Notes under the pieces: model-generated
What the model was told of the DNA's origin: nothing
Seen by the model: only the letters and a program-made list of their open reading frames with translations
Databases searched by the model: none
Program-made: the position numbers and the translations under genes
Shown here: positions 1 to 64,000 of the stretch, piece by piece
Layout: each line of letters starts with the position of its first letter
Position numbering within the stretch: the first letter of the stretch is position 1
Assembly: GCA_902554325.1 (NCBI GenBank)
Contig: CACDOH010000002.1
Location: 1 to 64,000 of the forward strand
Reading direction: 5' to 3'
DNA: 64,000 bases
Source of the DNA: an uncultured Pelagibacteraceae bacterium
Lineage (GTDB): Bacteria > Pseudomonadota > Alphaproteobacteria > Pelagibacterales > AG-422-B15

Positions 1-113
1 GTATGACCTCCCATCCTGTCATTGCTGTCATACATGTCAATTTCTATCTTTCTGTCTAGGTGATATGCTGTTGACAACGCAGATATTCCAGTACCTATTA
101 TAGCAATTTTCAT
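1..113 (-). CDS. FAD/NAD(P)-binding oxidoreductase, N-terminal fragment (runs off window)
   Basis: Minus-strand ATG at 113 translates to MKIAIIGTGISALSTAYHLDRKIEIDMYDSNDRMGGH, a GxGxxx dinucleotide-binding motif. Confidence 0.7.
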   Translation of the reverse strand, partial: MKIAIIGTGISALSTAYHLDRKIEIDMYDSNDRMGGH

Positions 114-158
114 ACTTCAAGTTATTGATTAAATTATAATTGATCTTAAGATGACATT

Positions 159-1007
159 ATGAGTATGACAATAAAAGTATCTGAACAAGCATGCGGTGCT
201 TCCGTTACTGGAATTGATTTAACAAGAGCACTATCAGATAACGAAATTAATGAGATAAGGACGTTATGGCTTGAACATCACATACTAAGTTTTCCAGATC
301 AAGCAATAAACGATGACGACCTAGAGAGATTCACCCTTTATTTTGGAAGTTTTGGAGACGATCCCTTTATCGCTCCTATTCCTGGAAGAAATAATATTAT
401 TGCGGTTAAGAGAACAGCCAATGAAAAGGTTCCAATTTTTGCTGATAATTGGCATACGGACTGGAGTTTTCAAGAAAACCCGCCAGCAGGTACTTGCCTA
501 TTTGGTAAGGTTATTCCAAACCAAGGTGGTGATACTTTATTTGCCAATCAGCATTTGGCATTAGAAAAGATGCCATCATCGCTTAGAAAAAAACTAGAGG
601 GCAAACAAGCAATCCATTCAGCCCTGGTTCCTTATTCCCCAGGTGGAGGTTATGGAGATAAGGATAGAGAAATGGGCCGCAGCATGGATATTCGAGCTTC
701 TGATGAAGCATATTTAAAACAATTGCATCCTATAATAATGCAGCATCCTGAAACAAAGCGGGAGGGAATTTATGGAACAATTGGTTACATTATTGGTATT
801 GATGGCATGGATAATCAAGAAGCAATGAAATTACTGTTGGAGTTAAGCGCATGGCAGTGCCAGGAAGAGTTTGTTTATAACCACAAATGGAAAAAAGATA
901 TGTTGATAATGTGGGACAATAGAAGCGTTTTACATAGAGCGACAGGAGGTTATGAGGGTCAAGAGAGACTCTTACATAGAACAACTATTGCTGCATATGA
1001 TGATTAA
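159..1007 (+). CDS. TauD/TfdA-family 2-oxoglutarate-dependent dioxygenase
   Basis: ORF with NWHTDWSF (HxD) and late H/R motif (WDNRSVLHRATGGYEGQERLLHRTTI). Confidence 0.9.
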   Translation: MSMTIKVSEQACGASVTGIDLTRALSDNEINEIRTLWLEHHILSFPDQAINDDDLERFTLYFGSFGDDPFIAPIPGRNNIIAVKRTANEKVPIFADNWHTDWSFQENPPAGTCLFGKVIPNQGGDTLFANQHLALEKMPSSLRKKLEGKQAIHSALVPYSPGGGYGDKDREMGRSMDIRASDEAYLKQLHPIIMQHPETKREGIYGTIGYIIGIDGMDNQEAMKLLLELSAWQCQEEFVYNHKWKKDMLIMWDNRSVLHRATGGYEGQERLLHRTTIAAYDD

Positions 1008-1971
1008 AGTAATCAAAGTCACATCATTAATCTTATTAATTTTAATAATTTTCGCATTATACAACTCTATCTATTTTGATATTCCAAGAAATGAGGTTGT
1101 TTCAAAACATGCAAAAGGTAATTCTGAATTTGTTGAACTAGATGACGGATCTTTAATACATATCAGAGATGAGGGCAATAAAGATGGAAAAGTATTAGTT
1201 ATGGTGCATGGTTTTAATGGTTCTTTGTTCAATTTTGAAACAATGACTCCTTTTTTAAAAGACCAATTTAGAATTTTATCACTTGATCTGCCAGCACATG
1301 GACTAACAGGATCTGTAAAATCAAACCTTTATTCTTATGATGGTTTTTATAGAGTTATAAGTGAAGTTCTTGAAAAGCAGGATATAAGAAAATTCTATCT
1401 TATAGGACATTCTATGGGTGGAATGATTGCTTGGAGGTACTCTCTAGAGCGTTCTGAGCAGATTAAAGGATTAATAATTATTGGCTCTCCATTCATTGGA
1501 AGTGAAAAAGAATACAGAGAGTTTCAATCAGTAAATGCTCCTCCAGTTGCATTTGAGTTACTTGAATCAAGAATTTTTAGAGAAATGCTGGCATATATAA
1601 CCCCTAGGTTTTTAGTTAAAGAAGGAGTGTCGCAAACAGTATATGATCAAAACTTAGTAACAGAAGAATTAGTCGATCAGTTTCATGAAATTATTTTGCA
1701 AGAAGGTTCAAGGGAAGCCATGGGAGAATTACTTATAAATTTTGAGGACAACTTTATTTCTGAAGCTGCACTTTTGAAAAATATAGATATGCCTACTTTA
1801 ATATTACACGGCGAAGAAGATAACCTAGTAGACCTCAGGTTTGTTAATCATTTTGTTGAAAAGATACCAGATGTAAAACTAGTCACTTATCCAGAAGTTG
1901 GGCATATGCCCCCAATGGAAATTCCTGAAAAACTAGCGAATGACATTGAAGCTTTTATTAAAAAAAATTAA
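997..1971 (+). CDS. alpha/beta hydrolase with N-terminal membrane anchor
   Basis: HGFNGS oxyanion motif, GHSMGG nucleophile elbow, late GHMPPMEIPE; start trimmed from 952 to ATG overlapping the previous stop. Confidence 0.85.
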   Translation: MMIKVIKVTSLILLILIIFALYNSIYFDIPRNEVVSKHAKGNSEFVELDDGSLIHIRDEGNKDGKVLVMVHGFNGSLFNFETMTPFLKDQFRILSLDLPAHGLTGSVKSNLYSYDGFYRVISEVLEKQDIRKFYLIGHSMGGMIAWRYSLERSEQIKGLIIIGSPFIGSEKEYREFQSVNAPPVAFELLESRIFREMLAYITPRFLVKEGVSQTVYDQNLVTEELVDQFHEIILQEGSREAMGELLINFEDNFISEAALLKNIDMPTLILHGEEDNLVDLRFVNHFVEKIPDVKLVTYPEVGHMPPMEIPEKLANDIEAFIKKN

Positions 1972-1984
1972 AAAAAGTAAATCA

Positions 1985-2677
1985 CTAAATTTCCTTTAAT
2001 GTAAGACCACTTAGATTTGCAGGGACTGCAACATCCATCATTTGAGGGTTAGCAAGATTTAAATTATCCATTATTTCAGCATACTCTTCTGCACTATTTA
2101 CTTGAAGACGTGGATTGTTTTTCTTTTCATTGCCAATAGATGAATATTTATTACCTTTATAATCGTGCGCTGGATAAACTAAAGTCTCTTCAGGAAGTAT
2201 TAATAAACGCTCAAAAATTGAGTTATATGCGTCCTCAGAATTGCCATTCTGAAAATCTGTTCTTCCAGTGCCATTAATTAATAATGTATCACCAGTGAAA
2301 ATACGGTCTCGCATAACGAAGCAATACGAGTCATCTGTGTGTCCTGGAGTATAAAGAGCTTGTAAAACAATTCCATCTATACTTATTTTCTCATTATCTT
2401 TTACTTTTAAGTTAACCACTTCTGATTTTGAGTGTTCTCCCATAATTGTTTGGCATTGAGTTCTTTCTTTTAATTCTGCCATGGCAGATATATGATCAGC
2501 GTGAATGTGAGTGTCGATAACTTTTACCAACCTCAAATCTAAGTCATTCAGCAAATCAGTATAAATTGATGTATGTTCTAATACTGGATCAATTATTAAG
2601 GCTTCACGACCCTTATCGCTTGCAACGATATACGTGTAAGTAGATGATTTCTCGTCAAAAAGTTGTTTAAAAATCAT
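1985..2677 (-). CDS. MBL-fold hydrolase, ETHE1/persulfide-dioxygenase-like
   Basis: THIHADH metal-binding motif, TPGHTDDS, FTGDTLLINGTGRTDF, YPAHDYKG. Confidence 0.8.
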   Translation of the reverse strand: MIFKQLFDEKSSTYTYIVASDKGREALIIDPVLEHTSIYTDLLNDLDLRLVKVIDTHIHADHISAMAELKERTQCQTIMGEHSKSEVVNLKVKDNEKISIDGIVLQALYTPGHTDDSYCFVMRDRIFTGDTLLINGTGRTDFQNGNSEDAYNSIFERLLILPEETLVYPAHDYKGNKYSSIGNEKKNNPRLQVNSAEEYAEIMDNLNLANPQMMDVAVPANLSGLTLKEI

Positions 2678-2756
2678 TTTGAATCAACATCTTATAAAAA
2701 ATTGAACAGAAAGCAATCTTGTTTATAATAATTCTAAATTAATAAAGGGGAATTAA

Positions 2757-3419
2757 ATGACTTTAAAAATTAATAGCATGTGTCCAGATTTTGAAGCTAA
2801 GACTTCAGAAGGGGACATATCTTTTCATGAATGGCTAGGAAATAGTTGGGGAGTGTTGTTTTCTCACCCTAAGGATTTCACACCCGTTTGCACGACAGAA
2901 CTAGGTGTATTGGCTGGGATGAAAGACGAATTCGATAAAAGAAATGTAAAAGTAATTGGACTCAGTGTTGATGGAGTTGAAGATCATGTAAAATGGTTAG
3001 ACGATATCAAAGATGTTTCAGGTATCAGGCCAACTTATCCAATAATTGCCGATGAAGATTTAAAAGTTGCTAAGCTTTTTAATATGCTCGAAGGTGATGC
3101 TGGTACATCATCAATGGGAAGAACTGCTGTAGACAATGAAACTGTTCGTACAATATTTGTTGTAAGGCCAGATAAAAGAATTGGTTTATATCTTACATAT
3201 CCTATGGCTACTGGCAGAAATTTTCATGAAATATTGCGAGCAATTGATTCAATGCAGCTTACAGCAAATCATAAAGTTGCAACGCCAGCTAACTGGCAAA
3301 AAGGAGAAGATGTTGTAATACTTCCTGCGGTTAAAAATGAGGATGCAGAAAAAATATATCCTGATGGGTGGGAAACTGTAAAACCTTACTTACGTAAGGT
3401 GCCCGATCCCTCGAAATAA
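2757..3419 (+). CDS. 1-Cys peroxiredoxin (Prx6-type, AhpC/TSA family)
   Basis: HPKDFTPVCTTELG active site; long Prx6-type C-terminus. Confidence 0.9.
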   Translation: MTLKINSMCPDFEAKTSEGDISFHEWLGNSWGVLFSHPKDFTPVCTTELGVLAGMKDEFDKRNVKVIGLSVDGVEDHVKWLDDIKDVSGIRPTYPIIADEDLKVAKLFNMLEGDAGTSSMGRTAVDNETVRTIFVVRPDKRIGLYLTYPMATGRNFHEILRAIDSMQLTANHKVATPANWQKGEDVVILPAVKNEDAEKIYPDGWETVKPYLRKVPDPSK

Positions 3420-3420
3420 A

Positions 3421-4074
3421 TTGGATAGTAAACTCTTATCCAAACAATCTCAGCATTGGGAAAATAATTTCCAAAATAAGCCTGAGATGTTTGGAATAGA
3501 TCCCAGTATAGCTGCTATCAAATCTGCAAAAATATTCAAATCCCATAGAATTAATAAAGTTTTAGAAATAGGAGCTGGCCAGGGTCGTGATACTCTATAT
3601 TTCGCTAAACAAGGTTTCAAAATTGACTCTTTAGATTACAGTAAAAAAGCAATTCATGACATAATCGAAAAAAGTAAAATAAATCGTTTAGACAATCTCA
3701 TTACTCCTAAGGTTCATGATATGAGATTGCCCTTACCTTATAAGAATGAATGCTTTGAAGCATGTTATTCACACATGCTTTACTGTATGGCATTTTCGAT
3801 GAATGAGATTATATCATTAAATAATGAAGTTTTAAGAATATTAAAAAAGGGAGGTATAAATATTTTTACTGTTCGTAATACATTGGACGGTGATTACAAA
3901 AATGGCATTCATAGAGATGAAGATTTATATGAAAATGATGGATTTATTGTACATTTTTTTTCGATAGAAAAAATAAAGAAGCTTCTAAATGGGTTCGAAT
4001 TAATAAAAATTGATGATTTTAATGAGGGAAAGTTTCCGAGAAAATTATATAAAGTTGTACTTAAGAAATTATGA
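3421..4074 (+). CDS. class I SAM-dependent methyltransferase
   Basis: LEIGAGQGRDTLYFA motif I; TTG start. Confidence 0.8.
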   Translation: MDSKLLSKQSQHWENNFQNKPEMFGIDPSIAAIKSAKIFKSHRINKVLEIGAGQGRDTLYFAKQGFKIDSLDYSKKAIHDIIEKSKINRLDNLITPKVHDMRLPLPYKNECFEACYSHMLYCMAFSMNEIISLNNEVLRILKKGGINIFTVRNTLDGDYKNGIHRDEDLYENDGFIVHFFSIEKIKKLLNGFELIKIDDFNEGKFPRKLYKVVLKKL

Positions 4075-5387
4075 AAATTGATAAAACATTGCAACTTCCT
4101 TGCGGTGTAGAGATAAAAAATAGATTTTTAAAATCTGCAATGACTGAAGGTATTGCAAATAGTGATGCATTATCAAACGAACGTCATGTAAAACTATATG
4201 AACGCTGGGCAAAAGGGGGTACAGGAATCTCAATTACTGGCAATGTACAAATAGACCATCGGTACATTGAGCGCGCTGGAAATGTTGTTATAGAAGGGAC
4301 ACAAACAAATGAAAGCTTAGCAGCTTTAGCAAATTGGTCTCAGGCTGGAAAACAGAACAATACCCAGTTATGGATGCAGCTCAGTCACGCAGGGCGTCAA
4401 ACCCCATTTTCTATCAATAAAAAATCAGTAGCACCTTCAGTCAAACCTATGCCGACTTTAGGTGGAGTTTTGAAGTTTGGGGTACCCGAGGAACTCTCAC
4501 ACACTCAAATTCTAGATATCATTGATCGATTTATTAACGCTGCTGAAATTGCAAAACAAACTGGTTTTACTGGCGTACAACTACATTCAGCGCATGGATA
4601 TTTATTATCAGAATTTTTGTCACCAAATATAAATAATAGAACTGATCAATGGGGTGGGAGTATAGAAAATAGGTCAAGATTGTTGATTAGTATTATTGAT
4701 GGGATCAGAACAAAAGTTGGAAATAGCTTTCCCATATCTATAAAATTAAATTCATCAGATTTTCAAAAAGGTGGTTTTACCCATGAGGAAAGTATTGAAG
4801 TTGCCAAACTACTTAATTTAACCTCATTGGATTTGCTTGAGATTTCTGGAGGTACATATGAAAATTTTGCAGCCTTGGAAATTGATTCTTTTAACCTAAA
4901 AAAAATGAAAACAATAAAACCTCAAAGAAGTACAGTTGTAAGAGAGGCTTATTTTTTTAAATATGCAGAGGAAATCAAAAAGTTTCTTTCAATTCCTCTT
5001 GCCGTAACCGGAGGTTTTCGCACTATTGATGGAATGAATAGCGCACTCAATAGTGGAGCCTGTGATGTTATAGGTCTTGGAAGACCTTTATGCTCCGAAC
5101 CTGAAATTATTAATGAATTGATAAGTGGAGAAAAAAAGTCAGCTACACTTTATGAGAATATTCTTCAATTTGGACCTTGGATATTTGGCCTTAACAGTCC
5201 GATTGCATTGATGAGGTCTAATAATAAAGCAGCTCAAGTATATTGGTGCTATCGACAAATTTTAAAAATGGCTAACGGTGAAGAAGTTAATAACAAGCTT
5301 AGTTTAACAAAAGCTTTATTTGATCATTTTAGAGAAGATTCAGCCAACAGTAAAAAATACCAAGAATATTGGAGTGATCTAAATTGA
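4071..5387 (+). CDS. NADH:flavin oxidoreductase / old yellow enzyme family
   Basis: TIM-barrel OYE motifs: HAGRQTP, GVQLHSAHGYLLSEFLSPNINNRTDQWGGSIENRSR. Confidence 0.9.
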   Translation: MKIDKTLQLPCGVEIKNRFLKSAMTEGIANSDALSNERHVKLYERWAKGGTGISITGNVQIDHRYIERAGNVVIEGTQTNESLAALANWSQAGKQNNTQLWMQLSHAGRQTPFSINKKSVAPSVKPMPTLGGVLKFGVPEELSHTQILDIIDRFINAAEIAKQTGFTGVQLHSAHGYLLSEFLSPNINNRTDQWGGSIENRSRLLISIIDGIRTKVGNSFPISIKLNSSDFQKGGFTHEESIEVAKLLNLTSLDLLEISGGTYENFAALEIDSFNLKKMKTIKPQRSTVVREAYFFKYAEEIKKFLSIPLAVTGGFRTIDGMNSALNSGACDVIGLGRPLCSEPEIINELISGEKKSATLYENILQFGPWIFGLNSPIALMRSNNKAAQVYWCYRQILKMANGEEVNNKLSLTKALFDHFREDSANSKKYQEYWSDLN

Positions 5388-5911
5388 AGAGATTAATCAT
5401 TCTTATAATTCTCTTTTCAAATTTTGCTTTTGCAGATCAAAAAGATGGTCGCTTGATTGAGCTTTTTGATAAGTTATTTTTAAGTACTAATAATATGGAG
5501 GCTAGTAAGCTTCTGTTTAATATATGGAATATATGGTCTATAGCCGATAATCAAGAAACGCAGATTTTATTTGATGAAGCAAATCAATTCATGGATGTTG
5601 GTGAATTAGATAACGCAATTGAATTATTTTCAAAAGTTATTGAGCAAAGCCCAGAATTTGCCGAAGGTTGGAACAAGAGAGCCACTGTTTATTTTTTAAA
5701 AGGTGAATTAAACAAATCTATATCAGATATTGAAAAGACATTAAATCTAGAGCCTCGTCATTTTGGCGCACTTGACGGTTTAGCCGAAATTTACCTAATG
5801 CAAGATGACCTCGTAGGTGCCGCTGTAATTTATAGGCGAATTTTAGAAATTATTCCTTCAAGCAAGAAATCTCAAGACAGATTAAAATTAATCAATGATT
5901 TACTAGTCTGA
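5384..5911 (+). CDS. TPR-repeat protein with signal peptide
   Basis: Hydrophobic N-terminus plus tandem TPR-like helices (AEGWNKRATVYFLKGELNKSISDIEKTLNLEP). Confidence 0.75.
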   Translation: MKRLIILIILFSNFAFADQKDGRLIELFDKLFLSTNNMEASKLLFNIWNIWSIADNQETQILFDEANQFMDVGELDNAIELFSKVIEQSPEFAEGWNKRATVYFLKGELNKSISDIEKTLNLEPRHFGALDGLAEIYLMQDDLVGAAVIYRRILEIIPSSKKSQDRLKLINDLLV

Positions 5912-6471
5912 TGTGTGGGCGTTACGTGCTTTCAGATACAGAAGCAGTTAAAGAAAAATTTAAAACTAAAGTATCAGCATCATTTAATATTGCGCCATCA
6001 CAAGATGTTCTAGTACTTAAACCAAATCCTGAAATGATTAAGTGGTCTTATTCTCCAAAATGGAAAGAGGACATGAAACTTATTAATTGTCGCCATGAAA
6101 CGTTGCTTGAGAAGCCGTCTTTTAAAGGTTCCATGCGATGTGTTTTTGTTGCAAATGGATGGATTGAATGGCAAAGATTAAAAAACGAAAAAAAACCTTT
6201 TTTTCATTCTATAAAGACTGAACTCATTTATTTTGCTGGAATTTACAATTTAACAAGTGGTTGTGCGGTGGTAACATGTCAATCATCTCAACATATTGCT
6301 CAAGTTCATCATCGTCAGCCATTGTTGTTAGAAGAAAAACAGATAGGTGAATGGCTATCGGGCAAGCATCAAATAGAAAGAAAAAAAGATGATCAAGTTA
6401 ACTTTTATGAGATATCTAAACAAATAAATAGTCCAAAAAATAATAACAGTCAGTTGTTAGAACAAATTTAA
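5911..6471 (+). CDS. SOS response-associated peptidase (SRAP/YedK/HMCES family)
   Basis: N-terminal MCGRY with catalytic Cys2, FNIAPSQ, NGWIEWQ, HHRQPLLL. Confidence 0.85.
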   Translation: MCGRYVLSDTEAVKEKFKTKVSASFNIAPSQDVLVLKPNPEMIKWSYSPKWKEDMKLINCRHETLLEKPSFKGSMRCVFVANGWIEWQRLKNEKKPFFHSIKTELIYFAGIYNLTSGCAVVTCQSSQHIAQVHHRQPLLLEEKQIGEWLSGKHQIERKKDDQVNFYEISKQINSPKNNNSQLLEQI

Positions 6472-6487
6472 AATATATAATTCGTTC

Positions 6488-8092
6488 ATGAGTAAGGTAT
6501 ATCATTTCATAGACAGCACATTTATAGACTTAGGAAGACAGTTTAAGCTTAGTTACTTGCCACCACTCATGATTTACTTAGCTGCTGGTGTTGCTGGATT
6601 AACAGGAATAGTTGGAACTTTTTTTGTCAAAGACTATCTCAACTTATCTGCCGCATTTCTTGCAGGCCTTGGTTTTTGGGCTGGAATTCCGTGGGCATTA
6701 AAAATGCCACTAGGTCATTTAGTTGATTTGATTTGGGAGCGAAAAAATTATCTTGTATATATAGGAGCTTCATTAATCGCCATAAGCCTAGGCATTATGT
6801 ATGGGCTAATTGCCCACACAGGGTTTATGTCACAATTCCTTAATATTGAAACCTGGTATGTGATCAGTGTATTGCTAGCACCAATTGGATATGTTGTGCA
6901 AGACGTCGTAGCTGATGCAATGACTGTTGAAGCTGTTCCAAGTTTAGATGAAGAAGGCAAACTTTATTCACCTGAGTTAATAAAAAATATGCATACCACA
7001 ATGCAAACTTTGGGAAGGTTTGCAATCATAGGAGGTACTGTTATTGTTGCTTTAATTAATGTAATCATTTTCAGTAGTGTTGAAGCTGAAACAGAGCAAG
7101 AAAAAATACTGTTATATGCAAATATTTATCTCTTTGCATTGATCATCCCTTTAATTTCAGTACTAGGCGTATTTCTCTCAATTTACCTAAGAAACAAAAG
7201 AAGAAATAAATTATCAAATGCTGGCGTTGAAGAGAAGATAGAGAGTGAGGAAACAAAAGTTGATTGGTGGATACTTGGGGGCTCACTTATTTTTGTCATA
7301 TTTACTCTTACTGTAGGTGGTTTCAATCTTCCTTATGCTCAAGAGATCGTTTTTGTAGGATCAGTAAGCATTATTTTCTTTTTGATGGCTAAGCTAATGC
7401 GAGAGTTGCCTGAATCAATGCGACTAACTATTTTAGGAACTGCAATAATAATATTTATTTTTAGAGCTATGCCAGGTCCTGGTGCAGGTTTGACTTGGTT
7501 TGAAATAGATAATTTAGGTTTTGATGAACAATTTTTTTCAGTCCTTTCTTTACTCGCTTCATTTCTAACATTACTGGGAATAATTGTTTTAAGACCGTTT
7601 ATGGTAAATAACTCGATAGCAAAAATTATTGTAATTTTATCTATTGCTGGGGCAGTTTTATTTTTGCCAAGTGTTGGTATGTATTATGGATTTCATCAGT
7701 GGACAGCTTCCTTAACAAATGATGTAGTTGATGCGCGTTTCATAGCTATCTTTAATACTGCGCTTGAGTCACCTTTGGGGCAAGTATCGATGATACCATT
7801 GCTTGCTTGGATTGCGAGAAATGCGCCCGCTCATCTTAAAGCAACATTTTTTGCTGTATTTGCCTCTTTTACTAATCTTGCTCTATCCGCAAGTTCATTG
7901 TTTACAAAATACCTCAATCAAATTTATGAAGTCACCAGGGAAGTAAAGGATAAAATTACAAATGAAATTCTTTCAGTTGCAGATTACTCTGAATTGGGCA
8001 TTTTACTTATTGTGATAACACTACTCACCCTTTTGGTCCCAATATTTTCTGTTATAATTATTCAGAGAACAAGATTGAAAACAAATGAGTAA
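6488..8092 (+). CDS. MFS-type membrane transporter, possibly folate/biopterin transporter-like
   Basis: About 12 hydrophobic segments; FWAGIPWALKMPLGHLVDL motif. Confidence 0.7.
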   Translation: MSKVYHFIDSTFIDLGRQFKLSYLPPLMIYLAAGVAGLTGIVGTFFVKDYLNLSAAFLAGLGFWAGIPWALKMPLGHLVDLIWERKNYLVYIGASLIAISLGIMYGLIAHTGFMSQFLNIETWYVISVLLAPIGYVVQDVVADAMTVEAVPSLDEEGKLYSPELIKNMHTTMQTLGRFAIIGGTVIVALINVIIFSSVEAETEQEKILLYANIYLFALIIPLISVLGVFLSIYLRNKRRNKLSNAGVEEKIESEETKVDWWILGGSLIFVIFTLTVGGFNLPYAQEIVFVGSVSIIFFLMAKLMRELPESMRLTILGTAIIIFIFRAMPGPGAGLTWFEIDNLGFDEQFFSVLSLLASFLTLLGIIVLRPFMVNNSIAKIIVILSIAGAVLFLPSVGMYYGFHQWTASLTNDVVDARFIAIFNTALESPLGQVSMIPLLAWIARNAPAHLKATFFAVFASFTNLALSASSLFTKYLNQIYEVTREVKDKITNEILSVADYSELGILLIVITLLTLLVPIFSVIIIQRTRLKTNE

Positions 8093-8101
8093 AATTTATT
8101 T

Positions 8102-8269
8102 ATGAAGAATGTACTGCAGATACTTGGAGTTTTTTTTATTGGTGCATTAATTGGTTTTATGCTCATGGGTTTTGGTTTGTCAGTTGATGTATCGATGATG
8201 GCAGGTACAGCTGTAATATTGGTTTTAGCTTATTTAGTAACTAAGCAAAATAACAAGGGGAAGAAATAA
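8102..8269 (+). CDS. small membrane protein (55 aa), not in ORF track
   Basis: ATG at 8102, MKNVLQILGVFFIGALIGFMLMGFGLSVDVSMMAGTAVILVLAYLVTKQNNKGKK*, packed between the 8092 stop and the 8270 start. Confidence 0.65.
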   Translation: MKNVLQILGVFFIGALIGFMLMGFGLSVDVSMMAGTAVILVLAYLVTKQNNKGKK

Positions 8270-9124
8270 ATGGCAACTATTCCAAGTGAGCAGATTAAAA
8301 CTAAAGAAATATTAGACTGGAAGGGTTTACATTTACTCAATTTTAAAACATCTTCTTGTTCACAAAAACTTCGAATTTACCTTAACTTAAAAAAAATCAG
8401 CTGGACTTCGCACAGTGTAAATCTCGCAACAGGAAAAAATTATACAGAATGGTTTTTAGGTATCAATCCTAAAGGGCTCATTCCAGTACTTGTGGATGAT
8501 GGGCATGTTGAAATTGAAAGCAATGACATACTAATGTATCTTGAAAAAAAATACCCTCAAAATCCTTTGTTCGACGAGCATGAAGAGGAAAATATGAATA
8601 CTCTTCTTAAAGATGAGGATGTTCTTCATGAAGATATTAGAAACATTGCTTATCGTTATATGTTTGGCGGTCTAGGCAAAAAGAGCTCTAAGGGACTTGA
8701 AGTATTCAAAAACTATAAATCTTCTAATTCTGAACTTGATAAACTTAAGATGAAAGAGGTCGAATTTTATGAAACCTACGACAAAGAAGGAATTACTGAT
8801 GACGCTGTAAAACAGTCATTGGTTAAATTTTGTGAGCGTTACGACAAATTTGAGGGCCTTCTAACTAAACAAAAATATTTAATGGGCGATAAGCTCTCGT
8901 TGCTAGACCTTGCATGGTTTATTTACACATATCGGCTCTATGTATCTGGATTTCCTTTTCGTAAGTTATATCCAAATGTATCAAATTGGTTTCATGATCT
9001 TTATTCACAAAATGAATTTTATAAGGAAGTAAACGACCCTTTGATTCTAAAATTAATTAGGCAGTATGCAAAAATAACAACAGCGCTTAATGGAAGATCA
9101 ATAAAGGCATTAATACCAAAATAA
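8270..9124 (+). CDS. glutathione S-transferase family protein
   Basis: Thioredoxin-like N-domain (SSCSQKLRIYLNLKKISW...NPKGLIPVLVDDGHVEIESNDILMYLEKKYP). Confidence 0.85.
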   Translation: MATIPSEQIKTKEILDWKGLHLLNFKTSSCSQKLRIYLNLKKISWTSHSVNLATGKNYTEWFLGINPKGLIPVLVDDGHVEIESNDILMYLEKKYPQNPLFDEHEEENMNTLLKDEDVLHEDIRNIAYRYMFGGLGKKSSKGLEVFKNYKSSNSELDKLKMKEVEFYETYDKEGITDDAVKQSLVKFCERYDKFEGLLTKQKYLMGDKLSLLDLAWFIYTYRLYVSGFPFRKLYPNVSNWFHDLYSQNEFYKEVNDPLILKLIRQYAKITTALNGRSIKALIPK

Positions 9125-10440
9125 TGAGCAAAGATCGTGACGTTAAACTTGAGGGATATTACAAATCCCATTGGCCAGTAGAATGTGGAGGTAACCGCAG
9201 ACAAAAAGCTGCCAATGGAAGATTGGATGTAAAAAATAAACAAGCACGTGTACAGAGTATTCGTAACGAAAAATGGAATGTTATGACCATTTTTCGAGAG
9301 CGCGAAGAACTTTTTCTTGGAGGCACTATGCCAAGTTTTACTGGTCCGCCTCCATTTGGTTGGGTTCAAAAAATTGATCCTCAAACTCTTGAAGTTATTA
9401 ATGAGACACCTCGACTTCCCTGTGGTGAGCATGTTTGGTGCGGAGCCATTGCTGCCCATCAAAACGGCAACATCATTAAAGTTAATGGCAATTATATGCA
9501 TAGTATTACTAATCAATGTGAAGTCGACATTGAAAAAAAGCTTCCAATTGACCAAGCACATAATGGGTTATTGGTCTTGTCTGATGGTTCTATTGTAACC
9601 AAAGACCTTCGCCTTGAGGGGCAGGGTAGGTCAACCATCACGCGACTGAACGATAAACTAGAGTTAATGCATGAACCTTTTTTATTACCTGAAGGTTCAA
9701 TGGGAAGGATTGCTTCAGATAAAAATGATGATGGTGAATTTATCTACATACCTGGAATAGAAAAAATATGGAAAATAAGAGTTGATGAAAAGCTTTCTGT
9801 GGATGGGAATTGGTCGCCAACCTATCGTTCAACCGATGATGATCAAGGCCTATCTTGGGACGGGTGTATTTCAGATGGATCCATGTGGCTAATGAATAAC
9901 GGCGATATAGATTCACTGAGAGCAATATACTCAACCCATCCTAATGGTAGGTTTAATAAAGCACCTAAGGAACTAAGTTGGAGAAGAAGCGCCCCTTGGA
10001 GTTGTAAGCAGAGATTGTATAAATTTGATCTCTATTCTAATGAATTTCAGTATATAGAGCCATTTGAAAAATCTGGAGGTGGTATAATAGCCCCACCAGT
10101 AAATATACCAGAACATAACATATGTGTTTGTTGGGATAGTATTAATGGGGGACTAGCAGGCATTGATACCACAGCAAAAAAAATTGATCTTTCCTGGAAA
10201 ATTGATGATATCCGTCCAACAATGCAGCCTGTTGTTTTTCCTGAAAGCAAAGAACTAGTTATTAATAGTTTTGAAGAAAATGATGATAAATTGGTTGTGA
10301 TTGATTTAACTAATGGCAATATTTTAGATAAAGTTTCTCTTAAGTCGCCGTTAGCAAATGGTATGTTTTTAACACCTGGTTTAAATAATGATATTTTTTA
10401 CTGCACAACAAGAACAATAGCCAGGGTGAGTTGGACGTAA
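9124..10440 (+). CDS. conserved hypothetical protein, beta-propeller-like
   Basis: 438-aa ORF with repeated beta-rich NG/DG units, overlaps the GST stop. Confidence 0.6.
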   Translation: MSKDRDVKLEGYYKSHWPVECGGNRRQKAANGRLDVKNKQARVQSIRNEKWNVMTIFREREELFLGGTMPSFTGPPPFGWVQKIDPQTLEVINETPRLPCGEHVWCGAIAAHQNGNIIKVNGNYMHSITNQCEVDIEKKLPIDQAHNGLLVLSDGSIVTKDLRLEGQGRSTITRLNDKLELMHEPFLLPEGSMGRIASDKNDDGEFIYIPGIEKIWKIRVDEKLSVDGNWSPTYRSTDDDQGLSWDGCISDGSMWLMNNGDIDSLRAIYSTHPNGRFNKAPKELSWRRSAPWSCKQRLYKFDLYSNEFQYIEPFEKSGGGIIAPPVNIPEHNICVCWDSINGGLAGIDTTAKKIDLSWKIDDIRPTMQPVVFPESKELVINSFEENDDKLVVIDLTNGNILDKVSLKSPLANGMFLTPGLNNDIFYCTTRTIARVSWT

Positions 10441-10517
10441 CATACATTTAATTTTTAGTTCTTTTCATTATGTATATGTTGGAGTTAATATAATCGTTTA
10501 ATTATAAAGGAGAAAAT

Positions 10518-10814
10518 ATGGAATTTTGCAATGCTGTGAGAGCTAAAGTCAAAGAAGGTTGTGAAGAAGAATATTTGGAGATCAATAGAGGTTTTGAAAA
10601 TTTACCTGGCCAAAAGATTAGTCGTCTTTTCAAAACAGGAGAAAGAACATATTGCTATATCGGCATATGGGAATCAGAAGAGGCAATTGCTGCTCAGAGA
10701 GATGCAATGATCGCAAATTTAGATAAGATGAGGCACGTCCTTGAAGAATTATCACCTGAATTAGGTGTAACTGATCCTGTTTCAGGTACAGTTGTTCTTG
10801 ATTATGATGGATAA
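10518..10814 (+). CDS. antibiotic biosynthesis monooxygenase-like (ABM / dimeric alpha-beta barrel) protein
   Basis: 98 aa, MEFCNAVRAKVKEGCEEEYLEINRGF...; upstream AAAGGAG RBS. Confidence 0.55.
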   Translation: MEFCNAVRAKVKEGCEEEYLEINRGFENLPGQKISRLFKTGERTYCYIGIWESEEAIAAQRDAMIANLDKMRHVLEELSPELGVTDPVSGTVVLDYDG

Positions 10815-11072
10815 ATCGGGTTAAGATCTTAATATGAATCTAGATCTACCTGAGTTGTTATTTGGCATTCCATTGCATTTAACACTTTTGTGTATTTCTA
10901 AATTATATGCAAATAGGTCATATGATGAAGCAGCAGGATATTTTAGTAAGGCGGGTAAAGTTTAAAAATTTATTACCTCCTGTTATTAAGCTAGTCATCA
11001 AAAGAAAATGCAATCTATGTTTCATTGACTTAAACAAAGCCACGAGAGCTTCTAAAACATATCATTAATAAT

Positions 11073-11861
11073 ATGAGCTTAACCGACGAAGGACACTACG
11101 GTCCCAAACAATTGAATATGCTTAAAACCATCTGGGGTGAAGGATTTTTATCACCAGGGGGCACTGATGAAATTGATCAAATTTTAAAAGGATTAGACTT
11201 AAAAGGCAAAAAAGTTTTGGACATTGGCTGCGGTACAGGAGGAGCAGTTTTTCATATGATAGAAAAATATGGTGCTAATGAAGCAATTGGAATAGATCCA
11301 GAACCATTAGTGATCGAAACTGCAAATGATTTAGCTATAAAGAAAGGCATATCTAATAAAGTGAAATTTATATGTACTAAGCCTGGTGAACATAATTTTG
11401 AAGATAAAAGCTTTCAGGTTGTTTTTAGCAAGGAAGCCTTTTTACATATTGTTGACAAAAAAAAATTACTCCAAGAGATAAATGATATCTTAGTTGATGA
11501 TGGAATTCTTTCTGTGGGAGACTGGATGAGGAATGATGATAATGAGCCATCAGAGCAGATGAAGGAGTATATTGCAGCGGAAGGTCTAGATATGTTCATG
11601 TGCTCACTCGAGAAGTATGAAAGTCTTTTAAAAGAAACAGGATTTAAAGTTCTAACACTAAATGATCGTAACAAATGGTACTTAGAAAAAGTTAAGACAG
11701 AAATATCAGATATAAAAGGCCCCCTTTATGATGAGGTGACAAGGCTAATCGGAAAAGAAGAAGCAGATGGAGCGCTTGAGATTTGGGAAAAATTACTTGG
11801 TGTAGTTGAAAAAGGAGAACATCGCCCTGGCAATTTTCAAGCCATAAAGATATCAAACTAA
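11073..11861 (+). CDS. SAM-dependent methyltransferase (phosphoethanolamine N-methyltransferase-like)
   Basis: GEGFLSPGGTDEIDQIL...VLDIGCGTGGAVFHM. Confidence 0.75.
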   Translation: MSLTDEGHYGPKQLNMLKTIWGEGFLSPGGTDEIDQILKGLDLKGKKVLDIGCGTGGAVFHMIEKYGANEAIGIDPEPLVIETANDLAIKKGISNKVKFICTKPGEHNFEDKSFQVVFSKEAFLHIVDKKKLLQEINDILVDDGILSVGDWMRNDDNEPSEQMKEYIAAEGLDMFMCSLEKYESLLKETGFKVLTLNDRNKWYLEKVKTEISDIKGPLYDEVTRLIGKEEADGALEIWEKLLGVVEKGEHRPGNFQAIKISN

Positions 11862-11862
11862 T

Positions 11863-12102
11863 ATGGATAATAAACTATCCCAGGCAGATACTGATCGTAT
11901 TATTGAAATGGCTTGGGAAGATCGAACAACTTTTATTGATATTAATAATCAATTTGGACTTAAAGAAAAAGAAGTGATAAAGATTATGAAAGATAATCTT
12001 AAACGTAATTCTTTTCTGAAATGGAGACAAAGAGTGAGGGGACGAAAAACAAAAATCAATCCAATTTCAGATCGATTTAAATCTTCTAATCAAAAAACAT
12101 AA
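11863..12102 (+). CDS. TIGR03643-like small conserved protein
   Basis: ADTDRIIEMAWEDRTTFIDINNQFGLKEKEVIKIMK pattern. Confidence 0.7.
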   Translation: MDNKLSQADTDRIIEMAWEDRTTFIDINNQFGLKEKEVIKIMKDNLKRNSFLKWRQRVRGRKTKINPISDRFKSSNQKT

Positions 12103-12106
12103 TAAT

Positions 12107-12484
12107 ATGAGCTCGGTACAAAATATTTCATCTGAAGACTGCTTTAAAAAATTAAATGAAGATCAGAATTCTTACCTCATTGATGTTAGAAGTCCAACTG
12201 AGTGGAACGTTGATGGCATTCCCGATGAAGATTCTTTTGAGGGTATTCTTTTTAAAATAGCTATAAGAAACGAGGAAGGAACTCAAAACCCAAATTTTAT
12301 TGAAGAATTTAACTCCCTTGAAATACCTAAGGACTCAAATATTTATTTTATTTGTAAATCAGGTGCTCGTTCTAATCTAGCTGCCAACATGATCGAGAAT
12401 GAAGGTTATAAAAGCCTATTTAATGTTGAAGATGGTTTTACTCTAGGGTGGAAGCCTAAAGGTCTCCCTTCATCGGAATATTAA
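12107..12484 (+). CDS. rhodanese-like sulfurtransferase
   Basis: IDVRSPTEW and ICKSGARS active-site Cys loop. Confidence 0.9.
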   Translation: MSSVQNISSEDCFKKLNEDQNSYLIDVRSPTEWNVDGIPDEDSFEGILFKIAIRNEEGTQNPNFIEEFNSLEIPKDSNIYFICKSGARSNLAANMIENEGYKSLFNVEDGFTLGWKPKGLPSSEY

Positions 12485-13080
12485 TCTGAGACTGAAACAA
12501 TTTTCTCGATCAGCTTATCCAAATCATAATCATTGTTAGCTAGGAATGACTGAAATTCTTCTCGCTGCGCAATCACAAGACTGATGCCTTCAATATTTAA
12601 ATCAATGATTTTTATCTTATTGTCCTTATTTAAAAGTCTCCACTTAAGATTAATCTTAAGTGTGTCAGTTCCTTCCCTAATAATATTACTTTCAACAATC
12701 ACGTATTTGCCAGCCTCTTGTGATCCGACTACATCAACTTTTTCACCTGCATACTGGTCAAGTTTATTAGCGTACGAGCTTACAAAGTAATCTTTGAATG
12801 CAATTAAATATGCTTCTTTTTGTTCATCTGAAGCATTTTTCCATGCTTTAGATAAAACAAATTTAGAAATTAAATTAAGATCAATCGATGACATCACTAA
12901 TTCCGTAAAACTTGAAGTTCTTTCAGTGTCTGAAAGTGAATTATTACTTAAGATAGATATAGCCGAATTCGCAAATGACGCTACAAACTTTTCCTCTTCT
13001 GCAAAATTAGATGCAAGAACTGTCAGATTGAAACCGCAGCAAAGAAAAAGTATATAAATATGAAATCTAATCCTAGTCAT
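12481..13080 (-). CDS. mlaC: MlaC/ABC-type phospholipid-binding protein
   Basis: Signal peptide plus Tol-Tol-Ttg2 pattern (LISKFVLSKAWKNASDEQKEAYLIAFKDYFVSSYANKL); adjacent to mlaA. Confidence 0.85.
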   Translation of the reverse strand: MTRIRFHIYILFLCCGFNLTVLASNFAEEEKFVASFANSAISILSNNSLSDTERTSSFTELVMSSIDLNLISKFVLSKAWKNASDEQKEAYLIAFKDYFVSSYANKLDQYAGEKVDVVGSQEAGKYVIVESNIIREGTDTLKINLKWRLLNKDNKIKIIDLNIEGISLVIAQREEFQSFLANNDYDLDKLIEKIVSVSD

Positions 13081-13894
13081 ATGTAATCTCTATATCTGGT
13101 CCTACATAGCTTTCATCTAGCTCAAAGTCATCAAAAATGTCATTTTCTTGTTCAGAGGAATCAATTTCTAGATTGCTTGCTGCTTGACTTTCCCTTCCTT
13201 GAGAATAAAAACTCCTGACTGCAGCATAATAGTCAATTGAATTATTCTGCAGGTCATCAAGTATTTCAACATTTTGAGATCTAAAATCAACTGCGCCTGT
13301 TCCTAATCGATATGTTCTTAGTGAGTCAGAAGCGCTACCTCCTCCAATTTGATACATTGGATCTAAAAGAGATGTGGAGAGAAGACCCGCAAAGTCTCGA
13401 GGATTAGATGGACCCAAGAAAGGCAATACTACGTATGGACCTGAGGAAACGCCCCAAACCGATAATGTTTGTCCAAAATCTTCGGTTTCAGTAACTAAGC
13501 CCATGCTTGATGCTGGATCAAAGAAGCCTAATAATCCAACGGTTGAATTAATAATAAACCTTGATGTTGATACTCCAGCTTTTCTGAGCTCTCCTTGAAG
13601 AAGATTATTAACGGCAGTAATGGGCATGCTTAAATTATTTAAGGAATATGTAATTCTATTTCTCACAAATCCAGGTATAAGGGCCTTGTATGTTACGGCG
13701 ATCGGTCTTAAAATAATTTTATCAAAGATGACATTAAAAGAAAACACGACCCTATTTACCTTTTCAAATGGATCGTTAACTGTTGACACCTCTTGCTGTG
13801 ATAAAGAGCTATTCAATTCAGTACTTTTGGAAGCACAACCCTGAAAGACCAGAGTAGATCCAATAATTAGCACTAATAGTATTCTCAAGTTCAT
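13073..13894 (-). CDS. mlaA: MlaA/VacJ family lipoprotein
   Basis: Lipobox VFQGCAS, DPFEKVNRVVFSFN, SGPYVVLPFLGPSNPRDFAG. Confidence 0.93.
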   Translation of the reverse strand: MNLRILLVLIIGSTLVFQGCASKSTELNSSLSQQEVSTVNDPFEKVNRVVFSFNVIFDKIILRPIAVTYKALIPGFVRNRITYSLNNLSMPITAVNNLLQGELRKAGVSTSRFIINSTVGLLGFFDPASSMGLVTETEDFGQTLSVWGVSSGPYVVLPFLGPSNPRDFAGLLSTSLLDPMYQIGGGSASDSLRTYRLGTGAVDFRSQNVEILDDLQNNSIDYYAAVRSFYSQGRESQAASNLEIDSSEQENDIFDDFELDESYVGPDIEITYD

Positions 13895-13989
13895 TAGATT
13901 AATGCTATTCTATATAAATTTTGTAATCAAATTAATACTTTAATTGAATTTAAATTTATGAGGCATTTTAGAGAATAAATGGAACTATT

Positions 13990-14889
13990 TTGAGAACCAA
14001 AGACATTATTTTAGTATTAATGATAAATTTTGCTTTTAGTTTAGCCTTTATTTCAGCAAAGATTGGGGTAACAGAATTTCCGCCATTTCTTTTTACAACA
14101 ATGCGCTTTTTGCTTATCGCTCTTATTTTAATTCCATTCCTTAAGATTCATAAAGGTCAAATGAGCAATATTTTGATAGTTTCAATCCTCGGAGGAGGAA
14201 TTCATTTTGCATTTTTTTATTTAGCCCTTGATAATTCTCAGTATATTTCATCTGTTGCAATCGTACTTCAATTAGGGGTGCCAATTGCTACCATCTTATC
14301 CGTAATCTTTCTTAAGGAAGTGATTAGATGGAGAAGAATACTGGGTATCACTTTATCTTTTGGAGGCGTAATAATACTAGTCTTTGAGCCAACGATTTTT
14401 TATGACTTGGGCGGGGTTTATTTTGCTCTTCTAGCGGCTTTCTCTATAGCTGTAAGTCTATTATTTATGAAAAAACTAGAAAATATTAAGGTATTTGATC
14501 TACAGGCATGGATCGCTTTTATAAGCTTTATTTTTCTGGCAATTGTATCGTTAATTTTTGAAGATAATCATTTTGAAGTAATAACAAATGCTAATTTAAT
14601 TGGTTGGTATGCTGTTTTATTTACAGCTTTTGCAGCAACATTAATAGGTCATGCAGGATTTTATTATCTAATTACTAGGTATGAATTATCAAAAGTAACA
14701 CCTTTAACTCTCATGGCTCCTATTTTGGCTATAGTAAACGCATTTATAATTTCTTTATTTTCATTATATGAAGGTTTTGATGAGGTAATTACTGTAAAAA
14801 TTATTTTCGGTGCATTAATTACTTTGATTGGGGTCGCTATAGTAATGATCCGTGAGCCAGAAGAAAAAAAAGTTTTGCAATCACCATGA
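13990..14889 (+). CDS. EamA-family (DMT) transporter
   Basis: About 10 TM segments, duplicated EamA pattern; TTG start. Confidence 0.8.
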   Translation: MRTKDIILVLMINFAFSLAFISAKIGVTEFPPFLFTTMRFLLIALILIPFLKIHKGQMSNILIVSILGGGIHFAFFYLALDNSQYISSVAIVLQLGVPIATILSVIFLKEVIRWRRILGITLSFGGVIILVFEPTIFYDLGGVYFALLAAFSIAVSLLFMKKLENIKVFDLQAWIAFISFIFLAIVSLIFEDNHFEVITNANLIGWYAVLFTAFAATLIGHAGFYYLITRYELSKVTPLTLMAPILAIVNAFIISLFSLYEGFDEVITVKIIFGALITLIGVAIVMIREPEEKKVLQSP

Positions 14890-15617
14890 TATACAAATTT
14901 CAAAATTCTCCTAATTTTGAGAAAAGAAAATATAGAAAAATAAAATATCTTATAGTTCATTATACAGGAATGAAGTCATCAGCTGAGTCTTTGAAGAGAT
15001 TGCAGTCAAAAAAATATAAAGTTAGCTCACACTATTTCATAAATGAATATGGAGAAATCATCCAACTCGTGAAAGATCAGAATATTGCTTGGCACACAGG
15101 TATCTCATTCTGGGGATCAGACAAAAATCTCAATTCGAAATCAATCGGAATAGAGATACAGAATAAAGGTCAAGAATTTGGATATCATAAATTCAACAAG
15201 TCACAAGTAGATGCTTTAGTAAAGTTAATGTTATATTTAAAAAATAAATATGAAATTAATGACTCATTCATATTAGGACACTCGGATATAGCTCCATTAA
15301 GAAAAGTAGACCCTGGTTATTTATTTCCTTGGAAATTATTAAATAAAAAAGGGATAGGATTGCTTCCAAAAAAAAATAATTCTAATAAAAAACTAAATCC
15401 CTCAAATATAAAAAATTTACAGCTTTTATTGAGAGACTTTGGTTACAAAATTTCAATTAATGGATTAATGGATAAAGAAACTCTTCAAGTTATTTATGCT
15501 TTTGAGAGCCATTATTGTCCTGAAGAACTAGAAGAATTTCCCGTTAAAAATAAATTGATAGGATATCTGCGAAATTTAATAAAATCAAAAAACAGAAGCT
15601 TGACCAAAAAACACTAA
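14886..15617 (+). CDS. N-acetylmuramoyl-L-alanine amidase (AmpD-like) with peptidoglycan-binding tail
   Basis: LIVHYTGM, SHYFINEYGEIIQLVKDQNIAWHTG, GHSDIAPLRKVDPGYLFPW. Confidence 0.9.
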   Translation: MIYKFQNSPNFEKRKYRKIKYLIVHYTGMKSSAESLKRLQSKKYKVSSHYFINEYGEIIQLVKDQNIAWHTGISFWGSDKNLNSKSIGIEIQNKGQEFGYHKFNKSQVDALVKLMLYLKNKYEINDSFILGHSDIAPLRKVDPGYLFPWKLLNKKGIGLLPKKNNSNKKLNPSNIKNLQLLLRDFGYKISINGLMDKETLQVIYAFESHYCPEELEEFPVKNKLIGYLRNLIKSKNRSLTKKH

Positions 15618-15635
15618 GACTGTAAATGATATTTG

Positions 15636-15984
15636 CCAGATAATTGGATGACTGCTTTACTTGTAAAGAGGAAAGTCCGGGCTCCATAAGACAATGGTGC
15701 CGGGTAATACCCGGCGGGGGCGACCCCAGGGAAAGTGCCGCAGAAAATAAACCGCCTTAATTGAAATTTATAAGGTAAGGGTGAAAAGGTGAGGTAAGAG
15801 CTCACCGCTTTTTTGGTAACAAAAAAGGCATGGTAAACCCCGCCAGGAGCAAGATCAAATAGAGTTACAATAGTTAGTCTTGACTGTAACTGGGTTGATC
15901 GCATGATTCGTGTGGTAACACTCGAACTAGATGAATAGTCATAGATTTTATTAAATCACAGAACCCGGCTTATAGATTATCTGG
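15636..15984 (+). ncRNA. rnpB: RNase P RNA (type A)
   Basis: GAGGAAAGTCCGGGCTCC, GGTAAACCCCGCCAGGAGCAAGATC, ACAGAACCCGGCTTATAGA; terminal helix CCAGATAA...TTATCTGG. Confidence 0.95.
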
Positions 15985-16090
15985 TAATTTTTTATCTATT
16001 TATTTTCAATTACTTATTAAATTTGCTTAAAGTGAATTATCATATAAGCTACTGAAAAATATAATTAATCCAAAAAAAGCAGTAGACATA

Positions 16091-16136
16091 ACCCATTTGA
16101 TCCCATATTATCCCATGTAATCCCAATTTAACCCAA
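16091..16136. promoter_or_regulatory. MraZ-type operator: five CCCA (TGGG) repeats at exact 10-bp spacing
   Basis: acccatttga tcccatatta tcccatgtaa tcccaattta acccaaatga immediately upstream of mraZ. Confidence 0.85.
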
Positions 16137-16182
16137 ATGAGGTAATTTGTTGATTATTTTAATAACTAACTTTTTTTATAAA

Positions 16183-16635
16183 ATGGCATTGTTTCTATCT
16201 ACTTATATTTATCGCATAGACAAGAAAGGTCGTGTTTCAGTACCTTCTTCATTCAGAAGTGTACTTGAACAAAATGGTCTTAAGGGAATGATTTGCTATC
16301 CGTCACCAACCCTTGAATCAATTGAAGGTTGTGCAATTAACCGAATGCAAAAAATAAGTGATGCGATCGAGCATGCTGGGCCTTTTAGTGAAGAACGGAA
16401 CACTTTTTCATCTTCTATATTTGCAGACAGTCATCAAATTCATTTTGATCAAGAAGGCAGAGTAATAATACCTGGTGAATTAATTGTATCAGCAGGAATC
16501 ATTGATCAAGTTTCATTTGTAGGTATGGGCGAAACTTTTCAAATGTGGAACCCGACTACGTATGAGGACTATAAAAAAGACAAAACAAATAGTGCAAAGA
16601 ATAATTTAGCAAATCTCAAATGGAGTAATCAATAA
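16183..16635 (+). CDS. mraZ: transcriptional regulator MraZ
   Basis: ALFLSTYIYRIDKKGRVSVPSSFR and second AbrB-like half FDQEGRVIIPGEL; start trimmed from 16147. Confidence 0.95.
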   Translation: MALFLSTYIYRIDKKGRVSVPSSFRSVLEQNGLKGMICYPSPTLESIEGCAINRMQKISDAIEHAGPFSEERNTFSSSIFADSHQIHFDQEGRVIIPGELIVSAGIIDQVSFVGMGETFQMWNPTTYEDYKKDKTNSAKNNLANLKWSNQ

Positions 16636-16660
16636 CTAATGAAAATAGGAGGATAATTTC

Positions 16661-18199
16661 ATGGTTTTAAATTTAAGCGTTCCAGAGTTAAAAGAACTAA
16701 AACCTAAAATAACTGTATTTGGAGTCGGAGGTGCAGGTGGCAATGCAATTAACAACATGATTGAGGCAGGTTTGTCAGGTGTTGAGTTTGTGGCAGCCAA
16801 CACAGATGCACAGGCCCTTTCTAAATCATTGAGTGACTCTAAGATGCAATTAGGAGTTCAAGTAACAAAAGGTCTGGGCGCAGGATCACACCCTGACATT
16901 GGAAAGTCTTCAGCTGATGAAACTAAGCATGAAATTATGGAACGTTTAGAGGGAACTAATATGCTTTTCATCACGGCTGGTATGGGTGGAGGCACTGGTA
17001 CAGGTGCTGCACCAGTAATTGCAAGAGTAGCAAAAGAATTGGGTATCCTCACTGTTGCAGTTGTTACAAAACCATTTCAATTTGAAGGAGCTGGTAGAAT
17101 GCGTATCGCTGAGCAAGGTCTCAAAGAGTTAGAGCATCTTGTTGACACAACAATTGTTATACCTAACCAAAACTTATTCAAAGTTGCTGATGAACAAACT
17201 ACTTTTGCAGATGCTTTTTCAATGGCGGATGATGTTTTACATGCAGGGGTAAGAAGTATTACTGATTTAATGGTAGTACCTGGCCTTATTAATTTAGATT
17301 TTGCAGATGTAAAAACAATCATGAACAACATGGGTCGCGCTATGATGGGAACAGGTGAAGCTTCTGGTGAAAATAGAGCTATTGAATGTGCCCATAATGC
17401 TGTAACGAACCCACTACTTGACGACTATTCACTTGATGGAGCTAAAGGACTTCTCATCAATATAACTGGTGGGACTGACCTTACTCTTCATGAAGTCGAC
17501 AAAATTACAAACGAGATTCGAGAACAGGTTCATCCTGATGCAGATGTAATTGTGGGATCAATTTTTGACGACAAACTTGAAGGCAAGGCTAGAGTATCTG
17601 TTGTGGCTACAGGATTAGACTCACATCCAAAGCCAACTAAATCAATTGTAGATTTACAAATTACAAGAAATTCTGCAGTATCATCAATGGCAGCTACACC
17701 AGCAGCAAATTCAAACTCAGTACAAGCTTCGTTAAGCAATGAAGAGATGAATGAAGAAGTAAATGAAAATTTTGATCCATATATGTTCATGGATGGGCAG
17801 GATTCAGATATTCACTCTGAAACTGATATTGAAGATACACAAGTTATGATAGAGTCAAAAATGGTGGCTGAAGAAGAAGTTGAGCCAGAGCCAATCACTG
17901 AGCCAGAAATATCAGAACCAGAAATGGCAGCTGAAGAAGAAGTTGAGCCAGAGCCAATTACAGAGCCAATTACTGAACCAGAGATGGTTACTGAGGATGA
18001 AGCTCCTAATAGCATAATGGATTTAATAAATGCTAATAGAGAAAATAATGATTCAGATGCACCTGATCTTTTTAGTGGTCAAAACATTCATCAATTAGAC
18101 GACATAAATGATACTAAAGATGAAGAAATAGCTGAAGAAAGTGAAACTGATCAGGATTTATTAGAAATTCCTTCATTCCTTAGAAGACAGAGTAAATGA
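16661..18199 (+). CDS. ftsZ: cell division protein FtsZ
   Basis: [28 protein letters not shown] tubulin signature, C-terminal IPSFLRRQ peptide. Confidence 0.98.
17867..17990 (+). repeat. repeat-bearing acidic FtsZ C-terminal linker ([15 protein letters not shown] units)
   Basis: GCTGAAGAAGAAGTTGAGCCAGAGCCAAT occurs twice, 63 bp apart. Confidence 0.8.
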
Positions 18200-19119
18200 C
18201 GAGTAAAGAATTGGCTCACAAGCCAGTTCTTATAAATGAGATAATAAAGTTAACCGGGCCTAAAGATAATGAAACGTACTTCGATGCAACATTTGGAAAT
18301 GGAGGATACTCGAAAGAATTTCTTGAGCTCACTAACTGCAATATTATTGCAATTGACAGGGATCCATTTGCTAATCAAATTGCTAAAGAATTTAAAAAAA
18401 AATATGGCAAGAGGTTCGATTTTTTCCATTCTAAATTTAGCAAAATTAATGAAGTTATGGAAAAAACCGAGGAAAAAGAAATTGACGGTTTCGTATTTGA
18501 TATAGGAGTTTCATCAATGCAACTAGATTTTCCAGAAAGAGGTTTTTCTTTTATGAAAGAAGGTCCATTAGACATGCGAATGGGTCAAGAAGGAAAAACT
18601 GCGTATGATGTGGTAAATTCAAAAAGTCATGAAGAATTAGCTGATATCATTTATTATTATGGTGATGAAAAAAACTCCAGGAGAATTGCTCGAGAGATTG
18701 AAAAGCATCGTAAATCAAAAAAAATTGAAACAACTCTAGAACTAGCAGAAGTTATCAAAAAATGTTTCTCAAATAAATATTATAAAAAACATCCTGCTAC
18801 TAAAACTTTTCAAGCCTTAAGAATTTATATAAATAGCGAATTAGAAGAATTACATTCTGGTCTTAATCACGCATTAAAATATTTAAAAAAAAATGGAAAT
18901 TTATGTGTTGTTACTTTCCATTCGCTTGAGGATAGACTTGTTAAAAACTTTTTAAAAATAGCAAGTCAAAATAATAAGATAAATAAAGTTCTCAAACCCA
19001 GCAAAGAAGAGATGGAATATAATTCACGATCAAGATCAGCTAAGCTAAGATTCTACGAAAAGAATAATCTTGAATGTGATTATGTATCTATTGAAGATTT
19101 AGGATTTAAACAATCATGA
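18196..19119 (+). CDS. rsmH: 16S rRNA (cytosine1402-N4)-methyltransferase RsmH (MraW)
   Basis: [45 protein letters not shown]. Confidence 0.97.
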
Positions 19120-19460
19120 TTAGTAGTTTATTTAAAATTTTATCAGTGATCATCTTATTAATAGGATTACTTGCAATAATGATCATAAAAAATATATCGG
19201 CTGAAAAGCAAAACTATATCAATGAACTAGAAATTACTTTGAGAGAAGAGCAAAATAAGAGTGAGCTTTTTAAAATAGAATGGGATCATATGATCTCACC
19301 CATTAATTTAAAAAAGATATCTGAAATGGTCATATCAAATGATTATACAAAATATTTCGTAGTTTTAGACAAAGATGATCTGGGCCAAGAAAATCAGGTA
19401 TTCAAGGATATTATTGCAGTTGATATGCCTTCAAAGAAAATTATAAGCCCTGCACGTTAG
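19116..19460 (+). CDS. ftsL: FtsL-like cell division protein
   Basis: Short TM plus coiled coil between rsmH and ftsI. Confidence 0.75.
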   Translation: MISSLFKILSVIILLIGLLAIMIIKNISAEKQNYINELEITLREEQNKSELFKIEWDHMISPINLKKISEMVISNDYTKYFVVLDKDDLGQENQVFKDIIAVDMPSKKIISPAR

Positions 19461-19466
19461 AATTTT

Positions 19467-21245
19467 GTGAGAAAGAGAAAAAATTCTGGGAAAAAGAAAA
19501 TAGACATTTATCAAAAAAGTTTCTCATTTACTCATCGATACAATGCTGAAAAATTTGCTATTGAAAAAATAAATTCAATAAAGCAAAGTTTCGCACTTAA
19601 GATTAATAATCGCTTAATTTTATCAGCAATCATATTCAGTACGTTGTTTATTGCTACTACAATTAAAATGATTGAAATTAATCTCTTTTATGTTGAAAAA
19701 AGCCGTTATTTTGTGTCATCGATAGATGAGGAAAGGCGTAACATATTAGATAGGAACAATATTTCTCTGACAGCTAACTTACAAATGTCTGATGTTGGTA
19801 TTGATCCTAAAAAAATTTATGATCGTGATGCATTTATTAAAAAAGTCTCATCATTGTATAACGACATATCAGTAAATGATTTAGAAAGTAGAATTAACTC
19901 TGGCAAATGGTTTTACTTGAAACGTAATATAAGTCCCAACGAACTTCAAAAAGTTATTGACCTTGGAGAAACTGGTATAGAGATAAGAGATATTTATAAG
20001 AGAAAGTATCTTCATAAAGAGCTATTTAGCCATCTTATAGGAAAAGTAGATATAGATAATGATGGCGTTTCAGGAATGGAAAAATCCTTCAACACATTAT
20101 TAAATAATCAAAATGAAAATGATATTATTTCCTCAGTAGATACAAGAATACAACACATAGTAAGAGATGAAATATTAGATTCTATGAAGTTGTACAAAGC
20201 AACTGGTGGATCAGGTCTTGTTATGGAGGTAAATACAGGAGAAATATTATCCATGGTATCGCTACCTGACTTTGATCCTAATAACAAAACTTTTGATGAA
20301 AATTCTACATTTAATAAAAACACTCTGGGTGTTTATGAATTTGGTTCAGTTATGAAAATATTTACAACCGCGATTGGAATTGAAGAAAATATATTTAAGC
20401 CTAATACACTATATGAAATTGATGATTATATTTACGTAGGTGAACATAAAGTACACGATGTTCATCGTCCTTGTGAAACTAAAAAATGTACAGTTGAAGA
20501 AATATTTGTTCATTCATCTAATGTTGGTACTATTAATATGATTAGAGATATTGGGCCAGAATTACAGAAGAATTATTTATACGATTTAGGTCTTTTAAAT
20601 CAAGTTATTGTAAATTTACCTGAACGAGCAGAGCCACTTATTCCAGATCCTTGGAGAATGGTTAATACTGAATCCATTTCTTATGGTTACGGACTTTCAA
20701 TCTCTCCTCTTCATTTAGCTTTAGCTACCTCAACGGTATTAAATGGTGGTTACATTATAGAACCGTCACTGGTAAAAAAAGATAATCAATTATTTAAAAA
20801 TCAAATATTTTCTGAGCAAACGAGTGAGATTATGAGATACTTACTCAATCGTGTCGTAGATGAAGGTACTGCAAAAGATGCTTTTGGAAAGAACTCTAAT
20901 AAAAAATATGCTGGTAAGTACAGTGATTATAAATACCTTGTTGGAGGTAAGACAGGAACAGCTAGAAAAATAAACAATAAGTCTTATGCAAGTGAAAAAA
21001 TGACAACATTTATTTCAGCTTTTCCCATCAATAAACCAAAATACCTAGTACTTATTTCACTAGATGACCCAAAAGGAATAGTTGGAGAATATGACACACC
21101 CTATAATACTTGGGGTTATACAGACGCTGGATGGAATGCAGCAAGAGTTTCACGACAAATTATAGACAGGATAAGTCCTATTTTAGACACAAAAAGTAAA
21201 TATTTACCAAGTGATAACTTATTAATAAATACATCACTGCAATAA
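19467..21245 (+). CDS. ftsI: penicillin-binding protein FtsI (PBP3)
   Basis: SVMK, SSN and KTGT transpeptidase motifs; dcw position. Confidence 0.95.
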   Translation: MRKRKNSGKKKIDIYQKSFSFTHRYNAEKFAIEKINSIKQSFALKINNRLILSAIIFSTLFIATTIKMIEINLFYVEKSRYFVSSIDEERRNILDRNNISLTANLQMSDVGIDPKKIYDRDAFIKKVSSLYNDISVNDLESRINSGKWFYLKRNISPNELQKVIDLGETGIEIRDIYKRKYLHKELFSHLIGKVDIDNDGVSGMEKSFNTLLNNQNENDIISSVDTRIQHIVRDEILDSMKLYKATGGSGLVMEVNTGEILSMVSLPDFDPNNKTFDENSTFNKNTLGVYEFGSVMKIFTTAIGIEENIFKPNTLYEIDDYIYVGEHKVHDVHRPCETKKCTVEEIFVHSSNVGTINMIRDIGPELQKNYLYDLGLLNQVIVNLPERAEPLIPDPWRMVNTESISYGYGLSISPLHLALATSTVLNGGYIIEPSLVKKDNQLFKNQIFSEQTSEIMRYLLNRVVDEGTAKDAFGKNSNKKYAGKYSDYKYLVGGKTGTARKINNKSYASEKMTTFISAFPINKPKYLVLISLDDPKGIVGEYDTPYNTWGYTDAGWNAARVSRQIIDRISPILDTKSKYLPSDNLLINTSLQ

Positions 21246-22682
21246 ATGACAAATAGTCGTCTCCTGAAAAAAATAAATTCAGACAAGGTTAAGTACAAAG
21301 ATATTTGCTCTGACTCTAGAATAATAAAGAAAGGTGACATTTTCTTTGCAATCCCGGGAAGTAAAGCAGATGGGCTGAAGTATGTAAATGACGCAGTAGC
21401 TAAAGGTGCCTCTGCAATAGTTATTCCAATTAAGAAAAAAATAAAGATTTCATCAAATATACCTATTTATAAGGTAAAAGATATTCGAAAAGAAATTTCT
21501 TTAGCTGCGTTCGTGGTCAATAGTGAAACAATAGAAAAAAAAATCGCTGTGACAGGAACAAATGGAAAAACATCAGTAACCTATTTTTTAAATTATATAT
21601 TATCAAATTTAGGAGAAAAAACTGCAACAATAGGTACGTTAGGTAATTCTCAGATAAAAAAACTTAATATTGAAAATCTAACTTCTCCTGAGCCAATTGA
21701 CTTATCAAAACAGTTAAGAAAATTAAGTAAAGATAAAATTAAGTATCTTGTAATGGAAGCATCAAGTCATGGCTTACATCAAAAAAGGTTTTATGGATTA
21801 AAATTTGATGCTTGTGTACTTACAAACATTTCACAAGATCACTTAGATTATCATAAAACTATGTCACATTACATAATGAGTAAGCTCAAACTATTTTCTG
21901 ATTATGTAAAAAAGGATAGTAAGATCATAGTTAACTCTGAAACTAAATATATTGATAGAGTTAAAAGTTACTTAAAGAAAGAAAGTATTATTAGTCCAAT
22001 CTATTTTCAGAAAAATAATAAATTTAAAATAGTTAAGATAAAAAAAAATAAGCACAGCTCAACAATAGTCGATGTAAAATTTGGTAAAGAAATTAAAAAA
22101 TTTAAGTTTGCTAACTTTCCATTATTTCAAATACACAACTTCTTACTGGCAACATTAACGCTTTATTCTATGGGTCACAATTTAACTAAGATACAAAAGT
22201 TAAGCCTAAGATGTCCTTCAGTGCCAGGTCGCATGGAATTTGTTGGGAATACAAGAAACAGTGCTTCTGTATATATTGATTTTGCGCACACACCTGATGC
22301 GCTTCAAAATGCTTTAATAGAAGGCAGCAATCTTTGTAAATCAGAGCTGCATGTCGTTTTTGGATGTGGTGGAAACAGAGATTACTCAAAACGTTCAATA
22401 ATGGGAAAAATTGCTTCAAAATACGCAGATAATGTTGTTATCACTGATGATAATCCACGCTTTGAGAATGCAAAAAAAATTAGAAAAGAAATCATTGATG
22501 ATTGCAAAAACTTTTTGGAAATTTCAGATAGAAGAAAGGCAATAAAACATGCAATCAAGCAACTAAGAAAAGGAGATTTATTAATAATTGCAGGTAAGGG
22601 GCATGAAAAAAATCAAATTATTAATGGCAAAGCTTACCCCTTTGATGATGTAAAAATATCTAAAGGTTTCCTAAAATTATGA
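21246..22682 (+). CDS. murE: UDP-MurNAc-tripeptide synthetase MurE
   Basis: VTGTNGKTSV, EASSHGL, TDDNPRFE. Confidence 0.97.
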   Translation: MTNSRLLKKINSDKVKYKDICSDSRIIKKGDIFFAIPGSKADGLKYVNDAVAKGASAIVIPIKKKIKISSNIPIYKVKDIRKEISLAAFVVNSETIEKKIAVTGTNGKTSVTYFLNYILSNLGEKTATIGTLGNSQIKKLNIENLTSPEPIDLSKQLRKLSKDKIKYLVMEASSHGLHQKRFYGLKFDACVLTNISQDHLDYHKTMSHYIMSKLKLFSDYVKKDSKIIVNSETKYIDRVKSYLKKESIISPIYFQKNNKFKIVKIKKNKHSSTIVDVKFGKEIKKFKFANFPLFQIHNFLLATLTLYSMGHNLTKIQKLSLRCPSVPGRMEFVGNTRNSASVYIDFAHTPDALQNALIEGSNLCKSELHVVFGCGGNRDYSKRSIMGKIASKYADNVVITDDNPRFENAKKIRKEIIDDCKNFLEISDRRKAIKHAIKQLRKGDLLIIAGKGHEKNQIINGKAYPFDDVKISKGFLKL

Positions 22683-24055
22683 AAACGAGTCATATTTTAA
22701 TTTCAGAGATTAATAATCTATTTAATACTAAGTACAGTGACATTAAAATTACAGGTGCATCACTTGATACAAGAACTTTAAAAAAAGGAAATATCTTTTT
22801 TGCAATTAAAGGAAAAAATAATGATGGCCATAAATTTATTAATCAAGCAGAAAAAAAGGGAGCATCTATAGCATTTGTTCAAAAAATTAATTCTAAATCT
22901 AACCTTAAACAAATTAAGGTAAAAAATACTCTATCTGCTTTATCATCCCTTGCTAGATACTACAGGTCCTTACTAAATACTCAAATTATTGGAATTACAG
23001 GCAGTGTAGGAAAAACTGGAACTAAGGATGCGATTTCGTTTATTTTAAAGGAGCATAAAAATATTTTTTGCTCAAGACAGTCTTACAACAATAAATATGG
23101 AATGCCATTAGAAATTTTAAATATGCCAAGAAAAACAAAATTTGGTTTTTTCGAATTAGGTATGAATCATTTTGGAGAGATAAAAAGCTTAGTAAAAATA
23201 TTAAAGCCAAATATTTCTATTATTTTAAATATTGAAAACGTACACTTAGGTAATTTTAAATCTTTAAAAGAGATTGCTGCGGCAAAAAGTGAAATCTTTA
23301 CATCTTCAGAAAATATTGATTCACTAATTCTTAATAAAGAGACCAATTATTATAATTTGTTATATAGATACTATAAAAATACTAAGATAAAAAATATTTA
23401 TAATTATAGCAAAAAAAATAATGCAAATGTCTATATAAAAGAAAGAAAGGTAACAAAAAAAATTATACAGCTCAAAGTTAGGCTCCCAGGAGACAAATTA
23501 ATTAGTTTTGGTGTCAGAATTGATCAGGAAAATCTAATCGATAACTGCTTAGCCATTCTTACTTGCTTACATGCACTTAACATTGACCATAGATTTATCA
23601 AAAAGTTTAAAAACGTACCATTCACCAGTGGGCGAGGAAATATGATACGATGTAAGTATAATAGTCACAAACTTAAGCTTTATGATCATTCATATAATGC
23701 GAGCCCAATTTCAATGAAGCAAACAATTGATATATTTGACAGCTTAAAAGAGAAGAATATTGTTTATTTGATTGGTGATATGAATGAACTGGGTCAAAAG
23801 GCTAGTTACTACCATAGTAATCTAATTAAGTTTTTAGATAAGAAAAAATTTGAAAAATGTTTATTTATTGGAAAGCATTTCAAAAAGTTAGAAAACAAAA
23901 TTCGAAATAAAAATATTTCTTTTTTCAAAGATATCAATCAGGTTATCGACAATCTTGACGAAATAATAGAGAGTAATTATACAATTTTTGCTAAAGGATC
24001 TAATTCAATTAACATAAGAAGATTTATCAGTCATCTTAAACAAGAAAACTTATGA
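22679..24055 (+). CDS. murF: UDP-MurNAc-pentapeptide ligase MurF
   Basis: ITGSVGKTGTKD, ELGMNHFGEI, YNASPISMKQ. Confidence 0.95.
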   Translation: MKTSHILISEINNLFNTKYSDIKITGASLDTRTLKKGNIFFAIKGKNNDGHKFINQAEKKGASIAFVQKINSKSNLKQIKVKNTLSALSSLARYYRSLLNTQIIGITGSVGKTGTKDAISFILKEHKNIFCSRQSYNNKYGMPLEILNMPRKTKFGFFELGMNHFGEIKSLVKILKPNISIILNIENVHLGNFKSLKEIAAAKSEIFTSSENIDSLILNKETNYYNLLYRYYKNTKIKNIYNYSKKNNANVYIKERKVTKKIIQLKVRLPGDKLISFGVRIDQENLIDNCLAILTCLHALNIDHRFIKKFKNVPFTSGRGNMIRCKYNSHKLKLYDHSYNASPISMKQTIDIFDSLKEKNIVYLIGDMNELGQKASYYHSNLIKFLDKKKFEKCLFIGKHFKKLENKIRNKNISFFKDINQVIDNLDEIIESNYTIFAKGSNSINIRRFISHLKQENL

Positions 24056-25134
24056 TACTATATATTTTAGAATACTTAAATATCCCAGGCTTATATAATT
24101 TCTTCAATTATCTGACTGTAAGAACTGGCTTCGCTCTTTTTACTTCTTTCTTCTTCATATTGTTATTTGGCCCTACATTAATTAAAAAGATAAGTTCTTA
24201 TCAGTCTATCGGACAGCCTATTAGGGATGACGGGCCACAGTCTCATATAATAGCTAAGAAGGGAACGCCTACCATGGGTGGAATCATCATATTGCTTTCC
24301 ATTGTTGGATCTATTTTGCTTTGGGTAAACCCAGAAAGTTTTATATCTTGGCCTGTTATATTTATACTAGTTTTTTTTGGTTTAATTGGATTTGCAGACG
24401 ATTTCAGTAAAGTTAAAAATAATTCAAGTAAAGGTATTTCAGCCAAAATAAGAATATTTCTTCAAATTATTGTTTCACTTATTTTTATATATTGGATAAC
24501 TAAATACCATCACATTGATATTAAGCTTTTATCATTACCTTTTTTAAAAGATATTTTTATTAATTTAGGTCTGTTTGCAGTACCGTTTATTCTAATCGTT
24601 ATTCTGGGATCAGCAAATGCAGTAAATTTAACTGATGGTCTAGACGGACTTGCAATTGTTCCTGTAATGATTGTTGCAGCAACATTCGCTGTAATTTGTT
24701 ATTTGGCAGGCAATATAATTTTTGCTGAATATTTATACATAAATTATTTGCCAGGGGCGGGTGAGCTTACAGTACTGTGTGCAGCAATAATAGGATCAGC
24801 GCTAGGCTTTTTATGGTATAATGCTCCTCCCGCAATGGTGTTTATGGGAGACACAGGCTCCCTTTCATTAGGAGCAGCTTTAGGCTCGATTAGTATTTTA
24901 TTAAAACAGGAAATAGTTTTAGCCATCGTTGGAGGTATTTTTGTTGCTGAAGCAATATCTGTAATATTGCAAGTCTCATCTTTTAAATTAACTGGAAAAA
25001 GAATTTTTAAAATGGCACCATTACATCATCATTTTGAAAAAAATGGTCTACCGGAATCAAAAATAGTTATTCGTTTTTGGATAGTTGCAATAATTTTAGC
25101 ACTAATTGGGCTAGCGACACTTAAAATCAGATAA
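24052..25134 (+). CDS. mraY: phospho-MurNAc-pentapeptide transferase MraY
   Basis: NAVNLTDGLDGLA, FMGDTGSLSLG, PLHHHFE. Confidence 0.98.
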   Translation: MILYILEYLNIPGLYNFFNYLTVRTGFALFTSFFFILLFGPTLIKKISSYQSIGQPIRDDGPQSHIIAKKGTPTMGGIIILLSIVGSILLWVNPESFISWPVIFILVFFGLIGFADDFSKVKNNSSKGISAKIRIFLQIIVSLIFIYWITKYHHIDIKLLSLPFLKDIFINLGLFAVPFILIVILGSANAVNLTDGLDGLAIVPVMIVAATFAVICYLAGNIIFAEYLYINYLPGAGELTVLCAAIIGSALGFLWYNAPPAMVFMGDTGSLSLGAALGSISILLKQEIVLAIVGGIFVAEAISVILQVSSFKLTGKRIFKMAPLHHHFEKNGLPESKIVIRFWIVAIILALIGLATLKIR

Positions 25135-25138
25135 ATAG

Positions 25139-26461
25139 ATGATTAAACTAAAATCATTTAAAAATAAACACTTCCTTATTATTGGAATGGGAATTACAGG
25201 TATTTCTGTTTCTAATTCACTGCTGAAAGGCGGTGCAAATGTTTATTTCTGGGATGATGATCTTAATAAAAGAAAAGCATTAAGTAAAAAGGGTTATTCT
25301 CTAATTAACGATAAGAATCTAACTAAAATAGAATATATAATGCCAAGTCCTGGTATTGCAACTGCAGGAAAAAATGCACACAAATACATTAAAAGATTAA
25401 AATCTAAAAAATGTAAGATAATTAGTGAACTTGATTTATTTCAACTTTTTATAAATAGCATAAATAAATTAAAAAAAATTAAGATTATCGGTATCACTGG
25501 AACTAACGGAAAATCTACAACTGTTTCTATGATTCATCATTCATTAAAAAAAAATAACATTAATTCAGTTTTGGTAGGTAATATTGGACAGCCTATATTT
25601 TCTTCAAAAAAGTTAAATCATGGCGTCTATATTTTAGAACTATCATCATATCAGCTGGAGCAATCAAAAATATTTAAGCCAGATATATCATGTATATTAA
25701 ACCTAACACCAGATCATTTAGAACGTCACATTACTATGCATAAGTATGCTACCGCTAAATGTAATATATTTCAGAACATAAGTGCTAGAAATGTTTGTTA
25801 TTATGACTCCAATACAAATATAAAAAAAATTGCTACTACAAAATTAGATAAGAAAAAACTTAAACTGCTAATTCCTATAAAAAGAATTAATTGCAGTTTT
25901 AAAAATAATAAAAATATTATCTTGATATCAAAAAAACACAATATGCAGAATTTATATTTTTCTTTTTTAATATTAAAAAAATTAGGTTTAAAGACGTCAG
26001 ATATTTATAAATCTTTCTCTTCATTTAGTGGACTGCCCCACAGACAAGAGATAATTGTAAAAAGAAAGAATTTTATTGTAATAAATGATTCTAAATCGAC
26101 AAATTTTGAATCTTTAGTACCAGCGTTAAATAACTTCAAAAATATAATTTTGATTTGTGGAGGACAAATTAAAAGTCATAAAATCAATATATTAGATAAA
26201 AACCGACAGAATGTTATTAAGGCCATTGTAATAGGTGAGACCAAAAATATTTTTTTCAATTATTTTAATAAGTATGTGGATACTTCATATGTAAAAACAT
26301 TAAATAAGGCAGTTAAAATGTCATTATCAATAGCAAATATTGTTAACGGGCATTGCACAATTTTATTTAGTCCTGGAGCTGCATCGTTTGATCAATACAA
26401 TAATTTTGAAGAAAGAGGAGATGATTTTAGAAGAAAAATAAAAGTTGAGATTTTAAAATGA
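25139..26461 (+). CDS. murD: UDP-MurNAc-L-alanine:D-glutamate ligase MurD
   Basis: GITGTNGKSTT, LELSSYQLE, NDSKSTN, LFSPGAASFDQ. Confidence 0.96.
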   Translation: MIKLKSFKNKHFLIIGMGITGISVSNSLLKGGANVYFWDDDLNKRKALSKKGYSLINDKNLTKIEYIMPSPGIATAGKNAHKYIKRLKSKKCKIISELDLFQLFINSINKLKKIKIIGITGTNGKSTTVSMIHHSLKKNNINSVLVGNIGQPIFSSKKLNHGVYILELSSYQLEQSKIFKPDISCILNLTPDHLERHITMHKYATAKCNIFQNISARNVCYYDSNTNIKKIATTKLDKKKLKLLIPIKRINCSFKNNKNIILISKKHNMQNLYFSFLILKKLGLKTSDIYKSFSSFSGLPHRQEIIVKRKNFIVINDSKSTNFESLVPALNNFKNIILICGGQIKSHKINILDKNRQNVIKAIVIGETKNIFFNYFNKYVDTSYVKTLNKAVKMSLSIANIVNGHCTILFSPGAASFDQYNNFEERGDDFRRKIKVEILK

Positions 26462-27564
26462 CTAAGTCACAAATAGAAAAATCTATTATAACTGATTGGA
26501 TTTATGAAATTAATAAGCCGATATTTTTTTGTGTACTTGTACTTATTGCAGTTGGGTTATTTATAAGTCTTACAATTAATCCTGGTACATCAAGGTATAT
26601 AAATAATAATCTTTTTTCATACTTTAATATTCAGGCACTTTATTTATTGTCTGGTTTTATTTTATTCATTTTATTTTCGTTTATTAATTATGAACGAATA
26701 TCAAATATATCAATAATTGCGTTTGTAATTTTAATAGTAGTACTATTTTTAACATTAATTTATGGAGTTGAGATAAAAGGTTCTAAGAGATGGATTAATC
26801 TAAAATATATTACAATTATGCCAATTGAATTAATTAAACCATTTTACTGTATCGTACTTGCAGCTATTTTAAATAATCCAGGTTTAAGAAACTCTTTTAG
26901 AAATTATGCACTTAGTTTCAGTATTTATGCTTTGATAGCTGCAATATTGGTTTTTCAGCCAGACATTAGTCAATTATTTCTTGTTTCAGCAATATACTTT
27001 TCATCCATATTTATGAGTGGATTTAGTATAATTATTCTTGCATCAATAATTTTTATTGGTGTTATATTTTTTGTTTTTATTTATTTATTTAATTTCAATG
27101 TACAAAATAGAATTAATTCATTTCTAGCGCCCAATGATTATGATGTAACACAGACAGAATTGTCACTTCAGGCAATCAAACAAGGTGGTCTCATAGGTGT
27201 AGGCCCAGGAAATGGTGTATTAAAAAATAAAATTCCTGAAGCTAATTCAGATTATATATTTTCTGTTGTTGCGGAGGAGTATGGTTTATTAGGATGCCTA
27301 ATAATTTTAACAATATTCTTTATAATTTCTTATCAAGGATTCAGAAAAATATACAATAGCAATAATCACTTTATACAAATAAGTTTATTTACCTTAATAA
27401 TATATTTTTGCCTTCAAGCTCTTATTCATATTGGAGTAAATATTAGACTGCTTCCAACAACTGGTATAACACTTCCTTTTATTAGTTATGGAGGTTCATC
27501 TGTTATAGGCATGTCAATTACATGTGGTTTAATATTATTATTATCTAAAAATAGACATAGTTAA
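26458..27564 (+). CDS. ftsW: peptidoglycan glycosyltransferase FtsW
   Basis: SEDS motifs, LPTTGITLPFISYGGSS. Confidence 0.96.
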   Translation: MTKSQIEKSIITDWIYEINKPIFFCVLVLIAVGLFISLTINPGTSRYINNNLFSYFNIQALYLLSGFILFILFSFINYERISNISIIAFVILIVVLFLTLIYGVEIKGSKRWINLKYITIMPIELIKPFYCIVLAAILNNPGLRNSFRNYALSFSIYALIAAILVFQPDISQLFLVSAIYFSSIFMSGFSIIILASIIFIGVIFFVFIYLFNFNVQNRINSFLAPNDYDVTQTELSLQAIKQGGLIGVGPGNGVLKNKIPEANSDYIFSVVAEEYGLLGCLIILTIFFIISYQGFRKIYNSNNHFIQISLFTLIIYFCLQALIHIGVNIRLLPTTGITLPFISYGGSSVIGMSITCGLILLLSKNRHS

Positions 27565-27579
27565 TGAGTAAGAAATAGC

Positions 27580-28638
27580 ATGAAAAAATTCTTTCTTGTT
27601 GGTGGTGGAACGGGTGGTCATTGCATACCAATGAGTGTATTATACTCTGAGATAATCAAAAAAAATGACTGTTATATTTTAACTGATGAAAGAGGACAAA
27701 AATATTTTAAAGATATTTCAGTTAAGAAAAAAATATTAATAAAGAATCTAATTAATAAGCAAGGCAAAATTTTTAATTTGATTAACCTTCCATATATTTT
27801 TATTCAGTCAATCCCTTATTACTTAAAATTAAGACCTGATTTTGTTTTAGGCTTTGGTGGTTTTTTTACTGTCTCTATCATAATTGCAGGATGGTTAATG
27901 CAGTCAAAAATCTTTTTACACGAAGGCAATGCGATTATCGGTAAGGCTAATAGATTTTTATTAAACTTTACAAAGGAACTACTCACAAGTTTTGAAAATA
28001 CTTTAATCCCTGGCAAGAAAATAGATATTAATAATAAAATGGTTGGTCTTCCTATAAGAACAAATACAGAGGATAAAGTTTTAAATAATGACCCGAGCAG
28101 TGATTTTGTGATATGCATAATAGGCGGAAGCCAAGGAGCACAAAATTTATCAATTAATATTGCTGAGTCTATAAAGAGTGTTAAGGAAAACAGCGAAAAG
28201 AGGATTATAGTTTTTCACCAGTGTAGGTCAGAAGATTTAGAGAGTTTACAAGCATATTATAAGACTCATAATATCAATAATGATGTAAGAGTATTTTTTG
28301 ATGAAATGACACAAGTACTGTCAAAATCTAATTTAGTAATTTCAAGGGCAGGCTCATCAACAGTTAACGAAATCATATATTATTGTATTCCTTCAATATT
28401 GATACCTTATCCATATGCATCGGATAATCATCAATATTACAATGCAAAAAACTTGAATACTTCAGAATGCACAAAAATTATTTCTAATGATGCTGTAAAT
28501 ACAGAAAATATTTTTAATTCTATTAATGAAATAATAAATGATAATGAAAAAGTAAATTTGATCAAAAACCGCTTGAAAGCCAGACGCACAAGCAATCCAT
28601 CTAAAAATATAATAGATTATTTAGAAAGCCACTCGTGA
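27580..28638 (+). CDS. murG: UDP-GlcNAc:MurNAc-PP-lipid transferase MurG
   Basis: GGGTGGH, GGSQGAQ, SRAGSSTVNE. Confidence 0.96.
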   Translation: MKKFFLVGGGTGGHCIPMSVLYSEIIKKNDCYILTDERGQKYFKDISVKKKILIKNLINKQGKIFNLINLPYIFIQSIPYYLKLRPDFVLGFGGFFTVSIIIAGWLMQSKIFLHEGNAIIGKANRFLLNFTKELLTSFENTLIPGKKIDINNKMVGLPIRTNTEDKVLNNDPSSDFVICIIGGSQGAQNLSINIAESIKSVKENSEKRIIVFHQCRSEDLESLQAYYKTHNINNDVRVFFDEMTQVLSKSNLVISRAGSSTVNEIIYYCIPSILIPYPYASDNHQYYNAKNLNTSECTKIISNDAVNTENIFNSINEIINDNEKVNLIKNRLKARRTSNPSKNIIDYLESHS

Positions 28639-30026
28639 AAATTAATAAAGATATATTGATACATATAATTGGAATTGGAGGAATTGGCATGAGTGGTATT
28701 GCCGAAATTTTATCAGATATGCGATATCATGTTCAGGGCAGTGATATGAATATTAATTCAAACATACTTCGCTTAAACAAAAAAAATATTAAGACGTTTA
28801 AAGGACATAAGCTAGAAAACTTAAAAAACGTTAATTTAATTGTATATTCTACAGCTGTAAAAAAAAGCAATGTTGAATTAAAATTTGCAAAAAAAAATAA
28901 AATTCCATCAATAACAAGAGCTGAGATACTATCTCAAATAGTAAAACTAAAAAATTCAATTACTGTTTCAGGATCTCATGGAAAAACAACAACTACATCT
29001 CTTATTTCTTCAATTTTGAATACTGCAAAAATGAATCCGACGGTTATTAATGGAGGCATTATTAATCAGTTCGGTACAAATACAAGACTAGGTTCAGGAA
29101 AATGGATGGTTGTTGAAGCAGATGAATCGGATGGCACTTTTGTGAAACTACCTTCCACTATTGCTGTAGTAACTAATATTGATAAAGAACATTTAGATTT
29201 CTATAAAAACTATAATAATTTATTAGTTCAATTTAAAAAATTTATTACACAAGTTCCATTTTATGGATTTGCCATAGTATGTATAGATGATCCCCCAATA
29301 AGAAAAATAGTAAACAAAATTACTACAACAAATATAATTACATACGGAGAGACTAAAAATAGTGACGTACAAAGTAAAAAAATAAGGCACAATAGTGATG
29401 GTGTAGTTTTCAATGTTGAGTTAAAAAAAATTGATAAAACAATTAAAAATATAAGTTTACCCATGCACGGTAATTATAATATTAGTAATGCCTTAGCTGC
29501 TATAGCTCTCGCTTCAGAGCTCAATGTAAACCATAATGCCATAAAGAAAGGCTTATCTGAATTCACTGGCGTACAAAGAAGACTTACGCAACTCTGGGAT
29601 AAAAATAATGTCAAGATCATTGATGATTATGCCCATCACCCAACAGAAATTAAGAATGTTATAGAGGGTCTGAATCATTCAAATCCAAAAAGAAAACTTA
29701 TTATCATTTTTCAGCCTCATAGATATTCACGACTGATAAATTTAAAAATAGAATTTAGTAAATGTTTCATGAAATGTGACCAGGTCTTTTTATCGAATGT
29801 TTATTCAGCAGGTGAAAAGATGCCCCGCAATTTTAAATTACAATCACTCATAAAAAGTATTAAAAAAAATTCTAAAGTTAATGTAGATGCCTATGAAAAC
29901 GATGAGCAGCTGCTGAGATTAATTAAGTCTAGTAATGATAAACTGACTTTTTTGTTTCTGGGTGCAGGAACAGTAACTCAGTGGGCTGCAAATTTCGCTA
30001 AAAACTTAAAAAAAATATATGAATAA
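28635..30026 (+). CDS. murC: UDP-MurNAc:L-alanine ligase MurC
   Basis: IGGIGMSGIAEI, GSHGKTTTTS, DDYAHHPTE. Confidence 0.97.
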   Translation: MKINKDILIHIIGIGGIGMSGIAEILSDMRYHVQGSDMNINSNILRLNKKNIKTFKGHKLENLKNVNLIVYSTAVKKSNVELKFAKKNKIPSITRAEILSQIVKLKNSITVSGSHGKTTTTSLISSILNTAKMNPTVINGGIINQFGTNTRLGSGKWMVVEADESDGTFVKLPSTIAVVTNIDKEHLDFYKNYNNLLVQFKKFITQVPFYGFAIVCIDDPPIRKIVNKITTTNIITYGETKNSDVQSKKIRHNSDGVVFNVELKKIDKTIKNISLPMHGNYNISNALAAIALASELNVNHNAIKKGLSEFTGVQRRLTQLWDKNNVKIIDDYAHHPTEIKNVIEGLNHSNPKRKLIIIFQPHRYSRLINLKIEFSKCFMKCDQVFLSNVYSAGEKMPRNFKLQSLIKSIKKNSKVNVDAYENDEQLLRLIKSSNDKLTFLFLGAGTVTQWAANFAKNLKKIYE

Positions 30027-30942
30027 GAACCAACAAATTCTAAATGAAATCTTTTTAAGAAATAAAGTAAAAGGTAAATACAAATTTGATTATAATTTAT
30101 CTAAACATAGTTGGTTTGGGATTGGAGGTAATGCTGAAATATTTTATATTCCTTCAAGTTTAGAAGAATTGCAGTTAGTGCTTACTGCGAAAGAAGAAGA
30201 TATAGATGTCACAGTTATTGGGTTAGGTTCAAATATAATTATTAGAGACGGAGGTATATCAGGCCTAGTCATCAGATTAGGCAATAAATTTAGCAATATT
30301 TCTCATAATAAAAATACAGTTTTTGCAGGAGCTGCCGTACAAGATAAAGTTTTATCAAAATATTGTTTAAAGAATTCAATAATAGGTTTTGAATTTTACT
30401 CTGGAATACCAGGTACAGTAGGAGGTGCTGCATGTATGAATGCAGGGTGCTTTGGATCTGAAACCAAAGATGTTTTTATTAAAGCAAATTGCTTGAGTAA
30501 TCAGGGAGATCTCGTTGAGCTTAATAATTCTGAAGAACTATTTTCATACAGAAAAAATAATTTTTTAGACAAACATATAATATGCGAGGTTCAATTCAAT
30601 AAAGTAATAGGAGATCCATCAATAATTAATAAAAGAATGATAGAAATAAATAATCAAAGAAAAGACTCTCAACCTCAAAAAGTGATGACTGCTGGTAGTA
30701 CATTCAAAAATCCTTATAATAGTAGTGAGCTCAAAGCATGGCAGTTAATCGATAAAGCTGGATTAAGAGATTATGAATTAAATGGCGTATCGTTCTCAGC
30801 AAAACATGCAAATTTTATAGTCAACAAGCAGAGAGACTCTGCTAATTTAATCGAAGATTTTGGTGAAAATATAAAAAAAGAAGTAAAGATTAGATTAGGC
30901 ATTGAATTGGAGTGGGAAATTAAAATTGTAGGTAATAGATGA
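30019..30942 (+). CDS. murB: UDP-N-acetylenolpyruvoylglucosamine reductase MurB
   Basis: HSWFGIGGNAE, GSNIIIRDGG, GIPGTVGGAACMNAG, AGSTFKNP. Confidence 0.97.
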   Translation: MNKNQQILNEIFLRNKVKGKYKFDYNLSKHSWFGIGGNAEIFYIPSSLEELQLVLTAKEEDIDVTVIGLGSNIIIRDGGISGLVIRLGNKFSNISHNKNTVFAGAAVQDKVLSKYCLKNSIIGFEFYSGIPGTVGGAACMNAGCFGSETKDVFIKANCLSNQGDLVELNNSEELFSYRKNNFLDKHIICEVQFNKVIGDPSIINKRMIEINNQRKDSQPQKVMTAGSTFKNPYNSSELKAWQLIDKAGLRDYELNGVSFSAKHANFIVNKQRDSANLIEDFGENIKKEVKIRLGIELEWEIKIVGNR

Positions 30943-31850
30943 GTATATTCAATAAAGTTATGTTACTTTATGGAGGTATATCGGCAGAAAGAGAAATAAG
31001 TATTATAACTTCTAAAGAAATAGCTAATGCACTTGTGAGATTAGGCTATGAAGTAATTGAGATTGATGCCAACTTAGATCTTTCAGATCATATCTCAGAA
31101 CATAAACCTGATGTAATATTTAATGGCTTACATGGTACATGGGGAGAAGATGGAGAAGTGCAAAAGATCCTTGAGTCAAGTAATATTCCCTATACACATT
31201 CAGGAATTGAAGCATCTCAATTAGCAATGGATAAACATAAGTCTGCAGAACTGTTTATTAAAAACAATTTTAATTATCCAATAACAAATCTGGTAAATAT
31301 TAACAGTATAAATCAATACGTATTTCCTGAGTATCCATTTGTTATAAAGCCAAGAAACGAAGGCTCTAGCGTAGGCGTTGGAGTAATCAGGAATCTAGAA
31401 GAACAACAAAGATATTTAATGAATAACTCAGATAGAAATGAGGTTCTAGTTCAAGAGTTCATAGGTGGCCAAGAAATTAATGTTGCTGTAATTGGAAATG
31501 GAAAGACTGGTTCAATAGAGATTGATCCAAAAAATGAATTCTATGACTATGAGTCAAAGTATTTTGACAATGGAAAGACTAAACATATAATTCCACCAAG
31601 AATCAATAAAGATCAACTAGAGGAGGTAGAAGAACTAGCTTTAAAGGCTCATAAAATTCTTGGATGTAAAGGAATTACAAGAACAGAGTTTATTTTGGAA
31701 AAAAATAGCAATCAGTTTTATATACTTGAACTTAATACACAGCCAGGAATGACGCGAACTTCATTAGTACCAGAAATAGCAAAATACAAAGGGACAGAAT
31801 TTGATGAACTTATTAATTGGATTTTAGAGGATGCAGGAACGAATCGTTAG
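30939..31850 (+). CDS. ddl: D-alanine:D-alanine ligase
   Basis: GLHGTWGEDGEVQ, PRNEGSSVGV, ELNTQPGMT. Confidence 0.97.
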   Translation: MSIFNKVMLLYGGISAEREISIITSKEIANALVRLGYEVIEIDANLDLSDHISEHKPDVIFNGLHGTWGEDGEVQKILESSNIPYTHSGIEASQLAMDKHKSAELFIKNNFNYPITNLVNINSINQYVFPEYPFVIKPRNEGSSVGVGVIRNLEEQQRYLMNNSDRNEVLVQEFIGGQEINVAVIGNGKTGSIEIDPKNEFYDYESKYFDNGKTKHIIPPRINKDQLEEVEELALKAHKILGCKGITRTEFILEKNSNQFYILELNTQPGMTRTSLVPEIAKYKGTEFDELINWILEDAGTNR

Positions 31851-32568
31851 ATATACAAATATTGCATGTTCGATAATAATTTTATTTTTTTTACTGATTT
31901 CAGTTTCGATATATTACTTTCCAAACTTAGTATCAAAATTTTTTATTTTAAATCAAATAAAGATTAACGGTTTAGAAAAATCAAATATAAATATAATCAA
32001 AGAAAAAATATTTAATAATTCTTCCGATTTATTATCTCTAGATTTAAAAAAAATCAAAGAAATTCTTGAGCAAGAACAATGGATAAAAAGAGTAAATGGA
32101 AAGAAAGTTTATCCATCCACATTAATATTAGACATTATAGAAAATGATCCATATGCAATTTTAAGAGATAAAGATAAATATTATCTAGTCGATATTGATG
32201 GAACAGTCATTACTGAAAAAAATAAAGATTATGAACTTGAAAATTTTATTCTTATTTCAGGGGACAAGTCGCCCTTAGCGCTAAAAGGTCTTATAAAGGA
32301 CCTGAATATTCATTTTTCTGAAATAATTCCGCAATTAAGTGAACTAAATTTTATAGAGAGAAGAAGATGGAATATAACTTTAAAAAATAATTTATTAATA
32401 AAATTACCTGACTCAAAAATAGATAAAGCACTTAAAAACTTAAAGAGCTTATTTGTTAATGAAAAAGTATTGCAAAGCAATATAATTGAAATTGATTTAA
32501 GAATTGAGGGAAGAGCATCATTAAAGGTAGATGAAGGAAAGATTAATTATGGTATAAATGATATCTAA
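31831..32568 (+). CDS. ftsQ: cell division protein FtsQ
   Basis: Single TM plus POTRA-like domain, position between ddl and ftsA. Confidence 0.88.
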   Translation: MQERIVRYTNIACSIIILFFLLISVSIYYFPNLVSKFFILNQIKINGLEKSNINIIKEKIFNNSSDLLSLDLKKIKEILEQEQWIKRVNGKKVYPSTLILDIIENDPYAILRDKDKYYLVDIDGTVITEKNKDYELENFILISGDKSPLALKGLIKDLNIHFSEIIPQLSELNFIERRRWNITLKNNLLIKLPDSKIDKALKNLKSLFVNEKVLQSNIIEIDLRIEGRASLKVDEGKINYGINDI

Positions 32569-33758
32569 TGGCACAAAGAAATATTTTTAGTGCAATTGAT
32601 ATACGCTCTGACAAGGTAATATGTTTAATCGCACAAGAGTTAGAGATTATCAATCGTGGCAAAATCCTCCAATTAATTGGTATTGGTATTTCGAAATTAC
32701 CAATAAATTGCACAAAGCCTTTCTCTCTATCATACGTGGAAATTAGTAATTACATTAAAGGTGCAATCGCAAAGGCTGAATATGAAGCTAATGTTAAAAT
32801 ATCAGATGTTTTTGTAAGTATCTCAGAAAATATGACATCAGAGTATATTGATTTTAATATTACAAATATAAATAATGTAATTGAGGAGAGCGATATAAAA
32901 AATTTTTTTAAATCTAAATTATTTTCTAGTCTATACACAAAGTTAAAAGAACCATTGCATTCTTTTCCTATAAGTTATCGAATTGAAAATAGAAAAAGTG
33001 TATCAAATCCTATAGGAATGAGAGCTGATAATCTACTTACAAAATGGCATATAATTTTGGTATCAAAAAATTATCTTGAAATAATATATAAAACTTTTCT
33101 CGAAATAGATCTTAATTTAAAACAAATAGTTTCTAGCAACTATTCTACAAGTTTAGCAGTATTAAATGATGAAGAGTCAGATTTGGGCGCAATAACTATC
33201 GAAGTTCAGAAAAATAAAACAGTCTTATCTTATACTTTTGATAGTCAATTGATTGGTTTTGATATTATAAAAATTGGATCTTTTCATTTCACCAATGATA
33301 TATCACAGATAAAATCTCTGACTCTTGAAGAGGCAGAGAGTATTAGAAAAAAAATTGATTTTTTTGATCAAGATAAAAAACAGGATAAAGAACTAGATAA
33401 ATATTATGATATTTATTTGGCTCGTGCTGAAGAACTAGTAAAAATTATTTCAACAACAGTCACGAAATCATCATTTTATTCGCTAGTATCTAACTCAATT
33501 ATACTTACAGGATATGGTGCCAAATCAATTATCATTCAAAAACTGATTAAAAATAAATTTACTAACTCATCATTTAGACTGGGTTCAACTCGAAAAATAA
33601 ACGGATCCAAGACATATCTAGATAATCCGTCACTAACCTCAAGCTTTGGTTTGCTTTCTTATGCAACAAACCACGACTTAGAGGGTGAGGCAAGTGACGA
33701 AAATTACTCAAAAAAATCAATATTATCAATAATTTACAAGTTTTTTCAAAACTTATAA
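32568..33758 (+). CDS. ftsA: cell division protein FtsA
   Basis: SAIDIRSDKVICLIA actin-like phosphate-1 motif, ILTGYGAKS; position. Confidence 0.9.
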   Translation: MAQRNIFSAIDIRSDKVICLIAQELEIINRGKILQLIGIGISKLPINCTKPFSLSYVEISNYIKGAIAKAEYEANVKISDVFVSISENMTSEYIDFNITNINNVIEESDIKNFFKSKLFSSLYTKLKEPLHSFPISYRIENRKSVSNPIGMRADNLLTKWHIILVSKNYLEIIYKTFLEIDLNLKQIVSSNYSTSLAVLNDEESDLGAITIEVQKNKTVLSYTFDSQLIGFDIIKIGSFHFTNDISQIKSLTLEEAESIRKKIDFFDQDKKQDKELDKYYDIYLARAEELVKIISTTVTKSSFYSLVSNSIILTGYGAKSIIIQKLIKNKFTNSSFRLGSTRKINGSKTYLDNPSLTSSFGLLSYATNHDLEGEASDENYSKKSILSIIYKFFQNL

Positions 33759-33822
33759 TACGTAACAAAAAGTAATAATCTTTGTCTATCTTAACTATGA
33801 CAATCAAATTATAAAAAAACCA

Positions 33823-34758
33823 ATGGCAATGCAGAAGACTCTTAAAAAATATTTTAAATTATCTGGCATCACTCTTCACAGTGGGGAAATTAGTAATATA
33901 AAAGTCAATCCAGCGCCTGCAAATACTGGAATACTTTTTAAGCGAACAGACCTCAAAGTACCTCATATTGAAAGTTTGATTAATGCAAAAATTGAAAATG
34001 TTGTAAATTCAGAATTATGTACAAAATTATCGAATAAATATGGTCACGCTGTATCAACTATCGAGCACCTAATGTCTGCTTTTCATGGTTTAGAAATAGA
34101 TAATGCAATTATTGAGGTTGATAAGGCAGAACTTCCTATTCTTGATGGTAGCTCTCTAGAATATGTACTAGAAATTGAAAGAGTTGGTATTAATAATTTA
34201 CAAACACCAAGAAAAATTATTAATATTACTCGACCTATTATACTCAGAAATAATGATAGTTATATCAAAGTAACACCAGCTAATAGTATGACAATTAACT
34301 ATACAATAGTTTATGATCATAAATTAATTAACGAGCAAAATTTTATTTTTGATCTAGACTCAAAATGCAGTTATCGAAATATTATCAGCAATAGTAGAAC
34401 ATTTGGATTCAAGGATGAAGTTGAATTTCTTAAAGACAAAGGGCTAATAGCTGGAGGTTCTCTTGAAAATGCAATTGTTCTTGATAATGATGGCATCATG
34501 AATCAATCAGTGCTAAGGCATGATGATGAATTTGTTAGACATAAGGTACTTGATTTTATTGGTGACATATACCTAATAGGACATAGAGTGAGTGGAAATT
34601 TTGAAATATTTAAGGGTGGTCACAGACTTACCCATGAACTAATTAAGTCGATTATGTCTGATAGATCTAATTGGAAATACGATGATGATAAAGCTAGTTT
34701 AGAAGAACTAACATTTTCAACTTTAAATCATAAAAAAGAGCTTTCAGCTTCATTATAA
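33823..34758 (+). CDS. lpxC: UDP-3-O-acyl-GlcNAc deacetylase LpxC
   Basis: GITLHSGE, STIEHLMSAFHGL, LDGSSLE, HKVLDFIGD. Confidence 0.97.
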   Translation: MAMQKTLKKYFKLSGITLHSGEISNIKVNPAPANTGILFKRTDLKVPHIESLINAKIENVVNSELCTKLSNKYGHAVSTIEHLMSAFHGLEIDNAIIEVDKAELPILDGSSLEYVLEIERVGINNLQTPRKIINITRPIILRNNDSYIKVTPANSMTINYTIVYDHKLINEQNFIFDLDSKCSYRNIISNSRTFGFKDEVEFLKDKGLIAGGSLENAIVLDNDGIMNQSVLRHDDEFVRHKVLDFIGDIYLIGHRVSGNFEIFKGGHRLTHELIKSIMSDRSNWKYDDDKASLEELTFSTLNHKKELSASL

Positions 34759-34810
34759 ATCGCCAGATTTACTCTTTAATCTTAAGAAATATTCATTAAA
34801 ATAAATTTTA

Positions 34811-35569
34811 ATGTCTAATCTTAAAGCTAATACTTTCATATTTATAATTTTCATTCTATTTTCTGCGTGTTCAGATAACAAGCTCATGACCCCAGAAACA
34901 GAAGGTGAGAAGCTTCAGATTTTATACAAAGATGCAATGGAGCTTGTTAAGAAAAGAGATTTTGTTGATGCCGCTGCATTGTTTGAGGATATTGAAAGAC
35001 AATACCCTTATTCCAAATGGTCCAATCAAGCTCAATTAATGTCTGGTTTTTGTTATTACAAATCTAAAATGTATAACGATAGTTTAGATGCTCTTGAGAG
35101 ATTCATAGCTCTTTATCCTGGAAGTAGTAAAATCTCATACGCGTATTATCTGCGTGCTTTAAATTATTTTGAACAGGTAAATGATGTTGAGAGGGATCAA
35201 GTAACTACTTCAAAAGCAAAAAAAGCCTTTAATGAGGTTATAAATATGTTTCCAGAATCTGAATTTGCCTTAGATGCTATTACTAGAATAGATATCTTAG
35301 ATGATAGACTCGCAGCTAAGGAAATGGAAATTGGAAGATTTTATCAGTTTGATCATCAATGGATATCTGCAATAAATAGATATAATGTTGTTTTAAATGA
35401 ATATAAAACATCAATTTATACAGAGGAGGCTTTGCATAGGCTAGTAGAAATATATTATTCACTTGGCCTTCACGATGAAGCAAAAAGATATGCGGCCACC
35501 TTACAATTTAATTTTCCTGGAAGTGACTGGTATATAAAAAGTTACGAACTTGTAAAAGATCTGTCATAA
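34811..35569 (+). CDS. bamD: outer membrane assembly lipoprotein BamD
   Basis: Lipobox LFSACSD, TPR-like AALFEDIERQYPYSKWSNQAQLMSGFCYY. Confidence 0.93.
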   Translation: MSNLKANTFIFIIFILFSACSDNKLMTPETEGEKLQILYKDAMELVKKRDFVDAAALFEDIERQYPYSKWSNQAQLMSGFCYYKSKMYNDSLDALERFIALYPGSSKISYAYYLRALNYFEQVNDVERDQVTTSKAKKAFNEVINMFPESEFALDAITRIDILDDRLAAKEMEIGRFYQFDHQWISAINRYNVVLNEYKTSIYTEEALHRLVEIYYSLGLHDEAKRYAATLQFNFPGSDWYIKSYELVKDLS

Positions 35570-35578
35570 TTTACCTAA

Positions 35579-39321
<3,743 letters not shown>

Positions 39322-39328
<7 letters not shown>

Positions 39329-41547
39329 GGCTTTAAGAAATCAGAAATTAGCTTTTTTTTACCGTGTTTGACAAAATCAACAATAGCTTTTGTCCCATCT
39401 ATATCTTGTATTGTTCCGATACCAAACTTTTTGTGTTCAACAGTTTGTCCAATTTGCAGGATAAGGTCATCATTTATATCTTTTACATTTTCTATTTCCA
39501 TATCTACGACAGTTCTATAGCTAGAAACCTCATTATTTTGAAATGAAATCTTTTTTGGTTTCAAACCATAATCCTGGTTGTATTCGTCAAAATGAGGTTC
39601 CTGAAAAGAATTCAAATGATCTGTAGCGTGGTTGATTGTCTTTATGATTTCTTGATCTAATTCATCAATGAACCTTGATTGAAGTGAAGGCATCCAATTA
39701 TTTTGAAAACGTCTCGTCATGGATGTTACAATATTAATTTTTTTCTTAGCTCTGGTTATTCCTACATAAGCCAGTCTTCTTTCTTCTTCTATGCCCTTAT
39801 TGCCACTTTCATCAATTGTTTTTTGATGCGGAAACAATCCTTCTTCCCACCCTGGCAGAAAAACAAAGTCATACTCAAGTCCTTTTGCAGCATGCAATGT
39901 CATTATACTTACTTTATTATCTGCATTATTTTCATCTACCGCTGTTACTAATGAAATATGCTCTAAAAATTCCTCAATACTATTGTAGTCTTGCATTGCA
40001 ACTATAAGTTCTTTTATATTTTCAATTTTTGTTTGAGCAGATACATTTTTATCATTCTTAAGCATATTCATATATCCAGACTCATCTAATAATACTTTCA
40101 AAATATCATAGAATGGAACATTCTCGATCATTGACTTGCCTCTGTCTATAACTCCAATAAATAATTTTAAACTTTCAGAAATTTTTTTTGTTAGTTCATC
40201 AGTATCAATCATATTTTTAGAAGCTTGGTATAAGGAAATTTTATTTCGATTTGCGAGTGAGAGGATATGATTAAAAGACTTTTCACCTATGCCTCTTTTT
40301 GGAACTGTGAGTGCTCTTTCAAAGGCGACATCGTCCTGACTTTCATAAACTAATCTTAAGTACGAAACTGCATCTTTTATTTCAGATCTTTCATAGAATT
40401 TAATTCCACCTATAATTCGATATGGAATAGAATACTTTATTAGAGATTCTTCTATTTCTCTCGATTGAAAAACAGCTCTAACTAAAATGGAAATGTCATT
40501 TAAATCAGGATTATCTTTTTTATAATCTAAAATTTCTTGTGCGACGAGGTTTGCTTCGTCACGACTTGAATTAACTAAATGCAGATAGATTGGTTCGCCA
40601 GTTCCTTGGTCAGATATTAATTCTTTTCCAAGCCTCATTTCGTTATAACTTATAAGTGACGATGCAGACTGTAAGATATTATTTGTTGATCTATAATTTT
40701 GTTTTAATCTTATTACTTTTGCGTTCTCAAATTCTTTTTCAAATTTTAGCATGTTATCTACTTCAGCTCCACGCCAACTATAAATGGATTGATCATCATC
40801 ACCGACGCAGCATATGTTAAGATGTTCAGACGCAAGAAGTCTTAGCCATATGTACTGTGCTGCATTAGTATCCTGATACTCATCTACATGTATATATTTA
40901 AAATTTGATGCATATCTTTTTAAAATATCATCTCGCTTGAATAGATTTATACATTGTAACAGTAAGTCTCCAAAATCTATGCAATTAATTTCAAATAATC
41001 TTTGCTGATAGATTTTGTAAATTGATGAACTTTTTTCATCAATAAGACTATCAAGACTTACAACTTTTATATCATCAGGGTTTAATGCTTTATTCTTCCA
41101 TTGGTCAATTTTTGATTGAATAAGTTTGGGTGAGAATTGAGATTGATCTAGGTTTTCAGTTTTAATAATTTGTTTTATGAGTGAAAGCTGATCATCTTTA
41201 TCCAATATTGTAAAGCTTGACTTAAGACCCAATACCTCGGCGTGATTTCTAATAATTTTAGCTCCAATTGAGTGAAATGTGCCGATCCAGGGAATTCTGT
41301 CCATACTTTGATTTACGAGCTGCTGAACCCTATCAGCCATCTCACGAGCAGCTTTGTTGGTAAATGTAACGCAAAGTACTTGAGATGGAAATGCGAGGTT
41401 AGTCTCTAAAATATGCGCCACACGTGTCGTCAAAACTCTTGTTTTTCCTGTTCCTGCTCCAGCAATAATTAGATTTGGACCTTCAGTACTGCAAACTGAC
41501 TCATGCTGCAATTCATTTAAATTCTCTAGGTATTGGGCACTGCTCAT
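39322..41547 (-). CDS. uvrD: UvrD/PcrA-type SF1 DNA helicase
   Basis: AGAGTGKTRVL, VDEYQDTN, GDDDQSIYSWRGA, TLHAAKGLE. Confidence 0.96.
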
Positions 41548-41771
41548 GTTCGATTCTTTAAGTGATTCAAGACGTATAGTCTAATGGCACTTGATAAATT
41601 TGAAGTTGTCTTTTTCTGATCAATATCAGAAATTAGTCGATCGGGCGTAGTATTGTTTTGTTTACTTAAAGAAACTATTTCTTCCCAAAATTCTTTTTCT
41701 AAAAATACACTCGTGATATGACCATCTAGATTGACTGTACGCTTTTTAGGGTTCTGCATTGAGCTAATCAA
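41544..41771 (-). CDS. ribbon-helix-helix domain protein
   Basis: KRTVNLDGHITSVFLEKEFWEEIVSLSKQNNTTPDRLI. Confidence 0.7.
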   Translation of the reverse strand: MISSMQNPKKRTVNLDGHITSVFLEKEFWEEIVSLSKQNNTTPDRLISDIDQKKTTSNLSSAIRLYVLNHLKNRT

Positions 41772-43162
41772 TACGAAGAGATCATTTTGCTGGGATTGAG
41801 AAGTAATTTAATTTTCTTATTTTCTAAATATTTTAAAATTTTATTTGCCTCTACAAGTGATATATTCTTTTTATGTGCTAATTTTGCCAACTCAGCAGCC
41901 TTAGTATAGCCAATCTCTGGAGCTAAAGCCGTTACCAACATTAATGAATTTTCAACTCCTTGCTTAATATTTTTGATATTGGGCTTAATCCCTTTAAGGC
42001 ATTTTTCATTAAAATTATTTATCGCTGAGGCAAGTAAATTAATTGAATTAATGATATTTAAGCCAATGAGTGGTTTAAATGCATTAAGTTCAAAATGACC
42101 TTGTGAACCTGCCATTGAGATAACATTATGGAAACCCATGACTTGTAAGCACACCATTGTTAAAGCCTCACTTTGGGTAGGATTTACTTTTCCCGGCATG
42201 ATAGATGACCCAGGTTCATTTTCAGGCAGACTGACTTCACCTAAACCTGAGCGAGGGCCTGATGCCAAAAGGCGTATATCATTTCCGATTTTAAATAAGT
42301 CACTGGCAATCACATTAAGTACGCCAGATAGCTCTACTAACGAGTCATGAGATGCTAGTGCTTGAAATTTATTCGCAGCAGGTTTGAATTTTGCCTTAGT
42401 TATTTTACTAATTTCTAAGACCACTATTTGGTCAAAACCTCTCTTTGTATTAAGTCCAGTGCCTACAGCGGTTCCTCCTTGAGCAAGGTAACTTAAGTTG
42501 GTTAATGCTCCCTCAATTCTTCTTATGTTTGAATTGATTTGCGCCTGATACCCAGAAAATTCTTGCCCTAAAGAAAGTGGTGTTGCATCCTGCAAGTGTG
42601 TTCTTCCGATCTTTATAATACTTTTCCATTTCTGAGATTGCGATTTTAATACTTTTTCCATACTTTTTAATGCGGGAATAAGCTCACTCATAATTTTTAA
42701 TTTAGATGCAATATTCATAGCCGATGGAAAGCTGTCATTAGTTGATTGACTTTTATTAACATGATCATTTGGATGTACAGGTGAATTGGTACCAAGTTTT
42801 TTCAATATTTTTCTGTTTGCTATATTAGCAATAACTTCGTTTACATTCATATTTGTTTGAGTTCCAGATCCGGTCTGCCATACAGAAAGGGGGAAATGTT
42901 CGTCATACTTTCCCAAGGAAACTTGTTTTGCAGCGTCTATAATTGCTCTGGCTATTTTAGGACTTAAAAGCTTTTGTTTTTGGTTGGCTTTTGCACATGA
43001 CATCTTAATAACTGCCAAGGCATGAATTATCTCAATTGGCATAATATCATTGCCAATTCTAAAATTCTTTAATGACCTTTGAGTTTGTGCTCCCCATAGA
43101 TTAGTGTTGGCAACTTTAATTCTACCTAAACTGTCTTGTTCTTGTCTTGTTTTCTGACTCAT
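41768..43162 (-). CDS. fumC: class II fumarate hydratase
   Basis: GSGTQTNMNVNEVIANIA, GRTHLQDATPLSLGQEFSG, GSSIMPGKVNPTQ. Confidence 0.97.
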   Translation of the reverse strand: MSQKTRQEQDSLGRIKVANTNLWGAQTQRSLKNFRIGNDIMPIEIIHALAVIKMSCAKANQKQKLLSPKIARAIIDAAKQVSLGKYDEHFPLSVWQTGSGTQTNMNVNEVIANIANRKILKKLGTNSPVHPNDHVNKSQSTNDSFPSAMNIASKLKIMSELIPALKSMEKVLKSQSQKWKSIIKIGRTHLQDATPLSLGQEFSGYQAQINSNIRRIEGALTNLSYLAQGGTAVGTGLNTKRGFDQIVVLEISKITKAKFKPAANKFQALASHDSLVELSGVLNVIASDLFKIGNDIRLLASGPRSGLGEVSLPENEPGSSIMPGKVNPTQSEALTMVCLQVMGFHNVISMAGSQGHFELNAFKPLIGLNIINSINLLASAINNFNEKCLKGIKPNIKNIKQGVENSLMLVTALAPEIGYTKAAELAKLAHKKNISLVEANKILKYLENKKIKLLLNPSKMISSY

Positions 43163-43232
43163 GATGAATGTACTATAGTACCCTAATATATTATATATGG
43201 TAAGCGATTACGCTTTTTCAATGATAATTCTA

Positions 43233-43313
43233 TTATACTACTGCAAATCCGAAATGAAATGCCAGTAATAACAAGAAAATAAGTGAGAGTGCAGCTAAGT
43301 AGTAAGGAATCAT
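43233..43313 (-). CDS. possible 26-aa hydrophobic peptide
   Basis: MIPYYLAALSLIFLLLLAFHFGFAVV*; too short for the ORF track. Confidence 0.3.
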   Translation of the reverse strand: MIPYYLAALSLIFLLLLAFHFGFAVV

Positions 43314-43400
43314 AAATTTGAGATATCAGAGTCCGTAATTTTTAAAACTAGTAATTTTTAGACATTTTAAAAGTTAATAAGTAAATTAAGCTTAACTTTT

Positions 43401-43793
43401 ATGTTTAAAAAAAGACAGGAAAGTCCGTCAGGAAAATTTTTAAATTTTGAATTCATAAAAGAAAAGAACGGGATTTTCTTTTTTGAAATAATTTTTCCAC
43501 CTGAGACGGCAAGTCCACTCAATTTAGTGCAAGGTGGGATGATCGATGCAGCCTTAGACGAAGCTACTTCAATGACAGCATATATTGCTTTCAAAGAAGA
43601 AAAACTTCCACTTACAACAGATCATCATGTTTTATTTCATAGGCCGATGTCACTCGGCAGGGCTACTATGCAAACTAAAATTATAAAATATGGCAAAACA
43701 GTTACGACTATTGAGGGAAAGTTATTTGATCAGAACGAAAGGTTAGTTGCTACAATGCTTCATACAGCTTTGCCAACGAGTATTCCAAATTAG
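43401..43793 (+). CDS. PaaI-type hotdog-fold thioesterase
   Basis: NLVQGGMIDAALDEATSMTAY hotdog core. Confidence 0.85.
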   Translation: MFKKRQESPSGKFLNFEFIKEKNGIFFFEIIFPPETASPLNLVQGGMIDAALDEATSMTAYIAFKEEKLPLTTDHHVLFHRPMSLGRATMQTKIIKYGKTVTTIEGKLFDQNERLVATMLHTALPTSIPN

Positions 43794-43807
43794 CTTTCTA
43801 CTTAATA

Positions 43808-43823
43808 AGTGGGAGACTTCTGT
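43808..43823 (+). repeat. att direct repeat, left (AGTGGGAGACTTCTGT)
   Basis: Identical to 53673-53688. Confidence 0.88.
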
Positions 43824-43871
43824 GTCTCGTTTCACTAGTGAATATATTACCATATCTCAAAAATAAGTCGA

Positions 43872-43891
43872 AGTGCGAAGTAGTGCGAAGT
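43872..43891 (+). repeat. arm-type repeat pair, left: AGTGCGAAGT x2 in perfect tandem
   Basis: Direct reading; same 10-mer recurs three times inside the right end. Confidence 0.85.
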
Positions 43892-44003
43892 TTTAGATCA
43901 AATCTTGAATAAAAAGTACTTATGTTTCAGTCGGCAAATCGACTAGGAACATCATTTTAGAGATAAAAATAGCGATTGAGTGTACTGATATCAAATTGCC
44001 CAA

Positions 44004-44025
44004 AATTGCCCTATATGGGGCAATT
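44004..44025 (-). terminator. possible terminator hairpin AATTGCCC-tatatg-GGGCAATT
   Basis: 8-bp perfect stem at the 3' end of the minus-strand gene 44024-44833. Confidence 0.5.
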
Positions 44026-44833
44026 ATGGATTTTCGATTCTCTTGATTTTAGGGAATGAACCTCTACCCAGATTGATCAAAAGTAGTTTTGCGAATTGTT
44101 TATCTCTTTGCGTCTTTTTGATCTCAGATAGATAATCAGACCTTATCGTTCCAGTCGTTCTACTTCCAAGACCACCTTTTGCATTTTCTCTTTCAATTTT
44201 AGGTATTTCAAATCTCTTTGACATTATCTTTTGTACTTGAAAATGTAATTGAAGATTATCATAGTCAGTAGTCAGACTTAATCTGAATGTATGAAATATC
44301 CGTTTCATCAAATTATCATCAACTTGATCTAGTATTATTCTTGCACTCTTTCTTGGTTTACTTTTCTTCTCTTTTTCTGTGTACCAAGTCCTAATGTCAT
44401 CAAGAATACTTCGTATTGGGTAATCATCTGGAATATGAATAAAACTACCTCCATTTAAATTATCAGCCATCTCAGACAGGGTCGGTGAAAAGGTTGTAGA
44501 TGGTTCAATAAAGTGAGGTCTATATCTATCGAAAAATGCATTATTGAATTTGTTAATGTCTCTTGGCAAATTCTTGATATCTGGTCGTATGAATTTAGGT
44601 GATTTCGGTATCTGTTTTGTATTGATTAAATTCCACCATTGATGATTTGAAAATCCTAATTTGAATTTCTTTTGTCTGACCTCAACCGATTGACCCTCTA
44701 ATTCTTTGAGTACTTTACACCACACCGCAAACCAACGATAGACAGGTCGATCAACTGATATTCTGCTGAAGTCCTCTTTTCTCAACCTTCGTTGTTCAGG
44801 TGTTCTAACTGATATTCTTCTTTTCACAGACAT
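44024..44833 (-). CDS. hypothetical protein, element-encoded
   Basis: 269-aa ORF, basic N-terminus; no family recognised. Confidence 0.65.
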   Translation of the reverse strand: MSVKRRISVRTPEQRRLRKEDFSRISVDRPVYRWFAVWCKVLKELEGQSVEVRQKKFKLGFSNHQWWNLINTKQIPKSPKFIRPDIKNLPRDINKFNNAFFDRYRPHFIEPSTTFSPTLSEMADNLNGGSFIHIPDDYPIRSILDDIRTWYTEKEKKSKPRKSARIILDQVDDNLMKRIFHTFRLSLTTDYDNLQLHFQVQKIMSKRFEIPKIERENAKGGLGSRTTGTIRSDYLSEIKKTQRDKQFAKLLLINLGRGSFPKIKRIENP

Positions 44834-44850
44834 TGATGTCTCATTTTATA

Positions 44851-44880
44851 CATTATTTTGTGTATCACAATAGTGTTAAC
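44851..44880 (+). promoter_or_regulatory. shared promoter/operator motif copy 1: CATTATTTTGTGTATCACAATAGTGTTAAC
   Basis: 26/28 identical to the reverse complement of 53523-53550; between divergent genes at 44833 and 44928. Confidence 0.65.
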
Positions 44881-44927
44881 AATACCTTGCTGTGTGTTAC
44901 CACCTAAAACTCCCATAAAATAGAGAT

Positions 44928-45365
44928 ATGAAAAAAGCAAAGATGAAAGATTTCGATACGATTTGGTCGGAATTTAAGAAAAATAGAGATGTCTTTCCTC
45001 ATATCAGAACGGACTATCTCAAAAGGCAAATCAAAAACAATAATGTGATCTATTACGAGGGAGTAATTCTCATATTCGGTGAATACAAGAGAAGAGGTAC
45101 TTTGGGTGATTTTCAATACAATAAAGGTGATCTTATTATTCATCAAATCTTGAACTCTCGAAAGGGTAATGGAAATGCAAGAATAATAATGAATAGATTT
45201 ATTACAGCCAACGACACTCAAAGTCGGTCAATAATTCTGAGTGTTAGATCAGCAAATACACGAGCAAGAAGATTCTACGAGAAAATGGGAATGTCGGTTG
45301 TTGGAAATATCTCTTGGTCTAAAGGTACGATTGGAGGTAAGATTTATGGATATGAAATCGAATAA
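44928..45365 (+). CDS. GNAT-fold N-acetyltransferase
   Basis: Acetyl-CoA loop-like RKGNGNARIIMNRF and C-terminal SVRSANTRARRFYEKMGMSVVG. Confidence 0.85.
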   Translation: MKKAKMKDFDTIWSEFKKNRDVFPHIRTDYLKRQIKNNNVIYYEGVILIFGEYKRRGTLGDFQYNKGDLIIHQILNSRKGNGNARIIMNRFITANDTQSRSIILSVRSANTRARRFYEKMGMSVVGNISWSKGTIGGKIYGYEIE

Positions 45366-46128
45366 AGTAGAAATAACTAAAATCATAGAGGCAGACGCAA
45401 AAGGTCTTTACTCAACAAGTATGATGAAAATGCCGACTACTGTTAAAGGGTTCAAACAAGTAGTTATGCAGAACTTTAAACTTGCAGATGGTTTTGAAAA
45501 ATTATCTGGTGTTGGTTTCTATGAAATTGGAAAAGCACTTCTCAAGGCAAAAGAAGAACTTAAACACGATTTCGGTAATCTAAAGAAAGAACTTGCAAAA
45601 GAAGGTCTGCACGAAAAGAAACAAGAGAGATATATGATGGTTGCAAATAGTGATGTTGTAAAAGATTACTATAATAAATTACCACCTGAATTTACTACTT
45701 GGTTAAAGTTAACTCAACTTCAGAACAAGATGATCAGTCAAAATAAAAGTGATCAATTTGATGATAGTATGAAACAACTAATCAACCCAAAGATGGTCTG
45801 GAAAGATGTTTCAGATCATTTCAAACTTAATGTACCTAGTACTAAAAAAAGGAGAGATCATTATGAGACTCATTACATATCAGTCGACTGGTCTAAAAAG
45901 GTACATAAAAAGGATAAGAAATTAGTAATGCAACTTGAAAAGGACTTAAAACAATTATTAAAGAAATATAAATTTGCAACATTGAAAAGAACAACAAATG
46001 CAAGTGGTGGATATGTTTATGATCAAGTCATTGACTTTGTAAAAGATAAAGTCTTGGAAGATGATACTGTTTCTACTACCAAGAAAGTTAAGAGACCAAC
46101 CTATTCAAATAAAAAACGATCGTATTGA
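45346..46128 (+). CDS. DUF3102-like protein
   Basis: FYEIGKALLKAKEELKHDFGNLKKELAKEGLHEKKQERYMMVANS resembles the DUF3102 helix pattern; start trimmed to ATG 45346 overlapping the GNAT stop. Confidence 0.6.
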   Translation: MDMKSNKVEITKIIEADAKGLYSTSMMKMPTTVKGFKQVVMQNFKLADGFEKLSGVGFYEIGKALLKAKEELKHDFGNLKKELAKEGLHEKKQERYMMVANSDVVKDYYNKLPPEFTTWLKLTQLQNKMISQNKSDQFDDSMKQLINPKMVWKDVSDHFKLNVPSTKKRRDHYETHYISVDWSKKVHKKDKKLVMQLEKDLKQLLKKYKFATLKRTTNASGGYVYDQVIDFVKDKVLEDDTVSTTKKVKRPTYSNKKRSY

Positions 46129-46338
46129 GCCGTGCAGGGGTAAAGTCGACCGACTTCTGACACTAATTTTATACTCGAAAAAAAATTTGAGATAAATTCT
46201 ACCAATACCTTTTGAGTTGTATTGTATCTAAAAGATTACTTATGGAATGTTTTCAGTTTAAAGGGGGGGGGTACTTACATATTACTCACATTGAAAGTCC
46301 GTATCCTCGTGTATCCTCCGTACAAGAAATCCTCAATT

Positions 46339-47058
46339 TTAGATCAATCCGACCTGTTTATATCTATTCTTTAAATCTTTATCAGATACTGATTTGTCTG
46401 GTCGTTCCCATTCTCTCATTCGTTTTCTTACCCATTTAACTTCTGGTTTGAAATATAAGTTAATATGTTTGTGTTGAAATTGGACTATCTCTTCTCGAAG
46501 TATCAATTGGTAATCAGTAGGTAATAATTTAGTTAACTTCTTTCTCTCAAGAACATATCTGAATTTTCTACTAACTTTCCCCAGGGGGATTATCTTCTTA
46601 ACACCATCATCAATCCAATAATTCCAGTAATGATTTTGAAATCTTAATTCTGAATTACGACTATCACCCATCAGATTGACTGTTTTGAACTTCGTCAACT
46701 TTTGTGTTTGTAATAAATGATCGTGAGTGAATTTAAGATTTGCAATTATCTTACCACCAGTAAAGTCTTTGATGTCTCTCTTTTGTGGTGTGACTATCTG
46801 ATCAATAGTCGTTTTCGGTTTGTCAGAATCTATTTTCGCAGCCCCAGAAAGGAAGGTCTCTAGATTGGGAATAGGGAAATCAAACTTAATCGGTTTATCT
46901 AATTTGAATGTGATTAACAAATCTCTCTTCGGATTGATGTAATATTGATTTTCACCTTTAGTGAATTTGAATTGTACAACCTTTGCATAATTTGCCTCTG
47001 CACAATGCACAATACCCCATAATATCTCTTTAATATAATCTGATACTTCGTACTTCAT
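46339..47058 (-). CDS. hypothetical protein coupled to the methyltransferase gene
   Basis: 239-aa ORF; start overlaps the 47055-48104 stop by 4 bp. Confidence 0.7.
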   Translation of the reverse strand: MKYEVSDYIKEILWGIVHCAEANYAKVVQFKFTKGENQYYINPKRDLLITFKLDKPIKFDFPIPNLETFLSGAAKIDSDKPKTTIDQIVTPQKRDIKDFTGGKIIANLKFTHDHLLQTQKLTKFKTVNLMGDSRNSELRFQNHYWNYWIDDGVKKIIPLGKVSRKFRYVLERKKLTKLLPTDYQLILREEIVQFQHKHINLYFKPEVKWVRKRMREWERPDKSVSDKDLKNRYKQVGLI

Positions 47059-48104
47059 TTCTTAAATATAAAGATTGGTTCTACTTTTGAATCTGCTTGT
47101 TGTGATGATAACTTGTAATAGAAAGTATCTACTAATTTGAACCCAACTTCTTTTGCAAGATCAACTGTATCATCTTCAAAAGTCTCATAAACATTTCTTA
47201 CATTTGCAACATTTAACGCACAGAATTTATTTGGTTTAAGACCATAGTACATATTCTGAATTGTCTTTTTGAGAAACTTTTGTTTCCAATCTGTAAGTTT
47301 TGAAAACTTTAAATAAGATTGTGTACTTTCATTCGAGTACTTTTCGGTGTCAAAATAGGGTGGACTTGTAAATGCAAAATCTAATGAATTCTTATCTGGT
47401 CGATATTCTTCACTCCCCATTGTCAATAATTCGTGATTTCTAGCCGATGACTTGAATGTCTGTGACATCTCTTTAAGACCTTTCATTGTCTGTTTGTTTG
47501 GGTCAGTACCAATGTAATTAACATCTGCCTTTATACTTGCGAGTAAACGACCACCCCAACCACAACTCATATCCCAAACTGTATCTCCTTTATCACAAAA
47601 TACTTTGTACAACATTGATGCAGTAATCGGTCTGAAGTTAGAGACCATTTGTGAACCAGTGACTCTTCTTAAAATGCCCCTGATCTTTTCTTTATTCGTA
47701 TTTGATTGAGTCATTAAATCTTCCCAATTATCTTCCTTTGCAAAGAATACACCCTTAATCTTCTTCCGTATTCCGTTAGAGAACATCTCTTTACTTTTGA
47801 AAACATCATAGGGTGAAGTTGAGTCTTTGCATTGTACTTTAAATGCGTGAGGGTGATATGACCACGCAAGAGTTAAACCTCCCTTATGAAATGTGAAAAG
47901 TCTATTTGCAAAGTCTAATGACTTTCTATCATCTACTTTCAAGAATTCTTTAAACTTTTGATCTCTAAATTTCTTATCGGTTGGGTAATATGGAAACTTG
48001 TTCTTTTGCCAGTACTTTACAATCTTGTCGGTTCTCTTATCAATGATTACTTCATTAGTAATAGACTTGTTCTTAATATTACCTCTACTTGTTAATAAAC
48101 TCAT
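47055..48104 (-). CDS. DNA methyltransferase-like protein (N4C/N6A amino-MTase type)
   Basis: Motif I-like DTVWDMSCGWGGRLLAS and catalytic TSPPYFDTEKY. Confidence 0.8.
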   Translation of the reverse strand: MSLLTSRGNIKNKSITNEVIIDKRTDKIVKYWQKNKFPYYPTDKKFRDQKFKEFLKVDDRKSLDFANRLFTFHKGGLTLAWSYHPHAFKVQCKDSTSPYDVFKSKEMFSNGIRKKIKGVFFAKEDNWEDLMTQSNTNKEKIRGILRRVTGSQMVSNFRPITASMLYKVFCDKGDTVWDMSCGWGGRLLASIKADVNYIGTDPNKQTMKGLKEMSQTFKSSARNHELLTMGSEEYRPDKNSLDFAFTSPPYFDTEKYSNESTQSYLKFSKLTDWKQKFLKKTIQNMYYGLKPNKFCALNVANVRNVYETFEDDTVDLAKEVGFKLVDTFYYKLSSQQADSKVEPIFIFKK

Positions 48105-48130
48105 AATCAGCCGTCAGACACTGGTGTCGG

Positions 48131-48358
48131 TTATTCCATAAATGCATCTAGACCGTGTTGTTGGTCTATGATCTCTTTTACATTGGTGTTTATATAAATC
48201 TGATTTTGTATCCATTCTAACTTTGTATCGTACAAGGGTGTATCTTGCCCCTGCATCTTCAAATTCTCTAACATAAAGGTTAGATAGATGACTTTCTGTT
48301 CTGGTGTTTTGGTAGTCATTTCTCTAATCATTTTTCTTTTACTCGGTACTTCGATCAT
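48131..48358 (-). CDS. small hypothetical protein (75 aa)
   Basis: Start trimmed to ATG 48358, preceded by AAAGGAG RBS on the minus strand. Confidence 0.65.
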   Translation of the reverse strand: MIEVPSKRKMIREMTTKTPEQKVIYLTFMLENLKMQGQDTPLYDTKLEWIQNQIYINTNVKEIIDQQHGLDAFME

Positions 48359-48465
48359 TTTATCTCCTTTACTTAATAGGTATCTAACCAATTTATCAAC
48401 GAACCTACAAGGTCTATTTTAACACACAATAGTTCACTATCAATCGCACTTCACTGCCTCTGATC

Positions 48466-48533
48466 GTGATACACAAAATTTATCGTCTCGTATCACGGAT
48501 ATTTAAAATTTGAGGGTAGGTGTGATACACAAA
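48466..48533 (-). promoter_or_regulatory. shared operator motif copies 2 and 3 (GTGATACACAAA at 48466 and 48522) plus opposite half-site at 48490
   Basis: Lies in the divergent intergenic region between 48358(-) and 48617(+). Confidence 0.6.
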
Positions 48534-48616
48534 GTTGGAATAACGCTTTTGGCATTTTGGTAACTCTTTAAAATGTAGTAGTCGCATTTGCAACCTCTAC
48601 AAGAAAGGAGAAAACT

Positions 48617-49294
48617 ATGAAAACTCTAGGTTATTTAAGAGTAAGTCATCTTGAGTCTTTAAATGGTACAAGTTTAGAGACACAAGAGAAAAGAATAAAA
48701 AACTACTGCGAATTGCAAGAATTCAGTCTTGATGATGTAGTTCAAGAAGTCGTTTCAGGGGCAACTGAATTCAGAAAAAGAACAGCCCTAAAAGAGAAAG
48801 TCGATAAGATGAAACGAGGTGATCGTCTAGTCGTATCAAGATTAGATAGATTATCCAGATCAACTTTGCATACACTTCAATTTGTTAACGAATGTAAATT
48901 AAAAGGAATTGAAATTCATATAACTGATCTTGGTTGTGTGACTAATGGTGGTGTTGGTCAGATCGTCTTTAATGTCTTATCTTGTCTTGCAGAGACAGAA
49001 CGAATTAATATCTCAGAAAGAATAAAGGCAAGTAAACATTTCGCAAAGAAAGAACGAAAGTATCTTGGTGGTGCATTAGAGTTCGGTTATTCAAAAGATG
49101 ATAACGGTAAACTAATCCCAAATGAAAAAGAATTCGTCATTTTACAATCAATGATGAATTTAAGAACGCAGGGGTTAGGGTATAGAAAAATTGCCGAAGA
49201 AATACTAAAGAAGTTCGGTAGAAAAATACACTACACCCAAGTTCATAAAATCATCAATCGTGAACACAATCAAACATTGTTGGAGGTTGCATAA
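48617..49294 (+). CDS. serine recombinase / resolvase family protein
   Basis: YLRVS, SGATEFRKRTALKEKVDKMKRGDRLVVSRLDRLSRS, LAETERINISERI; GAAAGGAG RBS. Confidence 0.93.
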   Translation: MKTLGYLRVSHLESLNGTSLETQEKRIKNYCELQEFSLDDVVQEVVSGATEFRKRTALKEKVDKMKRGDRLVVSRLDRLSRSTLHTLQFVNECKLKGIEIHITDLGCVTNGGVGQIVFNVLSCLAETERINISERIKASKHFAKKERKYLGGALEFGYSKDDNGKLIPNEKEFVILQSMMNLRTQGLGYRKIAEEILKKFGRKIHYTQVHKIINREHNQTLLEVA

Positions 49295-49536
49295 TGTACA
49301 TCTGTTCTAACTGTAATATCGAATTAACCAAAGAAGACCTTGATGCGTGTGAAGTGGTTTCAATCGGTAAACTTTATTGTCAAGATTGTTTACTCAATAA
49401 GGAAAGAGAAATCTTCGTAGATGATAAAGGTCTCTTAACTCACACTTGGGATAAGTACGAAAAGTTTGTACTTGAGTGTTGGAAGAAGAGAATAATGGAA
49501 GATGATTTGAGGTATCTAGATGAATACATTGTCTAG
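49294..49536 (+). CDS. small zinc-ribbon-like protein
   Basis: CSNC...CQDC spacing. Confidence 0.65.
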   Translation: MYICSNCNIELTKEDLDACEVVSIGKLYCQDCLLNKEREIFVDDKGLLTHTWDKYEKFVLECWKKRIMEDDLRYLDEYIV

Positions 49537-49768
49537 AGTATTCGTCATCTTATTGTTAACGACATCAATGTCTTTTGCCGAAGGTAAATGTACTTACAAC
49601 ACAACAACTATCATTGAGAACGGACAAGTTATCTCAAAGAAAGAAATCAAAGTTTGTGATGAAGTACAGCCGATCGGGTCAGAGTCGTTCTTAACCAAAG
49701 AAGAGAAAATGCAAATGTTTGAAACAGGATTGATTCTTACATTTCTTTTCATCTTAGAAAATATGTAG
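49520..49768 (+). CDS. small exported protein
   Basis: Signal peptide MNTLSRVFVILLLTTSMSFAEG and C-terminal hydrophobic helix. Confidence 0.6.
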   Translation: MNTLSRVFVILLLTTSMSFAEGKCTYNTTTIIENGQVISKKEIKVCDEVQPIGSESFLTKEEKMQMFETGLILTFLFILENM

Positions 49769-49781
49769 AAAGGAGGTGAAT

Positions 49782-50222
49782 ATGAAAAATATAATAATAG
49801 TGTCTTGTTTATTATTTCTCGTTGGTTGTTCTCAAACGAAAATGGTCAAAGATGAAGTAATACAGTTGAAAGGAAACAATCAATTACTACAGGTCAATTA
49901 TGAAATATGTAATGACTATAAATCTAACTCTGCAAAAGTTTATGGTTGTTCTAGTTCATTCAGTAAAGACCTAGAGATATCTAAATCTAAGTCATTACTT
50001 AATGCGAAGTCTGAAGTAATTGATACCTACAATTCCTCATTCAACCAATCCCAAACAATGTTAAGTCAAGATAACAAGAAAGGTATTGTCCTTGATTATG
50101 ATAATAAAATTGTAAATCAGATTAGTGATACAGTTTTGAATTATAAAGTCGAGTACTCTAAAACATTTCAAGAGGCAAATGGTTTTAGAACATTTACTGT
50201 TATCTCAATGGACTTGATCTAA
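49782..50222 (+). CDS. lipoprotein of unknown function
   Basis: MKNIIIVSCLLFLVGCSQ lipobox; start trimmed from 49776; AGGAGGTG RBS. Confidence 0.75.
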   Translation: MKNIIIVSCLLFLVGCSQTKMVKDEVIQLKGNNQLLQVNYEICNDYKSNSAKVYGCSSSFSKDLEISKSKSLLNAKSEVIDTYNSSFNQSQTMLSQDNKKGIVLDYDNKIVNQISDTVLNYKVEYSKTFQEANGFRTFTVISMDLI

Positions 50223-50225
50223 AAA

Positions 50226-50276
50226 AAAGAACCCATAAGATAGGAAGAGGGTCTCTCAAAGTCTTATGGGTTCTTT
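50226..50276. terminator. strong hairpin: 15-bp perfect stem AAAGAACCCATAAGA...TCTTATGGGTTCTTT
   Basis: Perfect inverted repeat with 21-nt loop immediately after the lipoprotein stop. Confidence 0.8.
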
Positions 50277-50331
50277 ATACGAAACTTCACAGACAAGAAG
50301 TTAATCTGCAAATTGATATAGTTATTAATAT

Positions 50332-50487
50332 TTATGCGTGTCGTCTTAAATCTTCACTAATGAGTTGTTGTATTCTGGTAGATAGAGGTATTCCATAAAA
50401 CTTTGTTTGTCTTAATTCGTTATACCTCTCTAGTGTTATTGGATCGAGAGTGATCATATGTCTTTTCTTTTTAGGTGTGTGTTGCAT
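50332..50487 (-). CDS. 51-aa putative ribbon-helix-helix regulator, not in ORF track
   Basis: MQHTPKKKRHMITLDPITLERYNELRQTKFYGIPLSTRIQQLISEDLRRHA*; RBS AAGGAT upstream. Confidence 0.6.
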   Translation of the reverse strand: MQHTPKKKRHMITLDPITLERYNELRQTKFYGIPLSTRIQQLISEDLRRHA

Positions 50488-50523
50488 TAATTATCCTTTT
50501 CAGCCGTGCAGGGGCAAAGTCGG

Positions 50524-50823
50524 TTAAAATTGTCGTTTGTTTTTATTATCAATGTGTCTGTTTCTCGATTTGTAAAGGTTCGTATTTAAATTCTTTGTTG
50601 CGTGTCTTACTTCATCACTACTATTGAGTACTTGTCTATTAGTGTCATATTCAGATGTCCTAATTACTTTTGATTTTGTACCTATGTATTTGTCATATAA
50701 TCCAAATTGATTAGTTGGTTGTCTCATCACCATATCTGTACCAATATTTCTGGTACTCTTTTGATTTTCTTTTTGTTGTTTTAGATGTCTTGCTTTCATC
50801 GAATAATGGAATGCGTCATTCAT
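50524..50823 (-). CDS. hypothetical protein
   Basis: 99-aa ORF, 4-bp overlap with the upstream small ORF. Confidence 0.5.
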   Translation of the reverse strand: MNDAFHYSMKARHLKQQKENQKSTRNIGTDMVMRQPTNQFGLYDKYIGTKSKVIRTSEYDTNRQVLNSSDEVRHATKNLNTNLYKSRNRHIDNKNKRQF

Positions 50824-50936
50824 AATAGTTTCCTTATCTCTTCTAGTATTAAGAAAATCTGATCTAGTTTCTCTTGTGTACTTAATTTTCTTTTTGCTTC
50901 GGTTATCTTTTGTTTAATCTTATCTTTTGAATTCAT
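50820..50936 (-). CDS. 38-aa small protein
   Basis: MNSKDKIKQKITEAKRKLSTQEKLDQIFLILEEIRKLL*; 4-bp overlap with 50823. Confidence 0.4.
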   Translation of the reverse strand: MNSKDKIKQKITEAKRKLSTQEKLDQIFLILEEIRKLL

Positions 50937-51082
50937 ACTAATATTTATCTTTCTCAGCCGTTCTAGTGACTGTCGGTGTGTGGTTAGTTTCGTAAGACGA
51001 TTGAACACTTCGTGTTCAAGTATCTGTTGTTGGTTATCAGGTAGGATACCTTTACCCCTACCTTATCTCTTGCGGATTATCT

Positions 51083-51138
51083 GGAGGTGGACTTCCCCTC
51101 CAATCGAACTAACGATTTTGGGAGGGGAAACCACTTCC
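51083..51138. other. long imperfect hairpin in an ORF-poor region (possible structured RNA or DNA site)
   Basis: GGAGGTGG/CCACTTCC, TTCCCCTCC/GGAGGGGAA and AATCG/CGATT stack around an AACTAA loop. Confidence 0.7.
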
Positions 51139-51594
51139 GAGAGAACCCAAATTATTCATTCCGAATATTTGCTTTGCGTCTTTACCTAGTCGGTGGTCTA
51201 AGAAATCAACTCTTACGAGGTTGTGGGGCAAACTGATCCACAATTACTTTACTTCCATTGTCTGCGACTGCATTACTCAACACTTTCTTAGATTCTGTTG
51301 TGCAGATGATGACCTATTGTTTTTCTATAAAAGTATTTCAACAATTACTCTAAAAACAACGAGGGGTGTCATTTCTATTCATCAAACTTTACTTCGTTTT
51401 TACAAGTTTAAGTTATTCTACTTCTTGAAGATAGCGGTGATCGTGTAATGTCGATCAAATATTTCCTCCTATATTCCGATATAATTCTATCTTTAATTCA
51501 CTCGGATATGTGTTTTACAAGGTATTTAAATAATCAAATTTAAATGTTGTATTAGTATATATAAGGATAGAGTCTTCTACGGGTGGAATAATTA

Positions 51595-52842
51595 CTATTT
51601 TCTGGATTTAACTTTGTTAATTCGTTTTGCATAGTATTTCTCGTATTCTTCAATCACATTATCGTCATCAGTATCGTGGTCATAGTGTTTTGCGATCATA
51701 TCAGGTGATGTATTGAATTTCTTTGCGACTACATCTACTAAATTACCGTCACTCAAGTCTCTTTTTGTTTGAAGGTGTCGTATTGAAGTCATTGGTCTAC
51801 TCTTACCATTGAAGTAATATACATTAACTTCTTTTGCGACTCGCACAAATGCGTCTTGCACCCAGTTATTGATCTGATTGCGATCTCTTTTGTCATCTTT
51901 AAAAAAGAAATAGTCTTTTGGGGAGTAGGTTTGAAATCTATCTCGCACATAATCACCATATTTTGTCATAAAATACGGGTCGGTTTGATAACTGAATTCT
52001 TTTTGCGTCTTTGTCGTTCCAACTAAGACTTTGATAAATTCGATATCGTCTTTTGTGTATAATAATTTCATTTGATCAGCCCGAAGAGACACAGTCTCTG
52101 AACCATATCGAGTGGTTGAAGATATTATGAACTGTAAATAGACATATAATTCTAAGTACATTGGGTCATTATTGAGTTCATATATCTTTAATACTCTATT
52201 TGTTATCTTTTGAAGATCAGTCATTCGATATGCTGGTCGTGCATTACTTCTTCTATCAACTGGTGGATTCTTAATTGTTAAGTTTAACAATCCATCTGCA
52301 ACACCTTGTTTGCAAATTAATTGAATGATGTTCAAGTACTTTGTGATTGTACTACCTTTAAGTACTTTACCATCTTCATTACCTCTTGTTGTCCATCTAT
52401 CGACTAATTCATCAACAGACTTTTGAATCAGGTCTCTATCGTTCATCGGTACATTACCAAGAAAAGGTTTGATCTCTTTTCTGTATCTTCTTAATTCAGA
52501 TATACCTGTGTTTCTGATTTTCATTCCTCTATCAATCTCTTTCATTCTGTTCTTGAGTTTGTAGTGGTGAATTCTTTGATCAAATGCTTTTTCAGCCGTA
52601 TCATTGAAAGTCTGTGAAGTTCTCTTGATATCGTACTTATCAAAATCAAATGACTTCCAGAGTCTAATTGCCTCTTTCTTACCCTCTGTTTTAGAAGTAA
52701 TAGGTTTTAACGACTTACGAAATAACCCATTAGAACTATAAGAAGGTGATACATAGAAAGAAACTTGGATATATTTACTTCGTTCTTGTTTGTAAATCTT
52801 GAGACTACCACCAAGTTTCTTTTGCCAGATTGTTTTACTCAT
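51595..52842 (-). CDS. tyrosine recombinase / phage-type integrase
   Basis: TTRYGSETVSLRADQM (Arg I), SIRHLQTKRDL (R-H box), AKHYDH catalytic Tyr; near the att site. Confidence 0.88.
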   Translation of the reverse strand: MSKTIWQKKLGGSLKIYKQERSKYIQVSFYVSPSYSSNGLFRKSLKPITSKTEGKKEAIRLWKSFDFDKYDIKRTSQTFNDTAEKAFDQRIHHYKLKNRMKEIDRGMKIRNTGISELRRYRKEIKPFLGNVPMNDRDLIQKSVDELVDRWTTRGNEDGKVLKGSTITKYLNIIQLICKQGVADGLLNLTIKNPPVDRRSNARPAYRMTDLQKITNRVLKIYELNNDPMYLELYVYLQFIISSTTRYGSETVSLRADQMKLLYTKDDIEFIKVLVGTTKTQKEFSYQTDPYFMTKYGDYVRDRFQTYSPKDYFFFKDDKRDRNQINNWVQDAFVRVAKEVNVYYFNGKSRPMTSIRHLQTKRDLSDGNLVDVVAKKFNTSPDMIAKHYDHDTDDDNVIEEYEKYYAKRINKVKSRK

Positions 52843-53452
52843 ATATTTCGCCTCTTAAAAATGCGTCTATGACTAAATGAATTCTTTCTTCATCACCATT
52901 TACGACTGAATGAGGTGTAGTCACATCAACTGCATATAGATGGTTCTCTTTCATATTAATTGAAACTTCTTTATCACCATAGACAGTCATTATTGCGTCT
53001 GGGTTGGTTTTAATCGGTATATGAAATCTTCTTAGTGGACAATCTTTTATCAGAAAATCTTTATCAACTTTATCGGTATGTTTCTTTATGACTGCATTAG
53101 GTTTTACTTTTAGTAATCTAACTCTATCAAGATCACAAAAGAATTGTCGTTTAAAATTTTCAACGATACTTGTTATTGATCTTAAGATATTCATTTCATA
53201 AATGAATGTTGGTCTAGTCTGATTATTAGTTTCAGAATTATTACCTAAGACTTTTGGTTTAGATAAATCATTTGGGTCGTCACTATAACCTATTAATGAT
53301 AATCCTAACCAGTCACCAGACTTACAACATTTCGTAGTCACATTTGACCACTCTGGTTCTTGTAAATACTTCAATGATAATCTGTGATTAGATTTATAAT
53401 GGCCGAAAGACATCAGTGTCGGTGCATATTCTATCGTTTCGTGTGTAAACAT
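52835..53452 (-). CDS. aspartyl/asparaginyl beta-hydroxylase-like 2OG-Fe(II) oxygenase
   Basis: HTDK...RRFHIPIKTNPDAIMTVYGDKEVSINMKENHLYAVDVTTPHSVVNGDEERIHLVID; start trimmed to 53452; 8-bp overlap with integrase start. Confidence 0.75.
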   Translation of the reverse strand: MFTHETIEYAPTLMSFGHYKSNHRLSLKYLQEPEWSNVTTKCCKSGDWLGLSLIGYSDDPNDLSKPKVLGNNSETNNQTRPTFIYEMNILRSITSIVENFKRQFFCDLDRVRLLKVKPNAVIKKHTDKVDKDFLIKDCPLRRFHIPIKTNPDAIMTVYGDKEVSINMKENHLYAVDVTTPHSVVNGDEERIHLVIDAFLRGEIYE

Positions 53453-53522
53453 ATTACTCTCTTTCTTTTTGTTATAGGTAAAGGATACACGATTTTGAAT
53501 GGGTAGCACGATCATCATTAAT

Positions 53523-53553
53523 GTTAACAGTATCGTGATACACAAAATAAATG
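53523..53553 (-). promoter_or_regulatory. shared promoter/operator motif copy 4: GTTAACAGTATCGTGATACACAAAATAAATG
   Basis: 26/28 match to reverse complement of copy 1; upstream of the 53452 gene. Confidence 0.65.
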
Positions 53554-53568
53554 GTCATTTGAAGCAAA

Positions 53569-53619
53569 AGTGCGAAGTCTTTTGAAGGGGTCAAAAAAGT
53601 GCGAAGTGAAGTGCGAAGT
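53569..53619 (+). repeat. arm-type repeats, right: AGTGCGAAGT at 53569, 53598 and 53610
   Basis: Direct reading; plus a degenerate AGTGTGAATC near 53628. Confidence 0.85.
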
Positions 53620-53672
53620 GATTCTGAAGTGTGAATCTGATGAATTTGAGATGAGATACTAATTCTGAAATT

Positions 53673-53688
53673 AGTGGGAGACTTCTGT
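53673..53688 (+). repeat. att direct repeat, right (AGTGGGAGACTTCTGT), the 3' end of ssrA
   Basis: Identical to 43808-43823. Confidence 0.88.
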
Positions 53689-53907
53689 TGCCCGGTGCCT
53701 CCCGAACCGCGCTTGCCTAATTGTATTAAGCAGCGAGCGCTAATTTATTGTTAGCATTTAAAAGTTAGCCCGATAACGGCGGTACAATGCCGAGAGAAAA
53801 ACTTACCTTTAAACATTCGTCGATCCTATATCACCCCCTAAAATTGGTGGAGGTGCCGGGTACCGCCCCCGGGTCCGTAATGGGTATTACGTAAGCCGTT
53901 TATCTCT
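53674..53907 (-). ncRNA. ssrA: circularly permuted (two-piece, alphaproteobacterial type) tmRNA
   Basis: Minus strand: acceptor piece ...CCGGGGGCGGTACCCGGCACCTCCACCA, 6-nt spacer, coding piece GGGGGTG...; 7-bp acceptor stem GGGGGTG/CACCTCC; tag ORF GCTAACAATAAATTAGCGCTCGCTGCTTAA = ANNKLALAA* at 53755-53726; 5' limit approximate. Confidence 0.92.
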
Positions 53908-54008
53908 ATAGCTAGGATATCCCCAGCAATCTGAATATAGTTTGATATTGGATCTTTTTAAAGAGGCTATTCTTATTATAATATGCCATTATTATTTGAT
54001 TCACAAAA

Positions 54009-54944
54009 ATGCCTGTAAATAAAGAACAACTTGAAGAGATAGAAGCTTTACGCTCTGAAAAAAATGAGACATCAAGAGTTACTGCTCCAGAGCTTGAGGC
54101 TGTTTTGTACCAGCCCATTGAAGTTCTTGATCATGGTTTTGTCCGGGTTATTGACTATATGGGTGATGACAGTTCTGTAGTTCAATCTGCTAGGGTTTCT
54201 TATGGTAAAGGTACAAAGAAAATTTCAAATGATAAGGGTCTAATTAAATACTTAATGAGACACCGCCACTCAACGCCATTTGAAATGTGTGAGATTAAGT
54301 TTCATATAAAGTTACCAATTTTTATTGCCCGTCAGTGGATTAGACATAGAACTGCGAATGTAAATGAATATTCTGCAAGGTATTCAATACTTGATAAAGA
54401 GTTCTACATACCCTCTGCAGAAAATTTAGCGGCACAATCTCAAATTAATAACCAGGGTCGGGGGGACACACTAACTGATGACGAAGCATCAAATGTTATT
54501 CAAATATTAAAAAATGATGCAGAGCAAACGTACGCAAATTATGAGACACTTTTAAATGAAAATTCCTCAGGGGGAGTTTTGGATGAGGGAAAGTCAGGTA
54601 TTGCGCGCGAACTTGCTAGAATGAACCTTACATTAAATACGTATACACAATGGTACTGGAAAATCGATCTCAATAATCTACTTCATTTTCTAGCCTTAAG
54701 AGCCGATGACCATGCTCAATACGAGATCAGAGTTTATGCAGATGTAATGCTTGATCTAGTAAAAAAATGGGTTCCTTTGACTTATGAGGCATTTGAAGAT
54801 TACCGCATGGGAGGTACAGAGTTATCAGCAAAAGAAATTCATCTGATGAAAAAACTTCTCAAGGGAGAAAAAGTTTCATTTGAAGAAGAAGGTTTATCAA
54901 AAAGAGAGTGGAGTGAGCTTCAAAAGAAATTTGACCTTAACTAG
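54009..54944 (+). CDS. thyX: FAD-dependent thymidylate synthase ThyX
   Basis: [15 protein letters not shown] ThyX signature, [10 protein letters not shown]. Confidence 0.97.
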
Positions 54945-56022
54945 TACTAGATAGTTTTTCCAATTTCAGTCTTTTGATTAAAGACTCTGCCAAATCATTA
55001 AATATTTTACTAACTTTGTGGTCTGGCACTAAATCGGTTAAAGGGTGACCTTTATCGCTTTGTTCCATGAGCAATGGATCATGCGGTAAATTTGCTAAAA
55101 TTTCATAATCATATTTTTCAGCTATCTCTTTGGTTTTGCTTTCACCATAAAGTCTGTACTCTTTTCCAGTATCAGGCGCTAAAAAATAACTCATATTCTC
55201 AACTAGACCAAGAACAGGGACTTTGGTTTTTTCAAACATTTTTAAACCGCGCACAACATCGATCAAAGCAATATCTTGAGGTGTCGTTACAATAACGCTA
55301 CCTGATATATTAATTTTTTGAATAAGCGATAATTGAACATCTCCTGTACCGGGAGGTAAATCAATAACCATTATATCAGCATCACCCCAATTAACTTTAT
55401 CGATCATCTCATTAATTGCTTTCATGACCATAAGACCGCGCCAAATAATTGGATTTTCATCATTCACCATATAGCCCATAGACATTGTTGAAATACCATA
55501 TCGATCTATAGTTTCTATCTTTTCCCCATCAGAGGAGGGCTTTTCATTCACGCCAATCATTTTGGGAATTGATGGTCCATAAATGTCAGCATCTAAAAGA
55601 CATGTTTTAAGTCCTAGAGATTTGAAAGCACAAGCGAGGTTTACAGCAACAGTTGATTTGCCAACGCCACCTTTTCCAGAGGCTACAGCTAAAATATATT
55701 TTATTTTAGATGTACCGGCGTTATTTGATTTTTTTACCTGATCACCATTTTCTTTTGCATTTTCTAAATTTTCTTTATGATATGTTGTAATAATATTTAC
55801 TTTTGTAATGCCTGGTATTTCATTAAGAGCGGCTTGAGCATCGTTAAATATTTTTTCATTCTTTTTTTGATCAATCTCATCAAATTCTAATATGCAATCA
55901 ATTTTACCCTCATTGGCGTTGATATTTTTCACCATACCCAGTGCAACGATATTCTCGCCTTTACTGTCGTTCATTACCTGTCCAAGTAAGTGTAATGCTT
56001 GATTTTCTAGTGTTTCTGCCAT
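54937..56022 (-). CDS. apbC: Mrp/ApbC-family Fe-S carrier ATPase
   Basis: [42 protein letters not shown]. Confidence 0.95.
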
Positions 56023-56127
56023 TTTTTTGAACTTGTATTATAATAATTAATCACAATATATCATAGGTATACTTGTAATTAATTGCTTTTAACCATTTTT
56101 ACCATATATAAATATTCAATTAACAAA

Positions 56128-57198
56128 ATGTCTTGGTCTGATAACAATAATAATGATCCTTGGGGATCTTCTGGTAACGGCAGCGGCAGACGTGGTCCTG
56201 GTCCAAACATGGACGATGTAATTCGAAACGCTCAAAATAGATTTAAAGGAATGATGCCTGGCTCTTTTTTTGGAAAGTTAGGGCCAATGGTCATTATAGG
56301 GATTCTAATACTCATTTGGTTAGCAAGTGGTTTTTACAGAGTGCTTCCTGATGAGCAAGGAGTGGTGCTTCAATTTGGAAAATATACAAAAACTACTCAA
56401 CCTGGTTTAAATTACCATCTTCCTTATCCAATTGAGAGAGTTTTCACTCCTAAGGTTACAAAAATTAATAGAATAGATGTAGGTTATCGTCAAAGCCCTG
56501 ATTCACGTGTTACAGCAATTCGCGACGTCGAGGAAGAAAGCTTGATGCTAACTGGAGATGAAAATATTGTAGATATTGATTTTTCTGTGTTTTGGTTAAT
56601 CAATGATGCCGGAAAGTTTTTATTTAATGTTCAGGCCCCAGAATTAACAGTAAAAAGTGCTGCTGAAACAGCAATGCGTGAGTCGATAGGTCAAGCTTCA
56701 ATTCAATCTATATTAACTGAGGGAAGAACAGAGATTGAAGATAAAACTCGAGTATTAATTCAAGAGATATTAGATGAGTACGGAACTGGAATAACTATAA
56801 CGCAGGTTCAAACACAAAAAGCAGATCCGCCCGCTCAAGTTATTGATGCATTCAGAGATGTCCAAGCTGCACGTGCAGATAGGGAAAGACAACGTAACGA
56901 AGCTGAAGCTTATGCCAATGATATAATCCCAAGGGCTCGAGGTGAAGCAGAGCAGATACTTCAATTGGCTGAGGGTTATAGGCAAAAAGTTATAGCTGAC
57001 AGTGAGGGTAAAGCCGCAAGATTTTTATCAATTCAAGCCGAGTATGCAAAAGCCCCATCTGTTACAAAAAAGAGAATTTTTTATGAAACCATGGAAGATG
57101 TATTTTCTGACATGGATAAAGTAATTATCGACAAAAATGGAGGGGACTCAGTAGTGCCTTACCTGCCCTTACCAGAATTAAAGAAAACACAGGATTAG
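56128..57198 (+). CDS. hflK: FtsH protease modulator HflK
   Basis: MSWSDNNNNDPWG, SPFH domain; start trimmed from 56083. Confidence 0.95.
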   Translation: MSWSDNNNNDPWGSSGNGSGRRGPGPNMDDVIRNAQNRFKGMMPGSFFGKLGPMVIIGILILIWLASGFYRVLPDEQGVVLQFGKYTKTTQPGLNYHLPYPIERVFTPKVTKINRIDVGYRQSPDSRVTAIRDVEEESLMLTGDENIVDIDFSVFWLINDAGKFLFNVQAPELTVKSAAETAMRESIGQASIQSILTEGRTEIEDKTRVLIQEILDEYGTGITITQVQTQKADPPAQVIDAFRDVQAARADRERQRNEAEAYANDIIPRARGEAEQILQLAEGYRQKVIADSEGKAARFLSIQAEYAKAPSVTKKRIFYETMEDVFSDMDKVIIDKNGGDSVVPYLPLPELKKTQD

Positions 57199-57200
57199 AT

Positions 57201-58070
57201 ATGAGAGCGTCTAGAATTTCCCTTATTGTAATTGGCCTAATTGCCATAATTTTATATTTTACATTGTTTACTGTTTTGGAAGTAAAAAATGCAATTGTCC
57301 TTCAATTTGGAGATCCAAAAAGGGTAATTACAGAACCAGGTCTTAATTTTAAGATTCCATTTATTCAAAATGTCATATTTATCGATAACAGAATACTAGA
57401 CATCGATGCACCAGCAGCTGAAATTATTGCTTCAGACCAAAAAAGACTCATTGTTGATGCATTTGTAAAATTCAAAATTGTTGATGTGTTAGAATTTTAT
57501 AAAGCCCTAGGAAATGAAAATGTCGCGAGATCAAGAATATCTGCTGTCGTCAATTCTCGAATTCGTGGTGTCTTAGGTGAAGAACCTTTAGCATCAGTTT
57601 TATCAGAAAATAGATCCAAACTAATGAAACAAATTACGTCGCTTGTTGAAGCTGAAGTAAAAGACTTTGGTATTGAGATAGTTGACGTAAGAATTAAGCG
57701 AGCCGATTTACCTGAAGCAAACAGTCAGGCTATTTTTGCTAGAATGCAAACAGAAAGAGAGAGAGAAGCGAGAGAATTTAGAGCTCAAGGTGCAGAGATG
57801 GCACAAAAGATAAGATCAACTGCAGATAAAGAGGTTACAATTATCAAATCGCAAGCAGAAAAAGAAGCGAACATCGTTCGTGGTGAAGGTGACGGCATGG
57901 CAAATAAAGTTTTTGCAGAAGCATTTGGTAAAGATCCTGAATTTTTTGCTTTTTATAGAGCCATGCAGGCCTATACTGAAGGTCTTAATAGTGACGACAC
58001 AACAATGATCTTGTCTCCCGAGAGTGAATTTTTTGAGTACTTCGGCGACTTTAGCAGCGTAGGAAATTAA
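57201..58070 (+). CDS. hflC: protease modulator HflC
   Basis: SPFH domain following hflK. Confidence 0.94.
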   Translation: MRASRISLIVIGLIAIILYFTLFTVLEVKNAIVLQFGDPKRVITEPGLNFKIPFIQNVIFIDNRILDIDAPAAEIIASDQKRLIVDAFVKFKIVDVLEFYKALGNENVARSRISAVVNSRIRGVLGEEPLASVLSENRSKLMKQITSLVEAEVKDFGIEIVDVRIKRADLPEANSQAIFARMQTEREREAREFRAQGAEMAQKIRSTADKEVTIIKSQAEKEANIVRGEGDGMANKVFAEAFGKDPEFFAFYRAMQAYTEGLNSDDTTMILSPESEFFEYFGDFSSVGN

Positions 58071-58093
58071 AACATAATCTCCCATAATAAAAT

Positions 58094-58282
58094 ATGACCC
58101 AATTCGTATTAGGTTCTTTAGGCATGTTATTAATAATAGAAGGTCTTCTTTACGCCTTATTTCCAACTAGAATGAAAACAATGATTACAAGTATGTTAAA
58201 TATGAAAAATGATACATTAAAGTGGGGTGGATTAATGTCAGCAATATTAGGCTTCATAATGCTGTGGTCGGTGATCGAATGA
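58094..58282 (+). CDS. DUF2065 family small membrane protein
   Basis: 62 aa, two TM segments, position after hflC. Confidence 0.8.
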   Translation: MTQFVLGSLGMLLIIEGLLYALFPTRMKTMITSMLNMKNDTLKWGGLMSAILGFIMLWSVIE

Positions 58283-59682
58283 TTAAAAAATATTTTATTT
58301 TTCCATTATCTTTATTCATTTATTTGAATGGCATAATCATTACATTTGCCTTTACGGGCCCAGACACATTTTCTGATTTAGCAGAAAGCGTATCTCCATC
58401 AGTAGTCAATATTTCTACAACCGGTGTAATAGAGCAAACAGGACCTGAAGTCCCATCAATAGAAGATTTTTTTAACTTCCCATTTAATATGCCACGATCT
58501 GAACCATCTGAGCGAGAATTTAGCTCATTAGGATCAGGTTTTGTTATATCTGAAGATGGCTTTATAGTTACCAATAACCATGTAGTTGAAAATGCATCTG
58601 ATATACAAGTAACATTTACAGATGGTACTAAAATAGAGGCTGAGTTGATTGCGGCTGATGCTGAAACCGATCTAGCTCTTTTAAAAGTTGATTCAAATAA
58701 TCTGAATTATCTTGAATTTGGTGACTCTGATACTGCTAAGGTTGGAAACTGGGTTATGGCAATTGGAAATCCACATGGCTTAGGAGGAACTGTTACTGCT
58801 GGAATAGTCTCTGCAAGAGGTAGAATGCTGGGAGGAAGATACGATGACTTTATTCAAACAGACGCCTCAATTAATAGAGGTAACTCAGGTGGACCGCTTT
58901 TTAATCTAGAGGGAAAAGTGATCGGAGTTAATTCGATGATTATTTCACCTAGCGGTGGATCAATTGGAATTGGCTTTGCCATCCCATCGAACCTCGCAAA
59001 GAATATTATTAATCAACTAAAGGATACAGGTGAAATCGAAAGAGCATGGTTAGGAGTAAGAATTCAAGAAGTAACTGAAGAGATTGCTCAAAGCCTGGGC
59101 CTTACTAAAACATATGGCGCTTTAGTTCAAGGCTTAACACCAGATAGTCCGGCTCTAAGTGGTGGCGTAAAAGAAGGTGATATAATTATTAAATTTAATG
59201 GTAAAGAAGTTGAATCAGTTCAAACACTCCCCAAATTAGTAGCAGAGGCGAATATAGGGGAAATAAGCACTGTTGTTGTATGGAGAGATGAAAAAGAAGT
59301 TTTATTAAATGTCAATCTTGGTAAGCAACCATCCCTTGAAGAGCTTGCTAGTATTGAAAATAATGGATCATCAATTAACGTAGTTGAGTTAGGTATTAAA
59401 ATACGAACTATTTCAGATGAAGACAAAGAGAGGTTACAACTGCCGTCGACTCTGCAAGGTGTTATTATATCTGAAATAGATAGCGATTCATTTCTTATAA
59501 GGCAGAATATAAAAAAAGATGACATAATAATTGAAATACAAAACAAAGTTGTAAATTCAACAGGGGTTGTATTAGAAATTATTGATGAAGTAGTAGCTCA
59601 AGGAAAAGAAAATATTTTGATCGTTTTTTATTCAGGTCCCAATTCAAGGAAATATATAGGCGCAAAACTCTCGCTTGACTGA
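58279..59682 (+). CDS. DegP/HtrA (Do)-family serine protease with PDZ domains
   Basis: TNNHVVENA, TDLALLKV, RGNSGGPLF triad; start trimmed from 58222. Confidence 0.95.
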   Translation: MIKKYFIFPLSLFIYLNGIIITFAFTGPDTFSDLAESVSPSVVNISTTGVIEQTGPEVPSIEDFFNFPFNMPRSEPSEREFSSLGSGFVISEDGFIVTNNHVVENASDIQVTFTDGTKIEAELIAADAETDLALLKVDSNNLNYLEFGDSDTAKVGNWVMAIGNPHGLGGTVTAGIVSARGRMLGGRYDDFIQTDASINRGNSGGPLFNLEGKVIGVNSMIISPSGGSIGIGFAIPSNLAKNIINQLKDTGEIERAWLGVRIQEVTEEIAQSLGLTKTYGALVQGLTPDSPALSGGVKEGDIIIKFNGKEVESVQTLPKLVAEANIGEISTVVVWRDEKEVLLNVNLGKQPSLEELASIENNGSSINVVELGIKIRTISDEDKERLQLPSTLQGVIISEIDSDSFLIRQNIKKDDIIIEIQNKVVNSTGVVLEIIDEVVAQGKENILIVFYSGPNSRKYIGAKLSLD

Positions 59683-59688
59683 TGAAAC

Positions 59689-60564
59689 ATGTCTAGAGAT
59701 TTAATTGTCATCTTTGGACCTACAGCAAGTGGAAAATCAAAAAAAGCAATCGACATTGCTTTAAATCATAAATCATCGATCATTAACTTGGATAGTATGC
59801 AGGTTTATAAAGATTTAAGAATCCTAACCGACAGGCCAACCGAAGCAGACTTAAGCACATGCGATCATAGATTATATGGTTATCTTAATGGAGATGAATC
59901 AAGTACAGTAGCATCATGGTTAAATGATGCAGTAAATGAGATTAAAAAATGTTTCAGTAGCAAAAAACTTCCTATTTTGGTAGGAGGCACAGGAATGTAT
60001 TTAAATGCACTTAAGTTTGGCTTAGCTGATATACCTGATATTGATGAAACGACAAAAAATGAAACTCAAGGTCTATTTGATAGTTATGGACTTAGATTTC
60101 TTTTTGATGAGATAAAGAAAAGTTATCCATCTACTAAAATTCAAGAAAATGACAGACAAAGAATATTTAGAAGCTATTCACTTTTAAAACAAACAGGGAA
60201 AGTATTAGAACAATGGCAATTAAATACCTCTCCTGCTATTGATGATATAAATTACCACATATTACTAACAACTACTGATAGAGATGAATTGTACCCTAAG
60301 GCAGAATTAAGAGTCGAACATATGTTTAAAGGCCTTGTGATTGATGAAGTAAGTGATTTATTAAGCAAAGGTTATAACGATAATAAGTCTATTATGAAAG
60401 CGATAGGAGTTCGGGAAATAAGAAGCTTCTTAGATAAAAAAATTAATCTTGAAGAATGTAAAAATACCATCAAAAAAAACACCAGAAATTACATTAAAAG
60501 ACAGCTAACTTGGATAAAAGGTAATAATATTACCCAAAACATAGATATAAAGAAATTTATGTAA
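59689..60564 (+). CDS. miaA: tRNA dimethylallyltransferase MiaA
   Basis: GPTASGKSK, NLDSMQVYKDL, GGTGMYLNAL. Confidence 0.96.
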   Translation: MSRDLIVIFGPTASGKSKKAIDIALNHKSSIINLDSMQVYKDLRILTDRPTEADLSTCDHRLYGYLNGDESSTVASWLNDAVNEIKKCFSSKKLPILVGGTGMYLNALKFGLADIPDIDETTKNETQGLFDSYGLRFLFDEIKKSYPSTKIQENDRQRIFRSYSLLKQTGKVLEQWQLNTSPAIDDINYHILLTTTDRDELYPKAELRVEHMFKGLVIDEVSDLLSKGYNDNKSIMKAIGVREIRSFLDKKINLEECKNTIKKNTRNYIKRQLTWIKGNNITQNIDIKKFM

Positions 60565-60657
60565 TGTAAAAATCTAATATACTTTCCATTAATTTGATTG
60601 TATTTGACTTTTGTGGCAAATCTCCATAGAAAGTCACTTCAAACGTAAGAGGAATTT

Positions 60658-62426
60658 ATGGTTAATATGCAGATGACAGGTGCTCAAATGGTTTTACAAG
60701 CATTTGAAGATCATCAAGTTGATACAATTTTTGGTTATCCTGGTGGGGCAGTTTTGCCTATATATGATGAGTTAGCAAAGGAAAGAGATACCAACCAGCC
60801 TATTAGGCACTATTTAGTGAGGCATGAACAAGGTGCATCTCATTCAGCTGAGGGATATGCTAGATCAAGCGGTAAAGTTGGGGTTATGCTTGTTACATCT
60901 GGCCCTGGAGTTACTAATGCGGTAACAGGTTTAACGGATGCCATGATGGATTCTATTCCAATTGTTTGTATAAGTGGACAAGTGCCAACTCACTTAATTG
61001 GTACCGATGCTTTTCAAGAATGTGATGCTGTAGGTATTACAAGACCTTGCACAAAACATAATTGGCTTGTTAAAGATATCAATGATCTTTCTAGAATTCT
61101 CCACGAAGCGTTTTACGTTGCTTCAAGTGGAAGACCTGGGCCAGTTCTAGTTGATATTCCAAAAGATATTCAATTTCAGACAGGAACGTATATTGGTCCT
61201 GAAACTGTTAAACATAAATCGTATAGACCAAAATTAAAAGCAAACATCGATCAAATTGATGACGCACTAAAATTAATAGCAAATGCTGAAAAACCGATTT
61301 TTTATACTGGTGGAGGTGTTATTAATTCTGGGAATGCAGCTGTTCAATTACTAAGGGAGTTTGTTAGGTTAACTGGTTTTCCGATTACATCTACGTTACA
61401 AGGATTAGGAGCCTATCCTGGTGACGACTCACAGTTTATTGGTATGTTAGGTATGCACGGTACTTATGAAGCGAATATGGCTATGAACGAATGTGACTTA
61501 ATGATTAATATTGGAGCCAGATTTGATGATAGAATAACTGGCAAAATTGACGAGTTTTCTCCAAATTCTAAAAAGATCCATATTGATATTGACCCTTCTT
61601 CAATCAATAAGATTGTTAAAGTTGACGTACCATTAATAGGTGATGTTGCACATGTGTTGGAAGATTCTATAAAATTATGGAAGTCTAAAGTTTATAAAAT
61701 CAATAAACCCTCTCTCAAGGAGTGGTGGAAAACAATTGATAAATGGAAAGAGAAAGACTCACTAAAATATGTAAGCGATAAAAATATAATAAAACCACAA
61801 CATGCAATCCAGAGATTATATGAGTTAACTAAGGATAAAGATGTATTTGTTACAACTGAAGTTGGTCAACATCAAATGTGGGCGGCTCAATATTATAAAT
61901 TTAACAAACCTAATAGATGGATAACATCGGGTGGATTAGGAACAATGGGTTTTGGCTTACCTGCAGCGATTGGAGCACAGGTAGCTCATCCTGATAAATT
62001 AGTTATAGATATTGCGGGAGAAGCGTCAATATTGATGTGTATACAGGAAATGTCCACTGCCATTCAACACAAATTACCTGTAAAGATTTTTATTATTAAT
62101 AATCAGTACATGGGAATGGTTAGGCAATGGCAGGAACTGCTTCATGATAAAAGGTATTCTCATAGCTACACAGATGCATTACCAGATTTTGTTAAACTAG
62201 CTGAAGCTTATGGCGCTAAAGGCATAAGAGTTCAGAAACCTAATGAATTAGATAAAGCGATAAATGAAATGATCGAATATGATGGGCCGGTTATATTTGA
62301 CTGTGTTGTAGAACAGAATGAAAATGTATTTCCAATGATTCCATCAGGTAAGGCTCATAATGAAATGTTACTTGGGGACGAAACTGAAAAAGAAGAAATT
62401 TCAGATGAAGGAAAAGTTTTAGTTTA

Positions 62427-62427
<1 letters not shown>
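60658..62427 (+). CDS. ilvB: acetolactate synthase large subunit
   Basis: MTGAQMVLQAFEDHQVDTIFGYPGGAVLPIYD, ThDP-binding region. Confidence 0.97.
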
Positions 62428-63963
<1,536 letters not shown>

Positions 63964-64000
63964 CTAATTTTAAGTTTTCAGACTCAAAAGATATGGTATA

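Follow-up and report, generated by a model that had tools for sequence, protein, structure and literature searches.

The locus at the tmRNA gene of the window, by which we denote the whole analysed stretch of 64,000 nucleotides, raises the question of what kind of mobile element resides there and how it can spread without recognizable genes for a capsid or for conjugation. A preliminary description, made from the sequence alone, had proposed an integrative element in a permuted tmRNA gene, flanked by a 16-bp repeat whose right copy is the 3' end of ssrA. Both claims held (exact copies, RF01849), and the element was found to belong to a larger family. The core AGTGGGAGACTTCTGT occurs exactly twice in the window, in the same orientation (Table 1), and the chance expectation for this pattern with up to two mismatches is 0.04. 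A 16-bp repeat arising by chance within 64 kb is in itself unremarkable. The repeat is meaningful because its right copy coincides with the 3' end of the permuted tmRNA and because an empty site is present in relatives.

The tmRNA gene is of the alpha permuted type (RF01849, E 1e-67; ARAGORN tag ANNKLALAA), and in the folded RNA the right core forms the 3' side of the terminal hairpin stem, GGGAGGC...GUCUCCC, and some of the loop (ACAGAA). The tmRNAs of Pelagibacteraceae show GGGGC...GCCCC at the corresponding hairpin, and the core of their islands is the corresponding ACAGAACGCCCC. This equivalence identifies the terminal hairpin of the permuted gene as the integration point. The preliminary remark that tmRNA 3' ends are common integrase targets thus needs a correction here: the island uses this hairpin, whereas islands in standard tmRNA genes, such as those of Pseudomonas, use the tRNA-like 3' end (PMC12595487). 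The joined left and right flanks of the island matched an uninterrupted site in two congeners, G017 and G018 (515/515 bp, 97%), so that the claim of integration survived the empty-site check. Many other congeners show the tmRNA and then fumC within about 90 bp, or the thioesterase gene and then fumC; thioesterase and fumC are also the neighbours to the left of the window island. The window integrase had no match in the 43 congeners searched, which indicates that the gene block is not vertically conserved, and a first scan of genome contigs with this integrase alone as query found nothing. Neither of the two outcomes that the preliminary description named as refuting it was thus observed. The predicted attP junction of the island is CTGAAATT-AGTGGGAGACTTCTGT-GTCTCGTTTCAC. 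Islander-type criteria for a tmRNA genomic island are met by a flanking repeat that equals a segment of the target gene (16 bp), an intact integrase near one end (the second gene counted from the tmRNA) and the empty site in relatives. The comparison with these relatives establishes that the segment 43808-53688 is a mobile island of about 9.9 kb integrated at the tmRNA gene.

Table 1. Features of the tmRNA island and its target gene, with window coordinates
Feature	Position	Strand	Evidence and remarks
Distal att core (direct repeat)	43808-43823	+	14 bp past thioesterase stop codon; repeat search and empty-site alignment
Putative arm-type integrase sites, CGAAGT x3 (AGTGCGAAGT repeats)	43869-43891	+	Repeats; same left arm in G006 and G012 mini-islands
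W-rich island protein, 269 aa, function unknown	44024-44833	-	Homologue L071:6002-6709, phmmer 3.7e-6, and alignment
Operator-like palindrome TTTTGTGTATCACAA	44855-44871	.	Between divergent genes; repeats D2, I1, I24; more copies at 48466, 48522, 53535
GNAT acetyltransferase-like, probable cargo	44928-45365	+	Pfam 8e-5, PHROG 5e-6, NCBIfam rimI 2e-7
260-aa protein of unknown function	45346-46128	+	No family match
Likely divergent T4-gp45-like sliding clamp	46339-47058	-	phrog_223 4.9e-5; hhalign to clamp profile
Orphan N6/N4 DNA methyltransferase (TSPPYF), phage-type	47055-48104	-	phrog_12517 1e-21; Vibrio phage 33% over 97%
86-aa protein of unknown function	48131-48391	-	ORF call
Serine recombinase (resolvase/invertase type), backbone	48617-49294	+	PF00239 8e-29; L071 homologue 1.6e-77
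Zn-ribbon-like protein, 80 aa, backbone	49294-49536	+	Weak homology to L071/L069 and synteny
Secreted protein, 82 aa, conserved Cys, backbone	49520-49768	+	L071 1.4e-11, L069 6e-11
Lipoprotein, 148 aa (lipobox-like VGCS), backbone; candidate exclusion/envelope function	49776-50222	+	L071 1.3e-17, L069 2.7e-17; alignment
Terminator-like perfect hairpin, 15-bp arms	50226-50276	.	Hairpin search
Ribbon-helix-helix-like protein, 51 aa, candidate regulator	50332-50487	-	Sequence pattern; same place as RHH-like L069:9002-9175, L071:8331-8510
99-aa protein	50524-50823	-	Synteny: position of L069:8568-8951 / L071:7884-8270; homology not shown
62-aa ORF, unknown	50820-51008	-	ORF call
Very stable hairpin in 0.6-kb non-coding gap; role unknown (ncRNA or replication/packaging signal)	51079-51142	+	-41.3 kcal/mol, z -4.9
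Tyrosine integrase, 415 aa	51595-52842	-	R, K, RH, Y motifs conserved in integrase alignment (A2); homologues
Aspartyl/asparaginyl beta-hydroxylase-like, probable cargo	52835-53452	-	PF05118 3.4e-10; overlaps integrase start
Putative arm-type integrase sites, AGTGCGAAGT x3	53567-53619	+	Repeats
tmRNA-side att core	53673-53688	+	3' strand of terminal hairpin of permuted tmRNA
Intact permuted tmRNA gene (target)	53673-53966	-	RF01849, 237.7 bits

Homology or motif evidence supported the genes named in the preliminary description, that is a tyrosine integrase, a serine recombinase and methyltransferase-like, GNAT and hydroxylase-like genes. The integrase had no Pfam match, and its assignment rests on the motifs and on homology to a sister integrase that matches phrog_1. 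The reported lack of capsid, terminase, portal, relaxase and T4SS genes also held: HMM searches of the element's ORFs, including Pfam, PHROG and NCBIfam profiles, gave no convincing match in the island to these or to packaging families. Likewise, no family match was found in the island for AlpA, YqaJ, RadC, Gp2-like, primase or capsid-remodelling proteins. Spanin, major-head and AbiEii models gave weak matches to the lipoprotein, which were judged to be signal-peptide or low-complexity noise, and neither the lipoprotein nor the integrase had a match in the phage records searched. The window copy of the ribbon-helix-helix-like gene lacked a Pfam match, and its counterpart in sister island L069 gave a weak one (RHH_1, 0.022). 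The structure prediction for the W-rich protein was too poor to give a fold (pLDDT 31). The GNAT-like and hydroxylase-like genes are probable cargo, with which the 260-aa protein is also counted; the functions suggested for the first two are inferred from sequence.

The non-coding parts of the island contain further repeated signals. The AGTGCGAAGT-type repeats inside both cores can be interpreted, from their position and repetition, as arm-type sites like those of lambda-like integrases. Palindromes of the type GTGATACACAAAA lie upstream of divergent transcription units and might represent a shared operator. The hairpin in the gap next to the integrase gene had no Rfam match.

Homologous integrases in Pelagibacteraceae (23-28% identity in the alignment) place the window in the order Pelagibacterales (SAR11). 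Two sister islands, L069 (AH-324-N03) and L071 (AG-447-G05), are located between tmRNA and ppdK, measure 9.4 and 10.4 kb, and possess direct repeats (A)ACAGAACGCCCC of 12-13 bp as well as CGAAGT arms at both ends. They share with the window the integrase, the serine recombinase, the Zn-ribbon protein, a secreted protein of about 80 aa, a lipoprotein of about 146-148 aa and a syntenic small RHH-like gene, and the W-rich protein is common to the window and L071. These data demonstrate that the window island is a member of a family with a conserved backbone in the SAR11 order, for which we propose the name 'tmRNA islands'. The gene block formerly read as an envelope cassette was thus confirmed and corrected to a conserved backbone module, not cargo, because the island belongs to this family.

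The L071 island is 99.4-100% identical per comparison window between the cores to the L093 island (AG-359-P21), or about 99.8% overall, and 97.0% in the last window, which contains the boundary, whereas ppdK just outside the core is only 83-84% identical. This difference demonstrates that the element moved as a whole, and recently, from one species to another. A similar trend was detected for L069 and L091, with 93.5% identity across the main part of the covered island sequence and 75% outside. The transfer bears on the possibility that the island is what remains of a prophage, decayed or defective after losing its structural genes; the integrase, the phage-type methyltransferase and the clamp homology described below could be cited in its favour. 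However, three independent tmRNA islands resemble each other in size and gene content and all lack structural genes, and an intact copy recently moved between species, which shows that an element without a capsid can still spread. A prophage origin is therefore very unlikely and was rejected.

The genes adjoining the integrase in the sister islands point to a phage partner. In L069 this gene encodes a T4-type sliding clamp (phrog_223 1.5e-41; RB69/T4 gp45 structures 7.9e-13), and in L071 it is a T4-type gp44 clamp loader truncated to its first two-thirds (phrog_168 3.2e-53, positions 11-208 of 314); the L071 island contains this fragment and no clamp. The phrog_223 clamp family was present in only one of 398 genomes of the order and is therefore not a host gene. 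The window ORF 46339-47058 fell below the threshold in that 398-genome search. Aligned by hhalign to a profile built from the clamps of the sister island and of cyanophages, it was colinear over 165 columns with a score of 31, compared with maxima of 21 for 60 shuffles of the same ORF and 15.8 for seven other island proteins. Identity to the sister clamp is low, at about 22%, and the fold model of the protein (pLDDT 33) was too poor to judge a clamp fold. With moderate confidence, resting on the profile evidence and without support from the fold, the ORF likely encodes a divergent clamp. T4-like phages of SAR11 and OM43 encode a gp45-like clamp and a clamp loader (PMC9004378), and a matching partner thus exists in the sea.

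Two further explanations were weighed. The first is a passively moving genomic island with no satellite cycle of its own, spread by generalized transduction or DNA uptake, in which the clamp, the methyltransferase and others are phage-derived or defence cargo. It is supported by the lack of any detected packaging, capsid-remodelling or primase gene, by the cargo that varies between islands and by the weak clamp similarity in the window. Against it stand a backbone of about five to six genes conserved across two families, similar sizes (9.4, 9.9 and 10.4 kb) and T4-type replisome genes in separate islands, which are hard to explain as random cargo. We consider this explanation unlikely. The second is an island of defence or cargo genes that does not conjugate by itself and is mobilised by an ICE or plasmid in the same cell, similar to an IME. 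An integrase with cargo is compatible with it, and such elements may show no transfer genes beyond an oriT, but no relaxase gene was found and the T4-like replisome parts suggest a phage partner. The criterion for an ICE or IME was not met, as no relaxase or T4SS family match was obtained in a search whose scope excludes oriT. Conjugative systems are, to our knowledge, not described in genomes of the SAR11 order, and this explanation appears very improbable.

The attachment site is also occupied by much smaller elements. A whole-genome pattern search yielded 43 occurrences of the exact core in 44 genomes of the genus and none of the reversed control pattern in the same genomes, and every core match examined is located at or beside the tmRNA. 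Seven congeners have at least two cores at this position, including G019 with four, G035 with five (counting copies with one and four mismatches) and G006, in which the second core carries a 1-bp insertion. The tandem intervals of 0.3-1.5 kb between cores are mostly single-gene and devoid of an integrase; their genes specify a trypsin-like protease, DUF805, PEBP and beta-lactamase-like proteins and small membrane proteins or lipoproteins. The 829-bp interval in G006 and the 306-bp interval in G012 have left arms close to that of the window island. The intervals in G008, G019, G033 and G035 contain a second arm type, ACTTCGTTG, which is the reverse complement of CAACGAAGT in L069 and is present at both ends in G033. 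When the window island is included in the count, CGAAGT/ACTTCG is about tenfold denser at element ends than in interiors. Core-flanked remnants of 1.5-1.8 kb, in which part of an integrase gene and a single methyltransferase gene are left, were detected in two Pelagibacteraceae (L073 and L076). Most simply, full islands would shrink through internal deletions, and those derivatives that retain core and arms would remain movable in trans, such movement being inferred. Membership in the integrons was rejected on the strength of the integrase and the repeat, which are of the tmRNA-site island type; in an analysis that did not extend to attC sites, the arrays only resemble an integron.

The reading that we favour, by a modest margin, is an integrase-driven, helper-dependent family of phage-satellite-like elements, whose helper and packaging are inferred. 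Spread through viruses is probable because the window island lacks transfer machinery and the sisters carry T4-type replication parts. According to this model, the tyrosine integrase would act on the core within the tmRNA's terminal hairpin and on its copy in the circular form of the island, recombining the two by means of the CGAAGT arms at both ends, and integration would restore the tmRNA. Infection would trigger excision, followed by replication and packaging aided by a T4-like pelagiphage. The window island may engage the phage replisome through its own sliding clamp, and the sister islands through a clamp or a clamp-loader fragment. Possible roles of other genes are multimer resolution for the serine recombinase, protection of the island DNA for the orphan methyltransferase and exclusion of competing phages for the secreted protein together with the lipoprotein. 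Deletion derivatives in which the core, and in some cases the arms, survive would persist as mini-islands, probably moved in trans. The criterion for a phage satellite (integrase, regulation or replication genes, no full structural set) is met, and the replication gene of the window rests on the clamp-like ORF. The earlier proposal of a phage-satellite-like island in a streamlined marine alphaproteobacterium is thus supported by the placement in Pelagibacterales/SAR11, the absence of own transfer genes and the T4-like replisome genes of the sisters; packaging by a helper has not been shown. The arm repeats at both ends, the clamp-like gene, the RHH-type small gene, the sister islands and the mini-island arrays had been missed.

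Observations against the satellite reading are the lack of phage-record matches for integrase and lipoprotein, the divergent window clamp and the absence of a clamp from L071. In the material compared, which comprised neither virions nor reads, no virion-derived copy, helper, excised circle or packaging site was observed. A transducing phage outside the T4 group, or entry of the island as naked DNA, remains possible. A helper-phage tmRNA as attB was not supported, as the 3' part of the permuted tmRNA of Melnitz reads AACAGAAACATCCTCACC and lacks the core. In this T4-like methylophage the permuted tmRNA lies near the late-transcription coactivator, and no close phage match was found for SAR11 tmRNAs. 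A bolder version of the satellite reading can be entertained as a possibility: the satellites might parasitise T4-like pelagiphages with their own clamp or truncated clamp loader, seizing or jamming the replisome and clamp-dependent late transcription, and the mini-islands at the tmRNA hairpin might form an array of gene cassettes mobilised in trans, in which attachment sites make up a gene-capture locus resembling an integron. The presence of T4-like replisome parts on capsid-less islands suggests one way, open to direct test, in which a satellite might capture a T4-like phage.

Both tmRNA islands and marine satellites are known kinds of elements. In the literature searched, which did not extend to the primary papers on VEIMEs and tycheposons, we found no description of the permuted-hairpin target, of the backbone, of the T4 replisome parts or of the mini-island arrays. 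The Pseudomonas tmRNA islands I23, I44 and I55 (PMC12595487) resemble the window island in their tmRNA 3'-end site, short direct repeats, tyrosine integrase, methyltransferase or defence cargo and lack of own transfer genes, and like the SAR11-order islands they moved horizontally between divergent hosts; I55 is transduced by a jumbo phage (PMC12595487). The Pseudomonas islands, however, comprise 23-55 kb, have AlpA, YqaJ, RadC and Gp2-like core genes and carry their 14-bp core where a standard tmRNA has its tRNA-like 3' end (PMC12595487), whereas those of the SAR11 order measure about 10 kb and combine a permuted-tmRNA hairpin core with a serine recombinase and lipoprotein block and T4-like replisome genes, without an AlpA or YqaJ match. 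The I55-type criteria (intY, AlpA and common 3'-end sequence, with a YqaJ/RadC/Gp2-like core) were not met, as these families were absent from the searches. The PICMIs of Vibrionaceae (PMC10803314) are likewise small, marine and capsid-less islands, with 17-bp repeats, and are satellites of virulent phages. They consist of int, alpA and primase genes beside fis in about 6 kb (PMC10803314), whereas the window island has a tmRNA target and no AlpA or primase match and does not meet the PICMI criteria. VEIMEs (Eppley 2022) and tycheposons (Hackl 2023) are marine integrative elements with tyrosine integrases and a proposed phage-parasitizing or cargo role (as cited in PMC11389934 and PMC10187409); in comparison with these, a virion origin has not been shown for the window island. 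CIMEs and MITE-like elements are non-autonomous and moved in trans. The mini-islands are similarly site-flanked and recombinase-less, with movement in trans inferred (for MITEs, see PMC11389934), but differ from them by their tandem arrangement at one tmRNA site, their mostly single-gene cargo and, in several cases, putative arm-type integrase sites.

A sibling integrase, sharing 21-25% identity, was identified at locus L084 (G039:C5) together with a 334-aa neighbour of the type found in the sister island L069, and this region is located near a tRNA gene. Accordingly, tRNA sites are possibly also used by the island family. A related integrase and serine recombinase are located together with phrog_19197, an unknown phage protein (E 9e-112), at a contig end of a Baikal MAG (L072, G125); this is a freshwater member of the family.

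Within the island of the window, the 0.6-kb non-coding gap adjoining the integrase contains a hairpin of extreme stability (-41 kcal/mol, z -4.9) that had no match in Rfam and for which no counterpart was found in the sister islands. Additionally, the short hairpin-like motif AGCCGTGCAGGGGyAAAGTCG recurs intergenically in the window.

Among the congener tmRNA loci, L042 (G011) comprises two adjacent, apparently homologous genes for beta-lactamase-like proteins of 436 aa and 437 aa. Of these genes, the second is core-flanked at the tmRNA gene. This arrangement points to a mini-island that was either duplicated or captured twice. The tmRNA-side core of L050 (G006) contains a 1-bp insertion (AGTGGGAGAACTTCTGT) that alters the tmRNA terminal hairpin.

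In the T4-like phage Melnitz (L100), the permuted tmRNA gene is clustered with a late-transcription coactivator gene and thyX, resembling SAR11 hosts, in which thyX adjoins the tmRNA gene.

Coordinates of the features described in the text
Feature	Location	Position
Integrase region	L084	404-2628
tRNA gene	L084	2742-2823
Integrase, serine recombinase and phrog_19197	L072	7346-12494
Stable hairpin	window	51079-51142
Motif copy	window	46127-46148
Motif copy	window	near 48107
Motif copy	window	50500-50522
Motif copy	window	near 50955
Beta-lactamase-like pair	L042	16700-19525
tmRNA, coactivator, thyX	L100	5985-8646

What the first reader, a model, noticed from the sequence alone, without database searches (positions are those of the whole stretch)
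43872..53619. AGTGCGAAGT arm-type repeats inside both ends of the element
Seen: two perfectly abutting copies at 43872-43891 (about 50 bp inside the left att). Three perfect copies lie at 53569, 53598 and 53610, plus a degenerate one near 53628 (about 55-105 bp inside the right att). A partial reverse copy (TCGCACTTCACT) lies at 48444. Established: lambda-type integrases bind short direct repeats in the attP arms. Inference: these are the P and P' arm sites, and they support the element boundaries independently.
Basis: partly seen in the sequence, partly recalled or inferred. Interest (0 to 1): 0.72.

Follow-up and report, generated by a model that had tools for sequence, protein, structure and literature searches.

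The report
Integrase arm sites of a tmRNA-integrated element
Five copies of a ten-letter word near the two ends of a 9.9 kb mobile element in a SAR11-type (Pelagibacterales) ocean bacterium are almost certainly the docking sites that its integrase uses to insert the element into, and cut it out of, the tmRNA gene; related elements, and even gene-sized elements without an integrase, keep the same layout of sites.

Summary
AGTGCGAAGT occurs exactly at 43872, 43882, 53569, 53598 and 53610, and nowhere else in the 1.17 Mb genome. The 'degenerate' copy at 53628 and the 'partial reverse' copy at 48444 are no better than chance.

The element boundaries are real. The 16-bp core AGTGGGAGACTTCTGT at 43808 and 53673 is the 3' end of a permuted tmRNA gene, and sister genomes have the empty site.

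The arm-site reading is strongly supported by comparison:
- Four other elements with related tyrosine integrases (tmRNA twice, tRNA-Leu, groEL terminator) each carry their own private repeat, at least 2+2 copies, just inside both ends. About 100,000 random window pairs gave 1 such case.
- Three of the five repeats share CGAAGT. Spacings are conserved: window -107,-78,-66 | +61,+71; G182 -117,-72,-60 | +57,+69,+80.
- A sister remnant keeps the abutting pair, with the same C-to-T change in both copies.

An unforeseen find: integrase-free cassettes (0.7-1.1 kb, different cargo genes) at the same tmRNA site. Some reproduce the arm word and intra-arm spacings (11,12 / 12,45) of an integrase-bearing element from another family. 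They look mobilised in trans. Binding itself is untested.

The parts
43808..43823 (+). left att core AGTGGGAGACTTCTGT (attL side)
   Evidence: identical to 53673-53688; joins directly to the tmRNA in empty-site sister genomes L010, L015, L020
43872..43881 (+). arm-type site, P' arm, copy 1 (centre +61 from core centre in attP)
   Evidence: conserved with C to T in both copies in G043/L050 at +61/+71
43882..43891 (+). arm-type site, P' arm, copy 2 (centre +71), abutting copy 1
53569..53578 (+). arm-type site, P arm, lone outer copy (centre -107)
   Evidence: lone outer site also in G182 and G368 (-117.5)
53598..53607 (+). arm-type site, P arm, pair copy 1 (centre -78)
53610..53619 (+). arm-type site, P arm, pair copy 2 (centre -66; 12 bp from the previous copy, as in G182)
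53628..53637 (+). degenerate copy AGTGTGAATC (3 mismatches): probably not a site
   Evidence: 3-mismatch matches are at chance level; no site at the matching position (-48) in G182 or G368
53673..53688 (+). right att core, the 3' end of the tmRNA gene (attR side)
53673..53966 (-). permuted alphaproteobacterial tmRNA gene (integration target), tag ANNKLALAA
   Evidence: RF01849, 237.7 bits, E 1.8e-68, full model; ARAGORN tmRNA*
51595..52842 (-). tyrosine integrase (415 aa): N-terminal beta-beta-beta-alpha domain, R245, K278, R355-H356, Y387; box II H replaced by T352
   Evidence: family alignment A1; relatives hit PHROG integrase 3.4e-20 and Phage_integrase; model similar to Cre, Xer and lambda Int folds
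52835..53452 (-). aspartyl/asparaginyl beta-hydroxylase-like gene overlapping the 5' end of the integrase gene; its upstream region is the P arm (start codon chosen by eye; the listed ORF runs to 53545)
   Evidence: PF05118, E 3.4e-10
48617..49294 (+). serine recombinase, the gene most widely shared in this element family
   Evidence: PF00239 7.7e-29; homologues in G182, G368, G010, G124, G280
49294..50222 (+). three small genes (80 aa; 82 aa; 148 aa) shared with the G010 element; two of them also with G182 and G368

Best explanation
The five AGTGCGAAGT copies are arm-type binding sites for the N-terminal domain of the element's own tyrosine integrase (51595-52842). In the circular element they flank the 16-bp core: a lone outer site and a pair 12 bp apart on the integrase side (P arm), and an abutting pair on the other side (P' arm). 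Integrase would bridge arm and core sites, with help from bending proteins, and exchange strands in the core, which copies the 3' end of the tmRNA gene, so that insertion leaves the tmRNA intact. Shown: positions, exclusivity, empty site, core identity, and the same kind of arrangement in related elements. Inferred: binding by the integrase, the bridging, and the need for accessory proteins.
For: All five genomic copies lie within 105 bp of the two cores. Empty sites in sister genomes place the insertion exactly at the core. Elements with related integrases carry private direct repeats at both ends: TCAACGAAGT (G182, tmRNA), TCTACGAAGT (G368, tmRNA), TTCCTCACT (G280, groEL terminator), ACTTTCGCA (G010, tRNA-Leu). 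5 of 5 elements score, against 1 of about 100,000 random window pairs. Intra-arm spacings are conserved while most of the DNA between sites is not (pairwise attP identity 46-57% between families), so the conserved columns fall mainly on the sites and the core. The sister remnant G043/L050 keeps the abutting pair at +61/+71 with the same C-to-T change in both copies. The P side is the integrase side in the window, G182 and G368. The window's N-terminal domain is most like those of G182 and G368 (37%, 35%), whose sites share CGAAGT, and least like that of G280 (20%), whose sites do not. The integrase model has a beta-beta-beta-alpha N-terminus like known arm-binding domains (PMC8138268).
Against: No binding data. 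No relative with an integrase closer than 28% was found, so identical sites in an orthologue could not be checked. The structure model is of moderate confidence (pLDDT 69.5, pTM 0.47). The box II histidine of the catalytic centre is T in this copy and Y in the relatives, so activity of this copy is not certain. Accessory (IHF, Xis) sites were not identified.
Confidence: 0.93

Rival explanations
1. The repeats are operator sites for a regulator of the hydroxylase-integrase operon, and the left pair is incidental.
For: The right-hand copies lie upstream of the hydroxylase-integrase operon, next to a separate operator-like motif at 53533. Integrase genes whose promoter overlaps an att site can be autoregulated (PMC2951348), so the two roles need not exclude each other.
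Against: The left pair is upstream of no gene (the nearest gene, 44024-44833, runs toward it). Cassettes without an integrase or any operon keep sites at both ends. No sigma-70-like promoter was seen between 53380 and 53700.
Confidence: 0.04
2. They are iterons or strand-recognition sites for replication of the excised circle.
For: Short direct repeats clustered on both sides of the joined ends of a circle could look like an origin (layout).
Against: Positions are fixed relative to the recombination core in unrelated elements and in cassettes of 0.7-1.1 kb with a single cargo gene. The repeats are split by the integration site itself.
Confidence: 0.02
3. Chance clustering or a low-complexity repeat.
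For: Short words recur in AT-rich genomes; 12 scattered copies occur in 42 sister genomes.
Against: 0 of 100 shuffles reached 5 copies, 0 copies elsewhere in the genome, and conserved layouts in relatives.
Confidence: 0.01

Closest known systems
Phage lambda attP with heterobivalent Int (arm-type sites P1, P2, P'1-P'3; PMC4880445)
   Same: Short direct arm sites on both sides of a core, five sites in all, an integrase with an N-terminal domain of the arm-binding type, and tandem sites on the P' side (site layout of lambda partly from memory).
   Different: Arm and core sequences differ, the target is a tmRNA gene, accessory protein sites are unknown here, and the integrase is too divergent for the Pfam Phage_integrase model to hit this copy.
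ssrA (tmRNA)-specific islands of Dehalococcoides (PMC3146451)
   Same: Site-specific insertion at the 3' end of the tmRNA gene, tandem islands separated by short ssrA direct repeats, many of them without an integration module.
   Different: Those use a serine recombinase (DsiB), and the passages read describe no arm-site repeats. Here a tyrosine integrase with arm sites is used, and the smallest units are single-gene size.
Cis-mobilisable elements (CIMEs; reviewed in PMC5704250)
   Same: The integrase-free cassettes in sister genomes have attL and attR but no recombination genes, and occur in tandem arrays.
   Different: CIMEs are decayed relatives of integrative elements. Here conserved ends with an intact arm set surround different cargo genes, which fits repeated mobilisation in trans better than decay alone.
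Tycheposons (mentioned e.g. in PMC10872708) and marine phage satellites such as PICMI (PMC10803314)
   Same: Small integrative elements of marine bacteria.
   Different: No shared hallmark gene was tested or found here. Relationship rests on general resemblance only; only the abstracts were seen.

Membership tests
Lambda-type attP / arm-binding tyrosine integrase system | Tyrosine recombinase encoded by the element, with the catalytic residues R, K, H, R, H and Y | tested here: met
   R245, K278, R355, H356 and Y387 are invariant in the family; the exception is box II position 352, T instead of H (Y in the four relatives); Foldseek to Cre, Xer and lambda Int with E below 1e-4
Lambda-type attP / arm-binding tyrosine integrase system | N-terminal arm-binding domain (three beta strands and a helix) | tested here: inconclusive
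   Predicted strands 13-18, 25-30, 40-44 and helix 51-64 at pLDDT about 70-80; full-length lambda Int 1z1b is among the hits, 405 alignment columns; no Pfam arm-domain hit
Lambda-type attP / arm-binding tyrosine integrase system | Direct-repeat arm sites on both sides of the core, private to the element | tested here: met
Lambda-type attP / arm-binding tyrosine integrase system | Core identical to the chromosomal target; empty site in relatives | tested here: met
Lambda-type attP / arm-binding tyrosine integrase system | Arm layout conserved in elements with related integrases | tested here: met
   exact triple array found at only 3 places in 397 genomes, all of them element ends
Lambda-type attP / arm-binding tyrosine integrase system | Integrase N-terminal domain binds the arm sites | not testable with these tools
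   needs EMSA or footprinting
Lambda-type attP / arm-binding tyrosine integrase system | Bending-protein (IHF, Xis/RDF) sites between arms and core | not tested
   no consensus available for this host; no RDF gene identified
CIME (for the integrase-free cassettes in sister genomes) | attL and attR present, no recombination or transfer genes | tested here: met
   units of 685, 842, 957 and 1042 bp between cores, all shorter than the 1245-bp integrase gene
CIME (for the integrase-free cassettes in sister genomes) | Derived by decay of a full integrative element | tested here: inconclusive
   ends conserved (about 83-97%) around different cargo, and no full B-type element found in that genus

The most novel reading that the evidence does not exclude
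In SAR11 the tmRNA site is served by a set of tyrosine integrases, each with its own private arm word. Gene-sized cassettes without an integrase copy a given integrase's six-site attP (arm word and intra-arm spacings), so they move in trans: a single-gene cassette system addressed by arm code rather than by core sequence. The window element uses the AGTGCGAAGT code, and its attP arms are inverted relative to the tmRNA core when compared with the G182 and G368 elements.
Probability: 0.45. Interest if true: 0.72.

Novelty: new member of a known kind. Interest (0 to 1): 0.5.

Why it matters
Arm sites are usually found by footprinting one phage at a time. Here comparison alone gives the arm words and layouts of at least five integrases in SAR11, among the most abundant bacteria in the ocean, where the papers searched say little about such elements. 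Because the word differs between related integrases while the layout stays, one can ask which residues of the N-terminal domain read it, and whether the small integrase-free cassettes are mobilised in trans by matching arm words.

Tried and rejected
Close relatives of the integrase were not found in viral contigs or GenBank phages. The genome-contig scan found only Pelagibacteraceae single-cell genomes or MAGs at 23-28%. The abutting-pair pattern in viral contigs gave two unrelated chance hits with no core, tmRNA or element genes, and the B-type triple gave none. A further distant tyrosine recombinase in G071 (L101) shows no arm-type clusters and is not counted. G124 (contig ends near the integrase), G278, G173 and G263 (integrase fragments) could not be scored at both ends. 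The reverse partial copy at 48444 and the degenerate copy at 53628 were rejected as chance. Paper searches for SAR11 satellites or islands at tmRNA found nothing on this family.

Full report
Observation. AGTGCGAAGT occurs at 43872, 43882, 53569, 53598 and 53610, all on the + strand, and nowhere else in the 1.17 Mb own genome. One-mismatch copies and three-mismatch copies, including those at 53628 and 48444, are at or below chance. In 42 other genomes of the genus the word occurs 12 times in all, never clustered, the most in any one genome being two on different contigs.

Boundaries. The 16-mer AGTGGGAGACTTCTGT is identical at 43808-43823 and 53673-53688. The right copy is the 3' end of a permuted tmRNA gene (RF01849, 53673-53966 minus). 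Sister genomes G045, G061 and G081 (L010, L015, L020) have window sequence up to 43823 joined directly to 53673 or within a few bases of it: an empty site. The element, with one core, is 9,865 bp.

Integrase. ORF 51595-52842 has no convincing Pfam hit on its own. It aligns with four proteins of 23-28% identity in the same order, some of which hit PHROG integrase (3.4e-20) and Phage_integrase. R245, K278, R355, H356 and Y387 are invariant; the box II histidine is T here and Y in the relatives. The AlphaFold2 model (pLDDT 69.5) has an N-terminal beta-beta-beta-alpha unit and matches Xer, Cre and lambda Int structures. That is the expected domain plan of an arm-binding integrase (PMC8138268; PMC4880445).

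Relatives carry the same arrangement with different words. G182 (L059) and G368 (L062), in another family of the order, sit at the same tmRNA gene: TCAACGAAGT and TCTACGAAGT, three copies beside the tmRNA and two to four (some with mismatches) at the far end next to the integrase stop codon. G280 (L061) sits at the groEL terminator, with TTCCTCAC two and three times. G010 (L100), of the window's own genus, sits in tRNA-Leu(CAA) with ACTTTCGC two and two times. Requiring an 8-mer present at least twice in the 150 bp inside each end, all five elements pass; random window pairs pass once in about 100,000. Three words share CGAAGT; the others are less alike.

Layout. With the repeat read forward, site centres relative to the core centre are: window -107,-78,-66 | +61,+71; G182 -117.5,-72.5,-60.5 | +57.5,+69.5,+80.5; G368 -117.5,-72.5,-61.5 | +58.5,+70.5,+81.5; G010 -107.5,-87.5 | +75.5,+86.5. 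Core centres are defined slightly differently between genera (1-2 bp, more for G010, whose identical stretch is 39 bp), so within-arm spacings are the safer comparison. In the window, G182 and G368 the lone-plus-pair arm is on the integrase side. Relative to this, the tmRNA-derived core of the window element is inverted with respect to G182 and G368, so the elements lie in opposite orientation at the same target (inference).

Coordinated change. G043 (L050) holds a 306-bp remnant with the same left end (80% identical), in which both abutting copies read AGTGTGAAGT, at +61 and +71 exactly as in the window. G025 (L052) has a more decayed left end (AGTGGGAAG AAGTTTGAAGT).

Integrase-free cassettes. 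At the same tmRNA site other sister genomes hold tandem units between core copies. Units of 842, 957 and 1042 bp in G039 and G008, too short for the 1245-bp integrase gene, have ACTTCGTTG sites at both ends (one end of the 1042-bp unit keeps a single copy), with about 92-97% identical ends around different cargo. G008: -80,-69,-57 | +60,+72,+117; G182 turned the same way: -80.5,-69.5,-57.5 | +60.5,+72.5,+117.5. The intra-arm spacings 11,12 and 12,45 are identical and the word is the same, while the attP as a whole is about 57% identical. The triple array occurs at only three places in 397 genomes: G008, G182 and G368. A 685-bp unit in G039 has a further word, AGTGTCTAGT, at -92,-80,-68 | +59,+70. 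No full B-type element was found in the cassette-bearing genomes. The simplest reading is mobilisation in trans by an integrase that reads the same arm word; decay of full elements (CIMEs, PMC5704250) is the alternative.

Element family. The window element shares a serine recombinase, a lipoprotein gene and a small secreted-protein gene with G182, G368 and G010. No capsid or terminase gene was seen among the families searched; the search was not exhaustive.

Verdict. The arm sites are a new member of a known kind; the comparative layout and the cassettes add the interest.

Noticed in passing
L043:16014-18631, L047:17844-18817, also L046, L048, L058 (tmRNA locus of sister genomes): Tandem cassettes of about 0.7-1.1 kb without an integrase, with conserved ends carrying arm sites and different cargo genes, between copies of the tmRNA core.
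   Followed up: partly
window 44858-44870, 48464-48476, 48520-48532, 53533-53545: Operator-like dyad TTGTGnnnCACAA (one perfect, three with one mismatch) in front of transcription units of the element; a 32-nt stretch is 91% identical in inverted orientation at 44853 and 53519. Suggests a regulon of the element; the regulator is unknown.
   Followed up: partly
L059:11637-12377, L062:13376-14005, window 46339-47058: The G182 element encodes a T4 gp45-like sliding clamp (phrog_223 1.5e-41; PDB 1b77 7.9e-13) and the G368 element a T4-like clamp loader (phrog_168 3.2e-53); the window gene hits phrog_223 weakly (4.9e-5). Possible satellites of T4-like pelagiphages.
   Followed up: partly
L061:7380-7515 and 12792-12890: A related element is inserted at the groEL transcription terminator (AAAAAAAAAGGGCAG...), not at an RNA gene: an unusual target.
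   Followed up: partly
window 52835-53452: An aspartyl/asparaginyl hydroxylase-like gene overlaps the 5' end of the integrase gene as one apparent operon; its role in a mobile element is unexplained.
   Followed up: no
L085:2895-4331: An integrase 99% identical to that of G182 in a single-cell genome (AG-422-F10), with the far-end core and arm sites next to tRNA-Leu(GAG) instead of the PPDK-like gene seen in G182.
   Followed up: no

What the first reader, a model, noticed from the sequence alone, without database searches (positions are those of the whole stretch)
44851..53553. Element-wide regulon signal: TTTTGTGTATCAC upstream of three operons
Seen: four copies at 44851-44880, 48466-48478, 48522-48533 and 53523-53553. 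Copies 1 and 4 match over 28 bp (26/28: TTATTTTGTGTATCACNATANTGTTAAC). Read as TTTGTGTATCAC, every copy points toward the next gene: GNAT/DUF3102-like (44928+), 48358/MTase/46339 (-, two copies), and hydroxylase/integrase (53452-). GTATCGTGATAC-like dyads suggest operator character. Inference: one regulator coordinates modification, integration and cargo genes, as in a prophage-like switch.
Basis: partly seen in the sequence, partly recalled or inferred. Interest (0 to 1): 0.85.

Follow-up and report, generated by a model that had tools for sequence, protein, structure and literature searches.

The report
Repeated operator of an integrated island
A 9.9-kb mobile island inserted at a bacterial tmRNA gene carries four copies of a short DNA sequence, found nowhere else in the assembled genome, in front of its gene clusters; it looks like the binding site of the island's own master regulator, and sibling islands use different sequences for what appears to be the same job.

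Summary
TTTGTGTATCAC occurs exactly four times in the 1.17-Mb assembly. All four copies lie in non-coding gaps of one integrated island (43804-53688, at a tmRNA gene). No shuffled island gave an equally complex 12-mer four times (0/1500). Copies 1 and 4 match at 26 of 28 positions.

The inference of an element-specific regulon is supported but unproven. Seven relatives of the island were found; their shared core is a tyrosine integrase, a small serine recombinase and an orphan '44024' protein. Several carry their own repeated intergenic sequence: TTTCCATTTRGAAA in three, GACAAMTAAG dyads in two. This operator type follows the subclade of the 44024-type protein, not of the serine recombinase or integrase. 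That makes 44024 (copy 1 overlaps its predicted promoter) the best candidate regulator. The small RHH-like protein is less likely. The sign of control, the regulator's fold and its binding are unshown.

The island is not a prophage: no structural genes were found. It resembles a phage satellite; siblings carry a T4-type gp45 clamp or a short gp44 clamp-loader-like protein, which hints at T4-like helper phages.

The parts
44853..44884 (+). Motif copy 1 (TTATTTTGTGTATCACAATAGTGTTAACAATA), in the divergent gap between 44024 (-) and the GNAT gene (+)
   Evidence: Exact 13-mer; inverted partner of copy 4, 32 nt at 91%; overlaps predicted -35/-10 elements of 44024 on the - strand (44879-44852 and 44870-44843)
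48466..48478 (-). Motif copy 2, upstream of 48131/MTase/46339 (-) and also of the serine recombinase (+)
   Evidence: Exact 13-mer; a predicted promoter TTGATA-16-TAAAAT lies just downstream at 48443-48416 (-)
48490..48496 (-). Further GTGATAC half-site, inverted relative to copies 2 and 3
48522..48534 (-). Motif copy 3 (one mismatch in the 13-mer, exact 12-mer)
53519..53550 (-). Motif copy 4, upstream of the hydroxylase-integrase operon; carries the only perfect GTATCNNGATAC dyad
   Evidence: Exact 13-mer
44024..44833 (-). Orphan 269-aa protein, best candidate regulator; family member present in all eight islands
   Evidence: Homologues in seven siblings; no Pfam, NCBIfam or PDB family
48617..49294 (+). 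Small serine recombinase
   Evidence: Pfam Resolvase 7.7e-29
48131..48358 (-). 75-aa protein of unknown function, first gene of the leftward operon
   Evidence: No family
47055..48104 (-). DNA methyltransferase
   Evidence: phrog_12517 1.2e-21; 33% to a Vibrio phage N4-cytosine methylase
46339..47058 (-). Weakly sliding-clamp-like protein
   Evidence: phrog_223 4.9e-5; no phage hit by tblastn
44928..45365 (+). GNAT-type acetyltransferase
   Evidence: Acetyltransf_10 8.4e-5, just below the curated cut-off
45340..46128 (+). Protein in the family of sibling genes L012:10811, L029:11869, L032:8997, L013:10665
   Evidence: Weak pairwise matches; in the joint profile
50332..50487 (-).
   Evidence: No family hit; 38% to L032:5980-6132
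51595..52842 (-). Divergent tyrosine integrase
   Evidence: Aligns with sibling integrases, R..RH..Y residues conserved; G183 homologue hits phrog_1 and Phage_integrase
52835..53452 (-). Asp/Arg beta-hydroxylase-type protein
   Evidence: PF05118 2.5e-10
43804..43823 (+). Left att repeat
   Evidence: 20-nt direct repeat, 95%, with 53669-53688
53669..53688 (+). Right att repeat, within the 3' end of the tmRNA gene
53673..53966 (-). tmRNA gene (alpha type, permuted), the integration site
   Evidence: RF01849 1e-67; ARAGORN
43871..43891 (+). Probable integrase arm sites, left (AGTGCGAAGT x2)
53568..53619 (+). Probable integrase arm sites, right (AGTGCGAAGT x3)

Best explanation
The motif is the operator set of one island-encoded DNA-binding regulator that controls the whole island, and the best candidate regulator is the orphan 44024 protein. 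Copy 1 sits inside the predicted promoter of 44024 itself (autoregulation). Copies 2 and 3 plus a third half-site fill the divergent region between the serine recombinase and the 48131/MTase/clamp-like operon. Copy 4 precedes the hydroxylase-integrase operon. Most likely the regulator keeps the integrated island quiet and releases recombination, modification and cargo genes together, plausibly when a helper phage infects. Shown: the motif, its uniqueness in the assembly, its non-coding positions, and parallel operator-like sets in siblings that follow the 44024-type subclades. Inferred: that it is a protein-binding operator, that 44024 binds it, repression rather than activation, and the helper-phage trigger.
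For: The 12-mer occurs only in the island, never by chance four times in shuffles, always in non-coding DNA. Copy 1 overlaps predicted -35/-10 elements of 44024. The 44024 family is present in all eight islands, with the integrase and the serine recombinase; the 45340 family was not found in three of them. Operator type follows 44024-type subclades: G183, G233 and G010 (42-46% identical) share TTTCCATTTRGAAA, with 7 of the 8 exact copies in six searched genomes inside the islands and none in G000, G125 or G349; G125 and G349 (42%) share GACAAMTAAG dyads, including directly upstream of the 44024-type gene. Serine recombinase and integrase similarities group the islands differently.
Against: No binding, expression or structural evidence. 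44024 has no recognisable DNA-binding domain, and its AlphaFold model from one sequence is unusable (pLDDT 36). The co-variation rests on two groups and could reflect co-inheritance of neighbouring DNA. The island with the closest 44024 homologue, G222 (30%), shows no window-like motif and no clear repeat. Copy 2 lies upstream of a good predicted promoter, a position as fitting for an activator.
Confidence: 0.45

Rival explanations
1. The motif is the operator of another island protein: the 51-aa RHH-like protein (50332-50487), the 75-aa 48131 product or the 45340 protein. The regulon idea stays, the binder changes.
For: RHH proteins are classical operator binders; the RHH-like protein of G010 has diverged (38%) and G010 lacks the window motif, so a change of specificity is possible. 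48131 is the first gene beside copies 2 and 3. 45340-family proteins also group G183, G233 and G010 weakly.
Against: The RHH-like protein was found only in the window and G010, yet G010's operator type is shared by G183 and G233. The 45340 family was not detected in G349, G222 or G550, although G349 shares its operator type with G125. No homologue of 48131 was detected in the sibling islands.
Confidence: 0.2
2. The copies are sites of the island's small serine recombinase: inverted sites (copies 1 and 4) for inversion of most of the island, and a res-like or autoregulatory cluster (copies 2, 3 and the third half-site) beside its own gene.
For: Copies 1 and 4 are inverted and match over 32 nt at 91%; three half-sites lie next to the recombinase gene; copy 4 has a 2-bp-centred dyad; the protein matches Resolvase and invertase families.
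Against: The closest recombinases, in G233 (66%) and G550 (56%), lie in islands without the window motif, while G010, G349 and G222, with 68-78% identical recombinases, do not share one repeated motif. Copies 2 and 3 lack the second half of the dyad.
Confidence: 0.15
3. The motif is a promoter or activator element read by a factor of a helper phage (for example a phage RNA polymerase or middle-gene activator), so the island is switched on in trans on infection.
For: Read as TTTGTGTATCAC, all four copies point to a gene; copy 2 lies just upstream of a good predicted promoter. Siblings carry T4-type replication parts, a hint at a T4-like helper.
Against: Distances from motif to candidate -10 elements differ (about 44, 49 and 58 bp, counted by hand). 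Sibling islands use unrelated sequences. A 35-nt query found only three chance-level phage matches (E = 4). The IMG/VR scan could not be run.
Confidence: 0.13
4. The copies have no regulatory role: remnants of a small dispersed repeat, or iteron-like replication sites.
For: No functional evidence exists; G010's repeat also occurs in a gap between convergent genes.
Against: Non-coding, promoter-proximal positions in three separate gaps and parallel sets in siblings; not clustered as iterons usually are.
Confidence: 0.07

Closest known systems
SaPI/PICI Stl master-repressor circuits (PMC6695447, PMC4936726, PMC9638917; abstracts read)
   Same: An integrated island with an element-wide switch, operators at a divergent promoter region, and (in SaPIs) release by helper-phage proteins
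   Different: 44024 has no detectable similarity to a known repressor family; operators here are spread over three regions; derepression and a helper are not shown
tmRNA-integrated islands such as I55 in Pseudomonas (PMC12595487, abstract read)
   Same: Integration at tmRNA, flanking direct repeats, tyrosine integrase, no autonomous transfer genes
   Different: Other hosts and cargo; shared gene families beyond the integrase type were not tested; those islands carry defence systems and I55 moves with jumbo phages
PLE satellites of Vibrio cholerae (PMC7145576, abstract read; further details from own knowledge)
   Same: A satellite-like island without structural genes; PLE parasitises a lytic phage, and siblings here carry phage replication parts
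   Different: PLE integrates with a large serine recombinase (own knowledge); here a tyrosine integrase is the integrase and the serine recombinase is small
Prophage immunity switches (lambda-type)
   Same: Three half-sites within a divergent region resemble a multi-operator switch
   Different: No structural genes, and no HTH repressor recognised

Membership tests
Integrative island / phage satellite (general) | Site-specific integrase with flanking att repeats at a tRNA or tmRNA gene | tested here: met
Integrative island / phage satellite (general) | No capsid, tail or terminase genes of its own | tested here: met
   No such Pfam or PHROG match at a convincing score; one PHROG head-protein hit to the lipoprotein is weak (2e-3)
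Integrative island / phage satellite (general) | Mobilised by a helper phage | not testable with these tools
   Only indirect: T4-type clamp and clamp-loader genes in siblings
PICI/SaPI | Stl-type HTH repressor at divergent operators | tested here: inconclusive
   Divergent operator-like sites present, but no HTH repressor recognised
PLE | Large serine recombinase as integrase | tested here: not met
   Tyrosine-type integrase; the serine recombinase is 225 aa
Prophage | Structural and lysis genes | tested here: not met
Operator of an element-wide regulator | Repeated site restricted to the element and located upstream of several operons | tested here: met
Operator of an element-wide regulator | Specific binding by an element-encoded protein | not testable with these tools
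   Needs biochemistry

The most novel reading that the evidence does not exclude
The 44024-like orphan proteins are a new class of master regulator of a family of small islands in streamlined alphaproteobacteria. Regulator and operator sequence change together between siblings, as immunity groups do in phages, while the islands also carry pieces of a T4-type replisome (gp45 clamp, short gp44-like loader) that may sense or sabotage a T4-like helper phage.
Probability: 0.25. Interest if true: 0.75.

Novelty: new variant of a known kind. Interest (0 to 1): 0.5.

Why it matters
If right, it gives a testable regulator-operator pair for what appears to be an unnamed family of islands in small-genome alphaproteobacteria, and operator types would predict which islands can regulate each other in one cell. 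The clamp and clamp-loader pieces give a first hint at the helper phage and at how the islands might interfere with its replication.

Tried and rejected
RHH-like protein as the binder: disfavoured by its distribution. Serine recombinase sites: disfavoured by comparison with G233 and G550. Host global regulator: no exact copy elsewhere in the assembly. Integrase arm sites: these are a different repeat, AGTGCGAAGT x5. The 24-bp form of the motif was not found in the 43 other genomes of the genus searched. A 35-nt query against phages gave chance matches only. Searches for more siblings with 44024-type alignments gave only one partial new contig. Scans of viral contigs failed every time; genome-contig scans found no relative. 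The TTTCCATTTRGAAA copy at G183:C20 lies inside a coding frame and is taken as chance.

Full report
1. The observation. The 12-mer TTTGTGTATCAC occurs four times in the 1.17-Mb assembly, all in this island; the two other places where the 13-mer occurs with one mismatch do not contain it. In 1500 shuffles that keep dinucleotides, no complex 12-mer reached four copies. All four copies are non-coding, though only about 16% of the island is. Copies 1 and 4 agree at 26 of 28 positions. The dyad GTATC-NN-GATAC is perfect only in copy 4. A further GTGATAC, inverted, lies at 48490-48496 between copies 2 and 3. The assembly is 79% complete, so absence elsewhere is not absolute.

2. The island. A 20-nt direct repeat (43804-43823 and 53669-53688) bounds 9.9 kb next to an alpha-type, permuted tmRNA gene (53673-53966 -) that neighbours thyX. 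The island encodes a divergent tyrosine integrase, a small serine recombinase, a DNA methyltransferase, a GNAT-type enzyme, an Asp/Arg hydroxylase-type protein and several orphans. No convincing structural phage gene was found. A separate five-copy repeat, AGTGCGAAGT, lies at both ends and is probably the set of integrase arm sites; siblings have their own versions (TCAACGAAGT in G183, CTACGAAGTT in G550, GGTACATAGT in G349).

3. Relatives. All have an integrase, a small serine recombinase and a protein of the 44024 family. G183, G349 and G550 lie at the tmRNA gene too. In six of the seven (not G550) the 44024-type gene is next to and divergent from the recombinase gene. In the window it is at the left end but has a motif copy directly upstream. 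A more distant 44024-like protein lies in an integrase-bearing locus of G071.

4. Equivalent repeats in siblings. G010 has TTTCCATTTGGAAA four times, G233 has TTTCCATTTAGAAA twice, and G183 has one exact and one near copy. A search of six whole genomes found exact TTTCCATTTRGAAA eight times, all in these three genomes and seven of them in the islands; the eighth is inside a coding frame. G125 and G349 have GACAAMTAAG exactly three and two times, in gaps and with an inverted partner, including directly upstream of the 44024-type gene. G550 has its own tandem dyad beside the recombinase gene. G222 has no clear repeat.

5. Which protein follows the operator type? The 44024-type proteins of G183, G233 and G010 are 42-46% identical to each other, those of G125 and G349 42%, and across the two groups 26-33%. 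The serine recombinases group differently: window, G233 and G550 together, the rest together. G010's integrase is an outlier. So the genes have been reassorted, and the operator type goes with the 44024-type protein. The 45340-family proteins show a weak tendency the same way but were not found in three islands. This is the main argument for 44024 as the regulator. It rests on two groups and is circumstantial.

6. Mechanism. Copy 1 overlaps predicted promoter elements of 44024, which suggests autoregulation by repression. Copy 2 lies upstream of a good predicted promoter of the 48131/MTase operon, a position that would also suit an activator. The sign therefore remains open; repression is favoured because recombination genes of an integrated island are expected to be kept silent (established knowledge of phages and satellites). 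The promoter scan as a whole found fewer sites than shuffles do (28 against 43.9), so these predictions are weak. The trigger is unknown.

7. Helper phage. G183's island encodes a gp45-type sliding clamp (phrog_223 1.5e-41; PDB 1b77 and 1czd). G550's encodes a 209-aa clamp-loader-like protein that matches about the first two thirds of phrog_168 (3.2e-53). Both find T4-like phages, many of them cyanophages, at 28-40% identity. The window's 46339 product is only weakly clamp-like (phrog_223 4.9e-5) and has no phage hit by tblastn. This suggests, but does not show, T4-like helpers.

8. Verdict. The motif is real and element-specific. Biochemistry or transcription data are needed to go further.

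Noticed in passing
L012:11637-12377 and L041:13376-14005: Sibling islands encode a T4 gp45-type sliding clamp and a short (209 aa) gp44-type clamp-loader-like protein just before the integrase gene; the same position in G125 holds other genes, including a DruA-like one nearby.
   Followed up: partly
window 50940-51594; L032:4740-5660: About 650 bp of non-coding DNA; its end near 50979-51025 is almost identical to G010 over some 55 nt, including the hairpin TTGAACAC..GTGTTCAA, while the rest has diverged. Possibly a structured RNA or a packaging or replication site; no Rfam family at gathering score.
   Followed up: partly
window 43871-43891 and 53568-53619: AGTGCGAAGT repeats near both att sites, five in all, with counterparts of different sequence in siblings; probable integrase arm sites.
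   Followed up: partly
L012:4574-4601 and 4722-4749: 28-nt repeat (93%) containing TTTATAAATA, which resembles the T4 late promoter TATAAATA (resemblance from own knowledge); upstream of the 4877 operon in G183.
   Followed up: no
L033:4683-5216 and L012:5684-6157: Proteins with motifs reminiscent of HUH replication initiators (Rep_1 weak hit for the second).
   Followed up: no
window 46119-46148 and 50493-50522: 30-nt direct repeat (87%) containing GCCGTGCAGGGG, in two spots of the island; unexplained.
   Followed up: no
L013:8977-10083: DruA-like protein (PF14236 1.1e-8) as cargo in the G125 island.
   Followed up: no
L012 9134-9151, L030 about 11686-11703, L032 about 7945-7962: ACGCTNACANGGAACC-like sequence shared upstream of the serine recombinase in three siblings with similar recombinases; a possible recombinase site or promoter element.
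   Followed up: no
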